This document shows, one piece after another, positions 1 to 64,000 of a DNA stretch of 64,000 nt; the stretch's first letter is position 1, and each line of letters begins with the position of its first letter. The position numbers and the translations under genes are program-made. The stretch is from Geovibrio ferrireducens. Its GTDB lineage: Bacteria; Chrysiogenota; Deferribacteres; Deferribacterales; Geovibrionaceae. Below the pieces are notes generated by a model, which saw only the letters and a list, made by a program, of their open reading frames with translations, was not told the origin of the DNA and did not search any database. The stretch lies in contig NZ_JAJAPB010000006.1 in the NCBI RefSeq assembly GCF_026226615.1, positions 1 through 64,000 of the forward strand, written 5' to 3'.

Positions 1-17
1 TTCCATACATGGAACTG
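1..17. repeat. Truncated copy of a CATGGAACTG palindrome
   Basis: The window opens inside the right part of the palindrome CAGTTCCAT-NN-ATGGAACTG. The same palindrome recurs complete at 141-160 and 56547-56566, where it closes a composite repeat element, so another copy of that element probably lies just left of this window. Confidence 0.6.
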
Positions 18-20
18 TTT

Positions 21-67
21 GCGTCATTGCGAACTCCGCAGGAGTGAAGCAATCTCTCACTTGACGC
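21..67. repeat. GTCATTGCGA-type interspersed repeat (nested hairpin)
   Basis: Outer arms GCGTCA/TGACGC, then TTGC/GCAA, then ACTCC-gca-GGAGT form one nested hairpin. The CGTCATTGCGA...GAAGCAATCTC wording matches a short interspersed repeat that I recognise from many bacterial chromosomes. A diverged relative lies at 27421-27456. It is intergenic and its function is unknown. Confidence 0.55.
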
Positions 68-70
68 TCC

Positions 71-160
71 AAAAACTACATCCTGTGTTTTTTCCGCACA
101 CGCTCGCGCCGTGATAAACACGGCTTCGCTCCGCACGGCGCAGTTCCATACATGGAACTG
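71..160. repeat. Composite palindromic repeat element, copy 1
   Basis: The left palindrome has arms AAAAAC (71-76) and GTTTTT (87-92) around ACATCCTGT. A conserved core from about 97 to 143 begins CACGCTCGCGCC and ends CACGGCGCAG, with an internal hairpin GCCGTG-ataaa-CACGGC (108-124). The right palindrome CAGTTCCAT-ac-ATGGAACTG is at 141-160. Copies 2 and 3 near 56.4 kb keep the core but carry GCCTTGC/GCAAGGC in the stem, so both stem arms have changed together. It lies right after the 3' end of the glyoxalase gene and could also act as its transcript end. Confidence 0.7.
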
Positions 161-164
161 ATAA

Positions 165-536
165 CTACTTATTATTAGGAATAATCTCCACCCAGTAGCC
201 GTCCGGATCTTCGATGAAGTAGATGCCCATAGATTTATTTTCAAAGCAGATGCAGCCCATCTCGGAGTGCAGTTTGTGAGCGGCCTCAAAATCATCCACG
301 CCGAAGGCTATGTGTATCTCGTTTTCTCCGAGGTCGTAGGGTTCTTCCCTGTCCCTCAGCCACGTGAGTTCAAGCTGATGCGGGGTCACACCGTCACCGA
401 GATAAACGAGTATGAAATCCCCGTCCTCCTGATTGTATCTGCGAACCTCAGTCAGGCTGAGGGCTTTCTTGTAAAACTCAAGGCTTTTACCGAGATCAAA
501 AACATTAAGATTGTTATGTAAAAACTTAAACTGCAT
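165..536 (-). CDS. Lactoylglutathione lyase-like VOC protein (glyoxalase I)
   Basis: A single VOC-fold protein of 123 residues. The four metal ligands of class I glyoxalase are all visible at family-like spacing: H7, E56, H75 and E117. It should convert the hemithioacetal of methylglyoxal and a low-molecular-weight thiol to S-lactoyl thiol in the cytoplasm. The ATG at 536 is chosen over an upstream in-frame ATG at 575 because AGAGGTAAG sits just upstream of it and family members begin near this point. The gene stands alone, with the palindromic repeat element directly downstream. Other VOC enzymes cannot be excluded, but ligand conservation favours glyoxalase I. Confidence 0.82.
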   Translation of the reverse strand: MQFKFLHNNLNVFDLGKSLEFYKKALSLTEVRRYNQEDGDFILVYLGDGVTPHQLELTWLRDREEPYDLGENEIHIAFGVDDFEAAHKLHSEMGCICFENKSMGIYFIEDPDGYWVEIIPNNK

Positions 537-675
537 CAACTTACCTCTGGTTAACCGCATTATCGGATCAGACAAAGAATTTAATTTGCAATATCAGAGG
601 CAGATTTTCAAGGTCTTTTTCATAAATTGCTGTCAAATCATTTTTACATATTTTCCTGTACTGAATTGTTCTGTA

Positions 676-1893
676 CTAACTTTTGTCCCATTCAAGCAAC
701 CGCCTCTCACCTTTGAGTTCCCGTATCTCCGTTATATCCTGTGTTACCTCGGCAGTTCCCAGATACTTTCCGTCAGCATCGCGCACTGGGTAATAGCATA
801 TAAGAAGCATCTTTCCCCTGAGATTTATCCAGAATTTTGCCTCGGATTCACTCCCGTTCCTGAAAGATTCCACTATACGGTTCACGGTATCTATGCTGTC
901 CGGCGGGTGGCAGTTCTGCACTTTACGGCCGATGATTGCGGGACTTCGGGTAAAGAAGCGCTCCTTAGGGGCGGAGAAATATTTCACCTCATCATTCTCA
1001 TCCACAAAGGTAATATCCACCGGCAGGCTGTTCATCATGCTGACAAGCTGATGCACTGTGAGAACCCCGGTTCCGCCCATTTTTATAAGCCCGCCGCAGT
1101 ACTCCGCATCCTCCTGCGGGGCGGCAGAGCTTTCAGGCGGGTGCACAAAGGCAAAGCCTACCTCAGAGAACATCTCCAGCATTTTTGAGTTATCAGTATC
1201 GCTCAGACATTCCGCAGCGGCAGGCAAAATTACCAGATTCTCCTTATATGTCATGCGCATCATCAGCATAAAAAGTCTGCCTATGATTATATGCTCGTTC
1301 ATGCCAAGGCTGTCCGCGGAGTCCAGCGCGGTATTTATCTCCTTTATCACCGCACGGATGTCGTCATCCAGCGACCATATAACCTTAAGCGGCTGCTCAA
1401 AATATTGGTGTTTCTCCAGAAAAGGGAACAGAACATTTTCCGTTTTGAGGTAATGCGGCTCAAATTCGCTTAACTTGCGGAAGTCTTTCTTAAGGGATGA
1501 ATAAACCGACGAATAAGCCACTGACGAAAGTTCCAGACTGCTCAGTTCTCTTATTTTCCCTTTCATGCCGTCCATATGGGAAGCCAGAGCGCGGTTCTCC
1601 TCCATAAGCCAGCGGACGGCGCTCTCTTCGTCGGGCTCGTCCCATTCATATTCTTTGAGGGCGGGGATTATGATGTTGAAAACCTTCTCGACCTGCTTCT
1701 TTATGCTCTCAACGGAGTAGCCCTCTTTGAGAAGACGCTCCCCCATTATAAGAACTTCCAGAGGGGTGATGCCGTCCAGCTTGGGCTTATATGCATCAAA
1801 AAGCTCTTTGCCGTCTGTTCCCTCAATAAAGCCTGAAAAAAGAGAGAACAAGGCATGCGCCCTTTCCTCCGAGAATCCGCCGTGTCTGCCCAT
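676..1893 (-). CDS. DUF438 / hemerythrin-like / PAS sensor protein
   Basis: 405 residues. The N-terminal part (about 20-85) looks like DUF438. The middle (about 95-235) is a hemerythrin-like HHE region with scattered His and Glu residues, including an FPFLEKH stretch. The C-terminal part (about 275-400) is a PAS domain of the type found in DUF438 proteins, ending in a PAC-like VTQDITEI segment. No transmitter or HTH domain is visible, so this is a cytosolic sensor or adaptor of unknown output; sensing of oxygen, NO or redox state is inference. The ATG is preceded by GGAGG at good spacing. It is monocistronic. Confidence 0.75.
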   Translation of the reverse strand: MGRHGGFSEERAHALFSLFSGFIEGTDGKELFDAYKPKLDGITPLEVLIMGERLLKEGYSVESIKKQVEKVFNIIIPALKEYEWDEPDEESAVRWLMEENRALASHMDGMKGKIRELSSLELSSVAYSSVYSSLKKDFRKLSEFEPHYLKTENVLFPFLEKHQYFEQPLKVIWSLDDDIRAVIKEINTALDSADSLGMNEHIIIGRLFMLMMRMTYKENLVILPAAAECLSDTDNSKMLEMFSEVGFAFVHPPESSAAPQEDAEYCGGLIKMGGTGVLTVHQLVSMMNSLPVDITFVDENDEVKYFSAPKERFFTRSPAIIGRKVQNCHPPDSIDTVNRIVESFRNGSESEAKFWINLRGKMLLICYYPVRDADGKYLGTAEVTQDITEIRELKGERRLLEWDKS

Positions 1894-1944
1894 ATCCGCC
1901 TCCGCTTTTTATACAAGCTTAACATGAGAGAGCAGAATCAGGCA

Positions 1945-1970
1945 CAAAAAAACCTCCCCGAAGGGAGGTT
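1945..1970 (-). terminator. Intrinsic terminator of the DEAD-box helicase gene
   Basis: A perfect 8-bp stem AACCTCCC-cgaa-GGGAGGTT lies 7 bp beyond the helicase stop codon. On the minus strand a run of T follows it. Confidence 0.88.
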
Positions 1971-1976
1971 ATGAGT

Positions 1977-3770
1977 TTAATAGTCTTTTTTATCTCCGCG
2001 CTTTTTCCAGAAGGAATCACCGCCGCTTTTTTCCCTTTCGGGGCGGGGCTCTCTGTCAAATTTGTTCCAGCCGCCCTGACGGGGCTGGCTGTCTGCGGAG
2101 CGGGGTTTATCTCTGAAACGGTCGCCGCTGCGCTCGCCTTCTTTTCTGTCACGGCTGAAACGGTCGCCTGCCGGACGCTCGCTTCTGTCCTTGCTGAAAC
2201 GGTCGCCTGCGGGGCGGTCGCCTCTGTCTTTATTGAATCTGTCGCCAGCGGGACGTTCACTTCTGTCCTTGCTGAAACGGTCTGAGGATGAGCGTTCTTT
2301 GCTGTAGCCGCTGCCTCTGGAATCGCCGCTTCTTTCGCTTCTGTCACGGCTGAAACGGTCGCGGCCGCCTGCTGAGCGTCTGTTGCCGCCTCTGCCTTTT
2401 GACCTGTCTGAGCGCTCGCGTTTTTCGTCCTCGAAAACTCTTTCGATTCTTTTCTGGCTGAGACCTATATGGTTGGGCCCTGCGAAGCTTTCCTTATCAA
2501 GGAGCATGGAAACAAGCTTAAGGGCTATGTTTACTTCGCTGTGTTCAGCAGTGAGCATTTCAAGAACTTCCGCTGCTTTTTTGTCTATTTCGCAGGCAGC
2601 AACTTTGTCCACGAGTTTTGCTATGTTTTCATCCCTTACTTCCTGAAGCGTGGGAACGAATTTCTGCGTCATTACATCGCCTATGCTGCGCTGGATGCGG
2701 TTAAGCCCTCTGAGCTCCTGAGGAGTAACAAGAGTGACTGCTATACCTTTGCTTCCTGCCCTGCCTGTTCTGCCTATGCGGTGGATGTAGCTTTCGGAGT
2801 CAAAAGGCATGTGGTAGTTGAAGACGTGAGTAACGTCCTTAACATCGAGCCCTCTGGCCGCAACGTCAGTAGCCACGAGGGTATAGATGCGTCCGTCGCG
2901 GAATGAGGTCATAACCTCTTCCCTCTGGTGCTGTTCCATATCTCCGTGAAGGCCTTTTGCGGAATATCCCCTGCCTATAAGTGTGGTGCATATGCGCTCC
3001 ACCTCTTTCTTTGTGCGGCAGAAGATGATAGAGCGGGTAGGCTCGAAGCTGTCTATAAGACGGATGATGGCGTCATCCCTTTCCTGCTCTTCTATTACGT
3101 AGTATCTCTGGTCGATGTCTCTTACTGTTTTCTCTTTGTTCATCACGCTTATGTGAGCGGGATCCTTGAGAATGGTCGCAGCCAGTTTCCTTATGGAATC
3201 GGGCATAGTAGCGGAGAAGAGAAGTGTCTGCCTGTCTTCGGGAAGATAGGTGAAAATCTTCTGAATATCCTCAAGAAAGCCCATGTCCAGCATTTCATCC
3301 GCTTCATCCAGAACAACTATCGAAGGAGCAAAGCTTTTCACTTTGCCTGATGAAAGTATGTCAAGAAGCCTGCCGGGAGTGGCAACCACTATGGGGGTTC
3401 CTCTTCTGAGGCGCTCATACTGGCGTGAATATGACTGTCCGCCGTAAACTGTTGTTGTGTTGATGTCGGCATATTTGCCGTATCTGTAGAGTTCGTCGCT
3501 CACCTGCATGGCGAGTTCCCTTGTGGGGGTGATGACAAGCATTTCAACTTCGCCTGTCTTTTTCAGGCGGCTGATTGACGGTAATCCGAAAGCCGCAGTT
3601 TTTCCTGTTCCCGTGTGCGCCTGGCCTATCATGTCTTTTCCTTCAAGAAGAAGGGGAATGGCCTGCTGCTGGATGGGGCTGGGTAATTTGAATCCGCATT
3701 CGATGATGCCCTGCATCACCTCAGCGCTGAGTCCGAAGTGCTCGAAGCCTGTTGTCTCGTTTTCGTTCAT
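1977..3770 (-). CDS. ATP-dependent DEAD-box RNA helicase with RD/RS-rich tail
   Basis: 597 residues. All core motifs are present in order: AHTGTGKT (I), PTRELA (Ia), TPGR (Ib), DEAD (II), SAT (III), ARGLDV (V) and HRIGRTGR (VI). The core ends near residue 380, followed by a helical dimer-like segment. From about residue 455 there is a low-complexity tail in which a unit close to DRFSKDRSERPAG is repeated about five times. It probably unwinds structured RNA during ribosome assembly, mRNA decay or cold growth, as CsdA/DeaD proteins do; the tail is a likely RNA-binding region. The DNA encoding the tail is repetitive and gives long antisense reading frames that are not genes. Upstream, 3771-3999 holds no clear gene and may form a long 5' leader. 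Confidence 0.93.
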   Translation of the reverse strand: MNENETTGFEHFGLSAEVMQGIIECGFKLPSPIQQQAIPLLLEGKDMIGQAHTGTGKTAAFGLPSISRLKKTGEVEMLVITPTRELAMQVSDELYRYGKYADINTTTVYGGQSYSRQYERLRRGTPIVVATPGRLLDILSSGKVKSFAPSIVVLDEADEMLDMGFLEDIQKIFTYLPEDRQTLLFSATMPDSIRKLAATILKDPAHISVMNKEKTVRDIDQRYYVIEEQERDDAIIRLIDSFEPTRSIIFCRTKKEVERICTTLIGRGYSAKGLHGDMEQHQREEVMTSFRDGRIYTLVATDVAARGLDVKDVTHVFNYHMPFDSESYIHRIGRTGRAGSKGIAVTLVTPQELRGLNRIQRSIGDVMTQKFVPTLQEVRDENIAKLVDKVAACEIDKKAAEVLEMLTAEHSEVNIALKLVSMLLDKESFAGPNHIGLSQKRIERVFEDEKRERSDRSKGRGGNRRSAGGRDRFSRDRSERSGDSRGSGYSKERSSSDRFSKDRSERPAGDRFNKDRGDRPAGDRFSKDRSERPAGDRFSRDRKEGERSGDRFRDKPRSADSQPRQGGWNKFDREPRPEREKSGGDSFWKKRGDKKDY

Positions 3771-3999
3771 TATTATCTCACTATATTTTTTCAGGCACGC
3801 TTGAAGCAGCCGACCGGCTCACACTTGTTCTGCTGAATACAAATCACTGCGGGGGATGCTTACTCTAGGATAAGGAAATCATCTGGGGGAAATTCTTATA
3901 CTACCGTCCTGTTGATTACACAATAAACATTATCACAGATTTTGCAACGTAATATTTACTAAAATTAAAACAAAACTGCATATTTCCTGAAAAATACCG

Positions 4000-5799
4000 T
4001 CACCCTTCCGTTATATCGGGGTATTTCCTGTTGAGTCGAACGGAAAATCTGGCTCCGTCCTTAACATTACGAACCATGAGGAAACCGCTCATATGCTCCT
4101 CAATTATGGTTTTTGACATAAAAAGCCCTATACCGAGGCCGACCGATTCCCCTTTTGTTGTGAAGTAGGGGTCAAATACCTTGTCCAGAAACTCAGCCTT
4201 GATTCCGCCGCCGTTGTCGGTGAAGTCTATATCTATATATTTGCTGAAAGGAGTAATGGTCACAGCCACGCTCCCCTGCCCCATATTTATAAGCTCCATT
4301 CTGGGTATTATCGCATCACGGGCGTTCTGGAGAATGTTAAGGAAAACCTGCTTAACCTCACCTTCAAACCCCTCCACAGTATAGAGCTCCGTATCTTCAT
4401 CTGTTATATCCTTCTCGGAATGAACCTCATATCTGCGCCCCGGTGTTTCACACAGAATAGTCACTTTTATCCCCGCTGCCGAAAACTGGGAGTTTATTAT
4501 ACTGTGAACAGCCATGACTGTACGCCTGATGTCAAGCTCAACCCTGTCTTTGTCAGGGCGGAAGAAGTTCCTGAAATCATCAATTGTTTCAGACATATGC
4601 ATTACTATTCCCATAAGGAACCTCACATAGTCGTCAATGTATTCGTCAGTGTGGTGTCTCTCCTTGGACATTTCCCCCATTTCCTGAATGCCGAAGCCTA
4701 TAGCTGTGAGCGGCTGGCGCCACTGGTGGGCTATGGCGTTTATCATCTCACCCATTGAGGTGAACTTCGCCTGCTGGAGGAGCATTCTCTCCTGCTCCTT
4801 CCTCTTCTCCACCTCTTCCGCCACACGCTGGGCAAGCTCAGTATTCATAAGGGAGAGCTTCATCATCCTGAAAACCACATTTATGTAAAACGCAAATGCA
4901 GCAAACATCACAGCCATGATAAAAAGCATTTTCTGATAAAAACCGGAAAGATCGTCATATGCTTCATCCTCCGGTATGGCAACCGCCAGAGACCAGAAAT
5001 TGCCCAGAACATGCACAGGCATAAATGCTGCAAGCTTTTTCACGGGAATCACCCTGTCTCCTGCAACAGTATCATATGTATAGGTGCTGAAACCTGATTC
5101 CCCGCTGAGCATTTTGTCTCCGAGTTCTTTGGAGTCAGGATATTTGTCAGCCTCAAACTTAACATTTATAAGATTTTTCCCGTGAGCGGGGCTGAAAATA
5201 AGGTTCGCTTCTCTATCAATCATCCACGCATAGCCTGTTTCGCCTATGCTTATACTGCCTAAGTATTTTGCCCCAACGTACTCAAAATCCACCAAAGCAG
5301 CCAGAACACCCTTAAACACCGCTCCGTCAAAAACCGGAATATTCAGAGTAACCGTCTGGTACCCCTGAACAGCCATGAAAACATCGCTTAAGAGAGGTTC
5401 TTTATTTTTAAGAATATGCTTCACATGCGCCTGATCCGCCACACTTGTTCCAACCAATTCGGGCCTTTCCGGAAATGTGTAAATAATCATGCCGTTTTCA
5501 TCGTATCTGGTTACTGCCCTGAACTGCCTTTTGTTGAATGTGTAAAGGGTGCGGATGAGACGCTTCCCTTCATTATCAAAATTGACCATCTCCGGGGCAA
5601 GGGCATACTGCATGAACATATTTGTATAACTGCTGAAGAACTCCTCTATACCCGTTACTGCCTGTTTGGCGAGGAGCATCTGCCTTTCAGACAGTTTTTC
5701 AAGGCTCTTTTTGCGAACCTCGGCGTAAGAAACATAGAGAGCGGCAAACGCCGCAGTAAAGAGGATAATAAGAATGCCGAAACGCAGAAAACCCTTCAT
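4000..5799 (-). CDS. Membrane sensor histidine kinase (double Cache type)
   Basis: 599 residues. There is a transmembrane segment at about 7-25, a large periplasmic Cache-type sensor to about residue 275, and a second membrane segment near 290-312. A coiled linker follows, then a HisKA-like domain with the phospho-acceptor H358 in an HQWRQPL box. The HATPase domain has the N box NILQNARDA, G1 DNGGG and G2 GLGIGL. It should sense a small extracytoplasmic ligand and phosphorylate a response regulator. No regulator gene is adjacent, so the partner is unknown. The start ATG is preceded by AGGGATG. Confidence 0.88.
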   Translation of the reverse strand: MKGFLRFGILIILFTAAFAALYVSYAEVRKKSLEKLSERQMLLAKQAVTGIEEFFSSYTNMFMQYALAPEMVNFDNEGKRLIRTLYTFNKRQFRAVTRYDENGMIIYTFPERPELVGTSVADQAHVKHILKNKEPLLSDVFMAVQGYQTVTLNIPVFDGAVFKGVLAALVDFEYVGAKYLGSISIGETGYAWMIDREANLIFSPAHGKNLINVKFEADKYPDSKELGDKMLSGESGFSTYTYDTVAGDRVIPVKKLAAFMPVHVLGNFWSLAVAIPEDEAYDDLSGFYQKMLFIMAVMFAAFAFYINVVFRMMKLSLMNTELAQRVAEEVEKRKEQERMLLQQAKFTSMGEMINAIAHQWRQPLTAIGFGIQEMGEMSKERHHTDEYIDDYVRFLMGIVMHMSETIDDFRNFFRPDKDRVELDIRRTVMAVHSIINSQFSAAGIKVTILCETPGRRYEVHSEKDITDEDTELYTVEGFEGEVKQVFLNILQNARDAIIPRMELINMGQGSVAVTITPFSKYIDIDFTDNGGGIKAEFLDKVFDPYFTTKGESVGLGIGLFMSKTIIEEHMSGFLMVRNVKDGARFSVRLNRKYPDITEG

Positions 5800-5913
5800 A
5801 TGTACATCCCTGAATAATAATGAAACGTGGTTGCTATATAAAGAATAGCCTTTGGGAGCAGGCTTCGCAATCTCAATAATTATATCTAATTGTTTTATAT
5901 GATGCCGAAAGGA

Positions 5914-5945
5914 AACCCGCCGCCATTCGCCGGCAGCGGGTTTTT
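5914..5945 (-). terminator. Terminator hairpin downstream of typA
   Basis: Arms AACCCGC and GCGGGTT, with an inner GCC/GGC pair, lie 15 bp past the typA stop. The T-run is stronger on the plus strand (TTTTT) than on the minus strand, so it may work in both directions. Confidence 0.65.
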
Positions 5946-5958
5946 GAACTTATGATTC

Positions 5959-7794
5959 TTACTTGGAAGCAAGTTTCCTTGATCTGTCTGTGTGCCTCTC
6001 CTGCTGAGAGAGAATCCTTTTTCTCAAACGGATTGAGAGAGGCGTCACCTCCACAAGCTCATCCTCCGCAATGAAATGGATCGCCTTTTCCAGCGTCATG
6101 GGCATAACGGGGGTGAGAGTGACCGCGTCATCCTTTCCGGATGCACGCATGTTGGTGAGTTTTTTCTCTTTGCAGGGGTTGGCATTAAGGTCATTATCCT
6201 TGTTGTATTCGCCTATAATCATCCCCTCATAAACAGGTTCTCCGGGGCGCACAAAAAGAACGCCTCTGGGCTCAAGGTGAAACAACCCGTAAGCCACTGC
6301 CTTTCCTGCGCGGTCAGAAACTATGGAGCCTGTGAAGCGGGAGATTATCTCGCCTCTGTGGGGCTCGTAGCCGTCAAACAGTGAGTTCATTATGCCTGTG
6401 CCTTTTGTATCTGAAAGGAACTCATCCCGGTAGCCTATAAGACCGCGGCTGGGGATGGAAAATTCGAGTCTCGCCCTGCCTGTTCCGTTGTTCACAAGGT
6501 TGGTCAGCCTCCCTTTTCTCAGGGAGAGCTTCTCGGTTACAACACCGATAAACGCCTCGTCGCAGTCTATAAAAAGCTGTTCGATAGGTTCGCAGAACTC
6601 GCCGTCGATTGTTTTGGTGATAACCTCAGGTCTGCCTATGCAGAGCTCAAAGCCTTCACGGCGCATGGTCTCAACTATGATCGCCATCTGGAACTCGCCC
6701 CTGCCCTTAACTATGAAACTGTCGGGGGAGTCGGTTTCCTCAACCCTTATGGCAACGTTTTTCATGGCTTCCTTAAAGAGGCGCTCGCGGATTCTGGAGG
6801 ACTGAACAAACTTGCCCTCTTTGCCCACGAGGGGGCTGGTATTAATGGAAAATTTCATTGAAACAGTGGGTTCGTCTATCTTGATCCTTTTCAGCGCCTT
6901 GGGAGCTTCCTTGGTGCAGATTGTGTCGCCGATCATGATGTTCTCTATACCGGAGAGGATAATAATGTCGCCGGGCTCAGCCTTTTCAACATCTCTCATG
7001 CCTGTTCCTTCGTATGTCTGCACCTTGCTGACACGGAGAGGAAGCTGCTCGTTTTTCTCATTTATGCACACAAGGTTTTCGTTTGTGTGGGATGAACCGT
7101 TTATAACCTTGCCCACCGCCAGTCTGCCGAGATAGTCTGAGTAGCTCAGGTCGCTCACCAGCATCTGGAAAGGCTCCGTATCATCGTAAGTAGGGGGATT
7201 GATGTGATTTATGATCGCCTCGAAGAGCGGGCGCATGTCAGTTCCTCTTTCCTCAAGCTTGGTCTGGCATATGCCTTCCCTGCCTATGGCGTAGTAGAGG
7301 GGAAATTCTATCTGTTCGTCATCCGCGCCGAGATCGATGAAAAGGTCATAGACCTCGTTAAGCACTTCATCGGGTCTGGCATCCTGACGGTCAATTTTGT
7401 TTATTACCACTATGACCTTATGTCCGGCTTCAAACGCCTTGCCGAGAACAAAGCGCGTCTGGGGCAGAGGACCTTCCGAGGCATCCACAAGAAGAATAAC
7501 GCCGTCCACCATTGAAAGCGCCCTTTCCACCTCGCCGCCGAAATCGGCGTGGCCGGGGGTATCGAGTATGTTGATTTTTACTCCGTTATAGCTGACAGAG
7601 CAGTTTTTTGCTGCGATGGTGATTCCGCGTTCGCGTTCAAGATCCATGCTGTCCATGAGGCGATCGTCCACCGCCTGATTTTCCCTGAAAACGCCTGCCT
7701 GTTTGAAAAGGGCGTCCACAAGGGTTGTTTTGCCGTGGTCAACGTGCGCTATGATCGCAATGTTCCTGAGTTTCTGGTTAAATGCTTTTGCCAT
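5959..7794 (-). CDS. typA: Translational GTPase TypA/BipA
   Basis: 611 residues, full family length. G1 is AHVDHGKTT, the switch I region has the RERGITI motif, G3 is DTPGHADF and G4 is NKID. Elongation-factor domains II, III and V follow, then the BipA-specific C-terminal domain. It binds the ribosome and assists large-subunit assembly and translation under stress. It is monocistronic, with a hairpin terminator after the stop. AGGAAA lies about 10 bases before the ATG. Confidence 0.97.
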
Positions 7795-8027
7795 GCGGGA
7801 TTTTTCCTGAATTTATTTCATGTTTCATGATTTCATATCTGTCCTCACGGACATATCTAACGTAATCAGCCGAAATTGAAGGCTCTATCTTCTACTGAAA
7901 ATATTTTAAAATGTAAATAGCAGTATTTTGTTTTAAAAAGATTATTTGTATGCCTGCGGTTATAAGAGACTGGAAATATAAAGAAAAATTGAGTGTAAAA
8001 AATATGCGGAAAATGCTATAAACTTTT

Positions 8028-9314
8028 ATGAAGAAACGCCGTCCCTCGCCTCAGGGCTATCTTATCCTTACCTTCCTTACGCTCATCGCAGCCGGTGCAC
8101 TGCTGTTCATGACACCATTTGTAACTGCGGAAGGCGGGCTTTCGCCTGTGGATGCGCTATTCATGTCCACCTCTGCCGTATGCGTCACCGGGCTTTCTGT
8201 CATGAGCGTGTCCGACTTCACCTTCACCGGACAGGCAATTCTGCTTTTGCTCATTCAGTTGGGAGCACTGGGGATAATGACGCTCAGCTCATCCCTCCTC
8301 CTTTTCATCACCGGAGATCTGGATTTCGGCACAAGGCTTATGGCATCCCGGCTGGCGGAAAGCTATAACCTGCGGGAGATCGAAAACGTTCTTTTTTATA
8401 TAGTTTCATACACGTTCATATGCGAAGCTGCCGGTGCTGCTCTGCTCTGGCCGGGGTTCATCATGGACGGCCATAATGCTTACGATGCGCTGTATCTGGC
8501 GGTATTTCATTCAGTTTCAGCCTTCAGCAACGCAGGGTTCAGTACATTTGACGCAAGCCTCACAAACTCCGGAGGCATGGTTAAAACCATCGTAATGCTT
8601 CTGATCACCGCAGGCGGGCTTGGGTTTTACGTGATATTTGACCTCATGCGCAAAGTAAAAGAAAAAACCAGACTCCGCATACATACAAAGATAGTTCTGG
8701 GCATATCGGCGTTCCTCAGTTTCGGCGGTGCAGTGCTTCTTTACCTCACCGAATACGGTCAGATGAGCGTCATCGACTCACTTTTTCAGTCAGTCACCAC
8801 AAGGACAGCAGGCTTTAACACCGTGGATCTCGCCGGGATGCACAGCGTCAGCATTATGTTTATGATAATCCTGATGTTTATCGGCGCTTCCCCCGGCTCC
8901 ACAGGGGGCGGTATCAAAACCACCACAGCGTTTCTCGCCGCTGTCTCAGTCCGCAGAGCCGTGGAGGGGGAAACAGGGGTACGGGTCTTCGGGCGAACCA
9001 TACCTCCGTCCAACATATTGAAAGCATTTACAATAATATTCCTTTACTCCGTGGTTGTCTGCTTTGCCTCCGCACTGATACTGCTTTTCAGGGAAACTCA
9101 GTTCCTCAGTGTTCTGTTCGAGGTTGTCAGCGCCACAGGCACGGTCGGTCTCTCCCTCGGTCTCACATCCGAAGCTGGCACAGCGGAGAAACTTATATTA
9201 ACAGCATGCATGTTCATAGGCAGGGTCGGGCCAAGCGCCATACTCATTGCAATGACAGGCAGAAAAAAGGAATCGAAAATATCTTATCCTGAAGAAAAAC
9301 TCATTCTGGGGTGA
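8028..9314 (+). CDS. ktrB: Potassium uptake channel subunit KtrB/TrkH
   Basis: 428 residues with four M1-P-M2 repeats. The four filter loops can be read as TSAVCVTGLS, FSNAGFST, TTRTAGFNT and ATGTVGLSLG, each with the conserved glycine. The length is closer to KtrB than to the longer TrkH. It conducts K+, probably with Na+ coupling, across the inner membrane and is gated by the RCK protein encoded next. The stop overlaps the start region of ktrA, indicating an operon. The ribosome-binding site before the ATG is weak. Confidence 0.93.
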   Translation: MKKRRPSPQGYLILTFLTLIAAGALLFMTPFVTAEGGLSPVDALFMSTSAVCVTGLSVMSVSDFTFTGQAILLLLIQLGALGIMTLSSSLLLFITGDLDFGTRLMASRLAESYNLREIENVLFYIVSYTFICEAAGAALLWPGFIMDGHNAYDALYLAVFHSVSAFSNAGFSTFDASLTNSGGMVKTIVMLLITAGGLGFYVIFDLMRKVKEKTRLRIHTKIVLGISAFLSFGGAVLLYLTEYGQMSVIDSLFQSVTTRTAGFNTVDLAGMHSVSIMFMIILMFIGASPGSTGGGIKTTTAFLAAVSVRRAVEGETGVRVFGRTIPPSNILKAFTIIFLYSVVVCFASALILLFRETQFLSVLFEVVSATGTVGLSLGLTSEAGTAEKLILTACMFIGRVGPSAILIAMTGRKKESKISYPEEKLILG

Positions 9315-9319
9315 TGAAA

Positions 9320-9973
9320 ATGAAAAAAGACATAGCGGTTCTTGGGCTTGGAATATTCGGCTTCCGCATCGCAACTGAGCTTAGCAGAAAGGGGCATAAT
9401 GTTCTCGCCGTTGACAGGGACAAAACAATAGTGGAGCAGATTAAGGATAACGTAACCGAAGCGGTGATAGCTGACGTTACGGATCACGGCACGCTCACTG
9501 AACTCGGCATAGAGAAATTTGACATAGTCATAATCGGCATAGGCAGCAGCTTTGAACAGGCTCTGCTTACTCTGGCTGATCTTAAGAAAGTCGGCTGCAA
9601 GCACGTAATCGCCAAGGCAAACAGGAAGATCCATGAGGAGCTTCTCCTTAAAATAGGCGCGGATGAGGTAATCCTCCCCGAAAGAGAGGTGGCAAAGCGC
9701 CTCGCCGACAGAATAAGCAGACCGGATATGATGGAGATACTCACAGTTGACGGTGATGTAAGCCTGATCAGCGTCGCCATACCGGCCCGCATGGAAGGAA
9801 AAAGCCTTCTGGAGCTTGACTTAAGGAAGGAGTATCAGATTAACGCCGTGATGGTGAAGAAAAACGGCAGCAAGACAAGCATAATCACCAACCCCAACAT
9901 GGTTCTGCATGAGGGGGACGAACTCATTGTCGCCGGAAAGGAAGAGGATATTATAAAGGCTTTTGCGAAGTAA
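9320..9973 (+). CDS. ktrA: Potassium channel gating protein KtrA (RCK)
   Basis: 217 residues. An N-terminal Rossmann fold has GLGIFG followed by an acidic AVDRD end of strand 2, giving an RCK_N nucleotide site. The C-terminal half is an RCK_C domain. A soluble ring of such subunits gates KtrB in response to nucleotide. Three in-frame starts exist: GTG 9311, ATG 9314 and ATG 9320. The last is preferred because GGGGTGATG then stands at usable spacing, and homologues start with MKK. It is translationally coupled to ktrB. Confidence 0.92.
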   Translation: MKKDIAVLGLGIFGFRIATELSRKGHNVLAVDRDKTIVEQIKDNVTEAVIADVTDHGTLTELGIEKFDIVIIGIGSSFEQALLTLADLKKVGCKHVIAKANRKIHEELLLKIGADEVILPEREVAKRLADRISRPDMMEILTVDGDVSLISVAIPARMEGKSLLELDLRKEYQINAVMVKKNGSKTSIITNPNMVLHEGDELIVAGKEEDIIKAFAK

Positions 9974-9997
9974 ACCCGGAGGTTACTTCGTAAAAGC
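9959..9997. terminator. Stem-loop between convergent ktrA and rlmI-like genes
   Basis: The 3' ends of the two convergent genes are near-perfect inverted repeats (GCTTTTGCGAAGTAA against TTACTTCGTAAAAGC) around a short CCcggaGG apex. Both stop codons are inside the stem. There is no classical U-tract immediately after it, so it may be a shared bidirectional transcript end or a 3' stabilising stem. Confidence 0.5.
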
Positions 9998-11203
9998 AAA
10001 CAGACATTTCAGATACTCACCCTCAGGAAAACCCACGGGGTGATCTGCGGCGTGTCCGGTTTTCTGCATTATCTGCAATGGGCGTCCGGTTTTTGCCGCA
10101 GCCCTTGTGACAGCATCAAAAAACATATCGGACGGAACTCTGGCGGAGCATGAGGCGGAAACCAGTATGCCGCCGCTTTCCAGAACACCCAGCGCAAGGC
10201 GGGTGAGCTTCTGGTAGGCTGATACAGCGCTCTCCACATCCGACTGCTTGCGGGCAAACGAAGGCGGATCAACAATGACCATGCCGAACCTTTTCTTCTG
10301 TCTGGCAAGCTCCGTCAATGCCTCGAAGGCATCCATGCAGATTGTGCTGTGCCTGCATTCGGAGATCAATATATCGTCCCTGTTCAGTTCAAAGTTTCTT
10401 ACCGCCGCTTTCAGCGCAGGCTCGCTCACATCAAGGCTTATGACGGAGGATGCCCCGCCTCTGGCCGCATAGAGCGAAAAGCCGCCCGTATATGAAAAAA
10501 CATTGAGAACATCACGGTTTTTGGCATACCTTTCAACCTTTGAGCGGTTGTCACGCTGATCGAGGAAAAAGCCTGTCTTCTGCCCGTGAATTGGCTCGGC
10601 TTCAAAGAGGATGCCGTTTTCCCTGAAAATCACAGCACCTTTGGGCGCAGTGCCTTTCAGCACAGCTCCGTCACGCACCTTTTCGGGAAGTTTTTTGGTG
10701 TCTATGCTTCTGCTGAGGCGGAGGATTATGCATTCCGGCCTGAGCAGTTCATCAAAAATTGACGTGAGCAGTTCCAGATAAGGAATCCAGATCCCTGAAT
10801 CAAACTTGATGACCAGTGTCTTTTCATAATAGTCCGCTATTATTCCGGGCAGACCGTCATTCTCACCGTTTACAAGTCGGAAGCCCGTGGTGTTTTCGTC
10901 CGCAAAAATCTTCCTGCGGGCGGATATGGATGCGCTTATTTTATCTTTCAGCCAGTTCGCATCAATGGTGACAGGCTTGCCCCTGTGCAGCATGCGGATG
11001 CGGATGGGTGAATCCGGGTCATAAAGCCCCAGCCCCACAAACCCGCGGTTTTTATCATATATCACGGCAAAGGCTCCCGCCTGTCCGTCCTTGTTCTGCT
11101 TGATGATCCCTTTATCAAAAACCCACGGATGTCCTTTCTTCACTTCCCTTTCCGCAGAAGGGGCAAGCTGAAAGGAGATCCTCTCTATCGCTATGTCAGC
11201 CAT
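9983..11203 (-). CDS. rlmI: Class I SAM-dependent rRNA methyltransferase, RlmI-like
   Basis: 406 residues. An N-terminal PUA-like domain (about 1-80) is followed by a linker and a Rossmann methyltransferase. The motifs are FSYTGGFSLYAARGG (SAM loop), VIVDPPSFAR (motif IV) and a conserved SASCSA. RlmI methylates C5 of a cytosine in 23S rRNA; the exact site here is inferred from the family. GGAG lies upstream of the ATG. It is convergent with ktrA. Confidence 0.85.
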   Translation of the reverse strand: MADIAIERISFQLAPSAEREVKKGHPWVFDKGIIKQNKDGQAGAFAVIYDKNRGFVGLGLYDPDSPIRIRMLHRGKPVTIDANWLKDKISASISARRKIFADENTTGFRLVNGENDGLPGIIADYYEKTLVIKFDSGIWIPYLELLTSIFDELLRPECIILRLSRSIDTKKLPEKVRDGAVLKGTAPKGAVIFRENGILFEAEPIHGQKTGFFLDQRDNRSKVERYAKNRDVLNVFSYTGGFSLYAARGGASSVISLDVSEPALKAAVRNFELNRDDILISECRHSTICMDAFEALTELARQKKRFGMVIVDPPSFARKQSDVESAVSAYQKLTRLALGVLESGGILVSASCSARVPSDMFFDAVTRAAAKTGRPLQIMQKTGHAADHPVGFPEGEYLKCLFAFTK

Positions 11204-11324
11204 TTAATACTCCATGTATTTATGCGGCGATATTAAACAAAATGCGGAGTTAAAGCAAGGCTTGCTTGAAAAGCCCATGACAGAGACTATACTTTATTAT
11301 AACCATTAAAAAGGGAGTATCAGA

Positions 11325-11573
11325 ATGAAGCTCGCTTATCCGTGCAGGATAAAACCGAAAAATGACATGTACCGCATAAGTTTCAGGGACTTTAAGGAAC
11401 TGTGCGCCGAAAGCCGTTCCTATGAGGAGGCGCTGGAAACTGCCGAGGAGGTTCTCAATAATCTTCTGGAAATTATGCTGGAAGAGGATGAAAAACCCTG
11501 TTCCCCCTCACTGCCGAAAGCGGACGAGGTGCTTATCCCCGTCCGTGCCGGGATATACGGCAGAATATTCTAA
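11325..11573 (+). CDS. Lone HicB-like small protein
   Basis: 82 residues with the compact alpha/beta pattern of HicB antitoxins: an early beta-strand, Y-x-I-x-F-x-D-F, then a helix with YEEALETAEEVLNNLL. There is no room for a hicA gene on either side; pyk overlaps its stop by 4 bp in the opposite direction. It also lacks an obvious C-terminal HTH or RHH domain. It could be an orphan antitoxin or a domesticated HicB-fold protein. GGGAG precedes the ATG. Confidence 0.7.
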   Translation: MKLAYPCRIKPKNDMYRISFRDFKELCAESRSYEEALETAEEVLNNLLEIMLEEDEKPCSPSLPKADEVLIPVRAGIYGRIF

Positions 11574-12982
11574 ATTTCGTAAACCTTTACCATATTTGTT
11601 GAGCCTTTTACGCCCAGCGGGACACCTGCTGTTATAACTATGTTGTCCCCTTTCTTCGCCAGCCTTTTCGCCACTGCTATCTCAGCCGCTGTGGAAAACA
11701 TTTCCTCTATATCATGAAACCCTTCCGTCAGTCCTGGAACAACACCCCAGAGCATGTTCAGCTTGGTAAATGTGCGCCTGTTCGGGGTGAGCGCCAGTAT
11801 CGGTGCGGAGGGTCTGAACCTTGCCACGCTTGCCGCTGTGAAGCCCGATTCCGTGTACGCCACCACTGCGCCCGCTTCCAGATCCTTTGCAAGCCAGCAG
11901 GCGGAACGCCCCACTGCCCAAGCTATATTCTTTTTATCTGCGGTGTGCTCATCGCTCTTCATGCTGTATTCGCTGATTACATGGTGCTCCGTGGCTCTGG
12001 CAAGGGCATTCATAACCTTCACCGCCTCAACGGGATATTTGCCGGAGGCTGTCTCCTCCGAGAGCATAACGGCGCATGTTCCGTCAAAGAGAGCGTTTGC
12101 CACGTCCGTACACTCCGCCCTTGTGGGGAGATTGCTGTCCACCATGCTTTTCAGCATCTGCGTTGCGGTTATTGTCACCTTGCCTTCCCTGCGCGCCTTG
12201 CGGATTATCTGCTTCTGGATCACAGGTACGTCAAAAAGGGGCATCTCCACGCCGAGGTCGCCTCTGGCAACCATCACGCCGTCCACCATGGGCAGAATCT
12301 CATCTATATTATTAACAGCCTGAGGTTTTTCAATCTTTGCTATGAGCATGGGCTGGTTTTTCTCTTTTGAGAGGATGGAGCGGATTTTCACCAGATCTGA
12401 CGCACTGCGGACAAAGGAGAGCGCCACCACATCCACCCCTTTTTCAAGGCCGAACATGAGGTCTTTCCGGTCTTTCTCGGTGAAAGCGACTACGCTGAGG
12501 TTTGATGTGGGCATGTTGACCCCTTTGCGGGAGAAGGCTCTGCCGCCGCGCACAATCCGGCAGGTAACTTTTTTGCCGTTTACGGCTTCAACGAGGAGCT
12601 CCATTGTTCCGTCCGCAAGGACTACACGGTCGCCCTTTTTAAGATCCGCCTCAAGGTTGTCATACTGAACAGGCAGAACGCCTTCCTCGGCATAAGCTTC
12701 GGATGCGAGAATGCAGGTTTCCCCTTTTCTGAGCTCCACCCCCTCGTCAGGGAGGATGCCGAGGCGAATCTTCGGCCCGCAGAGATCCTGCAGTATGGTT
12801 ACGCATGTATTTTTCTCCGCCGAGATTGAGCGGATAAGGTCAATCATTTTGCCGTGGCTTTCGTGATCCCCGTGGGAGAAATTCAGGCGGGCAACATTAA
12901 GCCCTGCGTCAATAAGCTCGGAGATTGTCTGCGGATCTGATGAGGAAGGCCCCAGTGTTGCCACAATTTTTGTGCGTCTCAT
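11570..12982 (-). CDS. pyk: Pyruvate kinase
   Basis: 470 residues. Signature segments are TKIVATLGPSS at the N-terminus, ARLNFSHG, the metal/phosphoenolpyruvate region GDLGVE, ITATQML and the NALFDGTCAVMLSEETA stretch. The C-terminal allosteric domain is present, but the extra phosphohistidine domain of some Bacillus enzymes is not. It catalyses phosphoenolpyruvate plus ADP to pyruvate plus ATP in the cytoplasm. It is monocistronic and convergent with the HicB-like gene, with a 4-bp overlap of stops. A GGGGGA ribosome-binding site is present. Confidence 0.97.
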   Translation of the reverse strand: MRRTKIVATLGPSSSDPQTISELIDAGLNVARLNFSHGDHESHGKMIDLIRSISAEKNTCVTILQDLCGPKIRLGILPDEGVELRKGETCILASEAYAEEGVLPVQYDNLEADLKKGDRVVLADGTMELLVEAVNGKKVTCRIVRGGRAFSRKGVNMPTSNLSVVAFTEKDRKDLMFGLEKGVDVVALSFVRSASDLVKIRSILSKEKNQPMLIAKIEKPQAVNNIDEILPMVDGVMVARGDLGVEMPLFDVPVIQKQIIRKARREGKVTITATQMLKSMVDSNLPTRAECTDVANALFDGTCAVMLSEETASGKYPVEAVKVMNALARATEHHVISEYSMKSDEHTADKKNIAWAVGRSACWLAKDLEAGAVVAYTESGFTAASVARFRPSAPILALTPNRRTFTKLNMLWGVVPGLTEGFHDIEEMFSTAAEIAVAKRLAKKGDNIVITAGVPLGVKGSTNMVKVYEI

Positions 12983-13045
12983 GTGTTTCCCCCTGAAAAA
13001 AATAATATCAAGTAAGAATACACCAAAACAGGGAGTTAATGAAGG

Positions 13046-13507
13046 CTATATGACGTAGTTGTGGATATTTCTTTTGCTCTGAATCGCCCTTTCAACATCC
13101 TCCAGCATATCGGCAAGAGTGGTCTGGGACATAACGTTAATGAGCTTGTCGGTAATGCGGGTCATGGAAAGGCGCACGCCGCAGGTGGCAAAATCCTCAC
13201 AGTAGTCGCACTTGCTGCTGTTTTCATCCGTAACGCAGGGAACAAGGGCCACAGGACCTTCAAGGGCACGGATAATGCGCTCCATGGTTATTTCCGAAGG
13301 AGCAACAGCAAGCTGATAGCCGCCGCCTTTGCCTATTTTGCTGATGAGAAGACCGTCATTCTTAAGGGTAAGCAGTATGGTTTCGAGGAATTTTTTGGGA
13401 ATCCCTTCCTTTTCAGCGACCTCAGATATAAGCACATGCCTTCCGGCTCCGTGCACGGCGAGATACTGAAGAGCCTTCAGGCCGTAAACGGTTTTCATTG
13501 AAAACAT
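13046..13507 (-). CDS. Rrf2-family Fe-S regulator (IscR/NsrR/CymR-like)
   Basis: 153 residues. An N-terminal winged HTH has recognition and wing segments IPKKFLETIL and GKGGGYQLA. A cysteine patch follows with C91, C100, C103 and C109, enough for a [2Fe-2S] or [4Fe-4S] cluster. It is divergent from the cysteine desulfurase-mnmA pair, which suggests control of Fe-S or sulfur supply. A 27-bp palindrome in the shared intergenic region is a candidate operator. The exact effector (cluster status, NO or cysteine) cannot be settled from sequence. Confidence 0.88.
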   Translation of the reverse strand: MFSMKTVYGLKALQYLAVHGAGRHVLISEVAEKEGIPKKFLETILLTLKNDGLLISKIGKGGGYQLAVAPSEITMERIIRALEGPVALVPCVTDENSSKCDYCEDFATCGVRLSMTRITDKLINVMSQTTLADMLEDVERAIQSKRNIHNYVI

Positions 13508-13533
13508 AAAACAAATCCTTTCTCAGTTACAGA

Positions 13534-13562
13534 AATGTACATAATCCGCTAATAGTTGTCAA
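13534..13562 (-). promoter_or_regulatory. Sigma70-type promoter of the Rrf2 gene
   Basis: On the minus strand, TTGACA (13562-13557) and TACATT (13539-13534) are separated by 17 bp, about 30 bp upstream of the ATG. Confidence 0.6.
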
Positions 13563-13572
13563 CAAATAGCGG
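13546..13572. promoter_or_regulatory. Candidate Rrf2 operator palindrome
   Basis: A 27-bp imperfect palindrome has outer arms CCGCTA/TAGCGG and a GTTGTCAAC centre. It covers the -35 box of the Rrf2 promoter and lies between that gene and the divergent desulfurase, as expected for autoregulation. Confidence 0.5.
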
Positions 13573-13599
13573 TTCTGAATTATTAAGCCGCAATTAACC

Positions 13600-13628
13600 T
13601 TGACACCTTTTCAGGGATTATCTATTTT
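13600..13628 (+). promoter_or_regulatory. Sigma70-type promoter of the desulfurase-mnmA operon
   Basis: TTGACA (13600-13605), a 17-bp spacer, and TATTTT (13623-13628), about 48 bp upstream of the ATG. Confidence 0.6.
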
Positions 13629-13676
13629 CATCCAGTAAATATATATATTTTATAGCAGATATTGCAAGGAAAATTG

Positions 13677-14786
13677 ATGATATATCTTGACCACAACGCC
13701 GCAACGCCCATCGCACCGGAAGTCAGAGAGGAAATGCTCCGAGTTCTGGAGATATACGGAAACCCCTCAAGCCTCCATGAAGAGGGGCAGAAGGCGCGCA
13801 GTCTTCTGGACGAATCAAGGGCGAAGGTGGCGGCTTTTATCGGTGCGTTTCCTGATGAGATAATCTTTACCTCCGGCGGAACAGAGGCGAATAACATAGC
13901 CGTTCACAGCTTCGCCGGAAGCTCGGCGGCTGTTTCCGCCATTGAGCACAGCTCAGTTCTGAAACCGTTTGAATACCTCGCTGCAAAGGGGGTGAGGGTT
14001 CATCACCTCCCTGCTGATTCAGGCGGCATAGTGAGCGCCGGAAACATCCCTGCGGGGGTTTCCCTCGTTTCCGTTATGCTTGCCAATAATGACACAGGGG
14101 TTATCCAGCCTGTGCGGAAAGCGACGGAGGCGGCACACGCCGCAGGAGCGCTTTTTCATACTGATGCTGTTCAGGCGGCAGGAAAAATAAGGATAAACGT
14201 CCGTGAGCTCGGTGCGGACATCCTCACCCTCTCTGCGCATAAGATGTACGCACCCAAAGGCATAGGTGCGCTTTTCGTGAGGCGAGGACTCAAAGCCTCC
14301 CCTCTCATGCAGGGCGGCAGTCAGGAGAAGGCTGTGCGCCCCGGCACGGAAAGCACAGTTCTGGCTGCGGCATTCGCAAAAGCCTGTGAAACAGCGGAGA
14401 AACGCATGGAAAAGGACGAAGCGGAGATTGCCCGTCTGCGGGATATGCTGGAATCACTGATAACGGCAAAGGTGACTGACTGCCGCATAAACGGGCTGGG
14501 CTCACCCAGAGTTTCAGGCACATCAAACATAACGTTCAGCGGCCTCAAAGGGGATTCGCTTATAATAAACCTCGATCTGGCAGGGCTGTGCGTATCCGGC
14601 GGTTCGGCATGCAGTTCAGCGGATTTCAGACCTTCCCACGTGCTGACAGCCATGGGGCTCTCTGACGGGGATGCCCGTGCATCTGTGCGCTTCTCTCTCG
14701 GCAGAGGCACAACGGAAGAGGAGATAGTCAGAGCGGCGGAAACAGTTGCGGACACTGTAAGCTCGATGAGAGGGAAAACATGGTGA
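13677..14786 (+). CDS. Cysteine desulfurase (NifS/IscS family)
   Basis: 369 residues. It begins YLDHNAATP, the family N-terminus; a TTG 15 bases further upstream is rejected because AAGGAAA serves the ATG at 13677. The PLP lysine lies in LSAHKMYAPKG and the persulfide cysteine in GGSACSSAD. It removes sulfur from cysteine and passes it to Fe-S assembly or tRNA thiolation. Its end overlaps mnmA by 7 bases, so its first client here is probably MnmA. It is divergent from an Rrf2 regulator. Confidence 0.94.
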   Translation: MIYLDHNAATPIAPEVREEMLRVLEIYGNPSSLHEEGQKARSLLDESRAKVAAFIGAFPDEIIFTSGGTEANNIAVHSFAGSSAAVSAIEHSSVLKPFEYLAAKGVRVHHLPADSGGIVSAGNIPAGVSLVSVMLANNDTGVIQPVRKATEAAHAAGALFHTDAVQAAGKIRINVRELGADILTLSAHKMYAPKGIGALFVRRGLKASPLMQGGSQEKAVRPGTESTVLAAAFAKACETAEKRMEKDEAEIARLRDMLESLITAKVTDCRINGLGSPRVSGTSNITFSGLKGDSLIINLDLAGLCVSGGSACSSADFRPSHVLTAMGLSDGDARASVRFSLGRGTTEEEIVRAAETVADTVSSMRGKTW

Positions 14787-15859
14787 AAAAACGTGTGGTT
14801 GCCGCCATGAGCGGCGGTGTCGATTCCTCCGTGGTGGCGGCAATGCTCATCGAACAGGGTTACGAGGTAATAGGCGTAACCCTCAAGCTCCACGAATGTT
14901 CCGAAGCATCAGACAGCCCCTCCTGCTGCGGAATAGACGGCATGACGAAGGCACGCTCCACCGCAAACGCTCTCGGCATCCGCCATTATGTTTATGACTG
15001 CGTGAAGGATTTCGAAAAAACAGTTCTGGAAAGCTCATGGAGAGAATACGACTCCGGCAGAACACCCAACCCATGCCTTCTCTGCAATGAATATGTGAAG
15101 TTCGGCATTTTGCAGGACTTTGCCCGCAGCCTGAATGCGGAATACATCGCAACAGGGCATTACGCACAGATTGACTTCGTAAACGGTCTGCCCGTGCTGA
15201 AAAGAGGGAAAGACGCAAACAAGGATCAGTCCTATTTCCTCGCAGGGCTGACGGGAGAACAGCTCAGACGCTCACTTTTCCCGCTGGGCGGCATGGACAA
15301 ACCGGAGGTGCGGGAATACGCCCGCAAACTGAACCTGCCCTCAGCAGAAAGCGTTGAGAGTCAGGATGCATGCCTTGTGGGCGGGTTTGACAGCTTCGCC
15401 GAAATGCTCCGCCACAGGTTCGGCTCACCCGCCAGACACGGCGAAGTGATCACAGACAAGGGGGAGTTAATGGCAAGGCACAGCGGCCTTCATAACTTTA
15501 CCGTAGGTCAGAGGCGAAACCTCGGTCTGACTACCTTTAAGCGATTCTGGGTAAAGGAAATAGATGCACAAAACAGCCGTGTGATAATCACGGACGAGCA
15601 GAAAAATCTTCTGAGTTCCTCCATCACCGCAGACGGCTGGACATGGCGGGAGGGATTCAACCCTGCGGACGGATTCAGGTGCCTCGCCCAAATCCGCTAC
15701 AGGCATAAAGCGGTTAAGGCAGAAATTTTCGCCGGAAAATCAGGCTCTTACAGAATAGATTTCGAAACGCCCGAAAAGGCGGCAGCACCCGGACAGGCCG
15801 TGGTTCTTTACGACGGGGACATGGTTCTGGGCAGAGGCTGGATAAGGAGCAAGATATGA
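14780..15859 (+). CDS. mnmA: tRNA-specific 2-thiouridylase MnmA
   Basis: 359 residues. The PP-loop is AMSGGVDSS. The catalytic cysteines are in PNPCLLCN and SQDACLVG. KDQSYFLAGL and FTVGQRRNLG are further family signatures. It inserts sulfur at C2 of wobble uridine 34 of Lys, Glu and Gln tRNAs, using sulfur relayed from a desulfurase. It is translationally coupled to the desulfurase gene upstream. Full family length, no oddities. Confidence 0.96.
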   Translation: MVKKRVVAAMSGGVDSSVVAAMLIEQGYEVIGVTLKLHECSEASDSPSCCGIDGMTKARSTANALGIRHYVYDCVKDFEKTVLESSWREYDSGRTPNPCLLCNEYVKFGILQDFARSLNAEYIATGHYAQIDFVNGLPVLKRGKDANKDQSYFLAGLTGEQLRRSLFPLGGMDKPEVREYARKLNLPSAESVESQDACLVGGFDSFAEMLRHRFGSPARHGEVITDKGELMARHSGLHNFTVGQRRNLGLTTFKRFWVKEIDAQNSRVIITDEQKNLLSSSITADGWTWREGFNPADGFRCLAQIRYRHKAVKAEIFAGKSGSYRIDFETPEKAAAPGQAVVLYDGDMVLGRGWIRSKI

Positions 15860-15886
15860 ACTGCCCCGCCCGCTTCTTTTTTCCTA

Positions 15887-15915
15887 TTGACTTTGTATGA
15901 TTACCGGCATAGTAT
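15887..15915 (+). promoter_or_regulatory. Candidate promoter of the cus-type operon
   Basis: TTGACT (15887-15892), 17-bp spacer, TAGTAT (15910-15915). It leaves a leader of roughly 170 bases before the first gene. Confidence 0.45.
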
Positions 15916-15948
15916 ATTAACACTCAAACTATAGATTTTATATAGTAA

Positions 15949-15968
15949 AACGGTTTGCGGAAACCGTT
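15949..15968. promoter_or_regulatory. 20-bp perfect palindrome in the cus-type operon leader
   Basis: AACGGTTTGCGGAAACCGTT is an 8-bp inverted repeat around GCGG. It sits about 34 bp downstream of the candidate -10 box. It could be an operator for a metal-responsive regulator or an RNA hairpin. It does not match the CsoR-type site in front of copA. Confidence 0.45.
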
Positions 15969-16089
15969 ATGTTCTCCCCCGAACAAAAAGTCCTGAAAGC
16001 CTCTGTTTTCCCATGGGAAAGCAGTGAAAATTTTTACAACCCCGTGCTTAATGCGGGCGCATTAAAGATTTGCACTTAGGAGGCAATCA

Positions 16090-16485
16090 ATGAAAAAACT
16101 AATCTTAACCGCTGCTCTCATGCTGATTCTCGCTGTTTCGGCATTTGCGGCTCCCCTCGAAATCACAAAACAGACAGGTGATTTCACAGTTGTGTCCTCT
16201 CTGGACAGGAACCCACCCGTTAAAGGCAAGAATACCGTTTCGATCGTAATCAGGGATAAGGACGGCAAAGCCGTTCAGGATGCGAAGGCTGCCGTTTACT
16301 ACTCCATGCCCGCTATGCCCGGCATGCCCGCTATGGACTACAAAACCATGGCGGAATTCAAAAACGGCGCATATTCGGCAGTCCTTGACCTCAGTATGAC
16401 AGGCCCGTGGAACGTGGAGGTGCGTTTTGTAGCTCCTCCTTCAAAAACCATGAACAGGGTCTCTTTCAGCGTGGACGTGAGATAA
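16090..16485 (+). CDS. Secreted YtkA-like protein with Met-rich segment
   Basis: 131 residues. A clear signal peptide (about 1-20, ending in AFA-A) precedes a YtkA/FixH-like beta-sandwich domain. Near the middle a Met-rich run (SMPAMPGMPAMDYKTM) has five methionines in 16 residues, a typical Cu(I)/Ag(I) ligand pattern. It heads an operon with TolC-, CusB- and CusA-like genes, so it may hand periplasmic copper to the pump in place of CusF; that role is inference. AGGAGG precedes the ATG. An intrinsic terminator follows it inside the operon, so it may be made in excess over the pump. Confidence 0.8.
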   Translation: MKKLILTAALMLILAVSAFAAPLEITKQTGDFTVVSSLDRNPPVKGKNTVSIVIRDKDGKAVQDAKAAVYYSMPAMPGMPAMDYKTMAEFKNGAYSAVLDLSMTGPWNVEVRFVAPPSKTMNRVSFSVDVR

Positions 16486-16494
16486 CTGTCAACT

Positions 16495-16530
16495 GCGGGT
16501 TCCGTAACTTGCGGAATCCGCCTGTTTTTT
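16495..16530 (+). terminator. Intra-operon intrinsic terminator/attenuator
   Basis: A 10-bp stem (GCGGGTTCCG against CGGAATCCGC, one G-U pair) with a 7-base loop is followed by CCTG and six T. It stands between the YtkA-like gene and the TolC-like gene, and likely reduces transcription of the pump genes. Confidence 0.8.
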
Positions 16531-16547
16531 AAAGAAGGATCAGGGAA

Positions 16548-17813
16548 ATGAGAATTACTGCAATTGCCGCTGCCGCGGCATTGATTTTAACAGGCTTCAC
16601 TGCTCAGGCCGAAACTGTGGATATAGACAGCCTCATAGCCAAGGCATTATCAAAAAACACAAGGCTTGAGTCCATGGAATATGAAGTGAAAGCGTCCAAA
16701 GCTCTGGAATCCGTGGCGGGCAGTCTGCCCGACCCCATGGTGAGCCTCGGCTACATAAACGAGGGCACAGACAGAATCACCCTCGGTGACGAAATGGCGG
16801 GCATGACCCGTTTCACGGTGATGTTCAGCCAGATGTTCCCCTTTCCGGGAAAGCTCAAGGCGCAGACCAGACAGGCAGAGTTCAGAACAAAAACAGCCGG
16901 GATCAGCAGAGAAAATGAAAAACTCAGCATTATCTATAACATAAGGGCGGCTTATCTCGATCTTTACCGCATTCAGGAATCGAAAAGGCTTCTGGATTCC
17001 AAAATAGGCTTCCTCAGCCTGCTGGAGGCTGCGGCGGATGCCAGATTCCGTTCTGCTCAGGGTTCATCGGCGGAGGTGCTGATGTTCCAGCGTGAAAAAT
17101 ACATGGCTTTTGAGGCAAAGGAAATGCTTGAGGAGCAGGAGAGAATGTTAAAAACCTCTCTGGCTCACCTTACAGGGGAGGATTCGGACGTTTCCGGTGA
17201 GTTTGTTAAGCTTCCTGAGCTCCCCCTTGAGAAAACCACAGAGGAAATATACACCCTCGCCCGCAGCAACTCGCTGATAGTCAGGGCTATGCAGAGCGAG
17301 GTTCAGGAGATGGAGGCAGAGGTGAAGATGAAGGAGCTGGAGATGTACCCGGACTTCACAATCACCGCCGGCTACGAGCCGAGATTCAGCGAAATGGACG
17401 ATGTCTGGACAGTGGGCGTGGCGTTCAACCTTCCCCTCTATTATAAAACAAAACAGAAGCCTGCGGCGGATTCCGCACGGGCTAAAAAATACAAGGCGGA
17501 CACGCTTCTGGCAGATATGCGCCACGAGCTGAGAAGTATGGTGACGGAGTTTGTGGCCTCGGCAGAAGCGGCGGAAAGGATAATGGAGCTTTACAGGGGC
17601 GGAGTCATTGGAAAATCCCGTCTCTTGAGGGATTCAAGTCTCGCGGGCTACCGTCAGGGGATGATGCCCGCATCGGAAGTCATCGCCGCTGTGAACACAT
17701 CAATAGAATACGAAATGAAATACCTTGAACAGAGCACCCTGAGGCAGAAAAAACTCAGTGCGCTCAATACACTTACCGGAGGAACGCTCTATGGCACGCA
17801 GATACCTGAATAA
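16548..17813 (+). CDS. TolC-family outer-membrane efflux protein (CusC-like)
   Basis: 421 residues. A signal peptide (about 1-21, ending in AQA) is followed by two OEP repeats rich in long amphipathic helices, as in TolC/CusC tunnels. No lipobox cysteine is seen. It would form the outer-membrane exit duct of the CusBA pump encoded next. AGAAGGATCAGGGAA precedes the ATG. Its 3' end overlaps the start of the membrane-fusion gene by 23 bases. Confidence 0.88.
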   Translation: MRITAIAAAAALILTGFTAQAETVDIDSLIAKALSKNTRLESMEYEVKASKALESVAGSLPDPMVSLGYINEGTDRITLGDEMAGMTRFTVMFSQMFPFPGKLKAQTRQAEFRTKTAGISRENEKLSIIYNIRAAYLDLYRIQESKRLLDSKIGFLSLLEAAADARFRSAQGSSAEVLMFQREKYMAFEAKEMLEEQERMLKTSLAHLTGEDSDVSGEFVKLPELPLEKTTEEIYTLARSNSLIVRAMQSEVQEMEAEVKMKELEMYPDFTITAGYEPRFSEMDDVWTVGVAFNLPLYYKTKQKPAADSARAKKYKADTLLADMRHELRSMVTEFVASAEAAERIMELYRGGVIGKSRLLRDSSLAGYRQGMMPASEVIAAVNTSIEYEMKYLEQSTLRQKKLSALNTLTGGTLYGTQIPE

Positions 17814-18912
17814 AACAATTTTACCCTTTGCTGCGGCGGCGTTTCTTCTGGCTCCGGCCGCATATGCTGACGATTTCAGCATGTTTGAGGACGCACCCTC
17901 GATAAAGCTTTCCGGCGAACTTATACAGAAACTCGGCGTAAAGCCCGCAAAGGCGGAATACCGCGAATCTGTAAAGAAATTGAAGCTGCCGGGCATAGTG
18001 CAGGCGGACGAGACATCCTCATTCTCAGTTAACAGCAAGTTCGGCGGATGGATTGAGAAGCTATATGTTGACTACAGGGGCAGAAACGTGAAGAAGGGTG
18101 AACGTGTCGCCGAAATATACAGCCCTGAGGCGGTAGCCGCTCAGGAGGAGTATCTGGCTTTTCTTAAGCATTCTGCGAACATCAGCCCCTCCTCCGGCGG
18201 GGCATACGGAAACATTTTCGCCGAAGACGCAAGACGCCTCACCGAAAGCGCCAGACAAAGGCTTAAATACTGGGATATTACGGAAAAGCAGATTCAGGAA
18301 ATAGAAAAAACAGGCAGATCGAAAAGAACAATAACGCTCTACAGCCCCGCCTCCGGCTATGTGACAGCCAAAAATGTAAGCGAAGGGATGAAGACTGAGC
18401 CCGGCATGGAGCTTTTCAGTGCCGTGAGCCTCGCCAATCTCTGGATTATAGCGGATGTTTACGAGGAGGAGCTGAAACACATAAGGGTCGGCAGCAAAGC
18501 CAATGTCACTCTGGCGGGAATACCCAACGTGATTTACGAGCTCACTGCGGACTATATTTACCCCGAAGTTTCACAGAGAACCAGAACCCTCAAGGTGCGT
18601 TTTCTCGTGAATAACAGAAGCGGTCTGCTGAAACCTTCAATGTACACTGAGATTCTCGCTGAATTCCCTGCGGGCAGAGTTCTTGCGGTTCCGTCCGATG
18701 CTGTTATAGATGACGGCAGGAGGAAAATTGTCTTCGTAAGTCTCGGTGAAGGAAGGTTTGAACCCCGCGAAATACTCACCGGTGCGCAGACTGACGGTTT
18801 TACCGAGGTGCGCAAAGGGCTCTCCGAAGGGGAAACAGTGGCAAGGGGAGCCAACTTCCTGCTGGATTCGGAAGCTCAGCTTAAAGGCATAAGCCCTGTC
18901 AAGGGGTTCTGA
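17791..18912 (+). CDS. Periplasmic adaptor of a heavy-metal RND pump (CusB-like)
   Basis: 373 residues from the ATG at 17791, which has GGAGG eight bases upstream; an in-frame GTG 33 bases earlier lies inside the TolC-like gene and lacks such a site. A signal peptide (ending near AYA-D) is followed by barrel-sandwich, hairpin and beta-barrel parts. GWIEKLYVDYRGRNVKKGE and SPEAVAAQEEYL are typical of CusB. It links the CusA-like inner-membrane pump to the outer-membrane duct and may transfer metal. Confidence 0.9.
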   Translation: MARRYLNKTILPFAAAAFLLAPAAYADDFSMFEDAPSIKLSGELIQKLGVKPAKAEYRESVKKLKLPGIVQADETSSFSVNSKFGGWIEKLYVDYRGRNVKKGERVAEIYSPEAVAAQEEYLAFLKHSANISPSSGGAYGNIFAEDARRLTESARQRLKYWDITEKQIQEIEKTGRSKRTITLYSPASGYVTAKNVSEGMKTEPGMELFSAVSLANLWIIADVYEEELKHIRVGSKANVTLAGIPNVIYELTADYIYPEVSQRTRTLKVRFLVNNRSGLLKPSMYTEILAEFPAGRVLAVPSDAVIDDGRRKIVFVSLGEGRFEPREILTGAQTDGFTEVRKGLSEGETVARGANFLLDSEAQLKGISPVKGF

Positions 18913-18913
18913 C

Positions 18914-21900
18914 ATGATAGAAAAGCTCATTGAATACTCGGCCAGAAACAAGTTTGTCATAATCCTCCTCACCCTCATTATCACAGGCTGGGGGGTGTGG
19001 TCTGTTAAGAAGACCCCTCTGGATGCTATCCCCGATTTGAGCGATGTTCAGGTCATAATCTTCACCGAGTGGACAGGCAGAAGCCCTGATCTTGTGGAGG
19101 ATCAGATAACCTATCCGCTGGTGAGCAGCCTTCTTGCAGCACCGAAGGTGAAGGTTGTTCGGGGTTATTCGTTTTTCGGATTCTCATATGTTTACGCGAT
19201 TTTCGAGGACGACACGGACATATACTGGGCAAGAAGCCGTGTTTCCGAATACATAAGCAAGATACGCGGCCAGCTTCCGCCGGATGTCAACCCCTCTCTG
19301 GGGCCTGACGCAACGGGCGTGGGATGGATATACCAGTACGCGCTGAAAGACACACAGAACAGATACAACCTCGCGGAGCTGCGTTCCCTTCAGGACTGGT
19401 ATCTGAAATATGCCTTTGAAGAGGTAAAAGGTGTTGCGGAAGCGGCGTCACTGGGCGGGCACATAAAGGAATACCAGATCAACCTTGATCCGGACAGGCT
19501 CCGTGCATACGGCATTCCGATAACGAAGATCACAGAGGCGGTGAGAAACAGCAACCGTGACGTGGGGGGACGCTCCGTGGAATTCAGCGGGCGGGACTTC
19601 ATGATCAAGGGGCTGGGGTACATCTCATCCATTGATGATATAAAAAATACAGTAGTCGATTTTGATGATCGGGGTGTTCCGGTGCTGATAGGCGATGTGG
19701 CCTCGGTTGAGACAGGCCCCTCCATGCGCAGAGGCATAGCCGATCTTGACGGAGAGGGGGAAACCGTGGGCGGCATAATAGTTATGCGCTACGGTGAGAA
19801 CGCCCTTGAGGTTATAGAACGCGTCAAGGCGAAGGCCGAGGAGCTTAAGAACACTCTCCCCGAAGGGGTGGAGCTTGTCCCTGTTTATGACCGCTCGGAG
19901 CTTATCGTCAACTCCATCAAAACCCTGCGGGATAAGCTGATAGAGGAGATAATAATAGTCAGCCTTGTGTGCGTGGTGTTCCTTTTCCATTTCCGCTCTG
20001 CTCTGGTGGCGATAATCACCCTCCCCGTTGCCATAATCATGTCTTTCGTGATGTTCCGCCATCTTGGCATCACCTCAAATGTAATGTCCCTCGGCGGCAT
20101 AGCAATAGCCATAGGCGCAATGGTGGATGCGGCCATAGTTATGGTGGAGAACGCCCATAAACAGCTTGAGCACAACCCGAATGCGGACAGGGTGGAGACC
20201 ATAATAAACGCCGCCAAGAAGGTCGGCGCGCCTCTGTTCTTCTCTCTGCTTATCATAACCGTGTCGTTCCTGCCGGTGTTCACGCTGGAGTCTCAGGAGG
20301 GCAGACTGTTCAAGCCATTGGCATACACCAAGACATTCGCCATGCTGTTTGCCTCGTTCCTCTCGGTGACTCTGGTTCCGGCGCTGATGGTTATGTTCAT
20401 CAAAGGCAAAATACTGGCGGAAGACAAAAACCCCGTCACAAAGGTTCTTGTGTTTCTGTACCGCCCCTTTGTGCATCTGGCGCTCAGGTTCAGGTATGCT
20501 GTGATTGTTCTGTCAATCATAGCCGTTGCCGCTTCATATCCTGTTGTGAAAAAGCTCGGCTCTGAGTTCATGCCCACACTGAACGAGGGCACGGTGTTCT
20601 ATATGCCCACCACCCTCCCCGGAATATCCGCCGCGGAGGCGGCAAAAAGCCTCCAGACACAGAACAGGCTTATCAAAAGCGTGCCGGAGGTGGAAACTGT
20701 CTTCGGCAAGGCGGGCAACGCCATGAGCGCAACAGACCCCGCAGGGCTCTCCATGGCTGAAACAGTTATAACCCTCAAGCCGGAAAGCGAATGGCGTGAG
20801 GGGATGACGTGGGACAAAATCATTGAGGAATTAAACAGCAAAGTTCAGGTGGCCGGCTGGGTAAACTCATGGACAATGCCCATTAAGGCAAGAATAGACA
20901 TGCTCTCCACCGGGATAAAAACCCCTGTGGGGATAAAGATATATGGCGCTGACCCGGTCATTCTGCAGGAAACGGGGCAAAAACTCGAAGAGGTGCTGAA
21001 AACAGTTGAAGGCACAAGGAGCGTTTACGCCGAACGCACTGACGGCGGCTACTACCTCTACATAGAGCCGGACAGGTTCAGGCTGGCGAGGCACGGCCTC
21101 ACGGTGGAGGATGTTAACATGGTGATAGAATCCGCAATCGGCGGCATGCCTGTTACCAGAACCGTGGAAGGCAGGGAGCGCTACCCCGTTGCCGTGCGCT
21201 ACAAAAAATCGTTCAGGTCGGACATTGAGTCGATCAAAAGCGTGCTTATCCCCGTGGGCATGAACGCCAGTGCCGACACACAGGCATCAGGCGGCATGGG
21301 CTCAGGCGAAGCGGGCGGCAGAAGCGGCTATGTTCCCCTCGGCGAAGTGGCGGAAGTTTACATGAAGCCGGGACCTGACATGCTCAAAAACGAAAACGGA
21401 CTGCTTGTCTCGTATATATATGTTGATACTGATACAGGCGTGGACGTGGGCAGGTATGTTGAGCGTGCAATGAAGGCGGTGGACGGCGCTGTCACAGTTC
21501 CGCAGGGCTACATAATGCAGTGGAGCGGTCAGTATGAGTACATGATGCGTGTGAAGGAGAAGCTTAACATAGTAGTCCCCCTGACCCTTGTGCTCATTTT
21601 CGTTATCCTGTACCTGAACTTCCGTTCCGTCACCAAGACGGCAATAGTGATGCTCTCCGTGCCTTTTGCCCTGATAGGCGGGTTTCTGTACCTTTACTTC
21701 CTCGGCTACAACCTCTCGGTCGCGGTCTGGGTGGGGCTCATAGCACTTGCCGGAGTTGCGGCTGAGACCGGGGTAATAATGATTGTCTATCTGGATGAAG
21801 CGTATGACGAGCGCATGAACGCCGGAAAAATGAACAGCCTCGCAGATCTGCATGACGCTGTTATTTACGGAGCGGTGCAGAGGGTGCGCCCCAAGATAAT

Positions 21901-22111
21901 GACCGTTGCCACCCTTATTATAGGCCTTATCCCCATCATGTGGGCAACAGGCAGCGGTGCTGATGTTATGAAGCGCATAGCCGCGCCCATGATAGGCGGA
22001 ATGGTCACCTCAACCTTCCTCACCCTTGTAATTATCCCTGCCGTTTACTACACATGGCGGCAGCACGGAATAAAAAAGAGCATGAACACCGCTGACGAAG
22101 CCCAGCGGTGA
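18914..22111 (+). CDS. cusA: CusA-like Cu(I)/Ag(I) RND efflux pump
   Basis: 1065 residues, full HME-RND length with 12 membrane segments. The proton-relay aspartate is in GAMVDAAIVMVENAHK. The three periplasmic methionines used by CusA for Cu/Ag can be read in FYMPTTLPG, LSMAETVI and ARIDMLSTG, which argues for monovalent copper or silver rather than Co/Zn/Cd. The DAIPDLSDVQV N-terminal block is diagnostic. It starts two bases after the CusB-like stop. It exports metal from periplasm or cytoplasm through the tripartite complex. Confidence 0.94.
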   Translation: MIEKLIEYSARNKFVIILLTLIITGWGVWSVKKTPLDAIPDLSDVQVIIFTEWTGRSPDLVEDQITYPLVSSLLAAPKVKVVRGYSFFGFSYVYAIFEDDTDIYWARSRVSEYISKIRGQLPPDVNPSLGPDATGVGWIYQYALKDTQNRYNLAELRSLQDWYLKYAFEEVKGVAEAASLGGHIKEYQINLDPDRLRAYGIPITKITEAVRNSNRDVGGRSVEFSGRDFMIKGLGYISSIDDIKNTVVDFDDRGVPVLIGDVASVETGPSMRRGIADLDGEGETVGGIIVMRYGENALEVIERVKAKAEELKNTLPEGVELVPVYDRSELIVNSIKTLRDKLIEEIIIVSLVCVVFLFHFRSALVAIITLPVAIIMSFVMFRHLGITSNVMSLGGIAIAIGAMVDAAIVMVENAHKQLEHNPNADRVETIINAAKKVGAPLFFSLLIITVSFLPVFTLESQEGRLFKPLAYTKTFAMLFASFLSVTLVPALMVMFIKGKILAEDKNPVTKVLVFLYRPFVHLALRFRYAVIVLSIIAVAASYPVVKKLGSEFMPTLNEGTVFYMPTTLPGISAAEAAKSLQTQNRLIKSVPEVETVFGKAGNAMSATDPAGLSMAETVITLKPESEWREGMTWDKIIEELNSKVQVAGWVNSWTMPIKARIDMLSTGIKTPVGIKIYGADPVILQETGQKLEEVLKTVEGTRSVYAERTDGGYYLYIEPDRFRLARHGLTVEDVNMVIESAIGGMPVTRTVEGRERYPVAVRYKKSFRSDIESIKSVLIPVGMNASADTQASGGMGSGEAGGRSGYVPLGEVAEVYMKPGPDMLKNENGLLVSYIYVDTDTGVDVGRYVERAMKAVDGAVTVPQGYIMQWSGQYEYMMRVKEKLNIVVPLTLVLIFVILYLNFRSVTKTAIVMLSVPFALIGGFLYLYFLGYNLSVAVWVGLIALAGVAAETGVIMIVYLDEAYDERMNAGKMNSLADLHDAVIYGAVQRVRPKIMTVATLIIGLIPIMWATGSGADVMKRIAAPMIGGMVTSTFLTLVIIPAVYYTWRQHGIKKSMNTADEAQR

Positions 22112-22120
22112 GTTCTCCCG

Positions 22121-22166
22121 CTTCCGCTTTCCCTGTGCATTGCCTCATGCCGGGGAACTGCGGAAG
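22121..22166 (+). terminator. Long stem-loop after the cus-type operon
   Basis: Arms CTTCCGC/GCGGAAG enclose TTCCC/GGGGAA and GCAT/ATGC pairs. No U-tract follows, so it may be a Rho-type end or a 3' stabiliser. Confidence 0.4.
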
Positions 22167-22190
22167 CTTACTCCATGCTAAAATATACTA

Positions 22191-22219
22191 TTGACATAAC
22201 CGTTCTTCTGATCTATTTT
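22191..22219 (+). promoter_or_regulatory. Sigma70-type promoter of cysK
   Basis: TTGACA (22191-22196), 17-bp spacer, TATTTT (22214-22219), about 50 bp upstream of the cysK ATG. Confidence 0.65.
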
Positions 22220-22270
22220 TCTTAAAACTACATAAAATCTATCGAATTAATATACAAAAGGAGAAACCAA

Positions 22271-23212
22271 ATGGGAAGAATAGCAGAGACACTCACGGAT
22301 TTAATCGGCAACACACCCCTTCTGGCTATCGGACGCGCAGCACAGGGAGCTAAAGGCAGAATCGCGGCTAAACTTGAATCATTCAACCCCGGCGGCAGCG
22401 TGAAGGACAGGATCGGCTTTGCGATGATAAAAGCGGCAGAAGACGCAGGCCTCATCAATAAGGACACTGTTATCATAGAACCCACAAGCGGCAACACAGG
22501 CATAGCCCTCGCCCTCGTCAGCGCGGCAAGGGGCTACAGGCTAATACTCACCATGCCCGAAACAATGAGCATTGAACGCCGCTCACTCCTCAAGGCATAC
22601 GGAGCGGAAATCGTGCTCACACCCGGCCCCCTTGGGATGAAGGGAGCAGTGGCCAAGGCGGAGGAACTCGCCGCGGAAACGCCCAACTCATTCATACCCC
22701 AGCAGTTCAACAACCCCGCTAACCCCGCAGTCCACAGGGCAACAACAGCGGAGGAGATCTGGCGCGATACTGACGGACAGGTTGACATAATAGTCGGCGG
22801 TGTTGGCACAGGCGGAACAATCACAGGGGTGGGACAGGTTCTCAAGCAGAAAAAGTCCTCCGTTCAGATAATAGCCGTTGAACCGGACGAATCCCCCGTT
22901 CTTTCAGGCGGAAGCCCCGCACCCCACAAGATTCAGGGCATAGGCGCAGGTTTTGTTCCGCAGGTTTTTGATAAAACGGCAGTAGATGAGGTTTTCAGGG
23001 TAAAAAGCACTGAGGCCTTCGCCGCATCCAGACTTCTCGCCAGAGAGGACGGACTCCTTGTGGGAATCTCCTCCGGCGCTGCGTTCCATGCAGCAAGGGA
23101 AGTGGCATCCAGACCCGAAAACGCAGGAAAGCTCATTGTTGTGGTTTTCCCCGATACAGGGGAACGTTACCTTTCCACAACCCTGTACGCCGACCCCGAA
23201 GTTACGGCTTAA
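22271..23212 (+). CDS. cysK: Cysteine synthase A
   Basis: 313 residues. The PLP lysine lies in [11 protein letters not shown]. The [10 protein letters not shown] substrate loop and the phosphate-binding [10 protein letters not shown] are intact. It converts O-acetylserine plus sulfide to cysteine in the cytoplasm. It has its own promoter and an intrinsic terminator, and precedes two trans-sulfuration genes, consistent with a cysteine-to-methionine block. The ribosome-binding site GGAGAAACC is near-ideal. Confidence 0.95.
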
Positions 23213-23235
23213 CGGAAGAAGACCTTTTTAAGGAA

Positions 23236-23279
23236 ATACGCCGGGCTGTGCGCCTGATAAGCCTCAGCCCGGTATTTTT
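23236..23279 (+). terminator. Intrinsic terminator of cysK
   Basis: Arms AATA-cg-CCGGGCTG and CAGCCCGG-TATT are followed by T-rich sequence. The loop is about 20 bases. Confidence 0.75.
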
Positions 23280-23298
23280 ATATTCACAGGAGGTATTT

Positions 23299-23406
23299 AT
23301 GACCAAATCAAACGCATTATCAATCAGTTGCCCGCCCACCACCTTCCCCTCAGCAGCTAATACCCGCACGGAAGAAATTGCCGTATACGGCGCACGAATG
23401 CGCTGA
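23299..23406 (+). CDS. Possible 35-residue peptide between cysK and the trans-sulfuration genes
   Basis: An ATG with a strong ribosome-binding site (ACAGGAGG, six bases before it) opens a 35-codon frame that begins MTKSNALSISCPP and ends in TGA at 23404. It lies after the cysK terminator and 83 bp before the next ORF. No family is recognised; it contains one cysteine and is not obviously a Cys- or Met-rich leader. It may be a leader peptide for the downstream genes, an independent small protein, or the stub of a decayed gene. I see no SAM riboswitch motif here. Confidence 0.4.
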   Translation: MTKSNALSISCPPTTFPSAANTRTEEIAVYGARMR

Positions 23407-23489
23407 GCATAGGCATTTTCTCCCTTGCAGGACACTCCCCACGGTAACCGCAGCCGGATATTCATAACATAATAAACTAAGGTGTTTTC

Positions 23490-24644
23490 ATGAAAAATTT
23501 AAATATAGATACCATTCTCGCACAGGCGGGCAGCAGAAGAGACCCGCACACAGGAGCAATCAGCACACCCATCCACCAGTGCGCCACATTCCGCCATCCG
23601 GCTCTCGGAGAGAGCACGGGCTTTGACTACAGCAGAACGGCAAACCCCACCAGACAGGCACTGGAAACCGCAATGGCAGAGCTTGAGGGGGGAGCAAGAG
23701 GACTTGCCTTCTCCTCCGGAATGGCGGCGGTGGATAATGTAATACGCCTTCTCTCACCCGGAGATAAGGTTGTGATAACCGAAGATCTGTACGGCGGAAC
23801 ATACCGCATTTTTCAGAAAGTTTACGCTCAGTACGGCATTGAGGCAGTGTATGCTGACACCGCAGACACGGTGGCGGTTGAGGCGGCGCTTGAGGATAAA
23901 GCCGTCAAAATGCTCTTTGTGGAAGTGCCCACCAACCCCATGCTGAAAGTGGCGGATATTAAGGCGCTGGGAAGGCTCGCAAACGACAGGGGCATCACTT
24001 TTGTTGTGGACAACACCTTCCTTTCCCCCTGTGCCCTGCGTCCGCTTGACTTGGGTGCGGATATAGTTCTGCACAGCGCCACAAAATACCTCGGCGGGCA
24101 TAATGACGTGGTTGCAGGGGTGCTGGTGACAAAAACTCAGGAACTGGGCGACAGGCTGTTCTTCTTCCAGAACTCAGTGGGCTCAGTCCTCGCCCCGAAT
24201 GATGCGTGGCTTGTGCTGAGAGGGCTCAAAACCCTGCATCTGCGCATCGAAAAGCAGGCGGAAAACGCGCGGAAGATAGCAGAATTTCTGGAAAAACACC
24301 CAAGGGTGAAAAAGGTTTTCTACCCCGGACTCAAAAACCACAAAGGGCACGATGTTCAGGCAAAACAGGCAAAATCCTTCGGCGGCATGGTATCATTTGA
24401 GGTTGACGAACCTGCGCTTGTGCCGCAGATTCTTAAAAGCGTTAAGGTTTTCCACTTCGCAGAAAGCCTCGGCGGAACGGAATCTCTGATCACCTTCCCC
24501 GCTGTGCAGACCCACGCGGATATAGAACCGGAGATAAGAGAACGCCTCGGAGTGACTGACAGGCTGCTCCGCCTTTCAATAGGCGTGGAGTATGCGGAAG
24601 ACCTTATTGATGACCTCAGACAGGCAATTGAGAACGGAGAATAA
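23490..24644 (+). CDS. Trans-sulfuration PLP enzyme 1 (cystathionine gamma-synthase/lyase-like)
   Basis: 384 residues of the Cys/Met-metabolism PLP family. The YGGTYR phosphate loop, the VDNTF aspartate region and the PLP lysine in SATKYLGGHNDVVAG are clear. The family includes cystathionine gamma-synthase, gamma-lyase and O-acetylhomoserine thiolyase; sequence alone does not fix the reaction. Pairing with a second paralogue four bases downstream suggests a MetI/MetC-like two-step route between cysteine and homocysteine. Confidence 0.88.
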   Translation: MKNLNIDTILAQAGSRRDPHTGAISTPIHQCATFRHPALGESTGFDYSRTANPTRQALETAMAELEGGARGLAFSSGMAAVDNVIRLLSPGDKVVITEDLYGGTYRIFQKVYAQYGIEAVYADTADTVAVEAALEDKAVKMLFVEVPTNPMLKVADIKALGRLANDRGITFVVDNTFLSPCALRPLDLGADIVLHSATKYLGGHNDVVAGVLVTKTQELGDRLFFFQNSVGSVLAPNDAWLVLRGLKTLHLRIEKQAENARKIAEFLEKHPRVKKVFYPGLKNHKGHDVQAKQAKSFGGMVSFEVDEPALVPQILKSVKVFHFAESLGGTESLITFPAVQTHADIEPEIRERLGVTDRLLRLSIGVEYAEDLIDDLRQAIENGE

Positions 24645-24647
24645 AAT

Positions 24648-25799
24648 ATGGCCGGAAAAAAAGCAGGAAGAAACACACGCCTTGTTCACACAGGCTACGA
24701 CATAGACCCGCACACGGGCGCGCTCAGCGTACCCCTTATACACGCATCCACATTCAGGCAGAAATCAGTGACCGAGTTCGGAGAGTATGACTACTCCCGC
24801 TCCGGCAACCCCACAAGGGAGACGCTGGAAAAAATCATAGCGGATCTTGAAGGCGGCTCACACGGATACGCCTTTGCCTCCGGCATGGCAGCCATATCAG
24901 CCGCACTGATGATATTTTCACCCGGTGATCACCTTGTGGTATGCGAAGATGTGTACGGGGGAACATGGCGAGTTCTCACAGGCCTGCTCTCCCGTTTCGG
25001 CATAGAGGCCACCTTCGCCGATGCTACGGATGTGAACGCCTTTGAAAAGGCAGTAATCCCCGGCAGAACAAAGGCTCTGTACCTTGAAACGCCCTCAAAC
25101 CCGCTGATGAAAATCACGGATCTTAAGGCTATGAGCGCTCTGGCAAAAAAATATGACCTGATCACACTTGTGGACAACACATTCATGAGCCCGTACCTCC
25201 AGCGGCCGCTGGAGCTTGGGTGCGATATAGTGCTTCACAGCGGAACCAAGTTCCTCAACGGGCACAGCGATGTTCTCTGCGGATTTGCCGTGACTGCGGA
25301 CAAGGCGCTGGGGAAAAGGATAAAATACATACAGAACTCTGTGGGCGCTGTTCTGCCCCCTAACGACTGCTGGCTTGTGATACGGGGACTCAAGACTCTC
25401 GGTGTGCGCATGGAGGCGGGGCAGAAATCGGCGCAGATAATCGCCGAAGCGCTGGAAAAACACCCGAACATCAGGCAGGTTTTCTATCCCGGTCTGAAAA
25501 GCCATAAAGGATATGAAATAAACAAAGCACAGAGTGACGGTGCGGGCGCTGTTCTCTCCTTTGAGCTTAAAAATGCTGAACTCACCCACAGGCTGCTGAA
25601 AGAGATGGAGTATGCGGCATTTGCCGTAAGCCTCGGCGGAGTGGAAAGCATAATATCATATCCGCCTATGATGTCCCACGCTGCCATGCCCCCTGCGGAA
25701 AGAGCTGCGCGGGGTATTAGCGATTCTCTCGTTCGTCTTTCCCTCGGTGTTGAAGACACTGAAGACGTGCTTGAAGATATTTTAAGAATAATAGGCTAG
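24648..25799 (+). CDS. Trans-sulfuration PLP enzyme 2 (cystathionine beta-lyase-like)
   Basis: 383 residues, paralogue of the preceding gene. PLP lysine in SGTKFLNGHSDVLCG, YGGTWR loop, VDNTFMSPYLQRPLE. The start lies only 3 bases after the upstream stop, so the two are co-translated. Beta-lyase activity (cystathionine to homocysteine) is inferred from pairing with a synthase-like paralogue; gamma-lyase is the main alternative. No terminator is seen before the convergent flagellar-type gene 12 bp away. Confidence 0.85.
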   Translation: MAGKKAGRNTRLVHTGYDIDPHTGALSVPLIHASTFRQKSVTEFGEYDYSRSGNPTRETLEKIIADLEGGSHGYAFASGMAAISAALMIFSPGDHLVVCEDVYGGTWRVLTGLLSRFGIEATFADATDVNAFEKAVIPGRTKALYLETPSNPLMKITDLKAMSALAKKYDLITLVDNTFMSPYLQRPLELGCDIVLHSGTKFLNGHSDVLCGFAVTADKALGKRIKYIQNSVGAVLPPNDCWLVIRGLKTLGVRMEAGQKSAQIIAEALEKHPNIRQVFYPGLKSHKGYEINKAQSDGAGAVLSFELKNAELTHRLLKEMEYAAFAVSLGGVESIISYPPMMSHAAMPPAERAARGISDSLVRLSLGVEDTEDVLEDILRIIG

Positions 25800-25811
25800 G
25801 TCAGTGTCCGC

Positions 25812-26435
25812 TCACGCCATCATGTCGATGATGGTTCCGAGCATCTGATCTGCGGTCTGGGCGGTGACGATGTTTGCCTTATATGAATTAAGGTAGACCA
25901 TGCTGTCTACGATCTCTTTGGCCATGTTTGTGTCTGATGCCTCAAGGATTCCCTGCTCGACAGTGAAGGAGCCTTCGGGCATGGGTTCGCCGTTTCTGTC
26001 AACAACCTCTATGCGGCCTTTGTAGGCTCCGTCAGAGTAGATTTCGCCGTTGTCAGCTATCTCAAGCCGCCCGCCGTCCGCTACACCTGCGGCCACTATG
26101 CCGCCGTCCCTCGTGACAAGGTTGCCGCCGGAATCTACGGAGAAGTCTCCCCTTCTGGTGTAAGACTCGTTTCCTTCGGCATCAGTCACTTTGAAATAGC
26201 CGTTTCCGTTTATGGAGAAATCAAGCTGGTTGCCCGTGGGGATAAGGTAGCCCGTGCCCTGATCAGTGCGGACAGTGTTCAGCTTCACCCCGCCCTGATT
26301 AGCAATCTCGGAAAAAGTTGAGGAGAAGGACTGAAAAGCAGGCGTACTGACATTGGCGATATTGTGCGCAGTTGCGTCCTGCGCTTTGGAATAGGCCAGC
26401 AGTGCGGATGAGGAGCTGTAAAGGCTCTGTATCAT
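25812..26435 (-). CDS. Orphan flagellar rod/hook protein (FlgG/FlgF-like)
   Basis: 207 residues. The N-terminal rod signature (LLAYSKAQDATAHNIANVSTPAFQ, here split by function) and the C-terminal coiled-coil with DTNMAKEIVDSMVYLNSYKAN match flagellar rod and hook proteins. It is shorter than typical FlgG, with a reduced central domain. No other flagellar gene is near, so it may be a dispersed rod protein or an accessory paralogue. GGAAGG precedes the ATG. Confidence 0.82.
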   Translation of the reverse strand: MIQSLYSSSSALLAYSKAQDATAHNIANVSTPAFQSFSSTFSEIANQGGVKLNTVRTDQGTGYLIPTGNQLDFSINGNGYFKVTDAEGNESYTRRGDFSVDSGGNLVTRDGGIVAAGVADGGRLEIADNGEIYSDGAYKGRIEVVDRNGEPMPEGSFTVEQGILEASDTNMAKEIVDSMVYLNSYKANIVTAQTADQMLGTIIDMMA

Positions 26436-26504
26436 TTCATATCCTTCCTTGACACATCACAGGTTTATGTAGATCATAATATATATAAAATAACGGAGGA
26501 ATCC

Positions 26505-26921
26505 ATGACTAATTTAACCGATGACCAGCTTAAATCTCTCCTGACAGACGCAAAGACCGTGGTTATAGTCGGAGCATCCAACAAACCCGAAAGAGCCAGC
26601 AACGGCATTATGAAATTTCTGATGAAAAACGGATATACAGTTTACCCCGTGAACCCTCTGGAGAAAGAGGTTCTCGGCGTGCCCACATACGACAGCGTGG
26701 CGGAAGTTCCCGTTCAGCCTGATATTGTGGATGTCTTCCGCCAGAGCGCATTCGCCGCGGAAGTGGTGCGGGAGGCAGTGCTCAAGGGAGCAGGGCTTGT
26801 CTGGCTTCAGGAGGATGTTATAAGCAGCGAGGCGGAGCAGATTGCAAAGCAGGCGGATGTCCCCTTCATTATGGATAAATGCATCTTCAAAGAGTATCTG
26901 AGGCTCGCAATAGCGAGATAG
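26505..26921 (+). CDS. CoA-binding domain protein (YccU-like)
   Basis: 138 residues forming one CoA-binding Rossmann domain: VVIVGASNKPERAS near the N-terminus and YPVNP followed by a regular alpha/beta pattern. It is comparable to stand-alone YccU proteins, which bind CoA but have no assigned reaction. Strong AACGGAGG ribosome-binding site. It is divergent from the flagellar-type gene. Confidence 0.87.
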   Translation: MTNLTDDQLKSLLTDAKTVVIVGASNKPERASNGIMKFLMKNGYTVYPVNPLEKEVLGVPTYDSVAEVPVQPDIVDVFRQSAFAAEVVREAVLKGAGLVWLQEDVISSEAEQIAKQADVPFIMDKCIFKEYLRLAIAR

Positions 26922-26931
26922 ATTCTGACAG

Positions 26932-26960
26932 GCGCCCGCAGCGGTTCTCTCTTCGGGTGC
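26932..26960 (+). terminator. Weak hairpin after the CoA-binding gene
   Basis: A 7-bp stem GCGCCCG/CGGGTGC (one G-U) with a loop of about 15 bases is followed by TTAATCTTTCCT. A plausible but weak terminator. Confidence 0.4.
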
Positions 26961-27070
26961 TTAATCTTTCCTCTCAGCACAGCTCCGGCTTAATGTTTAT
27001 TTTCAAAAATCATGGAAAAATCCACAAAACCTTATATACTTATAGCTTATTTTGAGGGAGGAAGTATCTG

Positions 27071-27391
27071 ATGTGCAACTGCAAAAAGAATATCAATGTT
27101 GACGAGAGCTACACGAGTTTCAAGAACATAAACTGTTTTGAGAACGCATGCGCAGTGGTGGACAACCTGCTGCGGGTGCTGAAAGAAACTGACACAAGCA
27201 ACGCCTTCTGGGACAAGTTCATAAGCCTTATACCGGAAGCATACTACTCAAGAGACCCCAAGCTTGACTCAAGGGAAGTGCTGCTTTACATAGTCTGTAA
27301 AAATGCCCCTTTCATCATGGACTTTTTCGAGGAAACCGGCGATGAGGAAGCGATCCACGCCATGACCAAGTGCGAACAGGAGTGCTGCTGA
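27071..27391 (+). CDS. cowN: CowN-like nitrogenase CO-protection protein
   Basis: 106 residues. The pattern YTSFKNINCFENA, then SNAFWDKFISL, then APFIMDFFEETGDEEAI and a terminal EQECC matches CowN from memory. CowN sustains N2-dependent growth in the presence of carbon monoxide by protecting nitrogenase. The N-terminal MCNCKKN adds two cysteines not typical of the family. No nif gene is in the window and no sigma54 -24/-12 promoter or NifA site was seen upstream. GGGAGGAAG precedes the ATG. Confidence 0.78.
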   Translation: MCNCKKNINVDESYTSFKNINCFENACAVVDNLLRVLKETDTSNAFWDKFISLIPEAYYSRDPKLDSREVLLYIVCKNAPFIMDFFEETGDEEAIHAMTKCEQECC

Positions 27392-27400
27392 GCAGCACTC
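27380..27400. repeat. Perfect hairpin over the cowN stop codon
   Basis: Arms GAGTGCTGC (27380-27388) and GCAGCACTC (27392-27400) around the TGA stop. There is no T-run. TGAGCAGCAC recurs at 27464-27473, bracketing the interspersed repeat. Confidence 0.55.
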
Positions 27401-27420
27401 AGACGGACGGCAGTTTAATA

Positions 27421-27456
27421 TGTCACTGCGAGGAGCGGAAGCGACGCGGCAGTCCC
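27421..27456. repeat. GTCATTGCGA-type interspersed repeat, second copy
   Basis: It begins TGTCACTGCGAGGAGCGGAA and closes with GCGGCAGTCCC; ACTGC/GCAGT pair as outer arms. It is a diverged member of the family seen at 21-67. Confidence 0.5.
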
Positions 27457-27489
27457 GGTTTTGCTGAGCAGCACCCCGCACAGCCTTTT

Positions 27490-27951
27490 CTACTTCGCCA
27501 TTTGCTCAACAATTTCCGGAGGGATAGTTGTTTTAGCGCTTATCTCCTGCGCGCTTAACCCGGCTGCAATAAACCGTTTAACGGTCATTGTCAGTGGTTC
27601 AGCCACTTCGATAATATGCCAATCCGGATCATAAACCCTGAAAACCCTCTGCCCCCATGGCTGTTCGGCAACTGGGCTGATTACCTCTGCGCCGCTGTCA
27701 TTAACGCGGGCAAAATCAGTCTCAAGGTCTTCGCTCTCGAAGCAGAGCTCAAACCTGTTTCCGCTTCCGGGCTGAGATTTTCCCCCGTGAATCGTTTCCA
27801 GAGCGGAATCCTCCTGCCAGAGTGAAAGTCCGCAGTTATAAGAAAGATGCACGCCGCTGTCCATATGCTCCTCAAGTCTGAGCACACCTGAGTAAAACTC
27901 TCTGGACTTTTTAATATCCTTAACAAATACGGCAGTTAAAGCCAGCTTCAT
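27490..27951 (-). CDS. VOC-family protein (glyoxalase/bleomycin-resistance-like)
   Basis: 153 residues. A VOC domain occupies about 1-118, with EHMDSGVHLSYNCGLSLW in the first half and a second beta-alpha-beta unit ending DPDWHIIEVAEP. A 30-residue C-terminal tail follows, ending PPEIVEQMAK. The substrate is unknown. It follows the AraC regulator by 27 bp on the same strand, so the regulator probably controls it. GAGGTG precedes the ATG. Confidence 0.75.
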   Translation of the reverse strand: MKLALTAVFVKDIKKSREFYSGVLRLEEHMDSGVHLSYNCGLSLWQEDSALETIHGGKSQPGSGNRFELCFESEDLETDFARVNDSGAEVISPVAEQPWGQRVFRVYDPDWHIIEVAEPLTMTVKRFIAAGLSAQEISAKTTIPPEIVEQMAK

Positions 27952-27978
27952 AGTTCACCTCACCGCAGAATAATAGCC

Positions 27979-28737
27979 CTATGCACGACCGCTGTATTGT
28001 AAAAATCCGACATTCAGATATTCCGTGGGGGTAATACCCGCAAAGCGGCGGAAATTCTTTATAAAATGTGACTGATCATAAAAATCGAGATCATAGGCGC
28101 ATGAAACCGGGGAAACACCGCTTTCAAGCATCCGGCAGCTTCGCTCAAACGCAGTGAGGAGGCTGAACTCCTTCACGCCGAGACCTGTATGGAGAAGAAA
28201 ATACCGTTCAAGCTGCTTTTCGGAGATTCCCGCATGGAATGCTGCCTCCCGTACAGTGGAAGGTGCGCTGCCGTTCAGCATCGCCTCGGACACTCTGCGG
28301 AAAGTTCCGTTGCCCGCTCCCGCATCCTCAAACAGAGGGAGAAGAAGCGCTCCGGCAGTTTCGGCCATTTCGCTCTCCGTGCGGCAGTCGCTCAGCCGCC
28401 CGCATATTTCACTTACCCTGGTTTTTATGAAGTCAGCGCCCAGCACTCCGTTTACAAACCCTGCGGCGGAACACCTGATGAGAGCGGGAACGAGAAACGG
28501 CCTCAGCTGCACACCGAAAAGGCGTGAGCCGCCGTCTATAAACGTTTTTGCGGTGCGGTTCATTGTTCCGGTCAGAAATGTGTTTTCAGGGGAATTGAGG
28601 TCAAAAATAAGGCTGAAATAGCTGTCAGGAAAGATCTCAACTTCTGCTGCCTCCGCAGAGTCTGACCGGAAGTGCCAGTAATCCGCCACATATTCCGCCG
28701 CATCCACACCGGGTCCGAACCTTTTCAGCGAGTGCAT
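27979..28737 (-). CDS. AraC-family transcriptional regulator
   Basis: 252 residues. The C-terminal double HTH (about 150-250) has AAFHAGISEKQLERYF and DFYDQSHFIKNFRRFAGITPTEY signatures. The N-terminal half has the cupin-like DUF6597 look (PDSYFSLIFDL...FIDGGSRLFGVQLRP). It likely activates the following VOC gene; the inducer is unknown. AGGGGGC precedes the ATG. Confidence 0.85.
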   Translation of the reverse strand: MHSLKRFGPGVDAAEYVADYWHFRSDSAEAAEVEIFPDSYFSLIFDLNSPENTFLTGTMNRTAKTFIDGGSRLFGVQLRPFLVPALIRCSAAGFVNGVLGADFIKTRVSEICGRLSDCRTESEMAETAGALLLPLFEDAGAGNGTFRRVSEAMLNGSAPSTVREAAFHAGISEKQLERYFLLHTGLGVKEFSLLTAFERSCRMLESGVSPVSCAYDLDFYDQSHFIKNFRRFAGITPTEYLNVGFLQYSGRA

Positions 28738-28751
28738 GCAATGCCCCCTTT

Positions 28752-28791
28752 AAAAAGAAAACCGCCCCGGCATCACATACGCAGGGGCGGT
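28752..28791 (-). terminator. Terminator of the glutamate synthase operon
   Basis: Arms ACCGCCCC/GGGGCGGT (28761-28791), then on the minus strand TTTTCTTTTT. Strong intrinsic terminator 11 bp after the large-subunit stop. Confidence 0.88.
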
Positions 28792-28801
28792 CTGATTGAT
28801 A

Positions 28802-31525
28802 TTATTCGTTATGTTCCGCGGCTGTGGCCTTGGGAATGATTTTGCAGAAGCCGGAGAAAATCTTCTCAGGATCTTTGGCATAGCTTTCCGCAAAGGCTTT
28901 AAGCTGTGTATTGTACTTTTCGTCTATGTCCGTATCGATAAACTGCGCGATGAACTCCTCTATCTGCTTTTTGAGGAAGTTTCTGTCCTCCGGGGTGAGG
29001 TAATCCAGCTTGCGCACACCCGCTCCGAGCTGTTCGGGGAGGATTTCGCCCCTGATATATGCCGCGCCTGCGGTCATTCCGCTGCAGACATAATAGCCGA
29101 TGGGGTTTGCTATATCCGCCACATTGAGCACCACGCCGATTCCGCCCTGAGCGTACTCCATGAAGTAGTCGCCCATGCGTCTCTCACCGCCGAGGCCGTA
29201 AACCACAACAGGAGGCTTGCGTTTTTTCAGTTTGGTTTCTGCGAGCTTAACGAAATCTGTCCACTTCATTCTGCTTCTCAGTGCCCTTCTGCGCTGGTAT
29301 TTCATTATCAGTTCACGGAGAATTTCATCTTTTGGCGCATTTTCGAACCTTTCGGTGTCTATGTTTTTCCATTCCTCCGGAACGCCCGCCTTCATCAGGA
29401 GAAGGTTCCTCACGCCGCCGCTTTTGGCGACCCTGTAAGTTCCGCTCACTGAGTAAGCGGCAAAAAGGTCGCTCACATCTCCGGCTATGTTTATTTCGCC
29501 GGGGTTAGCGGTGTTCGCCACGCCCACCTGAGCGTTGGCGGGAACCGTAGTCACTGTGGAGTGGTTGGGAATCACATTTATCTTTGTTCCGTTCACAAAG
29601 GCGAAGGAGTGGTTGCCCACAAGCCCGCGGACGGTTATCTCATCACACCTGATCCCTGTGCCTATGACCCTCTGCCCCATGACGTTATCAAGGAAGAACT
29701 TTTTAACGCCTCTGCGCACTGCTTCCTTCATCATGAAGTTAAGCTCAAGGCTTTCTATCTGGTCAAAGCCTATGTCAATGGTGAGGCTGTCCCCTTCTAT
29801 CTTCGCCAGAACCGTCTCAAACTTGTCCTTAAGCGCTGCGGCGGCTTCCTTTTCGGGGATGAAGACCTTGCTTCTGCTCTCCTTCATTATCACCGTCTGC
29901 ACCTGTTTGGGGAAATCCTTCTGGCCGAAGGTGGCAAACAGAAGCGGATCAGCACCGTGGTAACGGAAGCGGCGGGAGCCCACAACATCCGAATGGGTGC
30001 TCATTCCGAGTCCGGCGGAGAGCCCTTCCATATCCTCGTGGAAGCTGTGCACCATTCTGACTATATTGTCGCTGGCGGTTTCGGGGTCTATCCTGTGTCC
30101 GTAAGGTCTGGATGTTATGCCCCATGCGCACTGCCCTGTGTGGCATCTCTGACAGAGGGTGCAGCCCAGAACATGCAGATGGCGCATGCCCATCCCCACG
30201 AAGTCCGCCCCTGCGAGCATTACGAGAAAAGCGTGGAAGCTGTCCATCACGCCGCCTTCGGCTATGATGGATATATCCTCCCTCAGCCCCTCTCTGCGCA
30301 GAGCAAGATCTGCCATATGGGTAAGGTAAACCACGTTCAGACCGCGGTTTTTCAGGTCAACAGCGTGCGCTGCTCCTGTGGAGCCGTCTCCGGCTTTTAT
30401 TGTAATGTAGTCAAAGCCCGCCTTTGCGATCGCCACTGCTATTTCCGGGAAGTTCCACGCAGTGCCGTAAACATCAGCACCTATCAGCTTGTCATCCCCA
30501 AGGAGCATACGGAGTGATTCCACCCTCATGGGGAGCTCCTCTATGGAGTACTGAAGGTGCTGGGGGTTCGGCGCAGTGAGGTGGCGCAGTGCCTCCACAC
30601 AGCGGAGCAGGGCTATTTCGTAATCGTTTTTCTTGTCCTGAAGCCTGCCGCCTTTCCCTTTTTTGGCGTCCTGCCCGTATTTCATGGAGATTCCGGCGAA
30701 CTTGTCAAGCTCAAGCCATGGGCCGTAACCGCCGGAGCCGAACTGGAGTATGCAGTGTTTGGCGGCGGGCATCATATCCGGGTGAATGTAGCCCTCGCCT
30801 GTGAAAAACGGTCTGCCCAGTTTTATGCTGGCGGCCATTCTGGCCAGTATCGCCTCATGGCTGTTTGAGCCGTAGCTCTGGTGAACATCGAATATCGGCG
30901 TATCGCACACGAAGCGGGCTTTCCTCTTGCCGAGGGTCATCTTACGCATCTGCCCTGCGAACTCGTGGAGGTGGTCACGCTGAGGGGAGAGGATTTCCGC
31001 CGCATCAATCAGCCAGTCCTGATCCATTTTGGAAGGATATTTCCCCAGATGTGCGCTGGAAACGGTTGATTTGCCCGCGGCACGGCTGATTATGTTGTTT
31101 ATGGCCTCGGAGCCTGAGAGTGTGACCCCTATCTCCTGATAATCCGGATTGTGCGTAACCTTGATCGCCCGCTGGGGGCACATTTTAACGCATCTTTTGC
31201 AGTTGCAGCACTCATCGGGGTTGATCCAGAGTATCTTCTCCAGAAATGCCGCACTGTCCTTCTCCTCCGGCTCGACCCGGTTTCCGTCCGCATCGAGATA
31301 ACGTGTCTCCATGCTGAAAACCCCTGTGCCGGATTCGGGCTTTGTGAGGTTGTGGGTACAGGATTCCACGCAGGTTGCGCAGTGTACGCAGCCTCTGCCC
31401 GGTTCCTCTGCGTCATCAGTGACCTTCACCCAGTATTTTGCGCCCTGAGCGAATATCCCCGTGTCTGAGGGTTCCGTGTATCTTATTGACCGTTTTACGA
31501 CTATCTCTTTTTTATATTCAAGCAT
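28802..31525 (-). CDS. Glutamate synthase large subunit, archaeal type (ferredoxin-FMN-GXGXG)
   Basis: 907 residues from the ATG at 31525 (GGTGGAAG upstream; an in-frame start 21 bases earlier lacks one). Two [4Fe-4S] ferredoxin motifs come first: CVHCATCVESC and CCNCKRCVKMCP. The FMN barrel of GltS follows, with an Fe-S cysteine set CTLCQRCHTGQC near residue 465. The GltB C-terminal GXGXG beta-helix closes the protein. The amidotransferase domain is absent and encoded upstream. It should make glutamate from 2-oxoglutarate using channelled ammonia. Last gene of a three-gene overlapping operon. Confidence 0.9.
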   Translation of the reverse strand: MLEYKKEIVVKRSIRYTEPSDTGIFAQGAKYWVKVTDDAEEPGRGCVHCATCVESCTHNLTKPESGTGVFSMETRYLDADGNRVEPEEKDSAAFLEKILWINPDECCNCKRCVKMCPQRAIKVTHNPDYQEIGVTLSGSEAINNIISRAAGKSTVSSAHLGKYPSKMDQDWLIDAAEILSPQRDHLHEFAGQMRKMTLGKRKARFVCDTPIFDVHQSYGSNSHEAILARMAASIKLGRPFFTGEGYIHPDMMPAAKHCILQFGSGGYGPWLELDKFAGISMKYGQDAKKGKGGRLQDKKNDYEIALLRCVEALRHLTAPNPQHLQYSIEELPMRVESLRMLLGDDKLIGADVYGTAWNFPEIAVAIAKAGFDYITIKAGDGSTGAAHAVDLKNRGLNVVYLTHMADLALRREGLREDISIIAEGGVMDSFHAFLVMLAGADFVGMGMRHLHVLGCTLCQRCHTGQCAWGITSRPYGHRIDPETASDNIVRMVHSFHEDMEGLSAGLGMSTHSDVVGSRRFRYHGADPLLFATFGQKDFPKQVQTVIMKESRSKVFIPEKEAAAALKDKFETVLAKIEGDSLTIDIGFDQIESLELNFMMKEAVRRGVKKFFLDNVMGQRVIGTGIRCDEITVRGLVGNHSFAFVNGTKINVIPNHSTVTTVPANAQVGVANTANPGEINIAGDVSDLFAAYSVSGTYRVAKSGGVRNLLLMKAGVPEEWKNIDTERFENAPKDEILRELIMKYQRRRALRSRMKWTDFVKLAETKLKKRKPPVVVYGLGGERRMGDYFMEYAQGGIGVVLNVADIANPIGYYVCSGMTAGAAYIRGEILPEQLGAGVRKLDYLTPEDRNFLKKQIEEFIAQFIDTDIDEKYNTQLKAFAESYAKDPEKIFSGFCKIIPKATAAEHNE

Positions 31526-32711
31526 TGTTCTTCCACCCGTAGTCAAGGCGTTTCACCTTCTTGTCCTTAACCTCGAAGCCGATTACTCTTCCCGCTTCGG
31601 GGTCGCTCATCGTGAGTTCCTCGTTCATGAAGTAAGCAGCGCTTATGACAGCCCTCTGCTCGCTCCCCATGAGAGCCACCTTGTCGTTTATGCCTATGCT
31701 GAATGAGCGCAGGTGATCCCTGTCCGTAAGGCCGACCATCACATCATCCACAAGGATTATCCCCGTTGCGGGGCCTGAGATCTTCATTCTCTCAAGCACC
31801 GGATTACCCAGAATCTCCTTATACCGTGCTAGATCCTCTGCGCTCATATTAGCGAGTTCCTGCGGGAACTTACGGCAGATTATCCACTCTATCTCTTTGA
31901 GGGAATAGCCCTTTTTCAGCAGATATTCCGTCTGGAGGAACAAAGCCTCGGAATCCGTGCCCACATGAAGGTGGATGTCAAGCTGCTCAAGCGCCCTTGC
32001 GTTGGAAACATCGCTTGAAAGGTGTCCGTTGTGCGCACCCGCCACCTCGCCGAGGGAGATTGGCTGCGGCCCCCACCAAAGCCCCTGCCCCTTGCTCGTG
32101 GGCCAGCGCAGGTGAATGAGGCATGCCTCGTAATAGCTCTCCTCAAACTGGTGGAGGTTGTAAATATCTATGGTGTCCTGAAGCTCAAAGGCGGTCAGGA
32201 AAGTTCCGTTGTATTTGGAGCTTGAGAAGATGCGCGCATCGTCCTTGAACGCAGTGTTGAAGCGGCTTACCATCTTCACCATGTACAGCGCCTCATCGCT
32301 CATCTTCTCCCTGTACATCATTTCATCCAGAGAGGGGGGAACAACAGCGTAATGCATAATTATGGGCAGGTCGTAGTCGTAGTAATACTTCTTCTGCACC
32401 ATGTTGAACTTGTCCAGAATGCGCACACCCCAACTTCCGATAACGTTTTCAAGCTCGTCTATCTTCTCTTTGCTGCGGAACATTATGTGGAAGTTGTAGA
32501 AGTTGGTGTCCTTATAAAGCCCCTTGAGGGTTACGCCCGCTCCGGCACGGCCTCTGTACTGGAGGCATCTTGCCGCCTTAAGCACCGCCTCAAGGCTGAA
32601 ATCGCCAACTACTCCGAGGAGGCCGCATGCGCCTCTGGCAAGCCCCTCCTCTCCGCCGGAGAACTCGAATACGCTTAAATTTCCCGAACGGGAAAGTCCG
32701 TCAGTTATCAT
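31518..32711 (-). CDS. Glutamine amidotransferase (class II) subunit of glutamate synthase
   Basis: 397 residues. The class II amidotransferase fold is read from ACGLLGVVGDF, CLQYRGRAGAGV and AHNGHLSSD. The catalytic nucleophile must be an N-terminal cysteine; here it is C29, so a 28-residue leader has to be removed, as with the propeptide of bacterial GltB. No ATG sits next to that cysteine. It releases ammonia from glutamine for the large subunit. Overlaps of 8 bp downstream and 11 bp upstream show translational coupling. AGGGGGAAA precedes the ATG. Confidence 0.88.
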   Translation of the reverse strand: MITDGLSRSGNLSVFEFSGGEEGLARGACGLLGVVGDFSLEAVLKAARCLQYRGRAGAGVTLKGLYKDTNFYNFHIMFRSKEKIDELENVIGSWGVRILDKFNMVQKKYYYDYDLPIIMHYAVVPPSLDEMMYREKMSDEALYMVKMVSRFNTAFKDDARIFSSSKYNGTFLTAFELQDTIDIYNLHQFEESYYEACLIHLRWPTSKGQGLWWGPQPISLGEVAGAHNGHLSSDVSNARALEQLDIHLHVGTDSEALFLQTEYLLKKGYSLKEIEWIICRKFPQELANMSAEDLARYKEILGNPVLERMKISGPATGIILVDDVMVGLTDRDHLRSFSIGINDKVALMGSEQRAVISAAYFMNEELTMSDPEAGRVIGFEVKDKKVKRLDYGWKNNA

Positions 32712-34419
32712 ATCTGTTTCCCCCTTCGAGTTCGCTTTTCGTTATGTACTGCTCTTCACGGAGGCTCTCAGTTGCGCTCCCTGCGGAGGATATGCTCAGT
32801 GCTGCTCTGGGACAGGCTTCCACACTCTTGAAGGTGGCATCGCTTACTTTTTCCGTGAGAAATTCATAGTAGAAGGCATCCTTCTCCGGTGTCCACTCCC
32901 TATCGAGCTTGATCAGGCTGCCGTCAGAGTAGTGCCAGCACCAGTCACACTGAATGCAGATTCCGCAGTTGAAGCATCTTCCCGCCATAAGCTGAGCGAG
33001 GTCGGCATCAACTGTTTTCACTATTTCATCAAAGTTTCCGTTCCTCTTCTCAAGGGGGACTGTTTCTTCTATCAGTCTGCCGCTCTTTTCAAAATATTTA
33101 GTGTTCAATGTATTGTAGAAGGCTGTCTTTCTGTTTTTATCAGTTTCCACTGTTTCGCCGAGGTATTCGCGCACGCTTTTCACAGTGTCCTGCGCAAGCC
33201 CCACCACACGAACCACCATTCCGGTGTTGTCTGTTGCGCCCATTGCGGCGTCACCAGTTATGAAGATTTTGCTCTGCACATCCTCCGGCAGGTCGCGGCA
33301 GATCATTCTGGGGAAATCCACAGTGAACTTCTCCCCCACGAAGAAGAGATCCGGCTTGTCGCCTATGGCGAGGACTATGCGGTCAAAGTGGTAGGTTTCA
33401 GTCTCGCCGTAAACGGCCACGGGTTTGGAGCGGCCGCTCTCGTCCACGGGGCCGAGCTTCATCTTCTGCACAGTGAGCCTGAGAGCGTCTTCCGTTTTTT
33501 CTATCTTAAGCGGGCTTCTGAGAAATTTAAACTTCACGCCTTCGCGCTTTGTTTCCTCAACCTCGCCCTGATGAGCGGTCATTTCGGCTGATGTTCGCCT
33601 GTAAACCATTGTGGGCTCCGCACCGAGGCGGACAGCACAGCGCACAACATCCATCGCCGTATATCCGCCGCCGATTACGCCTATCTTCTCGCCTTTTTTT
33701 ATGCCGAGCTTCTCAAACTGTCCGAGGTTTACCTTTTTCAGGAAGGCTATACCGTTCTCCACCCCGTCAAGCTGTTCGCCCTCTATACCCAGTTCACCGG
33801 GTTTGTGGGCTCCGGTGGCGACTATCACCGCATCGTAGTTTCCGGCTAAGTCCTTGAAGCTTTCCTTATTTATATTTGCGCAGGTGTGTATCACAACTCC
33901 GGTCTCTTTTATGAAGGCCAGTTCCTTTTCAAAAACATCACGGGGGTAGCGGTAGGCGGGTATTCCCTCGGTGAGGAGGCCGCCTGCGACCTCATGCTTC
34001 TCGAAAACCTCCACCCTGTAGCCGCAGCGGGCAAGGAAATATGCGGATGAGAGCCCTGCGGGGCCGGAGCCAACTATGGCTATTTTTTTATCCTTCGCCT
34101 CTCCGGTCATTTTCGGTTTCAGGCCTTTTTCATACCCCGCATCGGAAACAAAGCGTTCAAGCGCCTTTATGTCCACAGGCTGGTCGTATTTAGTGCGGTT
34201 ACAGGCCGTTTCGCAGGGGTGGTCGCAGAACCTGCCGCAGCCAGAGCTGAAAGGGTTTGTCTCCTTGAGCACGTAGAAGGCTTCGTCAAACCTGCCGAGG
34301 GCTGTGAGGTGGAGAAATCTGGGTATATCGTTTCTGGCGTAGCAGCCGTGGTTGCCGAGATGATCACGGCTGTAACAGGGGCTGAGCCTGTTAATATACA
34401 GCGGAAGCAGTTTTTTCAA
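32701..34419 (-). CDS. Glutamate synthase small-subunit-like FAD/NAD(P) oxidoreductase
   Basis: 572 residues. The N-terminal Fe-S part has CGRFCDHPCETACNR. An FAD site VGSGPAGLSSAYFL and an NAD(P) site VIGGGYTAMDVV follow. A C-terminal cysteine cluster (CFNCGICIQCDWC) suggests a further Fe-S centre. It delivers electrons from NAD(P)H to the large subunit. The start codon is TTG at 34419, fixed by GGAGGT six bases upstream; an ATG nearby is out of frame. First gene of the operon. Confidence 0.9.
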   Translation of the reverse strand: MKKLLPLYINRLSPCYSRDHLGNHGCYARNDIPRFLHLTALGRFDEAFYVLKETNPFSSGCGRFCDHPCETACNRTKYDQPVDIKALERFVSDAGYEKGLKPKMTGEAKDKKIAIVGSGPAGLSSAYFLARCGYRVEVFEKHEVAGGLLTEGIPAYRYPRDVFEKELAFIKETGVVIHTCANINKESFKDLAGNYDAVIVATGAHKPGELGIEGEQLDGVENGIAFLKKVNLGQFEKLGIKKGEKIGVIGGGYTAMDVVRCAVRLGAEPTMVYRRTSAEMTAHQGEVEETKREGVKFKFLRSPLKIEKTEDALRLTVQKMKLGPVDESGRSKPVAVYGETETYHFDRIVLAIGDKPDLFFVGEKFTVDFPRMICRDLPEDVQSKIFITGDAAMGATDNTGMVVRVVGLAQDTVKSVREYLGETVETDKNRKTAFYNTLNTKYFEKSGRLIEETVPLEKRNGNFDEIVKTVDADLAQLMAGRCFNCGICIQCDWCWHYSDGSLIKLDREWTPEKDAFYYEFLTEKVSDATFKSVEACPRAALSISSAGSATESLREEQYITKSELEGGNRYDN

Positions 34420-34457
34420 TGCTTACCTCCATGAAAAATTATCTAATAACCGTTATA

Positions 34458-34485
34458 AAAATAATAATCTAATGTGATTTGTCAA
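34458..34485 (-). promoter_or_regulatory. Sigma70-type promoter of the glutamate synthase operon
   Basis: On the minus strand, TTGACA (34485-34480), a 16-bp spacer, and TATTTT (34463-34458), about 38 bp before the TTG start. Confidence 0.6.
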
Positions 34486-34547
34486 TATTGCCTAACAAAG
34501 GCACTATAATATATAAAATTAAAACGATAAAGATTTTTTTGCATATT

Positions 34548-34561
34548 TTGATCTCCATCAA
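34548..34561 (+). promoter_or_regulatory. Perfect FNR-type operator
   Basis: TTGATCTCCATCAA is an exact match to the FNR consensus TTGAT-N4-ATCAA. Its centre lies about 41.5 bp before a start predicted from the -10-like TATTCT (34584-34589), the class II activator position. It implies oxygen-limited induction of the two small genes that follow. Confidence 0.75.
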
Positions 34562-34610
34562 GTAAATTATACCGTAACGGATGTATTCTTTCAAAACAAA
34601 GAAAGGTTAA

Positions 34611-34721
34611 ATGGACAAGGATTCTTCGCTCTGGGCGGATGCGGAGAGTCTAATGCATTTTCCATGGAAGGAAATGCACCGTAAACACGTACAGCATTAC
34701 GGCAAAGCCGGAAAAATATAG
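34611..34721 (+). CDS. 36-residue small protein in an FNR-type operon
   Basis: An ATG with GAAAGG upstream opens a 36-codon frame: MDKDSSLWADAESLMHFPWK, then a His/Lys-rich end to a TAG at 34719. It sits just downstream of the FNR-type promoter and 13 bp before the zinc-ribbon gene, so both are probably co-expressed. The family is not recognised. The composition (amphipathic start, basic end) and the ribosome-binding site support a real small protein, but this rests on context alone. Confidence 0.55.
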   Translation: MDKDSSLWADAESLMHFPWKEMHRKHVQHYGKAGKI

Positions 34722-34734
34722 AGAGGTATAGAAT

Positions 34735-34977
34735 ATGCATCAGGGATGTTCAGGAACATTTGAAAACGGAAAACAGGTGGTCAACAAGCTCAGACATATG
34801 GGCTACGGTTCAATGCCCATGCCTATGCCCATGGTTATTCACTGCTCCAACTGCGAGGAGAGCTTCACCATGGAAACATTCGAGGCAAAATGCCCGAACT
34901 GCGACATGACATACGGCGTAACCCCCTGCCACAGCCACGACCCGGAAAGCGTTCAGGCGGCCGGAATCAACTACTGA
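34735..34977 (+). CDS. Small zinc-ribbon protein
   Basis: 80 residues. Two CxxC pairs, C37/C40 and C53/C56, form a zinc (or Fe) ribbon; a run MPMPMPM (27-33) precedes it. No family is recognised and no signal peptide is present. GAGAGG precedes the ATG. Together with the 36-residue ORF it lies behind a perfect FNR-type box, so it is likely made under oxygen limitation. Possible roles include a redox or metal adaptor; this is speculation. Confidence 0.75.
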   Translation: MHQGCSGTFENGKQVVNKLRHMGYGSMPMPMPMVIHCSNCEESFTMETFEAKCPNCDMTYGVTPCHSHDPESVQAAGINY

Positions 34978-34995
34978 AAAAACATAAAGCTTCCT

Positions 34996-35021
34996 CGGCA
35001 TCATTCTCAGAGGTGATGCCG
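34996..35021 (+). terminator. Hairpin after the zinc-ribbon gene
   Basis: CGGCATCA/TGATGCCG arms with a 10-base loop. No clean U-tract on the plus strand. It could end the small-protein operon and also lies downstream of the convergent XRE-peptidase gene. Confidence 0.45.
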
Positions 35022-35110
35022 AATACGGCTTCAAAAAAGCACTTTCTTTATTTTGGTAGGCTTATTTACTTTGATGAAACCAATGCGCTGCACTTAATAT
35101 GCATCCGTTT

Positions 35111-36220
35111 TCATCTTAGATTCACAAGGTAGGACTTTTTAACGGCTAATGTATTTGGACTTAATCCCAACAAAGACTCAACTTCAGTGGGATAAACATA
35201 AAATCCTTTTTCTGCCATGTCATTCATAATAAAATCATTTGAATATACTTCTTTTAATAGTTCTACACCTTGCTTCAATAATGTATTTTTAATATTAAAC
35301 TCAACATCATCAGGTTCCCATAATCTCCACTTATAAGTACTGATTTGCTTATACAGCTTGGTCTTAATTTCGTTATCTATTATGCCTAAATCACTTGCTC
35401 GCATGATTAATGCTTGTATTGATACTTTCCATTTACGTTTTAAATTACGATAAGTTTGAAGCTTATACGGATTTAGATTGACAAAATCTTTTTTAATTTC
35501 TTCCTCTGGCAACAAAAAAGCACTAGCAAAAGCATCGGCTTGTTCTTCTCGCAATTTGAACACCTCATCTGATAGCTTTTCAGTGCTTTCTTGCCAAGGA
35601 TGCATTAATATATGACCTAATTCATGCGCCATATCAAATAATGCTCTGGATTCAGATTGTTGTTCATTTAGTATAACCATGCAATAATCATCTTTTTTTG
35701 TGCTATATGCATCTATTTTTCTGTCAGAAGTTAACAAAACAACAGGAATACCATTGGATTCTAAAGTATGTTTTAAATTACCAACAGGAGCGTTACCTAA
35801 ATTCCAATACCTACGAATATCGTCAGCAACATATTTAGGAGCAGGGCATGACTCTATATCATATTTCTTAATATTCAACCGAGGAAACTCAATATATTCA
35901 ACCAAATATCTATAAATCTTAAATAAAAAATCTGTCTTAATTTTTTGTTTTGCAATATCTGTTTCTCTTGCTGTTGTTTTACGTCTAAAATATATTATTG
36001 TATTTTCATCTACAATATCTTCATCTTGAATAAAAAATTTTGAAGGGAAATTGAGCTCTTTTGCTAAAGCACCAATTTTTTCCAAATCTAAAGCACCTTG
36101 ATTTTTTTCATATAGCGATAATGATTGCTTACTTATACCGACCTTATCTCCAAGCTCTGAAAGCGTAAGCCCTCTGTATATTCTTGCTATTTTAAGCCTT
36201 TTTCCTATCTTTAGTGACAT
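35111..36220 (-). CDS. XRE-HTH / ImmA-IrrE (M78) metallopeptidase fusion
   Basis: 369 residues. An N-terminal XRE helix-turn-helix (about 5-60; LSELGDKVGISKQSLSLYE) is joined to an M78 zinc peptidase with H199-E200-x-x-H203 (AHELGH) and a downstream acidic ligand in EEQADAFASAF. Such proteins act as cleavable or protease repressors and as antitoxins in phage-immunity and toxin-antitoxin modules. Its start overlaps the 3' end of an unknown gene by 29 bases. The coding sequence is markedly AT-rich, unlike its flanks, pointing to horizontal acquisition. The 3' end is convergent with the small zinc-ribbon gene. Confidence 0.88.
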   Translation of the reverse strand: MSLKIGKRLKIARIYRGLTLSELGDKVGISKQSLSLYEKNQGALDLEKIGALAKELNFPSKFFIQDEDIVDENTIIYFRRKTTARETDIAKQKIKTDFLFKIYRYLVEYIEFPRLNIKKYDIESCPAPKYVADDIRRYWNLGNAPVGNLKHTLESNGIPVVLLTSDRKIDAYSTKKDDYCMVILNEQQSESRALFDMAHELGHILMHPWQESTEKLSDEVFKLREEQADAFASAFLLPEEEIKKDFVNLNPYKLQTYRNLKRKWKVSIQALIMRASDLGIIDNEIKTKLYKQISTYKWRLWEPDDVEFNIKNTLLKQGVELLKEVYSNDFIMNDMAEKGFYVYPTEVESLLGLSPNTLAVKKSYLVNLR

Positions 36221-36839
36221 TTAAATTACCTTTCAATTTGAGTTCCACGAGTTCCTCAGGTTTGCTAGAGATTTCTGGAACAAAATCTATATCACATCTT
36301 TCCAAAACTTCAAAGCGTTCATCCGTATAAATAATTTGCATTCCGTTAAGCTCCACGTCGCCATAATGGAGTACAAAAAGTAAAGTATAATCCCTATACT
36401 TTTCGGGAAGCAATTTGTGTGGTTCAACATAGTCCTCAAAATCTTCATCCCAAGAAAGTTGTTTATATTTGTGCTCAGGGTTTCTGACTTCCTTTAGCAA
36501 CATAGCAAGCCAATTTTTTCGAAACCTATCGTAATCACGCCTACGCATATCAATTGCTGACTCACGTTTTACAACTAACATAACTTTGTGAATATCGTCA
36601 TGAAGTATAAAAGCCTCATAACAACAACGCTTTAGTATTCTATACTCTATACCACGATGAAGGGCAGACAGTTGAGCAAGATTGTGATTAATTTCATCAT
36701 TTCTAGCCTCAGAACGGCTATTACCTGTAACTCTTCTATATGTTTGGGAGAGTTTAAGATACGCATCTGCGCAATTATTTCTCATTGCATGAAAGAACTC
36801 TGGACGTTTCTTATAATACTCACTTGCAATATTGCTCAA
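36192..36839 (-). CDS. Unknown protein coupled to the XRE-M78 gene
   Basis: 215 residues from a TTG at 36839, chosen because AAGAGGTG lies four bases upstream; the longer frame starts inside a TTGACA promoter box and is not credible. No family recognised. There is no membrane segment or signal; the protein is charged, mostly helical in its first 130 residues and has a more acidic second half. AT-rich like its partner. Being first in a two-gene operon with an XRE-M78 protein, it is a candidate toxin or effector, but no catalytic motif is evident. Confidence 0.7.
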   Translation of the reverse strand: MSNIASEYYKKRPEFFHAMRNNCADAYLKLSQTYRRVTGNSRSEARNDEINHNLAQLSALHRGIEYRILKRCCYEAFILHDDIHKVMLVVKRESAIDMRRRDYDRFRKNWLAMLLKEVRNPEHKYKQLSWDEDFEDYVEPHKLLPEKYRDYTLLFVLHYGDVELNGMQIIYTDERFEVLERCDIDFVPEISSKPEELVELKLKGNLNVTKDRKKA

Positions 36840-36864
36840 AATACACCTCTTCAATGTTTTGTAT

Positions 36865-36893
36865 ATAATTGTATATCGTAATTTGATTGTCAA
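36865..36893 (-). promoter_or_regulatory. Candidate promoter of the XRE-M78 operon
   Basis: TTGACA at 36893-36888 on the minus strand, with AATTAT 17 bp on or TATATA 20 bp on. The repeated GTATAT words (GTATATaattGTATAT) next to it could bind the XRE protein. Confidence 0.45.
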
Positions 36894-37071
36894 GTGTATT
36901 TTAGACGAAATGTAGCAATATTATGGTTTTTTTACAGAATTTGTCCAATAACATACAGACTGAGAATTGGAAATTAAATAACCTTGTGTTTATTAATTCA
37001 AACTTTAACACAGCAATCATGCCTGAAAAACCAGAATATCTAACATAAAGAAAAGCTGAATGATGACCGCA

Positions 37072-37434
37072 TCACTTCATCAGTTCAATAAAGGTTGAAA
37101 GCATTTTATATACTTTCTCCTGCTCCCGCTCATCCATCTTCATCACGGTTTTCATTACTTTATCCCACTCAGGGGGGATCTGCGCTCCGCATGAGGTGAG
37201 TTTGTATTCTCCTGATTTATCAGTATCTCCAAGAAGATAGCTCACTGGAACATTAAGAACTTCCGCCAACCTGTACAGTATGCCGATACCTATCTCGCCG
37301 CCGGTGCTGTTGTTAAGAAAGCGCGTGAGATGCTGGTATGATATACCCGCCTTCTCTGTCACCTTTAGCCGTGAAAGACCGGATTCCGCAATAGCCTCAA
37401 GAATATTGTTCCTTACCTGTTCAATCCTGTTCAT
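37072..37434 (-). CDS. XRE-family (Cro/CI-type) regulator
   Basis: 120 residues. HTH at about 8-65 (SRLKVTEKAGISYQHLTRFL), followed by RLAEVLNVPVSYLLGD, the usual XRE end helix, and a helical C-terminal part with MDEREQEKVYKML. Monocistronic. A 17-bp palindrome abuts its start codon, consistent with autoregulation. It may belong to the same acquired patch as the XRE-M78 pair, although its base composition is closer to the chromosome. Confidence 0.85.
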   Translation of the reverse strand: MNRIEQVRNNILEAIAESGLSRLKVTEKAGISYQHLTRFLNNSTGGEIGIGILYRLAEVLNVPVSYLLGDTDKSGEYKLTSCGAQIPPEWDKVMKTVMKMDEREQEKVYKMLSTFIELMK

Positions 37435-37451
37435 ACTGTTAAGAATACAGT
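37435..37451. promoter_or_regulatory. Candidate operator of the XRE regulator
   Basis: ACTGTtaagaatACAGT: 5-bp arms with a 7-bp gap directly in front of the ATG, where a Cro-like protein would block its own translation start or transcription. Confidence 0.45.
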
Positions 37452-37504
37452 AATCCCCTGATTCAATACATTATCTTATAAGGCATATATAATATAATAT
37501 ACAC

Positions 37505-37531
37505 TTGAAATTGCATCTTAAAAGATATAAT
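37505..37531 (+). promoter_or_regulatory. Candidate promoter of the nrdD transcript
   Basis: A perfect TATAAT (37526-37531) with TTGAAA 15 bp upstream, a short spacer. It would start an mRNA about 120 bases before the riboswitch aptamer. Between them lies a GC-rich hairpin (GCCCGCC/GGCGGGC, 37565-37602). Confidence 0.4.
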
Positions 37532-37654
37532 ATTGCAAAAATCGAACACGAATTTACATCTGACAAATGCCCGCCGTCTCCTGAAAACATGGCGGGGGCG
37601 GGCTTGAGAAACGGCTGTTTTTTAATCAGGAGCTTTTTTATCTCCTTTCACCCA

Positions 37655-37840
37655 AATCAGGGTTGACTTATCGATCTCTTCATAGCAGAATAACTCAACG
37701 GGATTCAGGGAAGCGCGGTTAAAATCCGTCACTGCCCCCGCAACTGTGAGCCGGACGAACGCTCCTTTTCTTCGCCACTGTAATATGTACGGGAAGGCTG
37801 AGCAAGTAGGACGACGGCAAGTCAGGATACCTGCCCCGCG
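37655..37840 (+). ncRNA. Cobalamin (B12) riboswitch
   Basis: The conserved blocks appear in order: AGGGAA, GGTTAAAATCC, ACTGCCCCCGCAACTGT, CCACTG, GGGAAGGC, AAGTAGGA, and the B12 box AGTCAGGATACCTGCC (37820-37835). GTTGA/TCAAC pairs close the upstream stem. It precedes nrdD. Boundaries are approximate. A frame on the opposite strand through this region is not a gene. Confidence 0.95.
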
Positions 37841-37855
37841 GAATAAACTGCCCAT

Positions 37856-37960
37856 CGGAGGGATGGATGAGATTATCACACGCCGCCGTTATTTCAGCGC
37901 ATATAATCTTTAGCTGTTAAACATCCTCCCGCTCGAACTACGCTTATTTTACGGAGGATT
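37856..37960 (+). promoter_or_regulatory. Riboswitch expression platform with Shine-Dalgarno sequester
   Basis: ATCCTCC (37923-37929) is complementary to GGAGGAT (37953-37959), the nrdD ribosome-binding site. GGAGGGATG (37857-37865), just after the aptamer, can pair with CATCCTCC instead. This suggests translational control: B12 bound, site hidden; B12 absent, site open. No U-tract terminator is seen. Confidence 0.6.
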
Positions 37961-37966
37961 GATTAT

Positions 37967-39997
37967 ATGATAGAAAAAGTTATGAAACGTGACGGGCGCT
38001 TTGTTTCCTTTGATCAGGAACGCATAGCAAACGCCATTTTCAAGGCCGCAAAGTCTGTCGGCGGAACCGACAGAAACAATGCCGCCGCCCTTTCCCTTAT
38101 AGTTACCAGAAAGCTCACCGATGCTTATGAGCGCTACGGCTCCTGCTCTGTTGAGGAGATACAGGACTGCGTGGAGAAGGTGCTCATTGAACAGGGGCAT
38201 GCCAAAACTGCCAAAGCATTTATAATATACAGAAAACAGCGTGCAGATATGCGCTCGCTCACCGACAGCATGGAGGGGTTTGAATCCATAGTGGAAACAT
38301 ATCTCGGCGGAAGTGACTGGCGTGTAAACGAAAACAGCAACACAACCTATGCTCTTCAGGGGCTGAACAACTACATTTCATCCACAGTAACCGCCAAGTA
38401 CTGGCTGAACAAAATCTACCCGCCCGAAGTGCAGAGAGCGCACACGGAAGGGGATTTCCACATACACGATCTCGGTCTGCTCGCGGTGTACTGCTGCGGC
38501 TGGGACTTAAAAGACCTGCTGATGAAGGGGTTCCGCGGAGTTGCGGGCAAGGTGGAGAGCAAACCCGCCAAGCACCTGCGCACAGCGCTGGGACAGATAG
38601 CCAACTTCTTTTATACATTGCAGGGGGAGGCGGCGGGCGCTCAGGCGTTTGCCAACTTCGACACATATCTTGCCCCGTTCATAGCCTATGACAAGCTCTC
38701 CTACAAGGAAGTCAAACAGGCTATGCAGGAGTTCGTCTTCAACCTTAACGTTCCCACCCGTGTGGGTTTCCAGACTCCGTTCACCAACCTCACCATGGAC
38801 TTGTACGTTCCCTCCACCCACAGGGATGAGGCGGTGATAATCGGCGGTGAAATGACTGACAGAACCTACGGCGAGTTTCAGGAGGAGATGTTCCTCATCA
38901 ACCGCGCGTTCATGGAAGTCATGATGGAGGGGGACGCCAAAGGGCGCATTTTCACTTTCCCCATACCTACTTACAACGTTTCCAAGGATTTCGACTGGGA
39001 ACACCCCATAGTGGCTGAGCTGATGAAAATCACGGCGAAATACGGAATCCCGTACTTTGCCAACTTTGTAAACAGTGACATGAGCCCGGAGGATGCACGC
39101 AGCATGTGCTGCCGTCTCCGTCTGGACAACAGGGAACTCCGCAAGCGCGGCGGCGGTCTCTTCGGCGCTAACCCGCTTACAGGTTCCATAGGCGTTGTAA
39201 CCATAAACCTGCCCAGAATAGGCTATACCGCAGGCAGCGAGGAGGAATTTTTCGAAAGGCTTTCCTCCCTCATGGAGCTTGCCCGCGACAGCCTTAAGAT
39301 AAAGCGCAAATCCCTTGAAAAGCTGACAGAAAACGGGCTCTATCCTTATGCAAGGTTCTACCTTGAGGACATTCATGCCCGTTTCGGCCAGTTCTGGAAA
39401 AACCATTTCAACACCATAGGCATAATAGGCATGAACGAGGCTGCGCTGAACTTCATCGGTGTGGATATTATGAATAAAGAAGGCCTTGAATTCGCCGAAA
39501 AGATACTTAACTTCATGCGCGGCAAGCTGGCACAGTTTCAGGAAGATGACGACATGCTCTACAACCTTGAGGCAACGCCCGCAGAAGGCACTTCATACCG
39601 CCTTGCCAAGCGTGACATCAAGGACTATCCGGAAATTATCACATCCGGCTCCCTTGACCGCCCGTATTACACCAACTCCACGCAGATTCCGGTGGAGAAG
39701 GCGAAAGATCTCTTCGCCGCGCTGGATCATCAGGACAGGCTCCAGCCTCTTTACACAGGCGGAACCGTGTTCCACGTTTTCCTTGGGGAATCCATAGACG
39801 ATCCCTCGGCAGTGGGCAAACTGCTGAAAGAAATAACATGCTGCTACAAAATACCTTATATAACAATAACCCCCACATTCTCCGTATGCCCGGTGCACGG
39901 CTACCTCAAGGGCAAACACCCTGAGTGCCCGCTCTGCGCTGAGGAGAAAAAGGCGGAAATTTTTAAAGAACTGGAAAAGCTTAAGGCCGAAATATAA
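37967..39997 (+). CDS. nrdD: Anaerobic (class III) ribonucleotide reductase, large polypeptide without glycyl loop
   Basis: 676 residues. An N-terminal ATP-cone (KRDGRFVSFD) is followed by the ten-stranded barrel with the conserved DARSMCCRLRLD cysteine region. The C-terminus has the zinc site CPVHGY...CPLC (Cys-His-Cys-Cys), then stops. The glycyl-radical loop that normally follows is missing and is encoded by a separate ORF 35 bases on. It reduces ribonucleotides to deoxyribonucleotides without oxygen or cobalamin. It sits under a B12 riboswitch; this makes sense if a B12-dependent class II enzyme exists elsewhere (inference). Confidence 0.93.
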   Translation: MIEKVMKRDGRFVSFDQERIANAIFKAAKSVGGTDRNNAAALSLIVTRKLTDAYERYGSCSVEEIQDCVEKVLIEQGHAKTAKAFIIYRKQRADMRSLTDSMEGFESIVETYLGGSDWRVNENSNTTYALQGLNNYISSTVTAKYWLNKIYPPEVQRAHTEGDFHIHDLGLLAVYCCGWDLKDLLMKGFRGVAGKVESKPAKHLRTALGQIANFFYTLQGEAAGAQAFANFDTYLAPFIAYDKLSYKEVKQAMQEFVFNLNVPTRVGFQTPFTNLTMDLYVPSTHRDEAVIIGGEMTDRTYGEFQEEMFLINRAFMEVMMEGDAKGRIFTFPIPTYNVSKDFDWEHPIVAELMKITAKYGIPYFANFVNSDMSPEDARSMCCRLRLDNRELRKRGGGLFGANPLTGSIGVVTINLPRIGYTAGSEEEFFERLSSLMELARDSLKIKRKSLEKLTENGLYPYARFYLEDIHARFGQFWKNHFNTIGIIGMNEAALNFIGVDIMNKEGLEFAEKILNFMRGKLAQFQEDDDMLYNLEATPAEGTSYRLAKRDIKDYPEIITSGSLDRPYYTNSTQIPVEKAKDLFAALDHQDRLQPLYTGGTVFHVFLGESIDDPSAVGKLLKEITCCYKIPYITITPTFSVCPVHGYLKGKHPECPLCAEEKKAEIFKELEKLKAEI

Positions 39998-40032
39998 GAC
40001 CTTAAATACATAAAAGCGCAAGGAGGCACAAA

Positions 40033-40203
40033 ATGGAAAAGCTTGAGAAAATCAAAGCACTGGAAAAAGAAATGGCAGAAGTGAAAGGCACAACTTGCGA
40101 TGTCTACAGCAGAGTGGTCGGCTACCACAGCCCCACAAGCCACTGGAACGAAGGGAAAAAAGAGGAATTTATAAACAGGGGGACTTTCAGAGTTTCCAAA
40201 TGA
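40033..40203 (+). CDS. Separate glycyl-radical subunit of NrdD
   Basis: 56 residues. AAGGAGG precedes the ATG at 40033 and the TGA at 40201 overlaps the nrdG start. A helical first half is followed by the NrdD C-terminal signature CDVYSRVVGYHSP, then WNEGKKEEFINR; the radical glycine is G30 of RVVGY. This is the piece absent from the 676-residue NrdD. It must bind the large polypeptide so that NrdG can place the radical on it. A sequencing frameshift is unlikely: the upstream gene ends with a clean TAA, a 35-base spacer and a new strong ribosome-binding site. Confidence 0.88.
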   Translation: MEKLEKIKALEKEMAEVKGTTCDVYSRVVGYHSPTSHWNEGKKEEFINRGTFRVSK

Positions 40204-40889
40204 GTCACACAGACTTCTTTATTGCAGGCTTTACGCCCGTCAGTCTCATAGATTACCCCGGAGAGGTGGCGGCAACTGTCTTCACCCACGGCTGCAACCT
40301 AAGGTGCAGATACTGCCACAACCCCCTTCTGGTAACCGGCAGAAAAAGGGACAATAAGTCATCCGAGTTTCTTTCTTATATGGCTGTAAGAAATATAGGG
40401 GCCGTCGCCGTAACAGGCGGCGAGCCTCTTTTTTCAGATCATATCACGGATTTTGTCACTTTTCTCAAAAATGACGGAATCAAGATCAAGCTGGACACCA
40501 ACGGCTTTGCCCCGGCAAGGCTGTTCCCGCTCCTTGAAAAAGGGCTTATCGATTACGCAGCGGTGGACATAAAAGGCTTCTGCGCGGAGGACATAGAATA
40601 CATGACCCGCTCAGCCCGCTCCACCGAGCCTTTTGTGAAAACTATCCGGGCTCTCAAGGAGAGCGGCATACCCTTTGAACTGCGCTATACCGCATGGAAA
40701 AAGCCGGATGAGGAATCACTCTTCTGGCTGGCGGACTTTGCGCGGGATGTGCCTCTGGCTTTACAGTTTCTTCAAAGATCAACGCCGCTTCTGGACAAAC
40801 GCTTCTCTCCGCCTATGACCAAGGCAGAGTTTTATTCGCTGAAAACCCTCTTTGAATCCCATTTCGGCAAGGTCACTGTCCGGGAGTGA
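40200..40889 (+). CDS. nrdG: Anaerobic RNR activating enzyme (radical SAM)
   Basis: 229 residues. The radical-SAM cluster is C32-x3-C36-x2-C39 in CNLRCRYC. VTGGEPLF is the SAM-binding GGE motif. It is longer than E. coli NrdG (about 155) and resembles the full-barrel pyruvate-formate-lyase-activase-like type. It abstracts hydrogen from the glycine of the small subunit. The ATG overlaps the preceding TGA (ATGA), so translation is coupled; the longer in-frame extension upstream only reads the glycyl-subunit gene out of frame. Confidence 0.92.
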   Translation: MSHTDFFIAGFTPVSLIDYPGEVAATVFTHGCNLRCRYCHNPLLVTGRKRDNKSSEFLSYMAVRNIGAVAVTGGEPLFSDHITDFVTFLKNDGIKIKLDTNGFAPARLFPLLEKGLIDYAAVDIKGFCAEDIEYMTRSARSTEPFVKTIRALKESGIPFELRYTAWKKPDEESLFWLADFARDVPLALQFLQRSTPLLDKRFSPPMTKAEFYSLKTLFESHFGKVTVRE

Positions 40890-40898
40890 CAGTTTTTT
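40875..40898 (+). terminator. Intrinsic terminator of the nrd operon
   Basis: ACTGTC/GACAGT stem with a 7-base loop, followed directly by T-run. It overlaps the nrdG stop codon. Confidence 0.75.
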
Positions 40899-40961
40899 AT
40901 TGTCTGTAATTCTCAAAAAATGTAAGCTTCCGAAATTTAATTTGTTTTCTTGGGGGCTTAC

Positions 40962-41141
40962 ATGCTCGGTTTATCAGGATGGGCGGTTCCGCTGGGGTTT
41001 ATTCTCATGCTTCTCAGCGCCGTGCTCTGCATCATTTACGGAATAATCAACTGGAACAAAGGCTACATCATGACCGATGAGGAATTTATTCAGGAACAGG
41101 CATGGGCTGAGGAAGAAAGAAAAGTTGAGGAGACGCTCTGA
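40962..41141 (+). CDS. Small accessory membrane subunit of a Na+/solute symporter
   Basis: 59 residues. One hydrophobic helix (about 7-30) followed by NWNKGYIMTDEEF and an acidic tail; this matches the small proteins encoded directly before SSS-family symporters. Its TGA shares a base with the symporter ATG. It probably assembles with or stabilises the transporter. GGGGG precedes the ATG; a TTG 12 bases upstream is less likely. Confidence 0.8.
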   Translation: MLGLSGWAVPLGFILMLLSAVLCIIYGIINWNKGYIMTDEEFIQEQAWAEEERKVEETL

Positions 41142-42763
41142 TGGAAATGAGTCTGCCTCTTCTTACATTTGTTGTCATAATCTATCTTTCCATAGTCGGC
41201 TGGCTCACTGTTAAGGCCTATAAAGGCACTGTCAGCACTGCGGATTACATGGTCGCCGGACGGCAGATCCACCCCTTCGTGATGGCTATGTCATACGGCG
41301 CAACGTTTATCTCCACCTCGGCGATTGTGGGTTTCGGCGGCGCGGCGGCTGTTTTCGGCATGAGCCTTCTCTGGCTTACTGTTCTTACTATTTTCGTGGG
41401 CGTTTTTATCGCCTTTGTCTTTTTCGGCAGACGCACAAGGGTCATGGGGCTGAATCTCAATGCCCATACCTTCCCTGAGTTTATAGGTCTGCGTTTTCAG
41501 TCCCGCACACTTCAGGGGCTCGCTGGGCTTCTCATATTCGTCGCAATGCCCCTTTACGCCAGCGTGGTTCTCATGGGCGGCGCAAAGTTCATAGCGCAGA
41601 TATTAAGCGTTAATTATAACGCCGCGCTGTTTTTTCTTACTGTTATAGTGGCAGTTTACGTTGTAATGGGCGGGCTGAAAGGTGTTATGTATACAGATGC
41701 CTTTCAGGGCTCTGTGATGTTTGCGGGGATGATCATTCTGCTCTTTTTCACCTATTGGAAAATGGGCGGAGTAGTCGAGGCTCATCAGAAACTTACAGAC
41801 ATGGCGGACATTGCCGTGAGCATATTCGGCGCTCAGGGGCACACAGGATGGACATCGTTTCCCACCCTCGGCTCCCCCTTCTGGGTGACGGTGGTTACCA
41901 CTATGGTAATGGGCGTGGGGATAGGCGTTCTGGCTCAGCCTCAGCTTATCGTCCGCTTCATGACCGTTAAAAGCAACAGGGAGCTTAACCGTGCCGTGCT
42001 CATAGGAGGGGTGTTCGTTCTTGTGGCTGTGGGAGTGGCGTTCATAGTCGGCGCACTGTCAAATGTGTATTTCTATTATATGAATGAGGAAACGGCGGGG
42101 AAAATATCGCTCATCGCCGCCAACAAAAATGTGGAGGAGATTATCCCTCTCTATATAAGCAAGGCTATGCCCCAGTGGTTTACCGCTATATTCACCATAA
42201 CCATGCTTTCAGCGGCAATGAGTACGCTGAGCTCACAGTTTCATGCCATGGGAACCTCCCTCGGCAGGGATATCTATGAAAAATGGCTGGGGAAATCGGG
42301 CAATTCGGTTCTTATCACAAAAGCGGGCATAATCTTCACGATCATGCTCAGCTACTTCTTTGCATGGGGGCTGCCGCTTTTCTTTGACGGCGGAACAGCG
42401 ATAATCGCAAGGGGAACCGCCATATTCTTCGGCATATGCGCCGCAGCCTTCCTGCCGCTGTATTTCGGAGCGATATACTCAAGGCGGATCACGAAATTCT
42501 CCGCATTCACAGGCTTTACGGCAGGCACAATAATCAGCTTTTTCTGGCTTTTCTTTGTGCATGACAAGGTTTCAGGGCCGATGATGATCTGCAAGGCGGT
42601 TTTCGGCGTGAACTCTCTGGCGGAGGGCACTATCTGGGCGGCGGTTGACCCGCTTGTGATAGGTCTGCCCGTGTCGGCGCTGATTACACTTGCCACAGCA
42701 TTCGCAGGGAAACAGCTTCCGAAGGAACATGTGGAAAAATGCTTTCACGGCATCGGGAAATAA
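41141..42763 (+). CDS. Sodium:solute symporter (SSS family)
   Basis: 540 residues with about 13 membrane helices. ADYMVAGRQIHPF and YGATFISTSAIVGFGG in the first helices, GLKGVMYTDAFQG and TMLSAAMSTLSSQFHAMG later are typical of the PanF/ActP-like branch. Na+-driven uptake of a carboxylate such as acetate, pyruvate or a small organic acid is likely; the substrate is not fixed by sequence. Coupled to the small subunit upstream. Confidence 0.9.
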   Translation: MEMSLPLLTFVVIIYLSIVGWLTVKAYKGTVSTADYMVAGRQIHPFVMAMSYGATFISTSAIVGFGGAAAVFGMSLLWLTVLTIFVGVFIAFVFFGRRTRVMGLNLNAHTFPEFIGLRFQSRTLQGLAGLLIFVAMPLYASVVLMGGAKFIAQILSVNYNAALFFLTVIVAVYVVMGGLKGVMYTDAFQGSVMFAGMIILLFFTYWKMGGVVEAHQKLTDMADIAVSIFGAQGHTGWTSFPTLGSPFWVTVVTTMVMGVGIGVLAQPQLIVRFMTVKSNRELNRAVLIGGVFVLVAVGVAFIVGALSNVYFYYMNEETAGKISLIAANKNVEEIIPLYISKAMPQWFTAIFTITMLSAAMSTLSSQFHAMGTSLGRDIYEKWLGKSGNSVLITKAGIIFTIMLSYFFAWGLPLFFDGGTAIIARGTAIFFGICAAAFLPLYFGAIYSRRITKFSAFTGFTAGTIISFFWLFFVHDKVSGPMMICKAVFGVNSLAEGTIWAAVDPLVIGLPVSALITLATAFAGKQLPKEHVEKCFHGIGK

Positions 42764-42785
42764 ATAAAGATAAGGGATTTATCTG

Positions 42786-42814
42786 TTGACAACGGATTAA
42801 GGAAATCATAATAT
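42786..42814 (+). promoter_or_regulatory. Promoter of tRNA-Leu
   Basis: TTGACA (42786-42791), 17-bp spacer, TAATAT (42809-42814), 20 bp before the tRNA 5' end. Confidence 0.8.
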
Positions 42815-42834
42815 TTCTTTCCCTATTATGCTAA

Positions 42835-42919
42835 GCCGTGGTGGTGGAATTGGTAGACACGCAGGTTTCAGGTACCTGTGGGAGTTAATCCTGTGGGGGT
42901 TCGAGTCCCCCCCTCGGCA
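42835..42919 (+). tRNA. tRNA-Leu (anticodon CAG)
   Basis: An 85-base class II tRNA. D-loop GGAATTGGTAGACAC; anticodon stem CAGGT/ACCTG with loop TTCAGGT, hence CAG; long variable arm; T-arm GGGGG-TTCGAGT-CCCCC. Acceptor GCCGTGG/CCTCGGC has one U-U mismatch at pair 5-68. CCA is not encoded. Confidence 0.95.
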
Positions 42920-42923
42920 TATG

Positions 42924-42957
42924 AAAAAGCCTCTGACATCAGTCAGGGGCTTTTTTA
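42924..42957 (+). terminator. Terminator of tRNA-Leu
   Basis: A 9-bp stem GCCTCTGAC/GTCAGGGGC (one wobble) with ATCA loop, then six T. Confidence 0.88.
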
Positions 42958-43027
42958 TTTACAGGGGACGAGAAAGGGAACCTGCGCCAACCGAAAGTGA
43001 CTACAAATGACTACATCGTTCCTTAAT

Positions 43028-43948
43028 TTAAAATAATCTTTCCCGGCGTTCCGTGAGCAGCCTTAAATACTTTTCCTTCATGCCTGCGGAAAGAAAGCTG
43101 ATTTCAATTGTCTTTCCCCAGCCGGCAGAAACAGCTTTAAGCGATGACAGTGCCTTATCGATCACCCTCTCATTCAGACCAAGCCTTTCTTTCCCATAAT
43201 AATCCACAAGGTCGGCTTTGGTTATTCTGTTCTTTTTGGCATTAAGCGGCAATGCAAGCTCTTCTATGGGGTTGGGAACAGCTGCGGTTGTGTTGAGGAG
43301 ATCATAAACTGGTGAAAGCTGAACTTTATCGCCCTCATATATCAGAGAGAAGTTTTTCAGGTGCATATCCTCGTTTCCTGTGATAAACGAAAACAGGGTC
43401 AGCTTAAAAAGCTTCTCTTTTTCTATCTGCGGGAAAGTGCAGTATTTTTCTATTATTTTCGCCACCTGCTCCATGCTGGAGCGGTACTTGGTATCCCTTG
43501 TAGCTCCGGATAGCTGGGCAAAATCCTCAACAGACAGTTTCCTGTTTTTCCCAGCACGGTCAAAACGCTTAATTACATACGTGAGTGCACCGTCTTTGCC
43601 GTAAATCATGAAATGAAGCGGCACATCCAGCCCGTAAGATTTTGCAAGCCGCATTGTCAGATCTTCATTTTCAGGCAGTTCAGGGTAACCGGCAGACTGC
43701 GGCTTTAGAATATACTGCCCGCCCCTGTCCGTAAGCTCAAAAACGCATCCCTTGACATTCAGCCTTGCGGACAGCTTCGGCTGAACACCTTGAATAGACA
43801 TTTTTTCAGACCTTGCCGCTGCCTCAATGCGGAGCTCATCTTTCGTGTAAGGCAGATCATGCAGTTCTTTCAGGTTACGGTTAATGGTTTTCAAACCCGC
43901 TTCACTGTATCTGTAATTCGTCTCTTCGTAGGTGACCGGGCATCTCAT
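43028..43948 (-). CDS. hipT: HipT-type serine/threonine kinase toxin
   Basis: 306 residues: a HipA kinase core lacking the N-terminal subdomain, which is encoded separately upstream, as in HipBST. The glycine-rich loop region is S51-I-Q53-G-V-Q, so the second serine of the SxS autophosphorylation site known from HipT appears to be Gln. ATP lysine K82 in YILKPQ; catalytic loop GNEDMHLKNFS with D194; metal aspartate in SPVYDLL (D216). Known HipT phosphorylates tryptophanyl-tRNA synthetase; the same target here is inference. It overlaps hipS by 4 bases (ATGA). Confidence 0.88.
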   Translation of the reverse strand: MRCPVTYEETNYRYSEAGLKTINRNLKELHDLPYTKDELRIEAAARSEKMSIQGVQPKLSARLNVKGCVFELTDRGGQYILKPQSAGYPELPENEDLTMRLAKSYGLDVPLHFMIYGKDGALTYVIKRFDRAGKNRKLSVEDFAQLSGATRDTKYRSSMEQVAKIIEKYCTFPQIEKEKLFKLTLFSFITGNEDMHLKNFSLIYEGDKVQLSPVYDLLNTTAAVPNPIEELALPLNAKKNRITKADLVDYYGKERLGLNERVIDKALSSLKAVSAGWGKTIEISFLSAGMKEKYLRLLTERRERLF

Positions 43949-44253
43949 TCCGCCACCTCTTCCACAGTGACCGAACCGACAAGATCAGCCCCCACAGCCA
44001 TTAATTGTGAAAAAGAATCATTGCGGTCGATCTTGAGCCTTCTCAGCAGTGATTCAAGCTGATAACCCTCCGGCAGAAGTCCGTCAAAAAAAGGCGGAAA
44101 ATCATCAAACTGATAAGATTTACCTGCCACAGGAAGTGTGAGCGAAACTGCTGTTCCGTCATAATCAGGAAGATATTGAAATTCGTACCCGCGTTCAGTC
44201 TCAGTGAGAAATCCGGCAGGTATCCCCTGTTGGTATACAAGCGCCTTACGCAT
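43945..44253 (-). CDS. hipS: HipS-type small antitoxin (HipA N-terminal subdomain)
   Basis: 102 residues matching the N-subdomain-1 of HipA (early VYQQGIPAGFLTE, central LTLPV, then FFDGLLPEGYQLESLLRR). In HipBST systems this separate subunit binds and inhibits HipT. It lies between hipB and hipT with overlaps of 8 and 4 bases. Its ATG is inside the end of hipB, so synthesis is coupled. Confidence 0.87.
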   Translation of the reverse strand: MRKALVYQQGIPAGFLTETERGYEFQYLPDYDGTAVSLTLPVAGKSYQFDDFPPFFDGLLPEGYQLESLLRRLKIDRNDSFSQLMAVGADLVGSVTVEEVAE

Positions 44254-44455
44254 CTTTACCGCCTAACGGAGAAATGTATTTCACTTTAATATTAAGGATG
44301 TGCAGAACCTTTAAAATATTTTCGTATCTGATTGTCATTTTGCCTTTTTCAAGGTCATAAATGAGGTTTTTCGCAACACCGGCATGTTCCGCAAGCTCTT
44401 TCTGTGTCAGCCCTGCCGCCTTCCTTGCATCTTTAATTATCTCAGCAAGTTCCAT
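44246..44455 (-). CDS. hipB: HipB-type XRE DNA-binding protein
   Basis: 69 residues from the ATG at 44455, which has GGAGGG upstream; an in-frame ATG 15 bases earlier lies before that site. XRE HTH (LTQKELAEHAGVAKNLIYDLEKG) followed by a helix-strand end IKVKYISP. In HipBST, HipB mainly represses the operon and boosts HipS. Three ATAAAGGGAA repeats upstream are candidate operators. Confidence 0.88.
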   Translation of the reverse strand: MELAEIIKDARKAAGLTQKELAEHAGVAKNLIYDLEKGKMTIRYENILKVLHILNIKVKYISPLGGKDA

Positions 44456-44468
44456 ACAGATACCCTCC

Positions 44469-44483
44469 ATAAAGGGAAAATTT
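44469..44483. promoter_or_regulatory. ATAAAGGGAA operator-like repeat 1
   Basis: ATAAAGGGAAAATTT, immediately upstream of the hipB ribosome-binding site. It starts exactly 71 bp before repeat 2. Confidence 0.55.
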
Positions 44484-44494
44484 CATGTTTATAG

Positions 44495-44517
44495 ATATTA
44501 TTAACCCAGAAGCAATA
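44495..44517 (-). promoter_or_regulatory. Candidate hipBST promoter
   Basis: On the minus strand, TTGCTT then about 16 bp to TATAAA. The start would fall just before repeat 1. Coordinates are approximate. Confidence 0.4.
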
Positions 44518-44539
44518 AAAAAACAAGTATTTTACCGTT

Positions 44540-44553
44540 ATAAAGGGAATTTT
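44540..44553. promoter_or_regulatory. ATAAAGGGAA operator-like repeat 2
   Basis: ATAAAGGGAATTTT preceded by CCGTT; the middle one of three repeats, 71 bp from each neighbour. Confidence 0.55.
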
Positions 44554-44610
44554 ATCTGATTATCATCAGAGAGAGCTAAAAAAGCTGTTGATTGGCAGCA
44601 TATTCCAGTT

Positions 44611-44625
44611 ATAAAGGGAAAATTT
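44611..44625. promoter_or_regulatory. ATAAAGGGAA operator-like repeat 3
   Basis: ATAAAGGGAAAATTT preceded by CCAGTT. Apart from these motifs the intervals between the repeats are not alike, so this is not a tandem duplication. The rest of 44484-44788 shows no convincing gene. Confidence 0.5.
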
Positions 44626-44788
44626 GACAGATGAATGGAGTCAGCAAAGGTGTGCAGAGAATATTGCATTAAAGCCGTTGTGATTATTTTCGGGGCTGTC
44701 ATGGATAATCGAAATAATCTAGGACGGCCTGTAAAACTTTCTCAATCGCATAAAAGCGTTTTGCATTTGTTACGCCAAAAACCTGAGA

Positions 44789-46066
44789 TCACCGCAGCAG
44801 CCACTTCCAGAGCGGCAGAATATGTATAGTCCGGTCATCTTGCTGAAATGTTTCCTCTTCATCAGTAGTGATAAGATAAGCCTCGCTCATTTTAAAATAT
44901 TCCATTGCTTCAAGAAGCCCGTTTAGCTCACGTTCTCTTGTTTTGGGGCTGTCAATTTTATAGCTGACATTTACCAGAGTCTTTTTACCTTCTGCAACGC
45001 AGTAGAAATCTACTTCCTGTTTTCCGCTGTAGTAGTAGATCTCAGCCGTCTGTCTGCGAAGATGCAGAAACACGGCATTTTCGTATAGTTTACTGAAATC
45101 GTCCGTAACAAAAGCATCGTAAACTCCCTTAAAACCGTTATCCACTGAATATATTTTTCTGGGGTTGCGGTTTTCTTCCCTTATACTGTTTCTGAAAACA
45201 GGAATGCTGAAAACAGCATAAGCGTCTTCCAGATATGAATAATAATCAAAAACTGTATCCTTGCTGAGTTTATACCCCTGTGATTTCAGATCATTGTAAA
45301 GCTTGTTCAGGCTCACAAGTGTGCCTATATTGCAAAAGCTGTATTTAATTATATGCTTGAGCAGGCTATTATTTTTTACTCCGTATCTCTCCACTATATC
45401 CTTATAGACTATAAGATCCAGATAATCCCTGAGAATACGTCTTTTTATATCAGCAGATTGCAATACTGTTTCGGGAAATCCGCCGTCTGTGAGATACTCA
45501 CTAAGAGCGTTTTTTATATAGCTTACGGAATCTGAACTGTTGAAATTGACCTTTATACCTTTTGCTTTTATAAAATCTGCAAAAGAGTAAGGGAAAATTT
45601 CATAAGTGAGGGTTCTGCCCCTGAGCGATGTGGCTATTTCCTTACTGAGAAGCTTTGAGGAAGAACCTGTAACAAAAACCCGTATGTTCAGAGTATCGTA
45701 TATTCTCCGCACGTATCTTTCCCATCCGGCAATGTTCTGCACCTCATCAAGGAAGACATATACTGTTTCATGCCTTTTTTCAGGATGCATCTCATAATAA
45801 CCCTCCATGATATGATTCAGATCGCCCAATTCTGTAGGAAACAGGCGGTCGTCCTCAAAGTTTACATAGATTATATTTTCGGAAGGAACCTTTTTCTTGA
45901 GGGAGTTTATAATATCAAAAAGAATACTTGTCTTTCCGCAGCGCCGTACACCTACCAGAGAGACTATCTTTTCACTGTCCACGGGAATATCATATTCTCT
46001 GGGTATGATATTATCCGGTTTGCGTTCCTGAAAGTCAGTGATAAGGGTTTTAAAGGTTTCTCTCAT
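44789..46066 (-). CDS. AAA+ ATPase with DUF4143 domain
   Basis: 425 residues from the ATG at 46066 (GGGAGG upstream). The Walker A is GVRRCGKTSI near residue 45 and the Walker B VFLDEVQ; a DUF4143 nuclease-like C-terminal domain includes QEVDFYCVAEGKKTLVNVSYK. Such proteins are common accessory genes of unknown purpose, often near tRNAs and toxin-antitoxin loci. A promoter with interleaved GGATAAA half-sites precedes it. It may form one accessory island with hipBST, next to tRNA-Leu. Confidence 0.88.
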   Translation of the reverse strand: MRETFKTLITDFQERKPDNIIPREYDIPVDSEKIVSLVGVRRCGKTSILFDIINSLKKKVPSENIIYVNFEDDRLFPTELGDLNHIMEGYYEMHPEKRHETVYVFLDEVQNIAGWERYVRRIYDTLNIRVFVTGSSSKLLSKEIATSLRGRTLTYEIFPYSFADFIKAKGIKVNFNSSDSVSYIKNALSEYLTDGGFPETVLQSADIKRRILRDYLDLIVYKDIVERYGVKNNSLLKHIIKYSFCNIGTLVSLNKLYNDLKSQGYKLSKDTVFDYYSYLEDAYAVFSIPVFRNSIREENRNPRKIYSVDNGFKGVYDAFVTDDFSKLYENAVFLHLRRQTAEIYYYSGKQEVDFYCVAEGKKTLVNVSYKIDSPKTRERELNGLLEAMEYFKMSEAYLITTDEEETFQQDDRTIHILPLWKWLLR

Positions 46067-46110
46067 ATTTATCCTCCCATACAAGGATAAATATAAGTAT
46101 CTTTATCCTT
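46065..46110. promoter_or_regulatory. Operator array GGATAAA at the ATPase promoter
   Basis: ATATTTATCC (46065-46074) and GGATAAATAT (46085-46094) form one inverted repeat with a 10-bp gap. AAGGATAAA (46083-46091) and TTTATCCTT (46102-46110) form a second, also with a 10-bp gap, sharing the central half-site. Confidence 0.5.
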
Positions 46111-46118
46111 CTTGACAA
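46090..46118 (-). promoter_or_regulatory. Promoter of the DUF4143 ATPase
   Basis: On the minus strand, TTGTCA (46118-46113), a 17-bp spacer, TATATT (46095-46090), 24 bp before the ATG and overlapped by the GGATAAA array. Confidence 0.65.
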
Positions 46119-46124
46119 GGACAA

Positions 46125-46161
46125 AAAAGCCGCTTTCTATCCTTCCGTGGAAGGATAGAAA
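46125..46161 (-). terminator. Terminator of the HgdB-like/activator operon
   Basis: A 13-bp perfect stem TTTCTATCCTTCC/GGAAGGATAGAAA with a 2-base gap lies 2 bp beyond the activator stop; on the minus strand GCGGC then six T follow. Confidence 0.7.
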
Positions 46162-46163
46162 CC

Positions 46164-46913
46164 TCAATACCCCAGACAACCTCTGCATCCGTTGTACTGG
46201 CTGTCGGGGAGAACCTCTATCCTGCGTCCCGCCATTTCGCTGAGAAAGTGAATAAGCCCACTGTTTGCCGCCACGCCGCCAGCGGCGAAGATTTTCTCAG
46301 CTCTGAATTTTTTCATAAGCGGGTACAGTCTGCGGGCTATGGATTCGTTAACGCCCGCCCCGATCTCCTCTGTTGTGTAGCCTTCGGCTATTTTGCCGAT
46401 TATTTCGCTTTCGGAAAATATGGCGCAGGTGGAGCTGAGCTTTACTGGGTTTTCGGTCATTTCCGCAAGCTCATCCAGAGTTATCCGCAGTATGCCGCAT
46501 GCGTTCTCCAGAAAGCGTCCTGTGCTTGCGGCGCATTTATCGTTCATCACGAAGTCTTCAATATATCCGTTCTGCACGCAGATAACCTTGCTGTCCTGCC
46601 CGCCGACATCCACCAGAACGAAGTCCTTCTCTTTTGTGGCTTCAAGAGCGCCTTTGAAGTGTGCTTTTATCTCGGAGATTACGTTAGCGTTTGCAAAATT
46701 AAGCAGGTTGCGGCCGTAACCCGTTGCAGTTATTGAATCTACGTGTTCAAGTCCGGCAGCGTCCAGATCTATGACCAGTCCTTCCGCCCCGCGCCTGACG
46801 AATGAGCGGTAAAACTCCGCCGTATCCCACCTGCGGTATGTGATTTCGCCGTCTTTCAGAAAGGCGAGCTTAACGTATCTGCTGCCGAGGTCTATTCCCG
46901 CTTTAACGGTCAT
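46164..46913 (-). CDS. BadF/HgdC-type ATPase activator (reductase of a dehydratase-like Fe-S protein)
   Basis: 249 residues of the ASKHA fold: AGIDLGSRYVKLAF near the start, DVGGQDSKVI in the middle, GGVAANSGL near the end. The two cysteines that hold a shared [4Fe-4S] cluster in the homodimer are in NDKCAASTG and SSTCAIFSES. ATP hydrolysis drives low-potential electron transfer to the partner. It overlaps the partner gene by 11 bases. GGAGG precedes the ATG. Confidence 0.9.
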   Translation of the reverse strand: MTVKAGIDLGSRYVKLAFLKDGEITYRRWDTAEFYRSFVRRGAEGLVIDLDAAGLEHVDSITATGYGRNLLNFANANVISEIKAHFKGALEATKEKDFVLVDVGGQDSKVICVQNGYIEDFVMNDKCAASTGRFLENACGILRITLDELAEMTENPVKLSSTCAIFSESEIIGKIAEGYTTEEIGAGVNESIARRLYPLMKKFRAEKIFAAGGVAANSGLIHFLSEMAGRRIEVLPDSQYNGCRGCLGY

Positions 46914-47901
46914 TTTTCCGTGCCTCCAGCATCTCTATGAATGATTCTATGCGTATTTTCGTCCGTGCGTCTATGCCGGAGGGGGAATCTCCCTCTATCG
47001 TGAGCACGGGCACGTCCATATGCTTTCTGATGGTGATGTCCTGCATCTGGCGGTAGCAGAACGACTGCACGTAGTGTATCAGTCCGTCTATTCGGCGCTC
47101 TGCCGTCTGTTGCCTGATGTCCTGTATGCGGCCGAAAACATCATACGGATAAGTGTATTCGGCGTATCTTGCTATATAGTCAGGGTTTGTGCTGGGGATG
47201 GCGAACTGCCTCTGGATCTCGTTGAAAACAACGGATGCCCCCTTCTCCTCTATGAAGCCGTACATATCGTCATATATGGTGGGAACGCCCAGAACACCTA
47301 TGCGTATCTTCCGTCCTGCGCTGCTGCGCATCTCTATCTCCGCCAGTTTCGCATCAAGCTCCGCCTCATATGAAACAGGCTCCGTATTAAAATCGGTGGA
47401 GGTCACAAGCCAGAGGTGGTTTTCAAACCCTGATGCTTTTTCCTGTGCAGTAAGAGCGTCCAGCCTGCGGAGCTTCGCACGGATGGGGTCTGTGCGCTTT
47501 GTGTATTCCTCTGCGGCTTCATATGTTGTGCCGAGGGACTTTGCCAGCGACCTGAACTCACGCTCAAGAAAGCTCCGCCTGTCCTCCTTGCCGAAGGGGT
47601 AGGCGAAGCTGTGAACGGGGATTCCGTGCTCCATGAAAAGCTCCGCCAGTGCGTGGGAGTTGCTGCAGTCCCCCTCAGTCACGGCGATAACCTCATCAAT
47701 ACTGCCCCTTATCACAGCGGTGTATATCCCCTTGATCCACGCGCATATATTGCGGGGAAGGCCTTCCGTCTCCGCGTAGTCAATAAAGGCGGTCGGGTCT
47801 TTGTCGGTTATGAATATATTGTTGAGATCCACCGGAACATGCCCGGCGGCGAGGATTATTTCAACGGGGATTGTGGTGGTGAAGCCTATGCGTTTTTTCA
47901 T
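46903..47901 (-). CDS. HgdB/YjiM-like Fe-S protein (2-hydroxyacyl-CoA dehydratase family)
   Basis: 332 residues. Cysteines C53 (LPRNICAWIKG), C79 (TEGDCSNS) and one near residue 286 (SFCYRQ) correspond to the cluster ligands of the HgdB family. A single catalytic-type subunit with one activator resembles YjiM/YjiL and double-cubane-cluster pairs rather than two-subunit dehydratases. The substrate is unknown; reduction of a small molecule at very low potential is the general theme. Its ATG overlaps the preceding stop (ATGA). Confidence 0.85.
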   Translation of the reverse strand: MKKRIGFTTTIPVEIILAAGHVPVDLNNIFITDKDPTAFIDYAETEGLPRNICAWIKGIYTAVIRGSIDEVIAVTEGDCSNSHALAELFMEHGIPVHSFAYPFGKEDRRSFLEREFRSLAKSLGTTYEAAEEYTKRTDPIRAKLRRLDALTAQEKASGFENHLWLVTSTDFNTEPVSYEAELDAKLAEIEMRSSAGRKIRIGVLGVPTIYDDMYGFIEEKGASVVFNEIQRQFAIPSTNPDYIARYAEYTYPYDVFGRIQDIRQQTAERRIDGLIHYVQSFCYRQMQDITIRKHMDVPVLTIEGDSPSGIDARTKIRIESFIEMLEARKNDR

Positions 47902-48203
47902 GTAAGGCTGAAGTCTATATACCTGCGGACTTCTTTATGAAGCCCTCTGCGGTTGCGGAAGATGATTTTGTTTTCCTCAAACATTCTGTCCATTTCGGCG
48001 AAGTCCACCAAATCATAAATTTCGTCAGTTATCATATCTTTAAGTCTGTAAACCTTTGTGGTTTCGTTTTTTGCCGCAAGAGAGCATTCCAGATCCTTTT
48101 TCTTCTTATAAATATGAATATGAAACACGCCCCCCTTTTCCTCAGGGCGCACTTCGTCCCATGTCATGTCCTCGCGGACAAGCATCCACCTTTCCTGATA
48201 CAT
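47898..48203 (-). CDS. Unknown 101-residue protein leading the HgdB-like operon
   Basis: 101 residues, no family recognised. No signal or membrane segment. The segments VFHIHIYKKKKDLECSLAAKN and FRNRRGLHKEVRRYIDF, read separately, suggest a small alpha/beta domain with a basic face. AGGTGA precedes the ATG. It is translationally coupled (ATGA) to the HgdB-like gene, so it probably works with that complex, for example as an assembly or regulatory partner. Confidence 0.7.
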   Translation of the reverse strand: MYQERWMLVREDMTWDEVRPEEKGGVFHIHIYKKKKDLECSLAAKNETTKVYRLKDMITDEIYDLVDFAEMDRMFEENKIIFRNRRGLHKEVRRYIDFSLT

Positions 48204-48280
48204 AAATCACCTGTTAAAAAAAGTAAGAACGGGGATAAATATACGCACATATGCTCTGAAAAACAAGCCCCGGCGGAGGG

Positions 48281-48577
48281 TTACTTTTTTATCTTTTTAT
48301 TCTCGCGGTAGATTGCGGCGTATTTCTCAATATCCTTAAGCAGACGCACATTGTACTGACCTTCGAACTGCTCCGAGGTTTTCTGCCCCATGACTATATC
48401 AAAAAGATCGTTATCGAAAATTTTGAGAAGCAGCTCACAGAGCTCCTCCATGTCTTGCTCGGTGTAGTGCGCAGGAAGATTGTGCTCCACAAACTCGCGG
48501 ACAATCATTTCGTTCTCAAGCATGGCGCGCCTTGCAGCGAGAAAGAGAGCTTTTTTAAAAAGAGGAGTGTCTTTCAT
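48281..48577 (-). CDS. SdhE-like FAD assembly factor (tentative)
   Basis: 98 residues, all helical. ARRAMLENEMIVREFVEH followed by a LCELLLKIFDNDLFDIVMG pattern resembles SdhE/YgfY, in which an RGxxE motif (here RAMLE) promotes flavinylation of succinate dehydrogenase. No sdh or frd gene is in the window. Its ATG overlaps the stop of the hybrid kinase gene (ATGA), which is unusual company. Confidence 0.6.
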   Translation of the reverse strand: MKDTPLFKKALFLAARRAMLENEMIVREFVEHNLPAHYTEQDMEELCELLLKIFDNDLFDIVMGQKTSEQFEGQYNVRLLKDIEKYAAIYRENKKIKK

Positions 48578-51399
48578 CCGTTATTACCGCCCTTCAAATG
48601 TTTTTGTAATGTTTCCCTCATAATATCAATACCCACAGGCTTTGCAAGATAATCATCCATTCCGGCCTCCATAAAACGCTCCCTGTCCCCTTTTATGGCG
48701 TATGCGGTGAGGGCGATAACGGGCACATGCTTAAGATAATTTATTTTTTCATATTCGTTTATCAGCTTTGCCGCCTCGATTCCGCCGAGTTCCGGCATGT
48801 TTATATCCATTATCACAATATCAAACCCGCCCTGTCTGAACGCCTCAACTGCCTTGCGCCCGTTGTCCACACAGACGCTCTCAAGCCCAAGCTCCTTGAG
48901 GATCAGCCTGACCATTTTCTGGTTCACTGGGTTATCCTCCGCAACCAGAGCCGTGCCGTGAAATACGGCGGTTCTGCCTGTCTGCTTTTCATCTCCGGCG
49001 GGTTCATCATTCATGTAGCTTATTGCGATATAAACGGACTCATAAATATCTGAAATTCCTATAGGCTTCAGCAGAACCGAGGATGCACGTTTTCTCAGCC
49101 CCTCTTCTTCGAAGCGTTTATGCATATCCATCACAAGGACAATAGGCACACCCTCGTGTGTGCGGATGCTTTCGAGAAATTTATCCTTTGTGTTTTCAGA
49201 ATAGACATAAAACACCACATCCAGAAACGGAAGTTTCTCAATATCTTCAAGGGATGAGAAATACGCTGCCTCATTGCCGAAGGCCTCAAGATAACGCATT
49301 ATCTGGTTTTCGGTCACGCCAGGTTCACCCATTTCATCACTGACGAAAACAGCGGAATAGCAATCACGCACCCGTTCCGCATCCACAGCAGGTTTGGGGC
49401 TGATCACTCTGAAATCAAGCTCAAACCAGAAAACTGAACCCTGCTTCTCAGGTCTTGAAAAACCTATTTCACCGTGCATGAGCTTCACTATGTCAGATGA
49501 GACACTGAGCCCTATGCCGCCCAAGCCTTCAAATCTTTCGGCAATTTCGGTATCATACTCGGAGAAAAGCTTTCTCAGTTCCGCCTCTTTCTCCTCGCTG
49601 ACCCCTGTGCCGCTGTCCTCCACACTGAAACGGAGGCGGACGGAGCCGTCACTCTTTGTCACAGCGGTGATGTCAAGCTTTGCGTAACCGCCCGGAGAAT
49701 TGAATTTGACAGCGTTTTCCACAAGGTTTGAGAGAACCTGACTGATTCGCACCACATCACCCGAAAGCTCCGCCGGAATATCATGATCAATATAGAATGC
49801 GAACTCAACACCGCTTTCCGAAGCCATGAAGCCGAAAAGCTCGCTCATGGATTCGAATGTGCTGAGCGGGCTGAACCTGTCGTAATTAAGGTCAAGGCTT
49901 CCGGTCTCAAGCTTGGAGAAATCAAGTATATCGTTCACAACGCCCACAAGGTTGCTTGAGCTGTGTTTTATGATGCGCAGGAATCTTTTCTGAATTTTAT
50001 CAAGCTCTGTTCCGTCCAGAAGCTCAATAAAGCCAAGAACACCTGCCAGCGGTGTGCGCAGCTCGTGGCTGATATGTGAAATAAGCTCGGACTTGGTGCT
50101 GCTCGCTTTACGCGCCGCGTCCATTGCCTTTTCAAGCTCCACTGTGTTGAGCCTGTTTTCCTCATTCATCCGGTTAGCGTAAACGGCAAGCTGCCTGAAC
50201 TCCTCATACTTCATGCTCTTTGCATCTATAATAGCGCCGTTTTCCGCCGCACCGGAGAAAAAGTCCAAAAACTTGCGGAACTCGCCCTCAAGCATGCCGG
50301 AAAAGCGCTTGGCGATGAAATACGCTGTCGCGAAAACAATTATAAATGAAAGCCCTACTATGGACATTGACCTGAGCAGACCCATCTGAAGCTCATGTTT
50401 GTCCTGGTCTATTATTCTGCGGACATCATCAACATATATCGCAGAGCCTATTACCCAGTTCCATTCAGGATATTTAAGGTTGTAGGATGCCATGGAGGAA
50501 GGGGAACCCGCCCCGTCACGCACCCAGTCAAAACCGTAATAGCCTTCGGTGTCAGTTTCTGCAAATGCCAGAATGCTTTTAAGCGCCCTCTGCTTCACAG
50601 GGTTATCTGCTTCATCTGCTTTTTTGCCTATGAGCCCCGCATCGGAATGGCTGAGTACGCGGCCGGAATTATCCAGAATGTAGAAAAATGCCTTATCATT
50701 GCTGACTAGGTGCTCTATCCTTTGTAAGGCCTCCCTTTTAACATCCTCCGCAACATCCTGAACATAGCCGCCTGTACCGATAATCAGTCCATAGGGTTCA
50801 AAATACCTTACGTAGGAGATTTTTCCGTAGGAGAAGTCGCTCACGCCGGGCTTTTTCCACTGGTAGGTTACAAAACCGCCGCCCTTCATGGCAGTTTCTT
50901 TTATTTCGCGGATTACGTATCTGCCCCTGTAGTCCGTCATTTCAGAAAGATTTATATCATGCGGCAGGCCGAAGTCGCCCTGTATCTGCCTGTAGTCTTT
51001 ATCGAATATAAAGAAATAGCTGTCCGCACCGAATGTTAAATCAGAGAAAACTTCGGTTATCATCCGGATGACTTTTTCTCTGGGCTCTGTTTTCCCGTAT
51101 TTGAGATAGACGTTTTCCACAAAACCGTAACCGTAGTTCAGCCTGTTTCTCACCTGCGCTTTCAGTTTTTCCTCTGCGAGGCTTTTTTCATTTTCAATGA
51201 ACGTGGCAACCCGGTAAGTCATTGTCTGGAGGTTTTCCTTCCCTTCCCTCAGCAGCCGTTCATCAACTTCGGCGCTTTTGACGGCAAAGTCCTTATACTC
51301 GTGATAGGCAAGAAACGAGGAAAAAAGAATAACGAACAGAAAAACAGCGGCAAGACTTGTCAGAAAATATGTTCTGCCAAGAGAGTTGGATTTTGACAC
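48574..51399 (-). CDS. Hybrid sensor histidine kinase with Cache sensors and receiver
   Basis: 941 residues. Membrane helix at about 12-32; two Cache-like periplasmic domains to about 335; second helix about 344-364; HisKA with H445 (SHISHELRTP); HATPase with NLVENAVKFN and GLGGIGLS; a degenerate receiver-like segment near 690-780; and a full C-terminal receiver with the phospho-aspartate in VIMDINMPELGG. A BarA/ArcB-like phosphorelay is likely, but no Hpt domain is in the chain, so a separate Hpt protein is needed. The start is GTG with AAGGTG upstream. Confidence 0.9.
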   Translation of the reverse strand: MSKSNSLGRTYFLTSLAAVFLFVILFSSFLAYHEYKDFAVKSAEVDERLLREGKENLQTMTYRVATFIENEKSLAEEKLKAQVRNRLNYGYGFVENVYLKYGKTEPREKVIRMITEVFSDLTFGADSYFFIFDKDYRQIQGDFGLPHDINLSEMTDYRGRYVIREIKETAMKGGGFVTYQWKKPGVSDFSYGKISYVRYFEPYGLIIGTGGYVQDVAEDVKREALQRIEHLVSNDKAFFYILDNSGRVLSHSDAGLIGKKADEADNPVKQRALKSILAFAETDTEGYYGFDWVRDGAGSPSSMASYNLKYPEWNWVIGSAIYVDDVRRIIDQDKHELQMGLLRSMSIVGLSFIIVFATAYFIAKRFSGMLEGEFRKFLDFFSGAAENGAIIDAKSMKYEEFRQLAVYANRMNEENRLNTVELEKAMDAARKASSTKSELISHISHELRTPLAGVLGFIELLDGTELDKIQKRFLRIIKHSSSNLVGVVNDILDFSKLETGSLDLNYDRFSPLSTFESMSELFGFMASESGVEFAFYIDHDIPAELSGDVVRISQVLSNLVENAVKFNSPGGYAKLDITAVTKSDGSVRLRFSVEDSGTGVSEEKEAELRKLFSEYDTEIAERFEGLGGIGLSVSSDIVKLMHGEIGFSRPEKQGSVFWFELDFRVISPKPAVDAERVRDCYSAVFVSDEMGEPGVTENQIMRYLEAFGNEAAYFSSLEDIEKLPFLDVVFYVYSENTKDKFLESIRTHEGVPIVLVMDMHKRFEEEGLRKRASSVLLKPIGISDIYESVYIAISYMNDEPAGDEKQTGRTAVFHGTALVAEDNPVNQKMVRLILKELGLESVCVDNGRKAVEAFRQGGFDIVIMDINMPELGGIEAAKLINEYEKINYLKHVPVIALTAYAIKGDRERFMEAGMDDYLAKPVGIDIMRETLQKHLKGGNNG

Positions 51400-51468
51400 C
51401 TTTCACCTTAAATAAATATTTATATAATTCTAACACCTAAATAGCTATTTTCCAATAAAAGCAAAAAG

Positions 51469-53043
51469 TTAATCCGTTTTCAGCCTGTCAAGCTCCTCTT
51501 CCTGCGCAGGCTGAACAGTTACCGAACCGAATTTATGATAAATAACAAAGCCCGGCGGTGTGCCCTTGGGCTTTTTAACGTGTTTTTTCCTTGTGTAGTC
51601 AACAGTTACCTTAGCTTCGCCCTTATGCTTGCTGAAAGCGGCGGTTATGGCGGCGGCCTGTAGTATGTCATCCTCATCCGGCTGGGTTTCGCAGCGGAGT
51701 ATGAGATGGGCGGAGGGTATTTTCTGCGCATGGAACCAGTAATCATCAGGCTTGGCGAACTGAAAAACCAGACGATGGTTGGTGACCGAGTTTCGCCCGG
51801 CGTATGCCTTGCCGCAGGGAAGCTGAAAGCACATAAACTGCTTCTGCTTTATCTCCTGCTTGCTTTTTGTTCTGTCACCTCGGCGCATTTCATCCTCAAG
51901 GGCTAAAAGCTCCTCCTCGCCGGCGGAGTTTTCTATGAAATAGATCTGCTCCTCTATGCCTTCCAGAAACTGCTCTATCTCTTTGATTCTCTCCTCTATC
52001 CTGAAAACGGAGCGCTCCATCTTAGCCGCTTTTCTGAACAGCTTTCCCGTGAGGGCGGAAGGGTTTTCGCCTTCGGGTATCACGAATATGCGCTTTTCCA
52101 CCCCTGTTTCGGTGTAGAAACTGAGTTCCATCTCCCCTGTGCGTCCGTCTATCTCAGCGAGGTTGTCACGCAGCAGTATGCCTTTCTCATAGGTGTCCCT
52201 CCAGAGCGAGGCTTCCTTAAGCTCCTTTTCAAGCTCAGCCATGAGAGAAGTATATTTTTTGCGCTGCTTCTCATAAAATTTCAGCAGACGCTTCTTCGCT
52301 GCGCCGCTCTTTTTTATCTCCGCATCCCCGCTGAGAATACGGGCATACTGAGCAAGGTTTATACTCTCCTCCGCCTCCGGAGACTTAAAAGGGATCACTT
52401 TTCCGTTTTCCGTGATGTAAAACCTGTCATCATCAAGGATGCAGCTGTTTATGTACATACAGGTTTCTGCAAACGAAAAACCCGATGCCCTCAGCTTTTC
52501 CGCATGCTTAACCGTGAGCGGATAAAAACCCGCAAGCTCGGCAAAGTTTCCGCAGTTTTCATGATTTTCCAGACTGAGACGTTTGTTTGCCTTCGGCGCG
52601 GCATATTTTTCACCTATGCCGAACGCCCTGTCCGCATCGGCGTTGCTTCTGTTCAGCAGAAAAAGCACAGTCCCTTCACCGTCAATCACGGCTGCGTTGG
52701 ACATTCTGCCGATGAGCTCAGCCATAAGCCTGTACTGGATGATTTTTCCGCTGGGGCGGCGCTTAAGGAAAGTGAACCGCACAAGACGGTCATACCTGCG
52801 GCAGTCTATGGATTTAAGCGTGGCCCCGCTCAGAGCATCCAGCCTGTCGGACTGTGAACCGTCACACTTGTCCGCAGGGAAAAGCGCCGGTGAATCGCCG
52901 CAGCGGATACGGATATATTTTGCTCCCTCAGAGTAAAGGGACAGATAAAGCGAATCATCCGTAACGCCGATACGGTTCAGCTTGCTCCCGGCAAACTCGG
53001 CATTGAGCAGACGGACGGCTTTAGTGAGTGTGAGTCCGTCCAT
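51469..53043 (-). CDS. rqcH: RqcH-type ribosome quality-control protein (NFACT family)
   Basis: 524 residues. NFACT-N domain with the DR pair D85-R86 required for tRNA/50S function in RqcH, a helix-hairpin middle, a long coiled coil (about 240-390), and an NFACT-R domain with DDYWFHAQKIPSAHLILR (read as DYWFHA...SAHLIL). It binds stalled 50S-nascent-chain complexes and directs C-terminal alanine tailing in Bacillus. Start codon shares a base with the pilT stop (TAATG), an operon link of unrelated functions. Confidence 0.9.
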   Translation of the reverse strand: MDGLTLTKAVRLLNAEFAGSKLNRIGVTDDSLYLSLYSEGAKYIRIRCGDSPALFPADKCDGSQSDRLDALSGATLKSIDCRRYDRLVRFTFLKRRPSGKIIQYRLMAELIGRMSNAAVIDGEGTVLFLLNRSNADADRAFGIGEKYAAPKANKRLSLENHENCGNFAELAGFYPLTVKHAEKLRASGFSFAETCMYINSCILDDDRFYITENGKVIPFKSPEAEESINLAQYARILSGDAEIKKSGAAKKRLLKFYEKQRKKYTSLMAELEKELKEASLWRDTYEKGILLRDNLAEIDGRTGEMELSFYTETGVEKRIFVIPEGENPSALTGKLFRKAAKMERSVFRIEERIKEIEQFLEGIEEQIYFIENSAGEEELLALEDEMRRGDRTKSKQEIKQKQFMCFQLPCGKAYAGRNSVTNHRLVFQFAKPDDYWFHAQKIPSAHLILRCETQPDEDDILQAAAITAAFSKHKGEAKVTVDYTRKKHVKKPKGTPPGFVIYHKFGSVTVQPAQEEELDRLKTD

Positions 53044-54128
53044 TAACCCTCAGCTTCCGCAGGGGGAGTATCCAGATATTTGGCAAACGCCTTTTTGTCA
53101 AAACATTTGGCGTATGCTTCCTCCGGTGAGATCCTGCCCGCAGTAAGCAGGTCTTTGATTGCCCCGTCCATAAGCTGCATCCCTTCGGCTTTTCCGGTCT
53201 GGATGCTGGATGGAATCTGGAAGGTTTTGCCTTCCCTGATAAGGTTGGCTATGGCGCTGTTCACAAACATTATCTCAAGTGCCGCGACACGGCCGGGTTT
53301 GTCCGTCCTTTTGAAAAGCTGCTGGCAGACAACGCCTTTCAGGGATTCGCTGAGCATGGCGCGGATCTGCGCCTGTCTGCCTTCGGGGAAAACATCTATT
53401 ATCCTGTCCACTGTTTTTGCGGCGGAATTGGTATGCAGAGTGCCGAAGACAAGGTGTCCCGTCTCGGCGGCTGTTATGGCAAGTTCGATGGTTTCAAGGT
53501 CGCGCATCTCACCCACCAGAATAACGTCAGGGTCTTCACGGAGCGCAGCCTTAAGGGCAGCGGCGAAGCTCTGTGTATGTGCGCCGACTTCACGGTGGTT
53601 GATGAGGCATCTGGCGGGTTTATGCACAAACTCCACCGGGTCCTCAACAGTGAGGATGTGATCCGGCCTGTTTTTGTTGATGTAGTCTATTATTCCGGCA
53701 AGGGTGGTTGATTTGCCGCTTCCCGTCGCTCCGGTAACAAGGATAAGTCCCCTGCTGTAATCTGCAAACCTCAGCACCTGCTGCGGCAGACCAAGCTGCT
53801 CCACAGTGAGGACAGTATCGGGAATTATCCTGAAAACAGCGCCCATGCCCCTTTTCTGGTAATAGTAATTGGCACGGAAGCGCGCCTTACCGGGAATCTC
53901 GTAAGCGAAATCCAGATCTTTTTTATCAAGAAACTTCTTCCACTGCTCTTCCTGACATATCTCTGAAAGAAGCTCCGTAAGCATTTCGTTGGTGAGTTTA
54001 TCATACTTAAAGGGGATTTCCGTAAGCTCGCCGTGCCTTCTCATCTGCGGTTTCACACCTGCGGAAAGGTGCAGGTCACTGCCGCCCTCGTTCATCAAAT
54101 GGTTGAAAAATGCGTCTATCTTAGGCAT
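53043..54128 (-). CDS. pilT: Type IV pilus retraction ATPase PilT
   Basis: 361 residues. SDLHLSAGVKPQMR at the N-terminus, Walker A GATGSGKST, Asp box DPVEF, Walker B-like DPDVILVGEMRD, His box GHLVFGTLHT, and the retraction motif near AIANLIREGKT. It powers pilus retraction and twitching at the inner face of the membrane. PilU is the alternative but the AIxNLIRE segment favours PilT. No pilus structural genes are nearby. GGAGGGGA precedes the ATG. Confidence 0.93.
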   Translation of the reverse strand: MPKIDAFFNHLMNEGGSDLHLSAGVKPQMRRHGELTEIPFKYDKLTNEMLTELLSEICQEEQWKKFLDKKDLDFAYEIPGKARFRANYYYQKRGMGAVFRIIPDTVLTVEQLGLPQQVLRFADYSRGLILVTGATGSGKSTTLAGIIDYINKNRPDHILTVEDPVEFVHKPARCLINHREVGAHTQSFAAALKAALREDPDVILVGEMRDLETIELAITAAETGHLVFGTLHTNSAAKTVDRIIDVFPEGRQAQIRAMLSESLKGVVCQQLFKRTDKPGRVAALEIMFVNSAIANLIREGKTFQIPSSIQTGKAEGMQLMDGAIKDLLTAGRISPEEAYAKCFDKKAFAKYLDTPPAEAEG

Positions 54129-54250
54129 GTTCCCCTCCGGAGGAGTAATAACTTAGTCAGTTTACACCACATTTTTCGTGATTTAAAGAGCTTATGAGGA
54201 ACAGGAAAAGTTAGTGTGCAAATTTTTCCGTTTAATTCGGACTTTTTTTG

Positions 54251-54357
54251 TTGACAAATAAAAGACCGGAACCAATCTTATAAACAAGGAAATTTTCCCT
54301 CCCCTCCTTAACACACATGCTTGGCCGGTCGCGCCCCCAATGCGACCGGCATTTTTT
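54251..54357 (+). ncRNA. Candidate small RNA with anti-Shine-Dalgarno tract
   Basis: TTGACA (54251-54256) with TCTTAT/TTATAA about 19-21 bp on (imperfect promoter), a C-rich stretch CCCTCCCCTCCTT (54297-54309), and a strong terminator at 54324-54357. There is no ORF. TCCCCTCC is exactly complementary to the pilT ribosome-binding site GGAGGGGA. The transcript would be about 70 bases. It could instead be an attenuated leader of the lipoprotein gene downstream. Confidence 0.45.
54324..54357 (+). terminator. Strong intrinsic terminator upstream of the lipoprotein gene
   Basis: GCCGGTCGC/GCGACCGGC, 9-bp perfect stem, 9-base loop, then A and six T. No plus-strand gene ends before it, which is why a small RNA or leader is proposed. 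Confidence 0.88.
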
Positions 54358-54440
54358 ATGCATTCTCCGTGAAAAAAAATATGTCATTTTCCTGACAACC
54401 ACATGGAATATGGTATCATCTTCATAACCGGAGGTGTGCA

Positions 54441-56264
54441 ATGCACAGAAAACACGTCAATGTCTTCATTGCTTTTCTAATTTGTCTGCAAATACTTATC
54501 GCAGGATGCGGCTCAGGATCGGGCTCTTCAAAAGGTGAGAAGTCAGTATATTCCATGCTGCCTGAACCGGAAACGGGGCATACCGCAACATTCAGTTCAT
54601 CAGGCCTTTTCAACCTCACACAGACCAGCCTTCTCAGCGGACAGATAGGCGATTCGCCCTTATCTGATTACGCCTCATACGCAGCCAGAGATAATATGGC
54701 AGGCTGGGCGTTCGGACTTGACAGGGAAGCCCTTAAAGAAACTTTGGGCGAAAGCGCAGCAGCAAGATACGAGAACAGCATCACGGAATTTATTGACGAA
54801 ATATTCACTCACCCTTCGGTGACCGCCAAGCTCCATCAGGCTGTCGGAAACTTCCCTCTTTTCAGCGGTGTGAATGATATAGCATCCCTGAATACCCTTC
54901 ACTCGGTTGAGTTTAAATCCATCTCCGTGGCAGACGGGGTTTACACCGAAACCGGAGTTCAGAAATCGGTCATTACCCTTAACATTATTCTTCCTTTTGA
55001 GCTTACATCGCAGAATCCTGATCTCTCTGCCTGTTCTGATACAGTAACTGAGATTGAGGCAGATGACAGTTTCAGCGAATTTATCAACCCTGCCGCAGCG
55101 GAATGGGATTATGCAATAAGCGCCAGCCTTGTTTTCTTTGTGGATGACTTAAGCAACAGCCACGCAGGAGCACTCCTCACGAAAAACAGCGATACAGTCA
55201 GCGAGGAGGAGGAAAAAGCAGTCGCGCGGAACTTCGGGCTGATTATATGGTTTCTGGAAAATCTGAACAGCCATCAGATCCCCTCATATGACGCAAAATT
55301 TGTGTTCGGCGCTTCCGGAAACCTGGTTTCATCAACCCTCGGAAGGATACACGGAACAGCTAAAATGAATGAAGACGTTGACTGCCTTATGGCTGTTGAT
55401 GCGCTCATGCCGGAGGCAGCACTCATAATACCCAATATTACAGGCGGCGGGTATCTTGATACGGATTACGAATACTACACCCATACATATAACGATGACC
55501 TTGACGGCGCAAATGAGGGGGACGAGCACGGAGCCGCATGTCTTCATGATAAAGACGGGAAAATTGTGCTGGTGGACGGGGAATCATCCTGCGCTACCGC
55601 CACAGGAACCTATGATTTATCAGACAATCTTTCCGCAGCGGGAAGTTCAGCTCTCTCCGGGACAACTGCGGCAAGGACTGTGCGGACACCTTATCAGAAA
55701 ATCACAATGGAGGATCTCCACTCCCATGATGATACATCTGTCAGAGCAACATCAGGGATATGCAACAAGAGCCCGTGGAGCAGCCTCAGAACCCCCAGAT
55801 TCGGCAGAGGTATAAGACTTGCCGTAAGCGAATGGGCTGTACACGGACAGGTGGCGGACCACTGGAATATCCATTGGTATCAGAGACCCGGCAGCGCCCT
55901 TGCTCAGTCTGCGATAAGCGATGCGGCTTATCTGATCAAGCTCATCGCTCAGGAAACACTTGTGGGCGGCTCATGGTGGGGATTTGCCTTTGCCTCTGCC
56001 GGACAGGCTTATAAATACGCTTCTAAGTTTAATATCTCCATTGCGGGCCATAAAATGGGCGGGGATACCAACAGCCGCATAGGGGATCTTATTGTTGCTG
56101 TAATCCGTTACGGAACAACGGCCACAAGCGTGAAGCAGTATCTCACATCCATCGGCGTATCCGAAACTGTGGACGGCGTAGCCCAGATGATTCAGACCCA
56201 GACTACCGGGTGGCAGGATTACTACAGCGGCTCACACAAAGTATGCGGCTATCAGTTTAATTAG
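54441..56264 (+). CDS. Large lipoprotein of unknown function
   Basis: 607 residues. Lipoprotein signal with lipobox LIAGC (C23), then a Gly/Ser linker. No domain is recognised. The last 200 residues are rich in aromatic residues and Trp (WAVHGQVADHWNIHWYQRP, read in parts; GGSWWGFAFASAGQAYKY), with a C-terminal VCGYQFN. Four cysteines in the mature part could form disulfides. Probably outer-membrane-anchored and facing the periplasm or surface. GGAGGTG precedes the ATG. The upstream terminator may attenuate it. Confidence 0.75.
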   Translation: MHRKHVNVFIAFLICLQILIAGCGSGSGSSKGEKSVYSMLPEPETGHTATFSSSGLFNLTQTSLLSGQIGDSPLSDYASYAARDNMAGWAFGLDREALKETLGESAAARYENSITEFIDEIFTHPSVTAKLHQAVGNFPLFSGVNDIASLNTLHSVEFKSISVADGVYTETGVQKSVITLNIILPFELTSQNPDLSACSDTVTEIEADDSFSEFINPAAAEWDYAISASLVFFVDDLSNSHAGALLTKNSDTVSEEEEKAVARNFGLIIWFLENLNSHQIPSYDAKFVFGASGNLVSSTLGRIHGTAKMNEDVDCLMAVDALMPEAALIIPNITGGGYLDTDYEYYTHTYNDDLDGANEGDEHGAACLHDKDGKIVLVDGESSCATATGTYDLSDNLSAAGSSALSGTTAARTVRTPYQKITMEDLHSHDDTSVRATSGICNKSPWSSLRTPRFGRGIRLAVSEWAVHGQVADHWNIHWYQRPGSALAQSAISDAAYLIKLIAQETLVGGSWWGFAFASAGQAYKYASKFNISIAGHKMGGDTNSRIGDLIVAVIRYGTTATSVKQYLTSIGVSETVDGVAQMIQTQTTGWQDYYSGSHKVCGYQFN

Positions 56265-56291
56265 GGCAGAAAGCAGCAGTATCTGAAAAAT

Positions 56292-56326
56292 CTTCCGCAG
56301 ACCCTCATTTGTGAGGGCTGCGGAGG
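56292..56326 (+). terminator. Stem-loop after the lipoprotein gene
   Basis: CTTCCGCAG-a-CCCTC against GAGGG-CTGCGGAGG, about 14 bp with one mismatch. No adjacent U-run. Confidence 0.5.
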
Positions 56327-56332
56327 TTAAAC

Positions 56333-56372
56333 TATTTTATATATCTTTGAATAGTGCCCATCAATTCTTCGA
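56333..56372. repeat. 40-bp direct repeat A: duplicate of the csoR 3' end
   Basis: 39 of 40 bases are identical to 56579-56618, which is the last 13 codons or so of csoR with its stop. Here the stop reads TAG instead of TAA. The two copies bracket 206 bp holding composite repeats 2 and 3. Confidence 0.85.
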
Positions 56373-56379
56373 CTTGATA

Positions 56380-56455
56380 GTAAAATCAGTGCATCCTGCC
56401 TGATTTTACACACGCTCGCGCCTTGCAGAGCAAGGCTTCGCTGCGCACGGCGCAG
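56380..56455. repeat. Composite palindromic repeat element, copy 2
   Basis: Left palindrome GTAAAATCAG (56380-56389) / CTGATTTTAC (56400-56409) around GCATCCTGC; core CACGCTCGCGCC...GGCGCAG at 56411-56455 with hairpin GCCTTGC-aga-GCAAGGC. No separate right palindrome before copy 3. Confidence 0.75.
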
Positions 56456-56470
56456 ACTCTTTCCCTGATT

Positions 56471-56566
56471 ATTCAAAATTTACCATCCATGGAAATTTTG
56501 AATACACGCTCGCGCCTTGCAAAGCAAGGCTTCGCTGCGCACGGCGCAGTTCCATCCATGGAACTG
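56471..56566. repeat. Composite palindromic repeat element, copy 3
   Basis: Left palindrome ATTCAAAATTT/AAATTTTGAAT (56471-56503) around CCATCCATGG; core 56505-56549, hairpin GCCTTGC-aaa-GCAAGGC; right palindrome CAGTTCCATCCATGGAACTG (56547-56566). The core differs from copy 2 at only one or two positions. Confidence 0.75.
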
Positions 56567-56577
56567 TAGGGCTTTAA

Positions 56578-56835
56578 TTATTTTATATATCTTTGGATAG
56601 TGCCCATCAATTCTTCGATGGCGGCGTCAGGGTGGTCTTCCTTGATGGCGGAGGAAACGCAGCTTTTCAGGTGTTTTTCCAGAACCATAAGCGTGACCTT
56701 GTCAAGCCCGCCCCGCACGGCGGAGATCTGGTTCACTATGTCTATACAGTATGAGCCGTCCTCCACCATGCGGATTATGCCGCCTATCTGCCCCTGAATT
56801 TTTTTCAGCCTGTCCAGAGTATCGGCGTGTTTCAA
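56578..56835 (-). CDS. csoR: CsoR-type Cu(I)-sensing repressor
   Basis: 85 residues, all-helical DUF156 fold. The Cu(I) ligand set C30-H55-C59 has the same spacing as C36-H61-C65 of characterised CsoR. It releases DNA when copper binds. Last gene of copA-copZ-csoR, overlapping copZ by 4 bases. The matching operator lies in front of copA. Its 3' end is the source of the 40-bp repeat at 56333. Confidence 0.94.
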   Translation of the reverse strand: MKHADTLDRLKKIQGQIGGIIRMVEDGSYCIDIVNQISAVRGGLDKVTLMVLEKHLKSCVSSAIKEDHPDAAIEELMGTIQRYIK

Positions 56836-57041
56836 GATTTTACCTCATAACCTTCGTCAGTGATCGTTTCCTTAATCTCCTCAAGGCTCACCTTTGCTCC
56901 GTCAAACTCAACCTCTACCGACTTCGAGGCGAGATCCACCTTAACCGATGCCACACCGGCAACGCCGCCGAGGGCTTTTTCCACTGCCATTTTGCAGTGT
57001 CCGCACTTCATTCCGTCAACTTTAAGTTCCGCTTTTTCCAT
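56832..57041 (-). CDS. copZ: Copper chaperone CopZ
   Basis: 69 residues, one heavy-metal-associated domain with MKCGHC (C13, C16). It carries Cu(I) in the cytoplasm to CopA and to CsoR. One-base overlap with copA upstream and 4 bases with csoR downstream. Confidence 0.93.
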   Translation of the reverse strand: MEKAELKVDGMKCGHCKMAVEKALGGVAGVASVKVDLASKSVEVEFDGAKVSLEEIKETITDEGYEVKS

Positions 57042-59206
57042 TAATGCACTCTCCTTAAATATTTATCAGGGCTCCACCTCTTAAGCCGCAGCGCATTCAG
57101 CACCACAGAAACCGAGCTGAACGACATAGCCGCACCCGCAATAACCGGGCTGAGATAGCCCATTGCCGCAAGGGGGATTCCCATTATGTTATATATCAGT
57201 GCCCAGAACAGACTGAGCTTTATGTTAGTCATTGCGCTTCTGCTTATTTTCAGGGCGATTCCGAGCTCCTTCATCGTACCCTTAAGCAGTGTAACGCCCG
57301 ATGTCTCTATGGCCACATCAGTACCCGTACCCATGGCTACCCCCACATCCGCAAGGGCGAGAGAAGGCGCATCGTTTATTCCGTCCCCCACCATGGCAAC
57401 GGTTCTGCCGTCTGCCTTAAGTTTTTCGATTACGTCCTTTTTGCCGTCCGGCAGAACTCCGGCTATGACATGCCTTATCCCCGCCTCATGCGCCACGGCT
57501 TCGGCTGCCTTTTTTGTATCTCCGGTGAGCATGAATACCTCCATGCCCAGTTTTCCGGCATATTCCACGAGGACCGCCGCACCGTCTTTTATTTTATCCG
57601 AAACGGCAAGCAGCCCTGCCGCCTGTCCGTCTATTGTTACATAAACCAGAGTCCGGCCAAGGGATTCAAACTCTTCCGCCTGTTTTTCAAGAGATGAAAA
57701 GTCTGCCTCAGCAAGCCTCCTGCTTCCGGCTGTCACCGTTCTGCCGCATACATCCGCCTTTATCCCTTTACCGGCATCAGTCACGGCATTCTCCGCCGCG
57801 GGAAGCTCAAGCCCCGCTGCCGCTTCTATAACCGCCTTCGCCAATGGGTGCTCTGAGAGCATTTCCGCAGCAGCGGCAAATTTCAGCACCTCATCCTTTG
57901 TAAAGCCGGGCGCAGTTTCGATCTCTCTCACTGCGGGCCTGCCCTCCGTGACAGTTCCTGTTTTATCAAGGACAAGAGTGTCTGTGCGGCTGAGTTTTTC
58001 CAGATGCTCACCTCCCTTGAAGAGCACCCCGAAGGAGGCCGCCCTGCCTGTTGCGGTCATTACTGATGTCGGCGTGGCAAGTCCCAGAGCGCAGGGGCAG
58101 GAGATAACTATAACGCTGGTGAATATGATAATTGCCTTGGTGAAGCCTGCTCCGAGTATGAAAAACCAGAAGGTAAAGGCCATGAGCGCGAAGATAATCA
58201 CAAGGGGCACGAAGTATGACGAGATAACATCCGCCATGCGCTGGATCGGTGCTTTAACCGCCTGCGCATCCTCCACCATGCGGATTATCCTGCTGAGGAG
58301 GGTGTCCGCCCCGATTCGGGTTACACGCACAAGGATGGTTCCGCCGCCGTTCACGGTTCCGCCAGTGACCTCTGCTCCTGTTTCTTTCAGAACAGGCAGA
58401 CTCTCACCCGTAACCATGGATTCGTCTATGTAAGAAGAACCGGAGACTATCTCCCCGTCCAGTGGAATCTTTGTTCCGGGCTTGACCACAAGGGTTTCAC
58501 CGACCATCACCGATTCCACGCCCACCTCAGCCTCTTTGCCGTCATGGAGGACAACGGCGGTTTTCGCACCGAGCTCCATCAGGCTCCTGAGCGCATCCGC
58601 CGTGCGGGCTTTCGCTATCCCTTCCAGATACTTGCCGAGAAGCACAAGGGTAATCAGCATGGCCGAAGCCTCAAAGTACAGATGCCCGTCAAAGAACATG
58701 CTCACAACACTGTACAGATACGCCGTTGTGGTTCCCATTGCCACAAGCACATCCATATTGGTTGAGCCGTGCTTAAGATTGGCGTAAGCCCCCTTATAGA
58801 ACCGCCACCCGCCCGCAAACTGAACAAACGATGCCAGCACAAACTGCACCCACTTATTCATAAAAATCAGGGGAAAAACATTGAGCCCAAATACATGGTC
58901 AAACATGGAGAGGCTCATGGGGAGGGTGAAAATAACGGAAAGAATGAGGATTATCTTGGTGTGCCTTTCGGCCTCTGCCGGGTCGCCCGCCTCTTTGGCG
59001 GCTCCGAAGCCTATATCCTCTATGAAGCGGATAATGTCTTCCTCCCTGAGGATTTCCCTGTCATAAACCACCCGCCCCTTCGCTGTGCTGAGGTTTACGG
59101 CCACTTCGGATATGCCTTTCTGTTTAGTGAGCTTTCTTTCTATTCGTGATGAGCATGCAGAGCATGTCATTCCGGTTATGCTGAGTTTTACGCTTTCTTC
59201 TTTCAT
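57041..59206 (-). CDS. copA: P1B-type Cu(I)-exporting ATPase
   Basis: 721 residues. A single N-terminal metal-binding domain with GMTCSAC; actuator TGES; membrane motif CPC in [12 protein letters not shown]; phosphorylation DKTGT; HP motif in SEHPLAKA; hinge GDGINDAP. It exports Cu(I) from the cytoplasm. First gene of the cop operon. The CsoR operator lies directly on its upstream edge, so the ribosome-binding site is limited to a GGGGT within it. Confidence 0.96.
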
Positions 59207-59209
59207 ACA

Positions 59210-59228
59210 TATACCCCGTAAGGGTATA
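59210..59228. promoter_or_regulatory. CsoR operator in front of copA
   Basis: TATACCC-cgtaa-GGGTATA: a 7-bp inverted repeat around 5 bases, the TACCC/GGGTA form known for CsoR sites. It abuts the copA ATG at 4 bp. Confidence 0.85.
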
Positions 59229-59277
59229 CTACGCCTTTAAACCGACAGATCAAGTAAAAATTTTGGCAAAAAAAGGA

Positions 59278-59688
59278 TTACTGCGTCAAGCGCCTGATTT
59301 CAGCGGCTCTGCATCCGGCCTTTTTAAGCACCGCCTCAAAGTCGGATAAGGTGAAAGGTTTTTTAAGGAACCCGAAGATACCTAAGTTCTCGGCACGCTT
59401 TTCATAATCCGGCACATCATAGGCAGACATCACGACCACCACCAGTTCCGGGTTAAGCTGCTTCATTCCGGCTATCATCTCAAACCCGGTCATCTCAGGC
59501 ATCCACAGATCCGTTATCACAACATCAACAGAGGATTTACCGAAAACATCCAGCCCGTTCCTGCCGTTGTCCGCCATAATAACCTGCCCGAAAATATTGC
59601 GCAGGATGCTCTCCATGGCTCTTCTGGCGTAGCTGTCATCCTCCACAAAAAGGGCTGACAGGTTTTTCAAATCATTCAGTTCAGTCAT
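59278..59688 (-). CDS. Single-domain response regulator
   Basis: 136 residues: one receiver domain with acidic pair ED at VEDD, phospho-Asp in VVITDLWMPEM, and conserved Lys in FLKKPF. No output domain, so it acts as a CheY/Spo0F-like relay or binds a partner. GAGAG precedes the ATG. No kinase gene is adjacent. It lies 47 bp after the BrkB-like gene on the same strand. Confidence 0.9.
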   Translation of the reverse strand: MTELNDLKNLSALFVEDDSYARRAMESILRNIFGQVIMADNGRNGLDVFGKSSVDVVITDLWMPEMTGFEMIAGMKQLNPELVVVVMSAYDVPDYEKRAENLGIFGFLKKPFTLSDFEAVLKKAGCRAAEIRRLTQ

Positions 59689-59735
59689 TAAAATTCTCTC
59701 ACAATAAAATCAAAACAGAAAAAACTGTTTTCAGG

Positions 59736-60989
59736 TTATAAGTATAGCTTTTCATCCATATCTTTCAACCTTTCACAGAGAGAATTAATAATTCTTAATG
59801 AAAGCCGGTGATTCAGCCCGATGAGTTCGCGGAACGCCTCAGGCTCTATCTTGAATATAACCGAGTCCTCCCCGGCTTTTGCGGTGGCTGTTCTTGGGGT
59901 TCCAAGCAGGTTAGCCATCTCGCCCAGTATGTTCCCCTCACTGATTATTCCAATCGGCTTCTCCGCCCCTTCTATATACACATCCACCCTGCCCTTGTAG
60001 ACGTAATAAACCTCGCGCGATGTGTCTCCCTGATTAAAGAGCAGCGCGCCTTCGGGGTAAAAATCCGAGTAGCGCTTCATCATCGATGAGTTGCGCCCGA
60101 AGAAAAACCGTTCAAGAATATTGCGCTTCTCTTCGCTGTGAACGCTGAAAACCTTGTTTATCACAAGAATGTCCGTTCTGTCGCAGACGTACACGAACTC
60201 GGCGCAGATGAAAAAAACCTGACAGACGAGATATACCCAGAGAAGAAGAGCTATCAGAGCCCCGATCACCCCGTAAAGCATGTTCATTTTCGCCATACCC
60301 GTCATTATGCTGAAAGCGAATTTCAGCACAAACAGAAGAAAAGCGAAAAGAAGCGCCCCGCTGAAAGCAGCAGATGTGGACGGACGGCGAACCGGAAGGT
60401 ATCTGTAACAGATGAATGCACCAACGAAAGCGGCAAACACAGGAAGCATAAGCCCCAGCCCGCCGAGACTGCCTATCACCTCAGCCCCCACTCCGGACTG
60501 CATAAGCATTTCGCTTATAAAACCGAGAACAAGCCGCATTCCGGCAAAGAAAGTTACCAGCAGAAACACCGCCGGAATGATTACTATGGAAATAACCGCG
60601 GTAATTATGAAATTTCTGTTTTTAGGCGAAGGGAATATGACATCAAACGCCCTCTGCACAGAGGCCATAATCAGCCTTGATGTCCATAGCAGGTTCAGTG
60701 CGCCGAATAGCCCCACCGCTCCGGCGGCTCCGCTGCTCAGGCCGAATCTTTCCAGAAATTCCCTGTTCAGGTTAGGGCTGAAACTGCTGAGCAGACGGAA
60801 AAAATCTTCAGAGAACGCCGCGTGGCTGTCCAGAAAGGACTCAAAAATGGTAAGTATCAGAAGAATAATGGGAATTATCGAAAGCAGAAAGTAGTAGGCA
60901 ACAGCACCGGCATGGTTTGTGAGCTCGTTTTCCATATAACGGCTTACGGCTATGTAAAACTTATGGATGAAGGGTGTGCGGTTCTTCAT
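59736..60989 (-). CDS. YihY/BrkB membrane protein fused to a cyclic-nucleotide-binding domain
   Basis: 417 residues from the ATG at 60989 (GGAG upstream; a TTG 27 bases earlier follows directly on the previous stop). About six membrane helices with the YihY signature ENELTNHAGAVAYYFLLSIIPI (read in two parts). From about residue 290 a soluble cNMP-binding domain: EGALLFNQGDTSREVYYVYKG, then GEMANLLGTPRTATAKA. BrkB proteins normally lack it. The fusion suggests a membrane function gated by cAMP, c-di-AMP or a similar ligand. It follows the M15 peptidase gene closely. Confidence 0.85.
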   Translation of the reverse strand: MKNRTPFIHKFYIAVSRYMENELTNHAGAVAYYFLLSIIPIILLILTIFESFLDSHAAFSEDFFRLLSSFSPNLNREFLERFGLSSGAAGAVGLFGALNLLWTSRLIMASVQRAFDVIFPSPKNRNFIITAVISIVIIPAVFLLVTFFAGMRLVLGFISEMLMQSGVGAEVIGSLGGLGLMLPVFAAFVGAFICYRYLPVRRPSTSAAFSGALLFAFLLFVLKFAFSIMTGMAKMNMLYGVIGALIALLLWVYLVCQVFFICAEFVYVCDRTDILVINKVFSVHSEEKRNILERFFFGRNSSMMKRYSDFYPEGALLFNQGDTSREVYYVYKGRVDVYIEGAEKPIGIISEGNILGEMANLLGTPRTATAKAGEDSVIFKIEPEAFRELIGLNHRLSLRIINSLCERLKDMDEKLYL

Positions 60990-61016
60990 ATGCGGTGCTC
61001 CGCAGGCAGCAAACAA

Positions 61017-61889
61017 TCAGACAACTTTAACATGCCACGGCTCAAACCGAACGCCGTATGGGTTTTTTCTGTCATAACGGATGCGCATATAGCCTTCTTC
61101 CAAGAGTCTGGAATATTCCCTTGTGGTGGCGAACCTGTCAGTGAAGTTGAAATGCCCCCAGCCCTTTATGCCTACATCGAAATCGCCTGTGCCGTGGTAT
61201 GAGTAGCCTATGGGTGCTATGGAGCGCGAAGCCATGGAAAGGTTCCCCTTGGTCTCCACAGTTTTGGCAAGGAAAAGCCCCGCCTGCTTCACAATGCTCC
61301 TCACACCGGAGGTGAGAATGAGCGTTTTCATGTCTGCGGTTATTTTTGCGTAGGTGGCCTCCGCCTTGCCCTTGTATATGAAGTGCCCTGTGCCGGGCAT
61401 TTTGAAAACATGCCTGTCCTTTACTTCATCGTAAAGGCTGTTGAAAATCCTGTCCCCGTAGAAGCCGTAAGCAGATGCGCTGCGCCGGAAAAACTCCTCC
61501 ATGAAGTTTTTCTCCTGCGGGGTAAATTCGGCGAGTGCTCCCCTGAGGCTCATGGTGCTGAGAGCATCGCGGTAGGAAAGTACATTGAAATTGCCGAAAC
61601 CGACAAACTTCATAAGCTCGCGCAGCTTGCCGTTGCAGCTCTGAATGAGGGCAAACTCAGCGGGAGAGGCTATCACATCATCCTTGAAGCTGTGGTTGAA
61701 CTCTTTGATTTTTTTGAAGTATTCGCTGTTGTATATCTTCTGCCCGTCTTCAATGCGGCATATATCCGCGGACGGGTCACTTTTTCCGTCAGGGAAAGGA
61801 TACACAAAGCCAAGGGCATCCTCAGCACTCAAAAAGCATGAGGCTGCGGGGAGAGCGGCTGCAAGTTTCAGAAAAGTTCTTCTGTTCAC
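61017..61889 (-). CDS. M15/VanY-like peptidase with Tat-type signal
   Basis: 290 residues. The N-terminus RRTFLKLAAALPAAS is a twin-arginine-like signal. The C-terminal domain has YSYHGTGDFDVG and EPWHVKVV, matching the zinc ligands His/Asp...His of D,D-carboxypeptidases of the VanY/M15 type. It would trim peptidoglycan peptides in the periplasm. The start is GTG with a weak ribosome-binding site. Same strand as, and 27 bp before, the BrkB-like gene. Confidence 0.75.
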   Translation of the reverse strand: MNRRTFLKLAAALPAASCFLSAEDALGFVYPFPDGKSDPSADICRIEDGQKIYNSEYFKKIKEFNHSFKDDVIASPAEFALIQSCNGKLRELMKFVGFGNFNVLSYRDALSTMSLRGALAEFTPQEKNFMEEFFRRSASAYGFYGDRIFNSLYDEVKDRHVFKMPGTGHFIYKGKAEATYAKITADMKTLILTSGVRSIVKQAGLFLAKTVETKGNLSMASRSIAPIGYSYHGTGDFDVGIKGWGHFNFTDRFATTREYSRLLEEGYMRIRYDRKNPYGVRFEPWHVKVV

Positions 61890-61907
61890 GGCAAAGCACC
61901 ATGGAAA

Positions 61908-62390
61908 TTATTCTGCTGAGCAGTAAGCGTCAAATCCGTTACGTTCCGCATAGGCGAAAATATCAAAACCGTCCGGGGCGCATCCGCTGAAATCGCAGGC
62001 TGCGGCATAGCTTTCCCACCCGCGCCTTATTTCCGCTGCGTCCTTCTCCAGAACCGCTCCGTTTTCACATATATCGGCAAAAACAAGCTCTGCCCTGCCG
62101 AAGCGTCCTTCCACAGAGGCTGTCCGCACATTTGCGGCAGCCGTCAGTCCGGTTTTCTCAGTTCCGTTATCCGAAGCGTAAAAGAATGAACCGGAAAAAG
62201 GGTCAACAGCGGAAAAGGGCTCTTTTTCACCTATGGCATAAACGTAAAGTATATGTCTGTTTTTGTCTGTTTTGTTATCAGAAACATTATCGCCTATGTC
62301 CACCCTGACGTGATCCGACCTGATGCTGAGGAAAAAATCGCACCCGAAAAGCATGAACACAAGTACAAAAATAACCGTAAACTGTTTCAT
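61908..62390 (-). CDS. Small lipoprotein of unknown function
   Basis: 160 residues. Lipobox with C17 after MLFG. No domain recognised; four cysteines in the mature part. It precedes the M15 peptidase by 18 bp, so both may act in the envelope. The ribosome-binding site is weak (TAGGCT). Confidence 0.7.
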   Translation of the reverse strand: MKQFTVIFVLVFMLFGCDFFLSIRSDHVRVDIGDNVSDNKTDKNRHILYVYAIGEKEPFSAVDPFSGSFFYASDNGTEKTGLTAAANVRTASVEGRFGRAELVFADICENGAVLEKDAAEIRRGWESYAAACDFSGCAPDGFDIFAYAERNGFDAYCSAE

Positions 62391-62449
62391 AGCCTACTAT
62401 ACAGCATTAATAAGGAATTTGAAAGAAATTAGGGATAAAAAATATTGGA

Positions 62450-62484
62450 AATAAAAGCGGGAAACCCGTGAAGGATTTCCCGCT
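62450..62484 (-). terminator. Terminator of the FadL-type gene
   Basis: AGCGGGAAA/TTTCCCGCT, 9 bp, 11-base loop, then TTTTATTTCC on the minus strand. Confidence 0.75.
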
Positions 62485-62491
62485 GAGTATT

Positions 62492-63745
62492 TTAGAACTT
62501 GTAAGTGAGGTTGGCTGCAAAAATGTGCGCGTCTATGTCTTTAAACTCGCCTCTGATCCTTGTGGCATCAACACCTTTCACAACATTGCCCGCTTCATTG
62601 TCGAACTTTCTGTTTTCATCATCAAGGTAGTTGTAGGCTATATCAAGGTCAAAGTTTTTGCCGATATGAAAGCCTGCGCCCACAGTGTAGAGCCATCTGT
62701 CACCGGAGGGGAGCATAGGGTCTACCCACTCATCGGGGATAGGGCTGTAGTCTCTGATTATACCAGCGCGGAGATCAACAGTTTCGTTAAGCTTGTACTG
62801 TCCGCCGAAACGGATTGCCCATACATCTTTCCAGTTTTTGGGTTTGACACCTATTCCTGAAAGACCCTCAGGATTAAGCTCGTCATATGAAGACCACTCT
62901 GTGTACTGGCCGTCAAGTTCGAATGTCCATTTGCCGTTTGACCATGCAGCAGCAACATAAGTCACAGCGGGCAGAGTTATATCAGCTTTGAAGTCGCCGG
63001 CTATATCCTGAAAATTAGCAAGCTGAGACTTGGTTTTGCTTGTTCCTTCAACCTCGTGCTTCATTTCAGGTCTGTAGCTAACGCCGAAACGCCAGTTTTC
63101 ACCAAGTTTGTAATGAGCGGCTATGTTCCAGCCCCATGCATCGCTGTCACCTTCAAGATCGAGTGATTCTGAGGGAAAAGGTATTGTAGGGGGAAGATAG
63201 GGGGTGGTTGAATTTATAGTCACGTCCATTCTCTGGTAAACGAGACCTGCTGCAAGGCTGAGGTCGTTTGTTACCTTATATGCAAGGACAGGGTTGAATG
63301 TGTATGTGGCTATTTCGGCGTTTTTACCACCAACAAGAGAAGAGCCTGCCCAGTCGTCCTTCCAGTCCATTCCGAGGCCGAAGGTTATGAAAGAGCCGAA
63401 ACCGAAGGAAAGCCTGTCGTTGATTTTTGTTGTTATATAGAGATTGGGAATTACAAATGTTTTGTCCTCCGTTTCGCTTGAAACGGGGCTGCCCATATAA
63501 GTGCCTTCAAAAGAAGCAGTGGGACGAATAAGCGAGAAACCCAGTGAAACCTGAGTGCCATCAAGCTGGGTGATACCTGCGGGGTTGTAGTAAACTGCTG
63601 TGGGGTCGTCAGCCTGTGCTGCGAATGCTCCTCCCATACCGAGAGCCTTTGCGCCCTGCTCGTTAATCGCAAAACCGCTCGCAAACGCCGCCGAAGGCAA
63701 AATAAAACACACAGCGGCAATAACTAAAATTAAACGCCTGAACAT
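62492..63745 (-). CDS. FadL/OmpP1-family outer-membrane transporter
   Basis: 417 residues from the ATG at 63745 (AGGAG seven bases upstream). Signal peptide ending near AFA-SG; the mature N-terminus GFAINEQGAKALGMGGA and DDPTAVYYNPAGI are FadL signatures; the rest is beta-barrel and the last residue is Phe (LTYKF). It lets long-chain fatty acids or other hydrophobic compounds, possibly aromatics, cross the outer membrane. Monocistronic with its own terminator. 63752-64000 upstream shows no gene. Confidence 0.92.
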   Translation of the reverse strand: MFRRLILVIAAVCFILPSAAFASGFAINEQGAKALGMGGAFAAQADDPTAVYYNPAGITQLDGTQVSLGFSLIRPTASFEGTYMGSPVSSETEDKTFVIPNLYITTKINDRLSFGFGSFITFGLGMDWKDDWAGSSLVGGKNAEIATYTFNPVLAYKVTNDLSLAAGLVYQRMDVTINSTTPYLPPTIPFPSESLDLEGDSDAWGWNIAAHYKLGENWRFGVSYRPEMKHEVEGTSKTKSQLANFQDIAGDFKADITLPAVTYVAAAWSNGKWTFELDGQYTEWSSYDELNPEGLSGIGVKPKNWKDVWAIRFGGQYKLNETVDLRAGIIRDYSPIPDEWVDPMLPSGDRWLYTVGAGFHIGKNFDLDIAYNYLDDENRKFDNEAGNVVKGVDATRIRGEFKDIDAHIFAANLTYKF

Positions 63746-64000
63746 AAACAATCTCCTGACTTTTCTTATGGTTTACCTGATTGCAAATATTTGACAACTT
63801 TATTGTTATTTAACAACGGCGAAACCCGTACATAGATAAGACAAAGTTTTAGAATATGCAAGCGGAAATCTTGAGATGCACGCTAAAGGCTTCACAGACA
63901 GACTTATGACATTTTTTGTGCGGGAAAATATACTTTTTCAGCCCTGTTTCGGGACTTTTTAACAAAGATCGGTTATCATTAAATTGACGGGCAAATTTGC

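Follow-up and report, generated by a model that had tools for sequence, protein, structure and literature searches.

The sponge RNAs CsrB and CsrC, together with RsmX, RsmY and RsmZ, are encoded by dedicated sRNA genes; their hairpins, arranged in series, have CAGGANG or ANGGAN loops to which proteins of the CsrA/RsmA family bind. CsrA is a dimer, hence the paired sites. The repeat in CsrB is CAGGA(U/A/C)G, the SELEX consensus for CsrA is RUACARGGAUGU, with ligand stems that mostly have four or fewer pairs, and the hexaloop of RsmE is ANGGAN with variable N (PMC7652899). According to one survey, sponge sRNAs of the CsrB/Rsm class had been identified only in Gammaproteobacteria; CsrA binding was also proposed, on motif grounds, for the TwoAYGGAY RNA (Rfam RF01731), which has two hairpins with AYGGAY loops (PMC4333381). 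Among mobile repeats, the REP/BIME sequences associated with RAYT (Y1) proteins are short, extragenic, palindromic, composite and of high copy number (PMC2817692), and the MITE-like RU-1/2/3 repeats of enterobacteria are mobile, intergenic and 100-170 bp long (PMC2759123).

The element described here lies behind csoR in the window, the whole 64-kb stretch of Geovibrio DNA that was analysed, and shares features with each of these systems. It resembles the sponge RNAs in its hairpin series and loops but, whereas those are dedicated sRNA genes, its hairpins belong to a repeat, apparently spread by insertion, in more than 100 3' UTRs. By shape, TwoAYGGAY is the nearest candidate, as both have two hairpins; the element differs in its ANGGAN and CAGGANG loops and in being a dispersed 3' UTR repeat. 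The RF01731 model gave no match at csoR or in 13 genomes including those of the genus, control genomes being silent too, and no Rfam family scored above threshold at csoR. The element is mobile and intergenic like the RU repeats, but differs from them in its CsrA-type loops on compensated stems and in gene-end duplications that vary in length. No earlier description was found in the literature searched on CsrA with repeats, sponges and 3' UTRs or on Geovibrio repeats. From the evidence below we hold, with moderate confidence, that a composite repeat was inserted after csoR with duplication of the gene end, and that its family adds CsrA-type hairpins to mRNA tails. The features of the locus, in the direction of csoR, are as follows.

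56578-56835, minus strand: csoR, copper repressor (open reading frame; Pfam Trns_repr_metal PF02583, 1.7e-28)
56564-56618, minus strand: gene-attached copy of the csoR 3' end, 40-bp core 56579-56618 (repeat family D1)
56547-56566, minus strand: 5' (C) hairpin CAGTTCC-AUGGAU-GGAACTG, with a loop of the CANGGANG type
56504-56549, minus strand: repeat core 1, whose inner stem varies (R1 match 56503-56567, 91.5 bits, E 1.2e-19)
56471-56503, minus strand: 3' (B) hairpin, loop CAUGGAUG
56456-56470, minus strand: tail or spacer between the two elements of the csoR composite
56410-56455, minus strand: repeat core 2 (R1 match 56409-56468, 59.2 bits)
56380-56409, minus strand: 3' (A) hairpin, loop CAGGAUG
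56373-56379, minus strand: TATCAAG, the tail of the element where it meets the free csoR-end copy
56318-56372, minus strand: free duplicate of the csoR 3' end, 40-bp core 56333-56372 (family D1; compared by alignment to the one csoR end in G002)
56284-56324, minus strand: terminator-like hairpin beside the free duplicate; on the csoR sense strand CCGCAGCCCTC..GAGGGTCTGCGG is followed by ATTTTT, as read from the sequence

CsoR is a metal-sensing repressor encoded by the last gene of copA-copZ-csoR. The initial annotation had noted a duplication of its gene end bracketing a block of repeats, and this is confirmed: 56333-56372 and 56579-56618 are identical at 39 of 40 positions, an ungapped extension (56318-56372 against 56564-56618) covers 55 nt at 87%, the copies are spaced by 246 bp, and chance is excluded. 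The second copy is indeed the genuine end, in which the csoR frame terminates; the first is free and adjoins the terminator-like hairpin, between csoR and a 607-aa open reading frame. The segment between the two, in which the initial annotation had placed composite repeats 2 and 3, contains a 46-bp repeat twice (56410-56455 and 56504-56549; 98%), accompanied by three hairpins and short spacers. The sole mismatch in the core, from which an old event had been argued, is a synonymous change of an Ile codon (ATT/ATC), and the non-coding part of the copies differs at several positions; the single mismatch is therefore a poor clock. The 607-aa frame (54441-56264, plus strand) is lipoprotein-like, had no Pfam match at 0.001, and neighbours csoR in the congener G002 too, but not in G001.

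An empty site with one copy, which the initial annotation had suggested seeking in relatives, is present in the one-contig genome of G002, where csoR has a single 3' end without any repeat and again adjoins the lipoprotein-like frame. The csoR locus of G001 also lacks the element, although its neighbour differs. The CsoR orthologues are 98% identical in G002 and 93% in G001. The insert was thus either gained on the lineage of the window or cleanly lost from both others. Target sequence directly repeated on either side of the insert, together with a one-copy empty site, is the signature of insertion with target-site duplication, and lends support to the earlier proposal of an insertion that duplicated the gene end and kept the gene intact. 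The free csoR-end copy has the TAG stop and the ATT codon in common with G002, and the gene-attached copy has the bases just after the stop in common with it; by this comparison either copy may be the ancestral one. At a further locus of the window's genome, L136, the distal copy continues into bases orthologous to the G002 gene end and its downstream sequence, the product expected of insertion with target duplication. At csoR and L136 alike, the last gene-end copy borders on sequence that does not belong to the element and that at L136 is ancestral by comparison with the congener.

The initial annotation had regarded the unit of about 246 bp as a stand-alone element, whereas it proves to be a composite of a genus-wide repeat family. 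A DNA search gave 62 matches in the window's genome, and covariance model R1 scored at least 131, at least 124 and at least 131 matches across the genus's three genomes, 131 being the full number of candidates given to the model. Outside the genus R1 matches are few and diverged, the best being in G007 (E 5e-10), and an exact-pattern scan of 84,980 genomes of a public collection returned, among records other than those of the window's own genome, only the MAG Deferri_01; a scan of viral contigs with the element pattern found none. The same repeats, which it had seemed worth looking for at other gene 3' ends, are present at many. Two further features were recognized within the window, the first having a C loop without GGA (AUGUAU).

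97-161, minus strand: second in-window copy of the element, after a gene 3' end (R1 86.6 bits, E 1.7e-18)
34655-34691, plus strand: possible solo hairpin remnant, TTCCATGGAAGGAA (R1 15 bits, E 0.087)

Gene-end duplications were examined at targeted loci of the three Geovibrio genomes, chosen mostly by model score: 99 stretches, with 108 clusters and 221 elements. The sequence beside the element recurs with a score of at least 30 in 51 of the 105 clusters compared, as opposed to 18 among 315 mismatched pairings. A stricter filter retained 31 cases at about 30 loci, with aligned duplicated lengths of 17-91 bp, though a handful among the shortest or the non-coding could represent other repeats. 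The typical array runs gene, element, gene end, element, gene end. Because the duplicated sequence is different at every locus, it is best described as a long, variable target duplication and not as the att site of a recombinase. A tyrosine-integrase element, which would duplicate the same core everywhere, does not fit these locus-specific stretches, and the site-specific insertion claimed earlier is not upheld: there is no fixed att site, and each locus duplicates its own gene end over a variable length. The duplicated stretch starts with GA in 12 of the 31 cases against a background of 7.5% (p 1e-6; family copies being related, this and the p-value below are optimistic). Such a start matches the element tail ..ACAGA, and points to a GA target preference or to microhomology joining. 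In the arrays at L154, L196 and L211 the terminal element is of another type, as though new units had entered on the gene side of an older one. At L178, elements 0-2 have chimeric 3' hairpins in which a B-type 5' arm and an A-type 3' arm are unpaired, unlike those of the last element.

The element consists of two hairpins whose stems change freely with compensation and whose loops, CANGGANG and CAGGANG, are nearly fixed. Stem positions are 98.4% paired, compared with 81.7% in shuffles, and 13 pairs have double changes. In 84 of 97 clusters the upstream gene reads in the same direction as the GGA strand, against 43 of 96 in the mirror test with the downstream gene (p 6e-10), although single-locus calls are rough, the ORF heuristic for orientation having miscalled the csoR cluster itself. 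Within 60 bp of a stop codon, same sense exceeds opposite sense by 52 to 2. Non-Watson-Crick stem pairs on the GGA strand comprise 48 G-U and 9 A-C, an excess that identifies the GGA strand as the folding strand; however, G-T is likewise tolerated better than A-C in ssDNA, which leaves room for an ssDNA hairpin. On this strand the stem is conserved in pairing and not in sequence, as expected of a CsrA site. Judged by sequence, the element is probably a structured RNA of the sense-strand 3' UTR.

The loops conform closely to those of CsrA and RsmE sites, namely an ANGGAN hexaloop closed by C-G, or CAGGANG. Among 85 distinct 5' (C) hairpins, the loop reads A (84), N, G (79), G (80), A (85), N, each N position taking all four bases, and C-G closure is found in 85/85. 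Central GGA occurs in 144 of 151 distinct 3' hairpin segments, with CAGGANG in 89 and CANGGANG in 49. The GGA sites are paired, with one 5' and one 3' GGA hairpin per complete element. Against CsrA binding, the element stems are longer than those of the SELEX ligands. The window's genome encodes one CsrA, with L4 and R44, which we take to be key RNA-binding residues; most members of the order have a CsrA, so that having one is not diagnostic. G003, from a different genus, harbors a repeat family with an unrelated core and the same two loop types; this genome has 108 TTCCANGGANGGAA hairpins, against 0 in reversed controls. G011 and G037 have one different-core, same-loop element each, with weak model scores. 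That the loops persist where cores and stems have been exchanged argues most strongly for the loops as the working part, and we infer that the elements form a dispersed set of putative CsrA-binding 3' UTR hairpins. The G003 loci L294-L323 carry this unrelated-core family, which has tandem arrays with a period of 223-249 bp and the same GGA loops; no orientation bias was seen for this family in a small sample (4:4).

How the element arrived can be viewed in several ways. It could be a REP/BIME-like mobile palindrome in which the hairpins are DNA sites for a transposase and the GGA loops serve transposition, as the high copy number, extragenic location, composite arrays and target duplication would allow. 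REP stems, however, are usually conserved, whereas those of the element change freely while the loops stay; the sense-strand 3' UTR bias and the long gene-end duplications also set it apart. Membership of the RAYT/REP group entails a cognate Y1 (TnpA_REP) transposase, and no Y1_Tnp/RAYT gene is found in the three genomes of the genus (G000, G001 and G002); we regard this origin as unlikely. Tandem duplication at the hairpins by replication slippage or microhomology-mediated template switching, with no transposition, is as a full account slightly less doubtful. It would explain the GA/CAGA microhomology at junctions and the many exact tandem arrays, but simple tandem slippage, which the initial annotation had set against insertion, is insufficient alone: the last gene-end copies at csoR and L136 lead into non-element sequence, orthologous to the congener at L136, and an empty site exists, on which grounds pure slippage is rejected for the first arrival at these two loci. 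Slippage or template switching likely explains the growth of arrays and not their first arrival.

A retroelement-like, non-autonomous RNA moving by target-primed reverse transcription would account for variable duplications of 17-91 bp, a fixed tail and the sense orientation. It is nevertheless highly unlikely, for no RVT_1 protein is encoded in G000 or the single-contig G002, and only one in G001. A yet slimmer chance attaches to Campbell-type homologous integration of small circles carrying the element and a gene end, which would yield the same product of gene end, element and gene end. It requires an unexplained source of circles already holding the right gene end, and homologies of 17-40 bp are short for RecA.

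Returning to insertion with duplication of the gene end, we infer the route, the binding of CsrA and its consequences for the operon or as a sponge along the following lines. A composite copy of the dispersed repeat would have landed just after the csoR stop, duplicating some 40-55 bp of the gene end, through a trans-acting or replicative step in which the element tail (..ACAGA) is joined to a gene end, often at GA; recombination between the gene-end copies would later lengthen the arrays. The copA-copZ-csoR mRNA would then bear three stem-loops with exposed GGA loops, bound by CsrA dimers. At this single site, the stability or expression of the operon may change, and more than 100 such transcripts together could soak up CsrA, like a CsrB/RsmZ sponge distributed over mRNAs. 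A bolder and more tentative possibility is that of a self-spreading RNA regulatory system, in which repeats settle behind stop codons, preserve the gene by duplicating its end and turn host mRNAs into CsrA decoys or targets; a distributed sponge, in place of CsrB-like sRNAs, would then set CsrA activity, and mobility would rest on a mechanism not yet described. If this is right, a mobile repeat writes CsrA sites into many mRNA 3' ends at once, and a post-transcriptional regulon or sponge is built by transposition. It would also provide a candidate CsrA sponge in this phylum, for which, to our knowledge, none is known. The gene-end duplications mark an insertion process that could be traced in closely related strains.

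Many contig ends of the window's genome (in C3, C4, C5, C6, C9, C11 and C19) fall within elements, and the assembly therefore probably breaks at element arrays. A second dispersed repeat, GTCATTGCGAAC..GTGAAGCAATCTC, is found near or inside several arrays, at window positions 1-90 and at L117, L126 and L178. Finally, the window also contains a cobalamin riboswitch at 37643-37852 on the plus strand (85.8 bits, E 9.9e-20).
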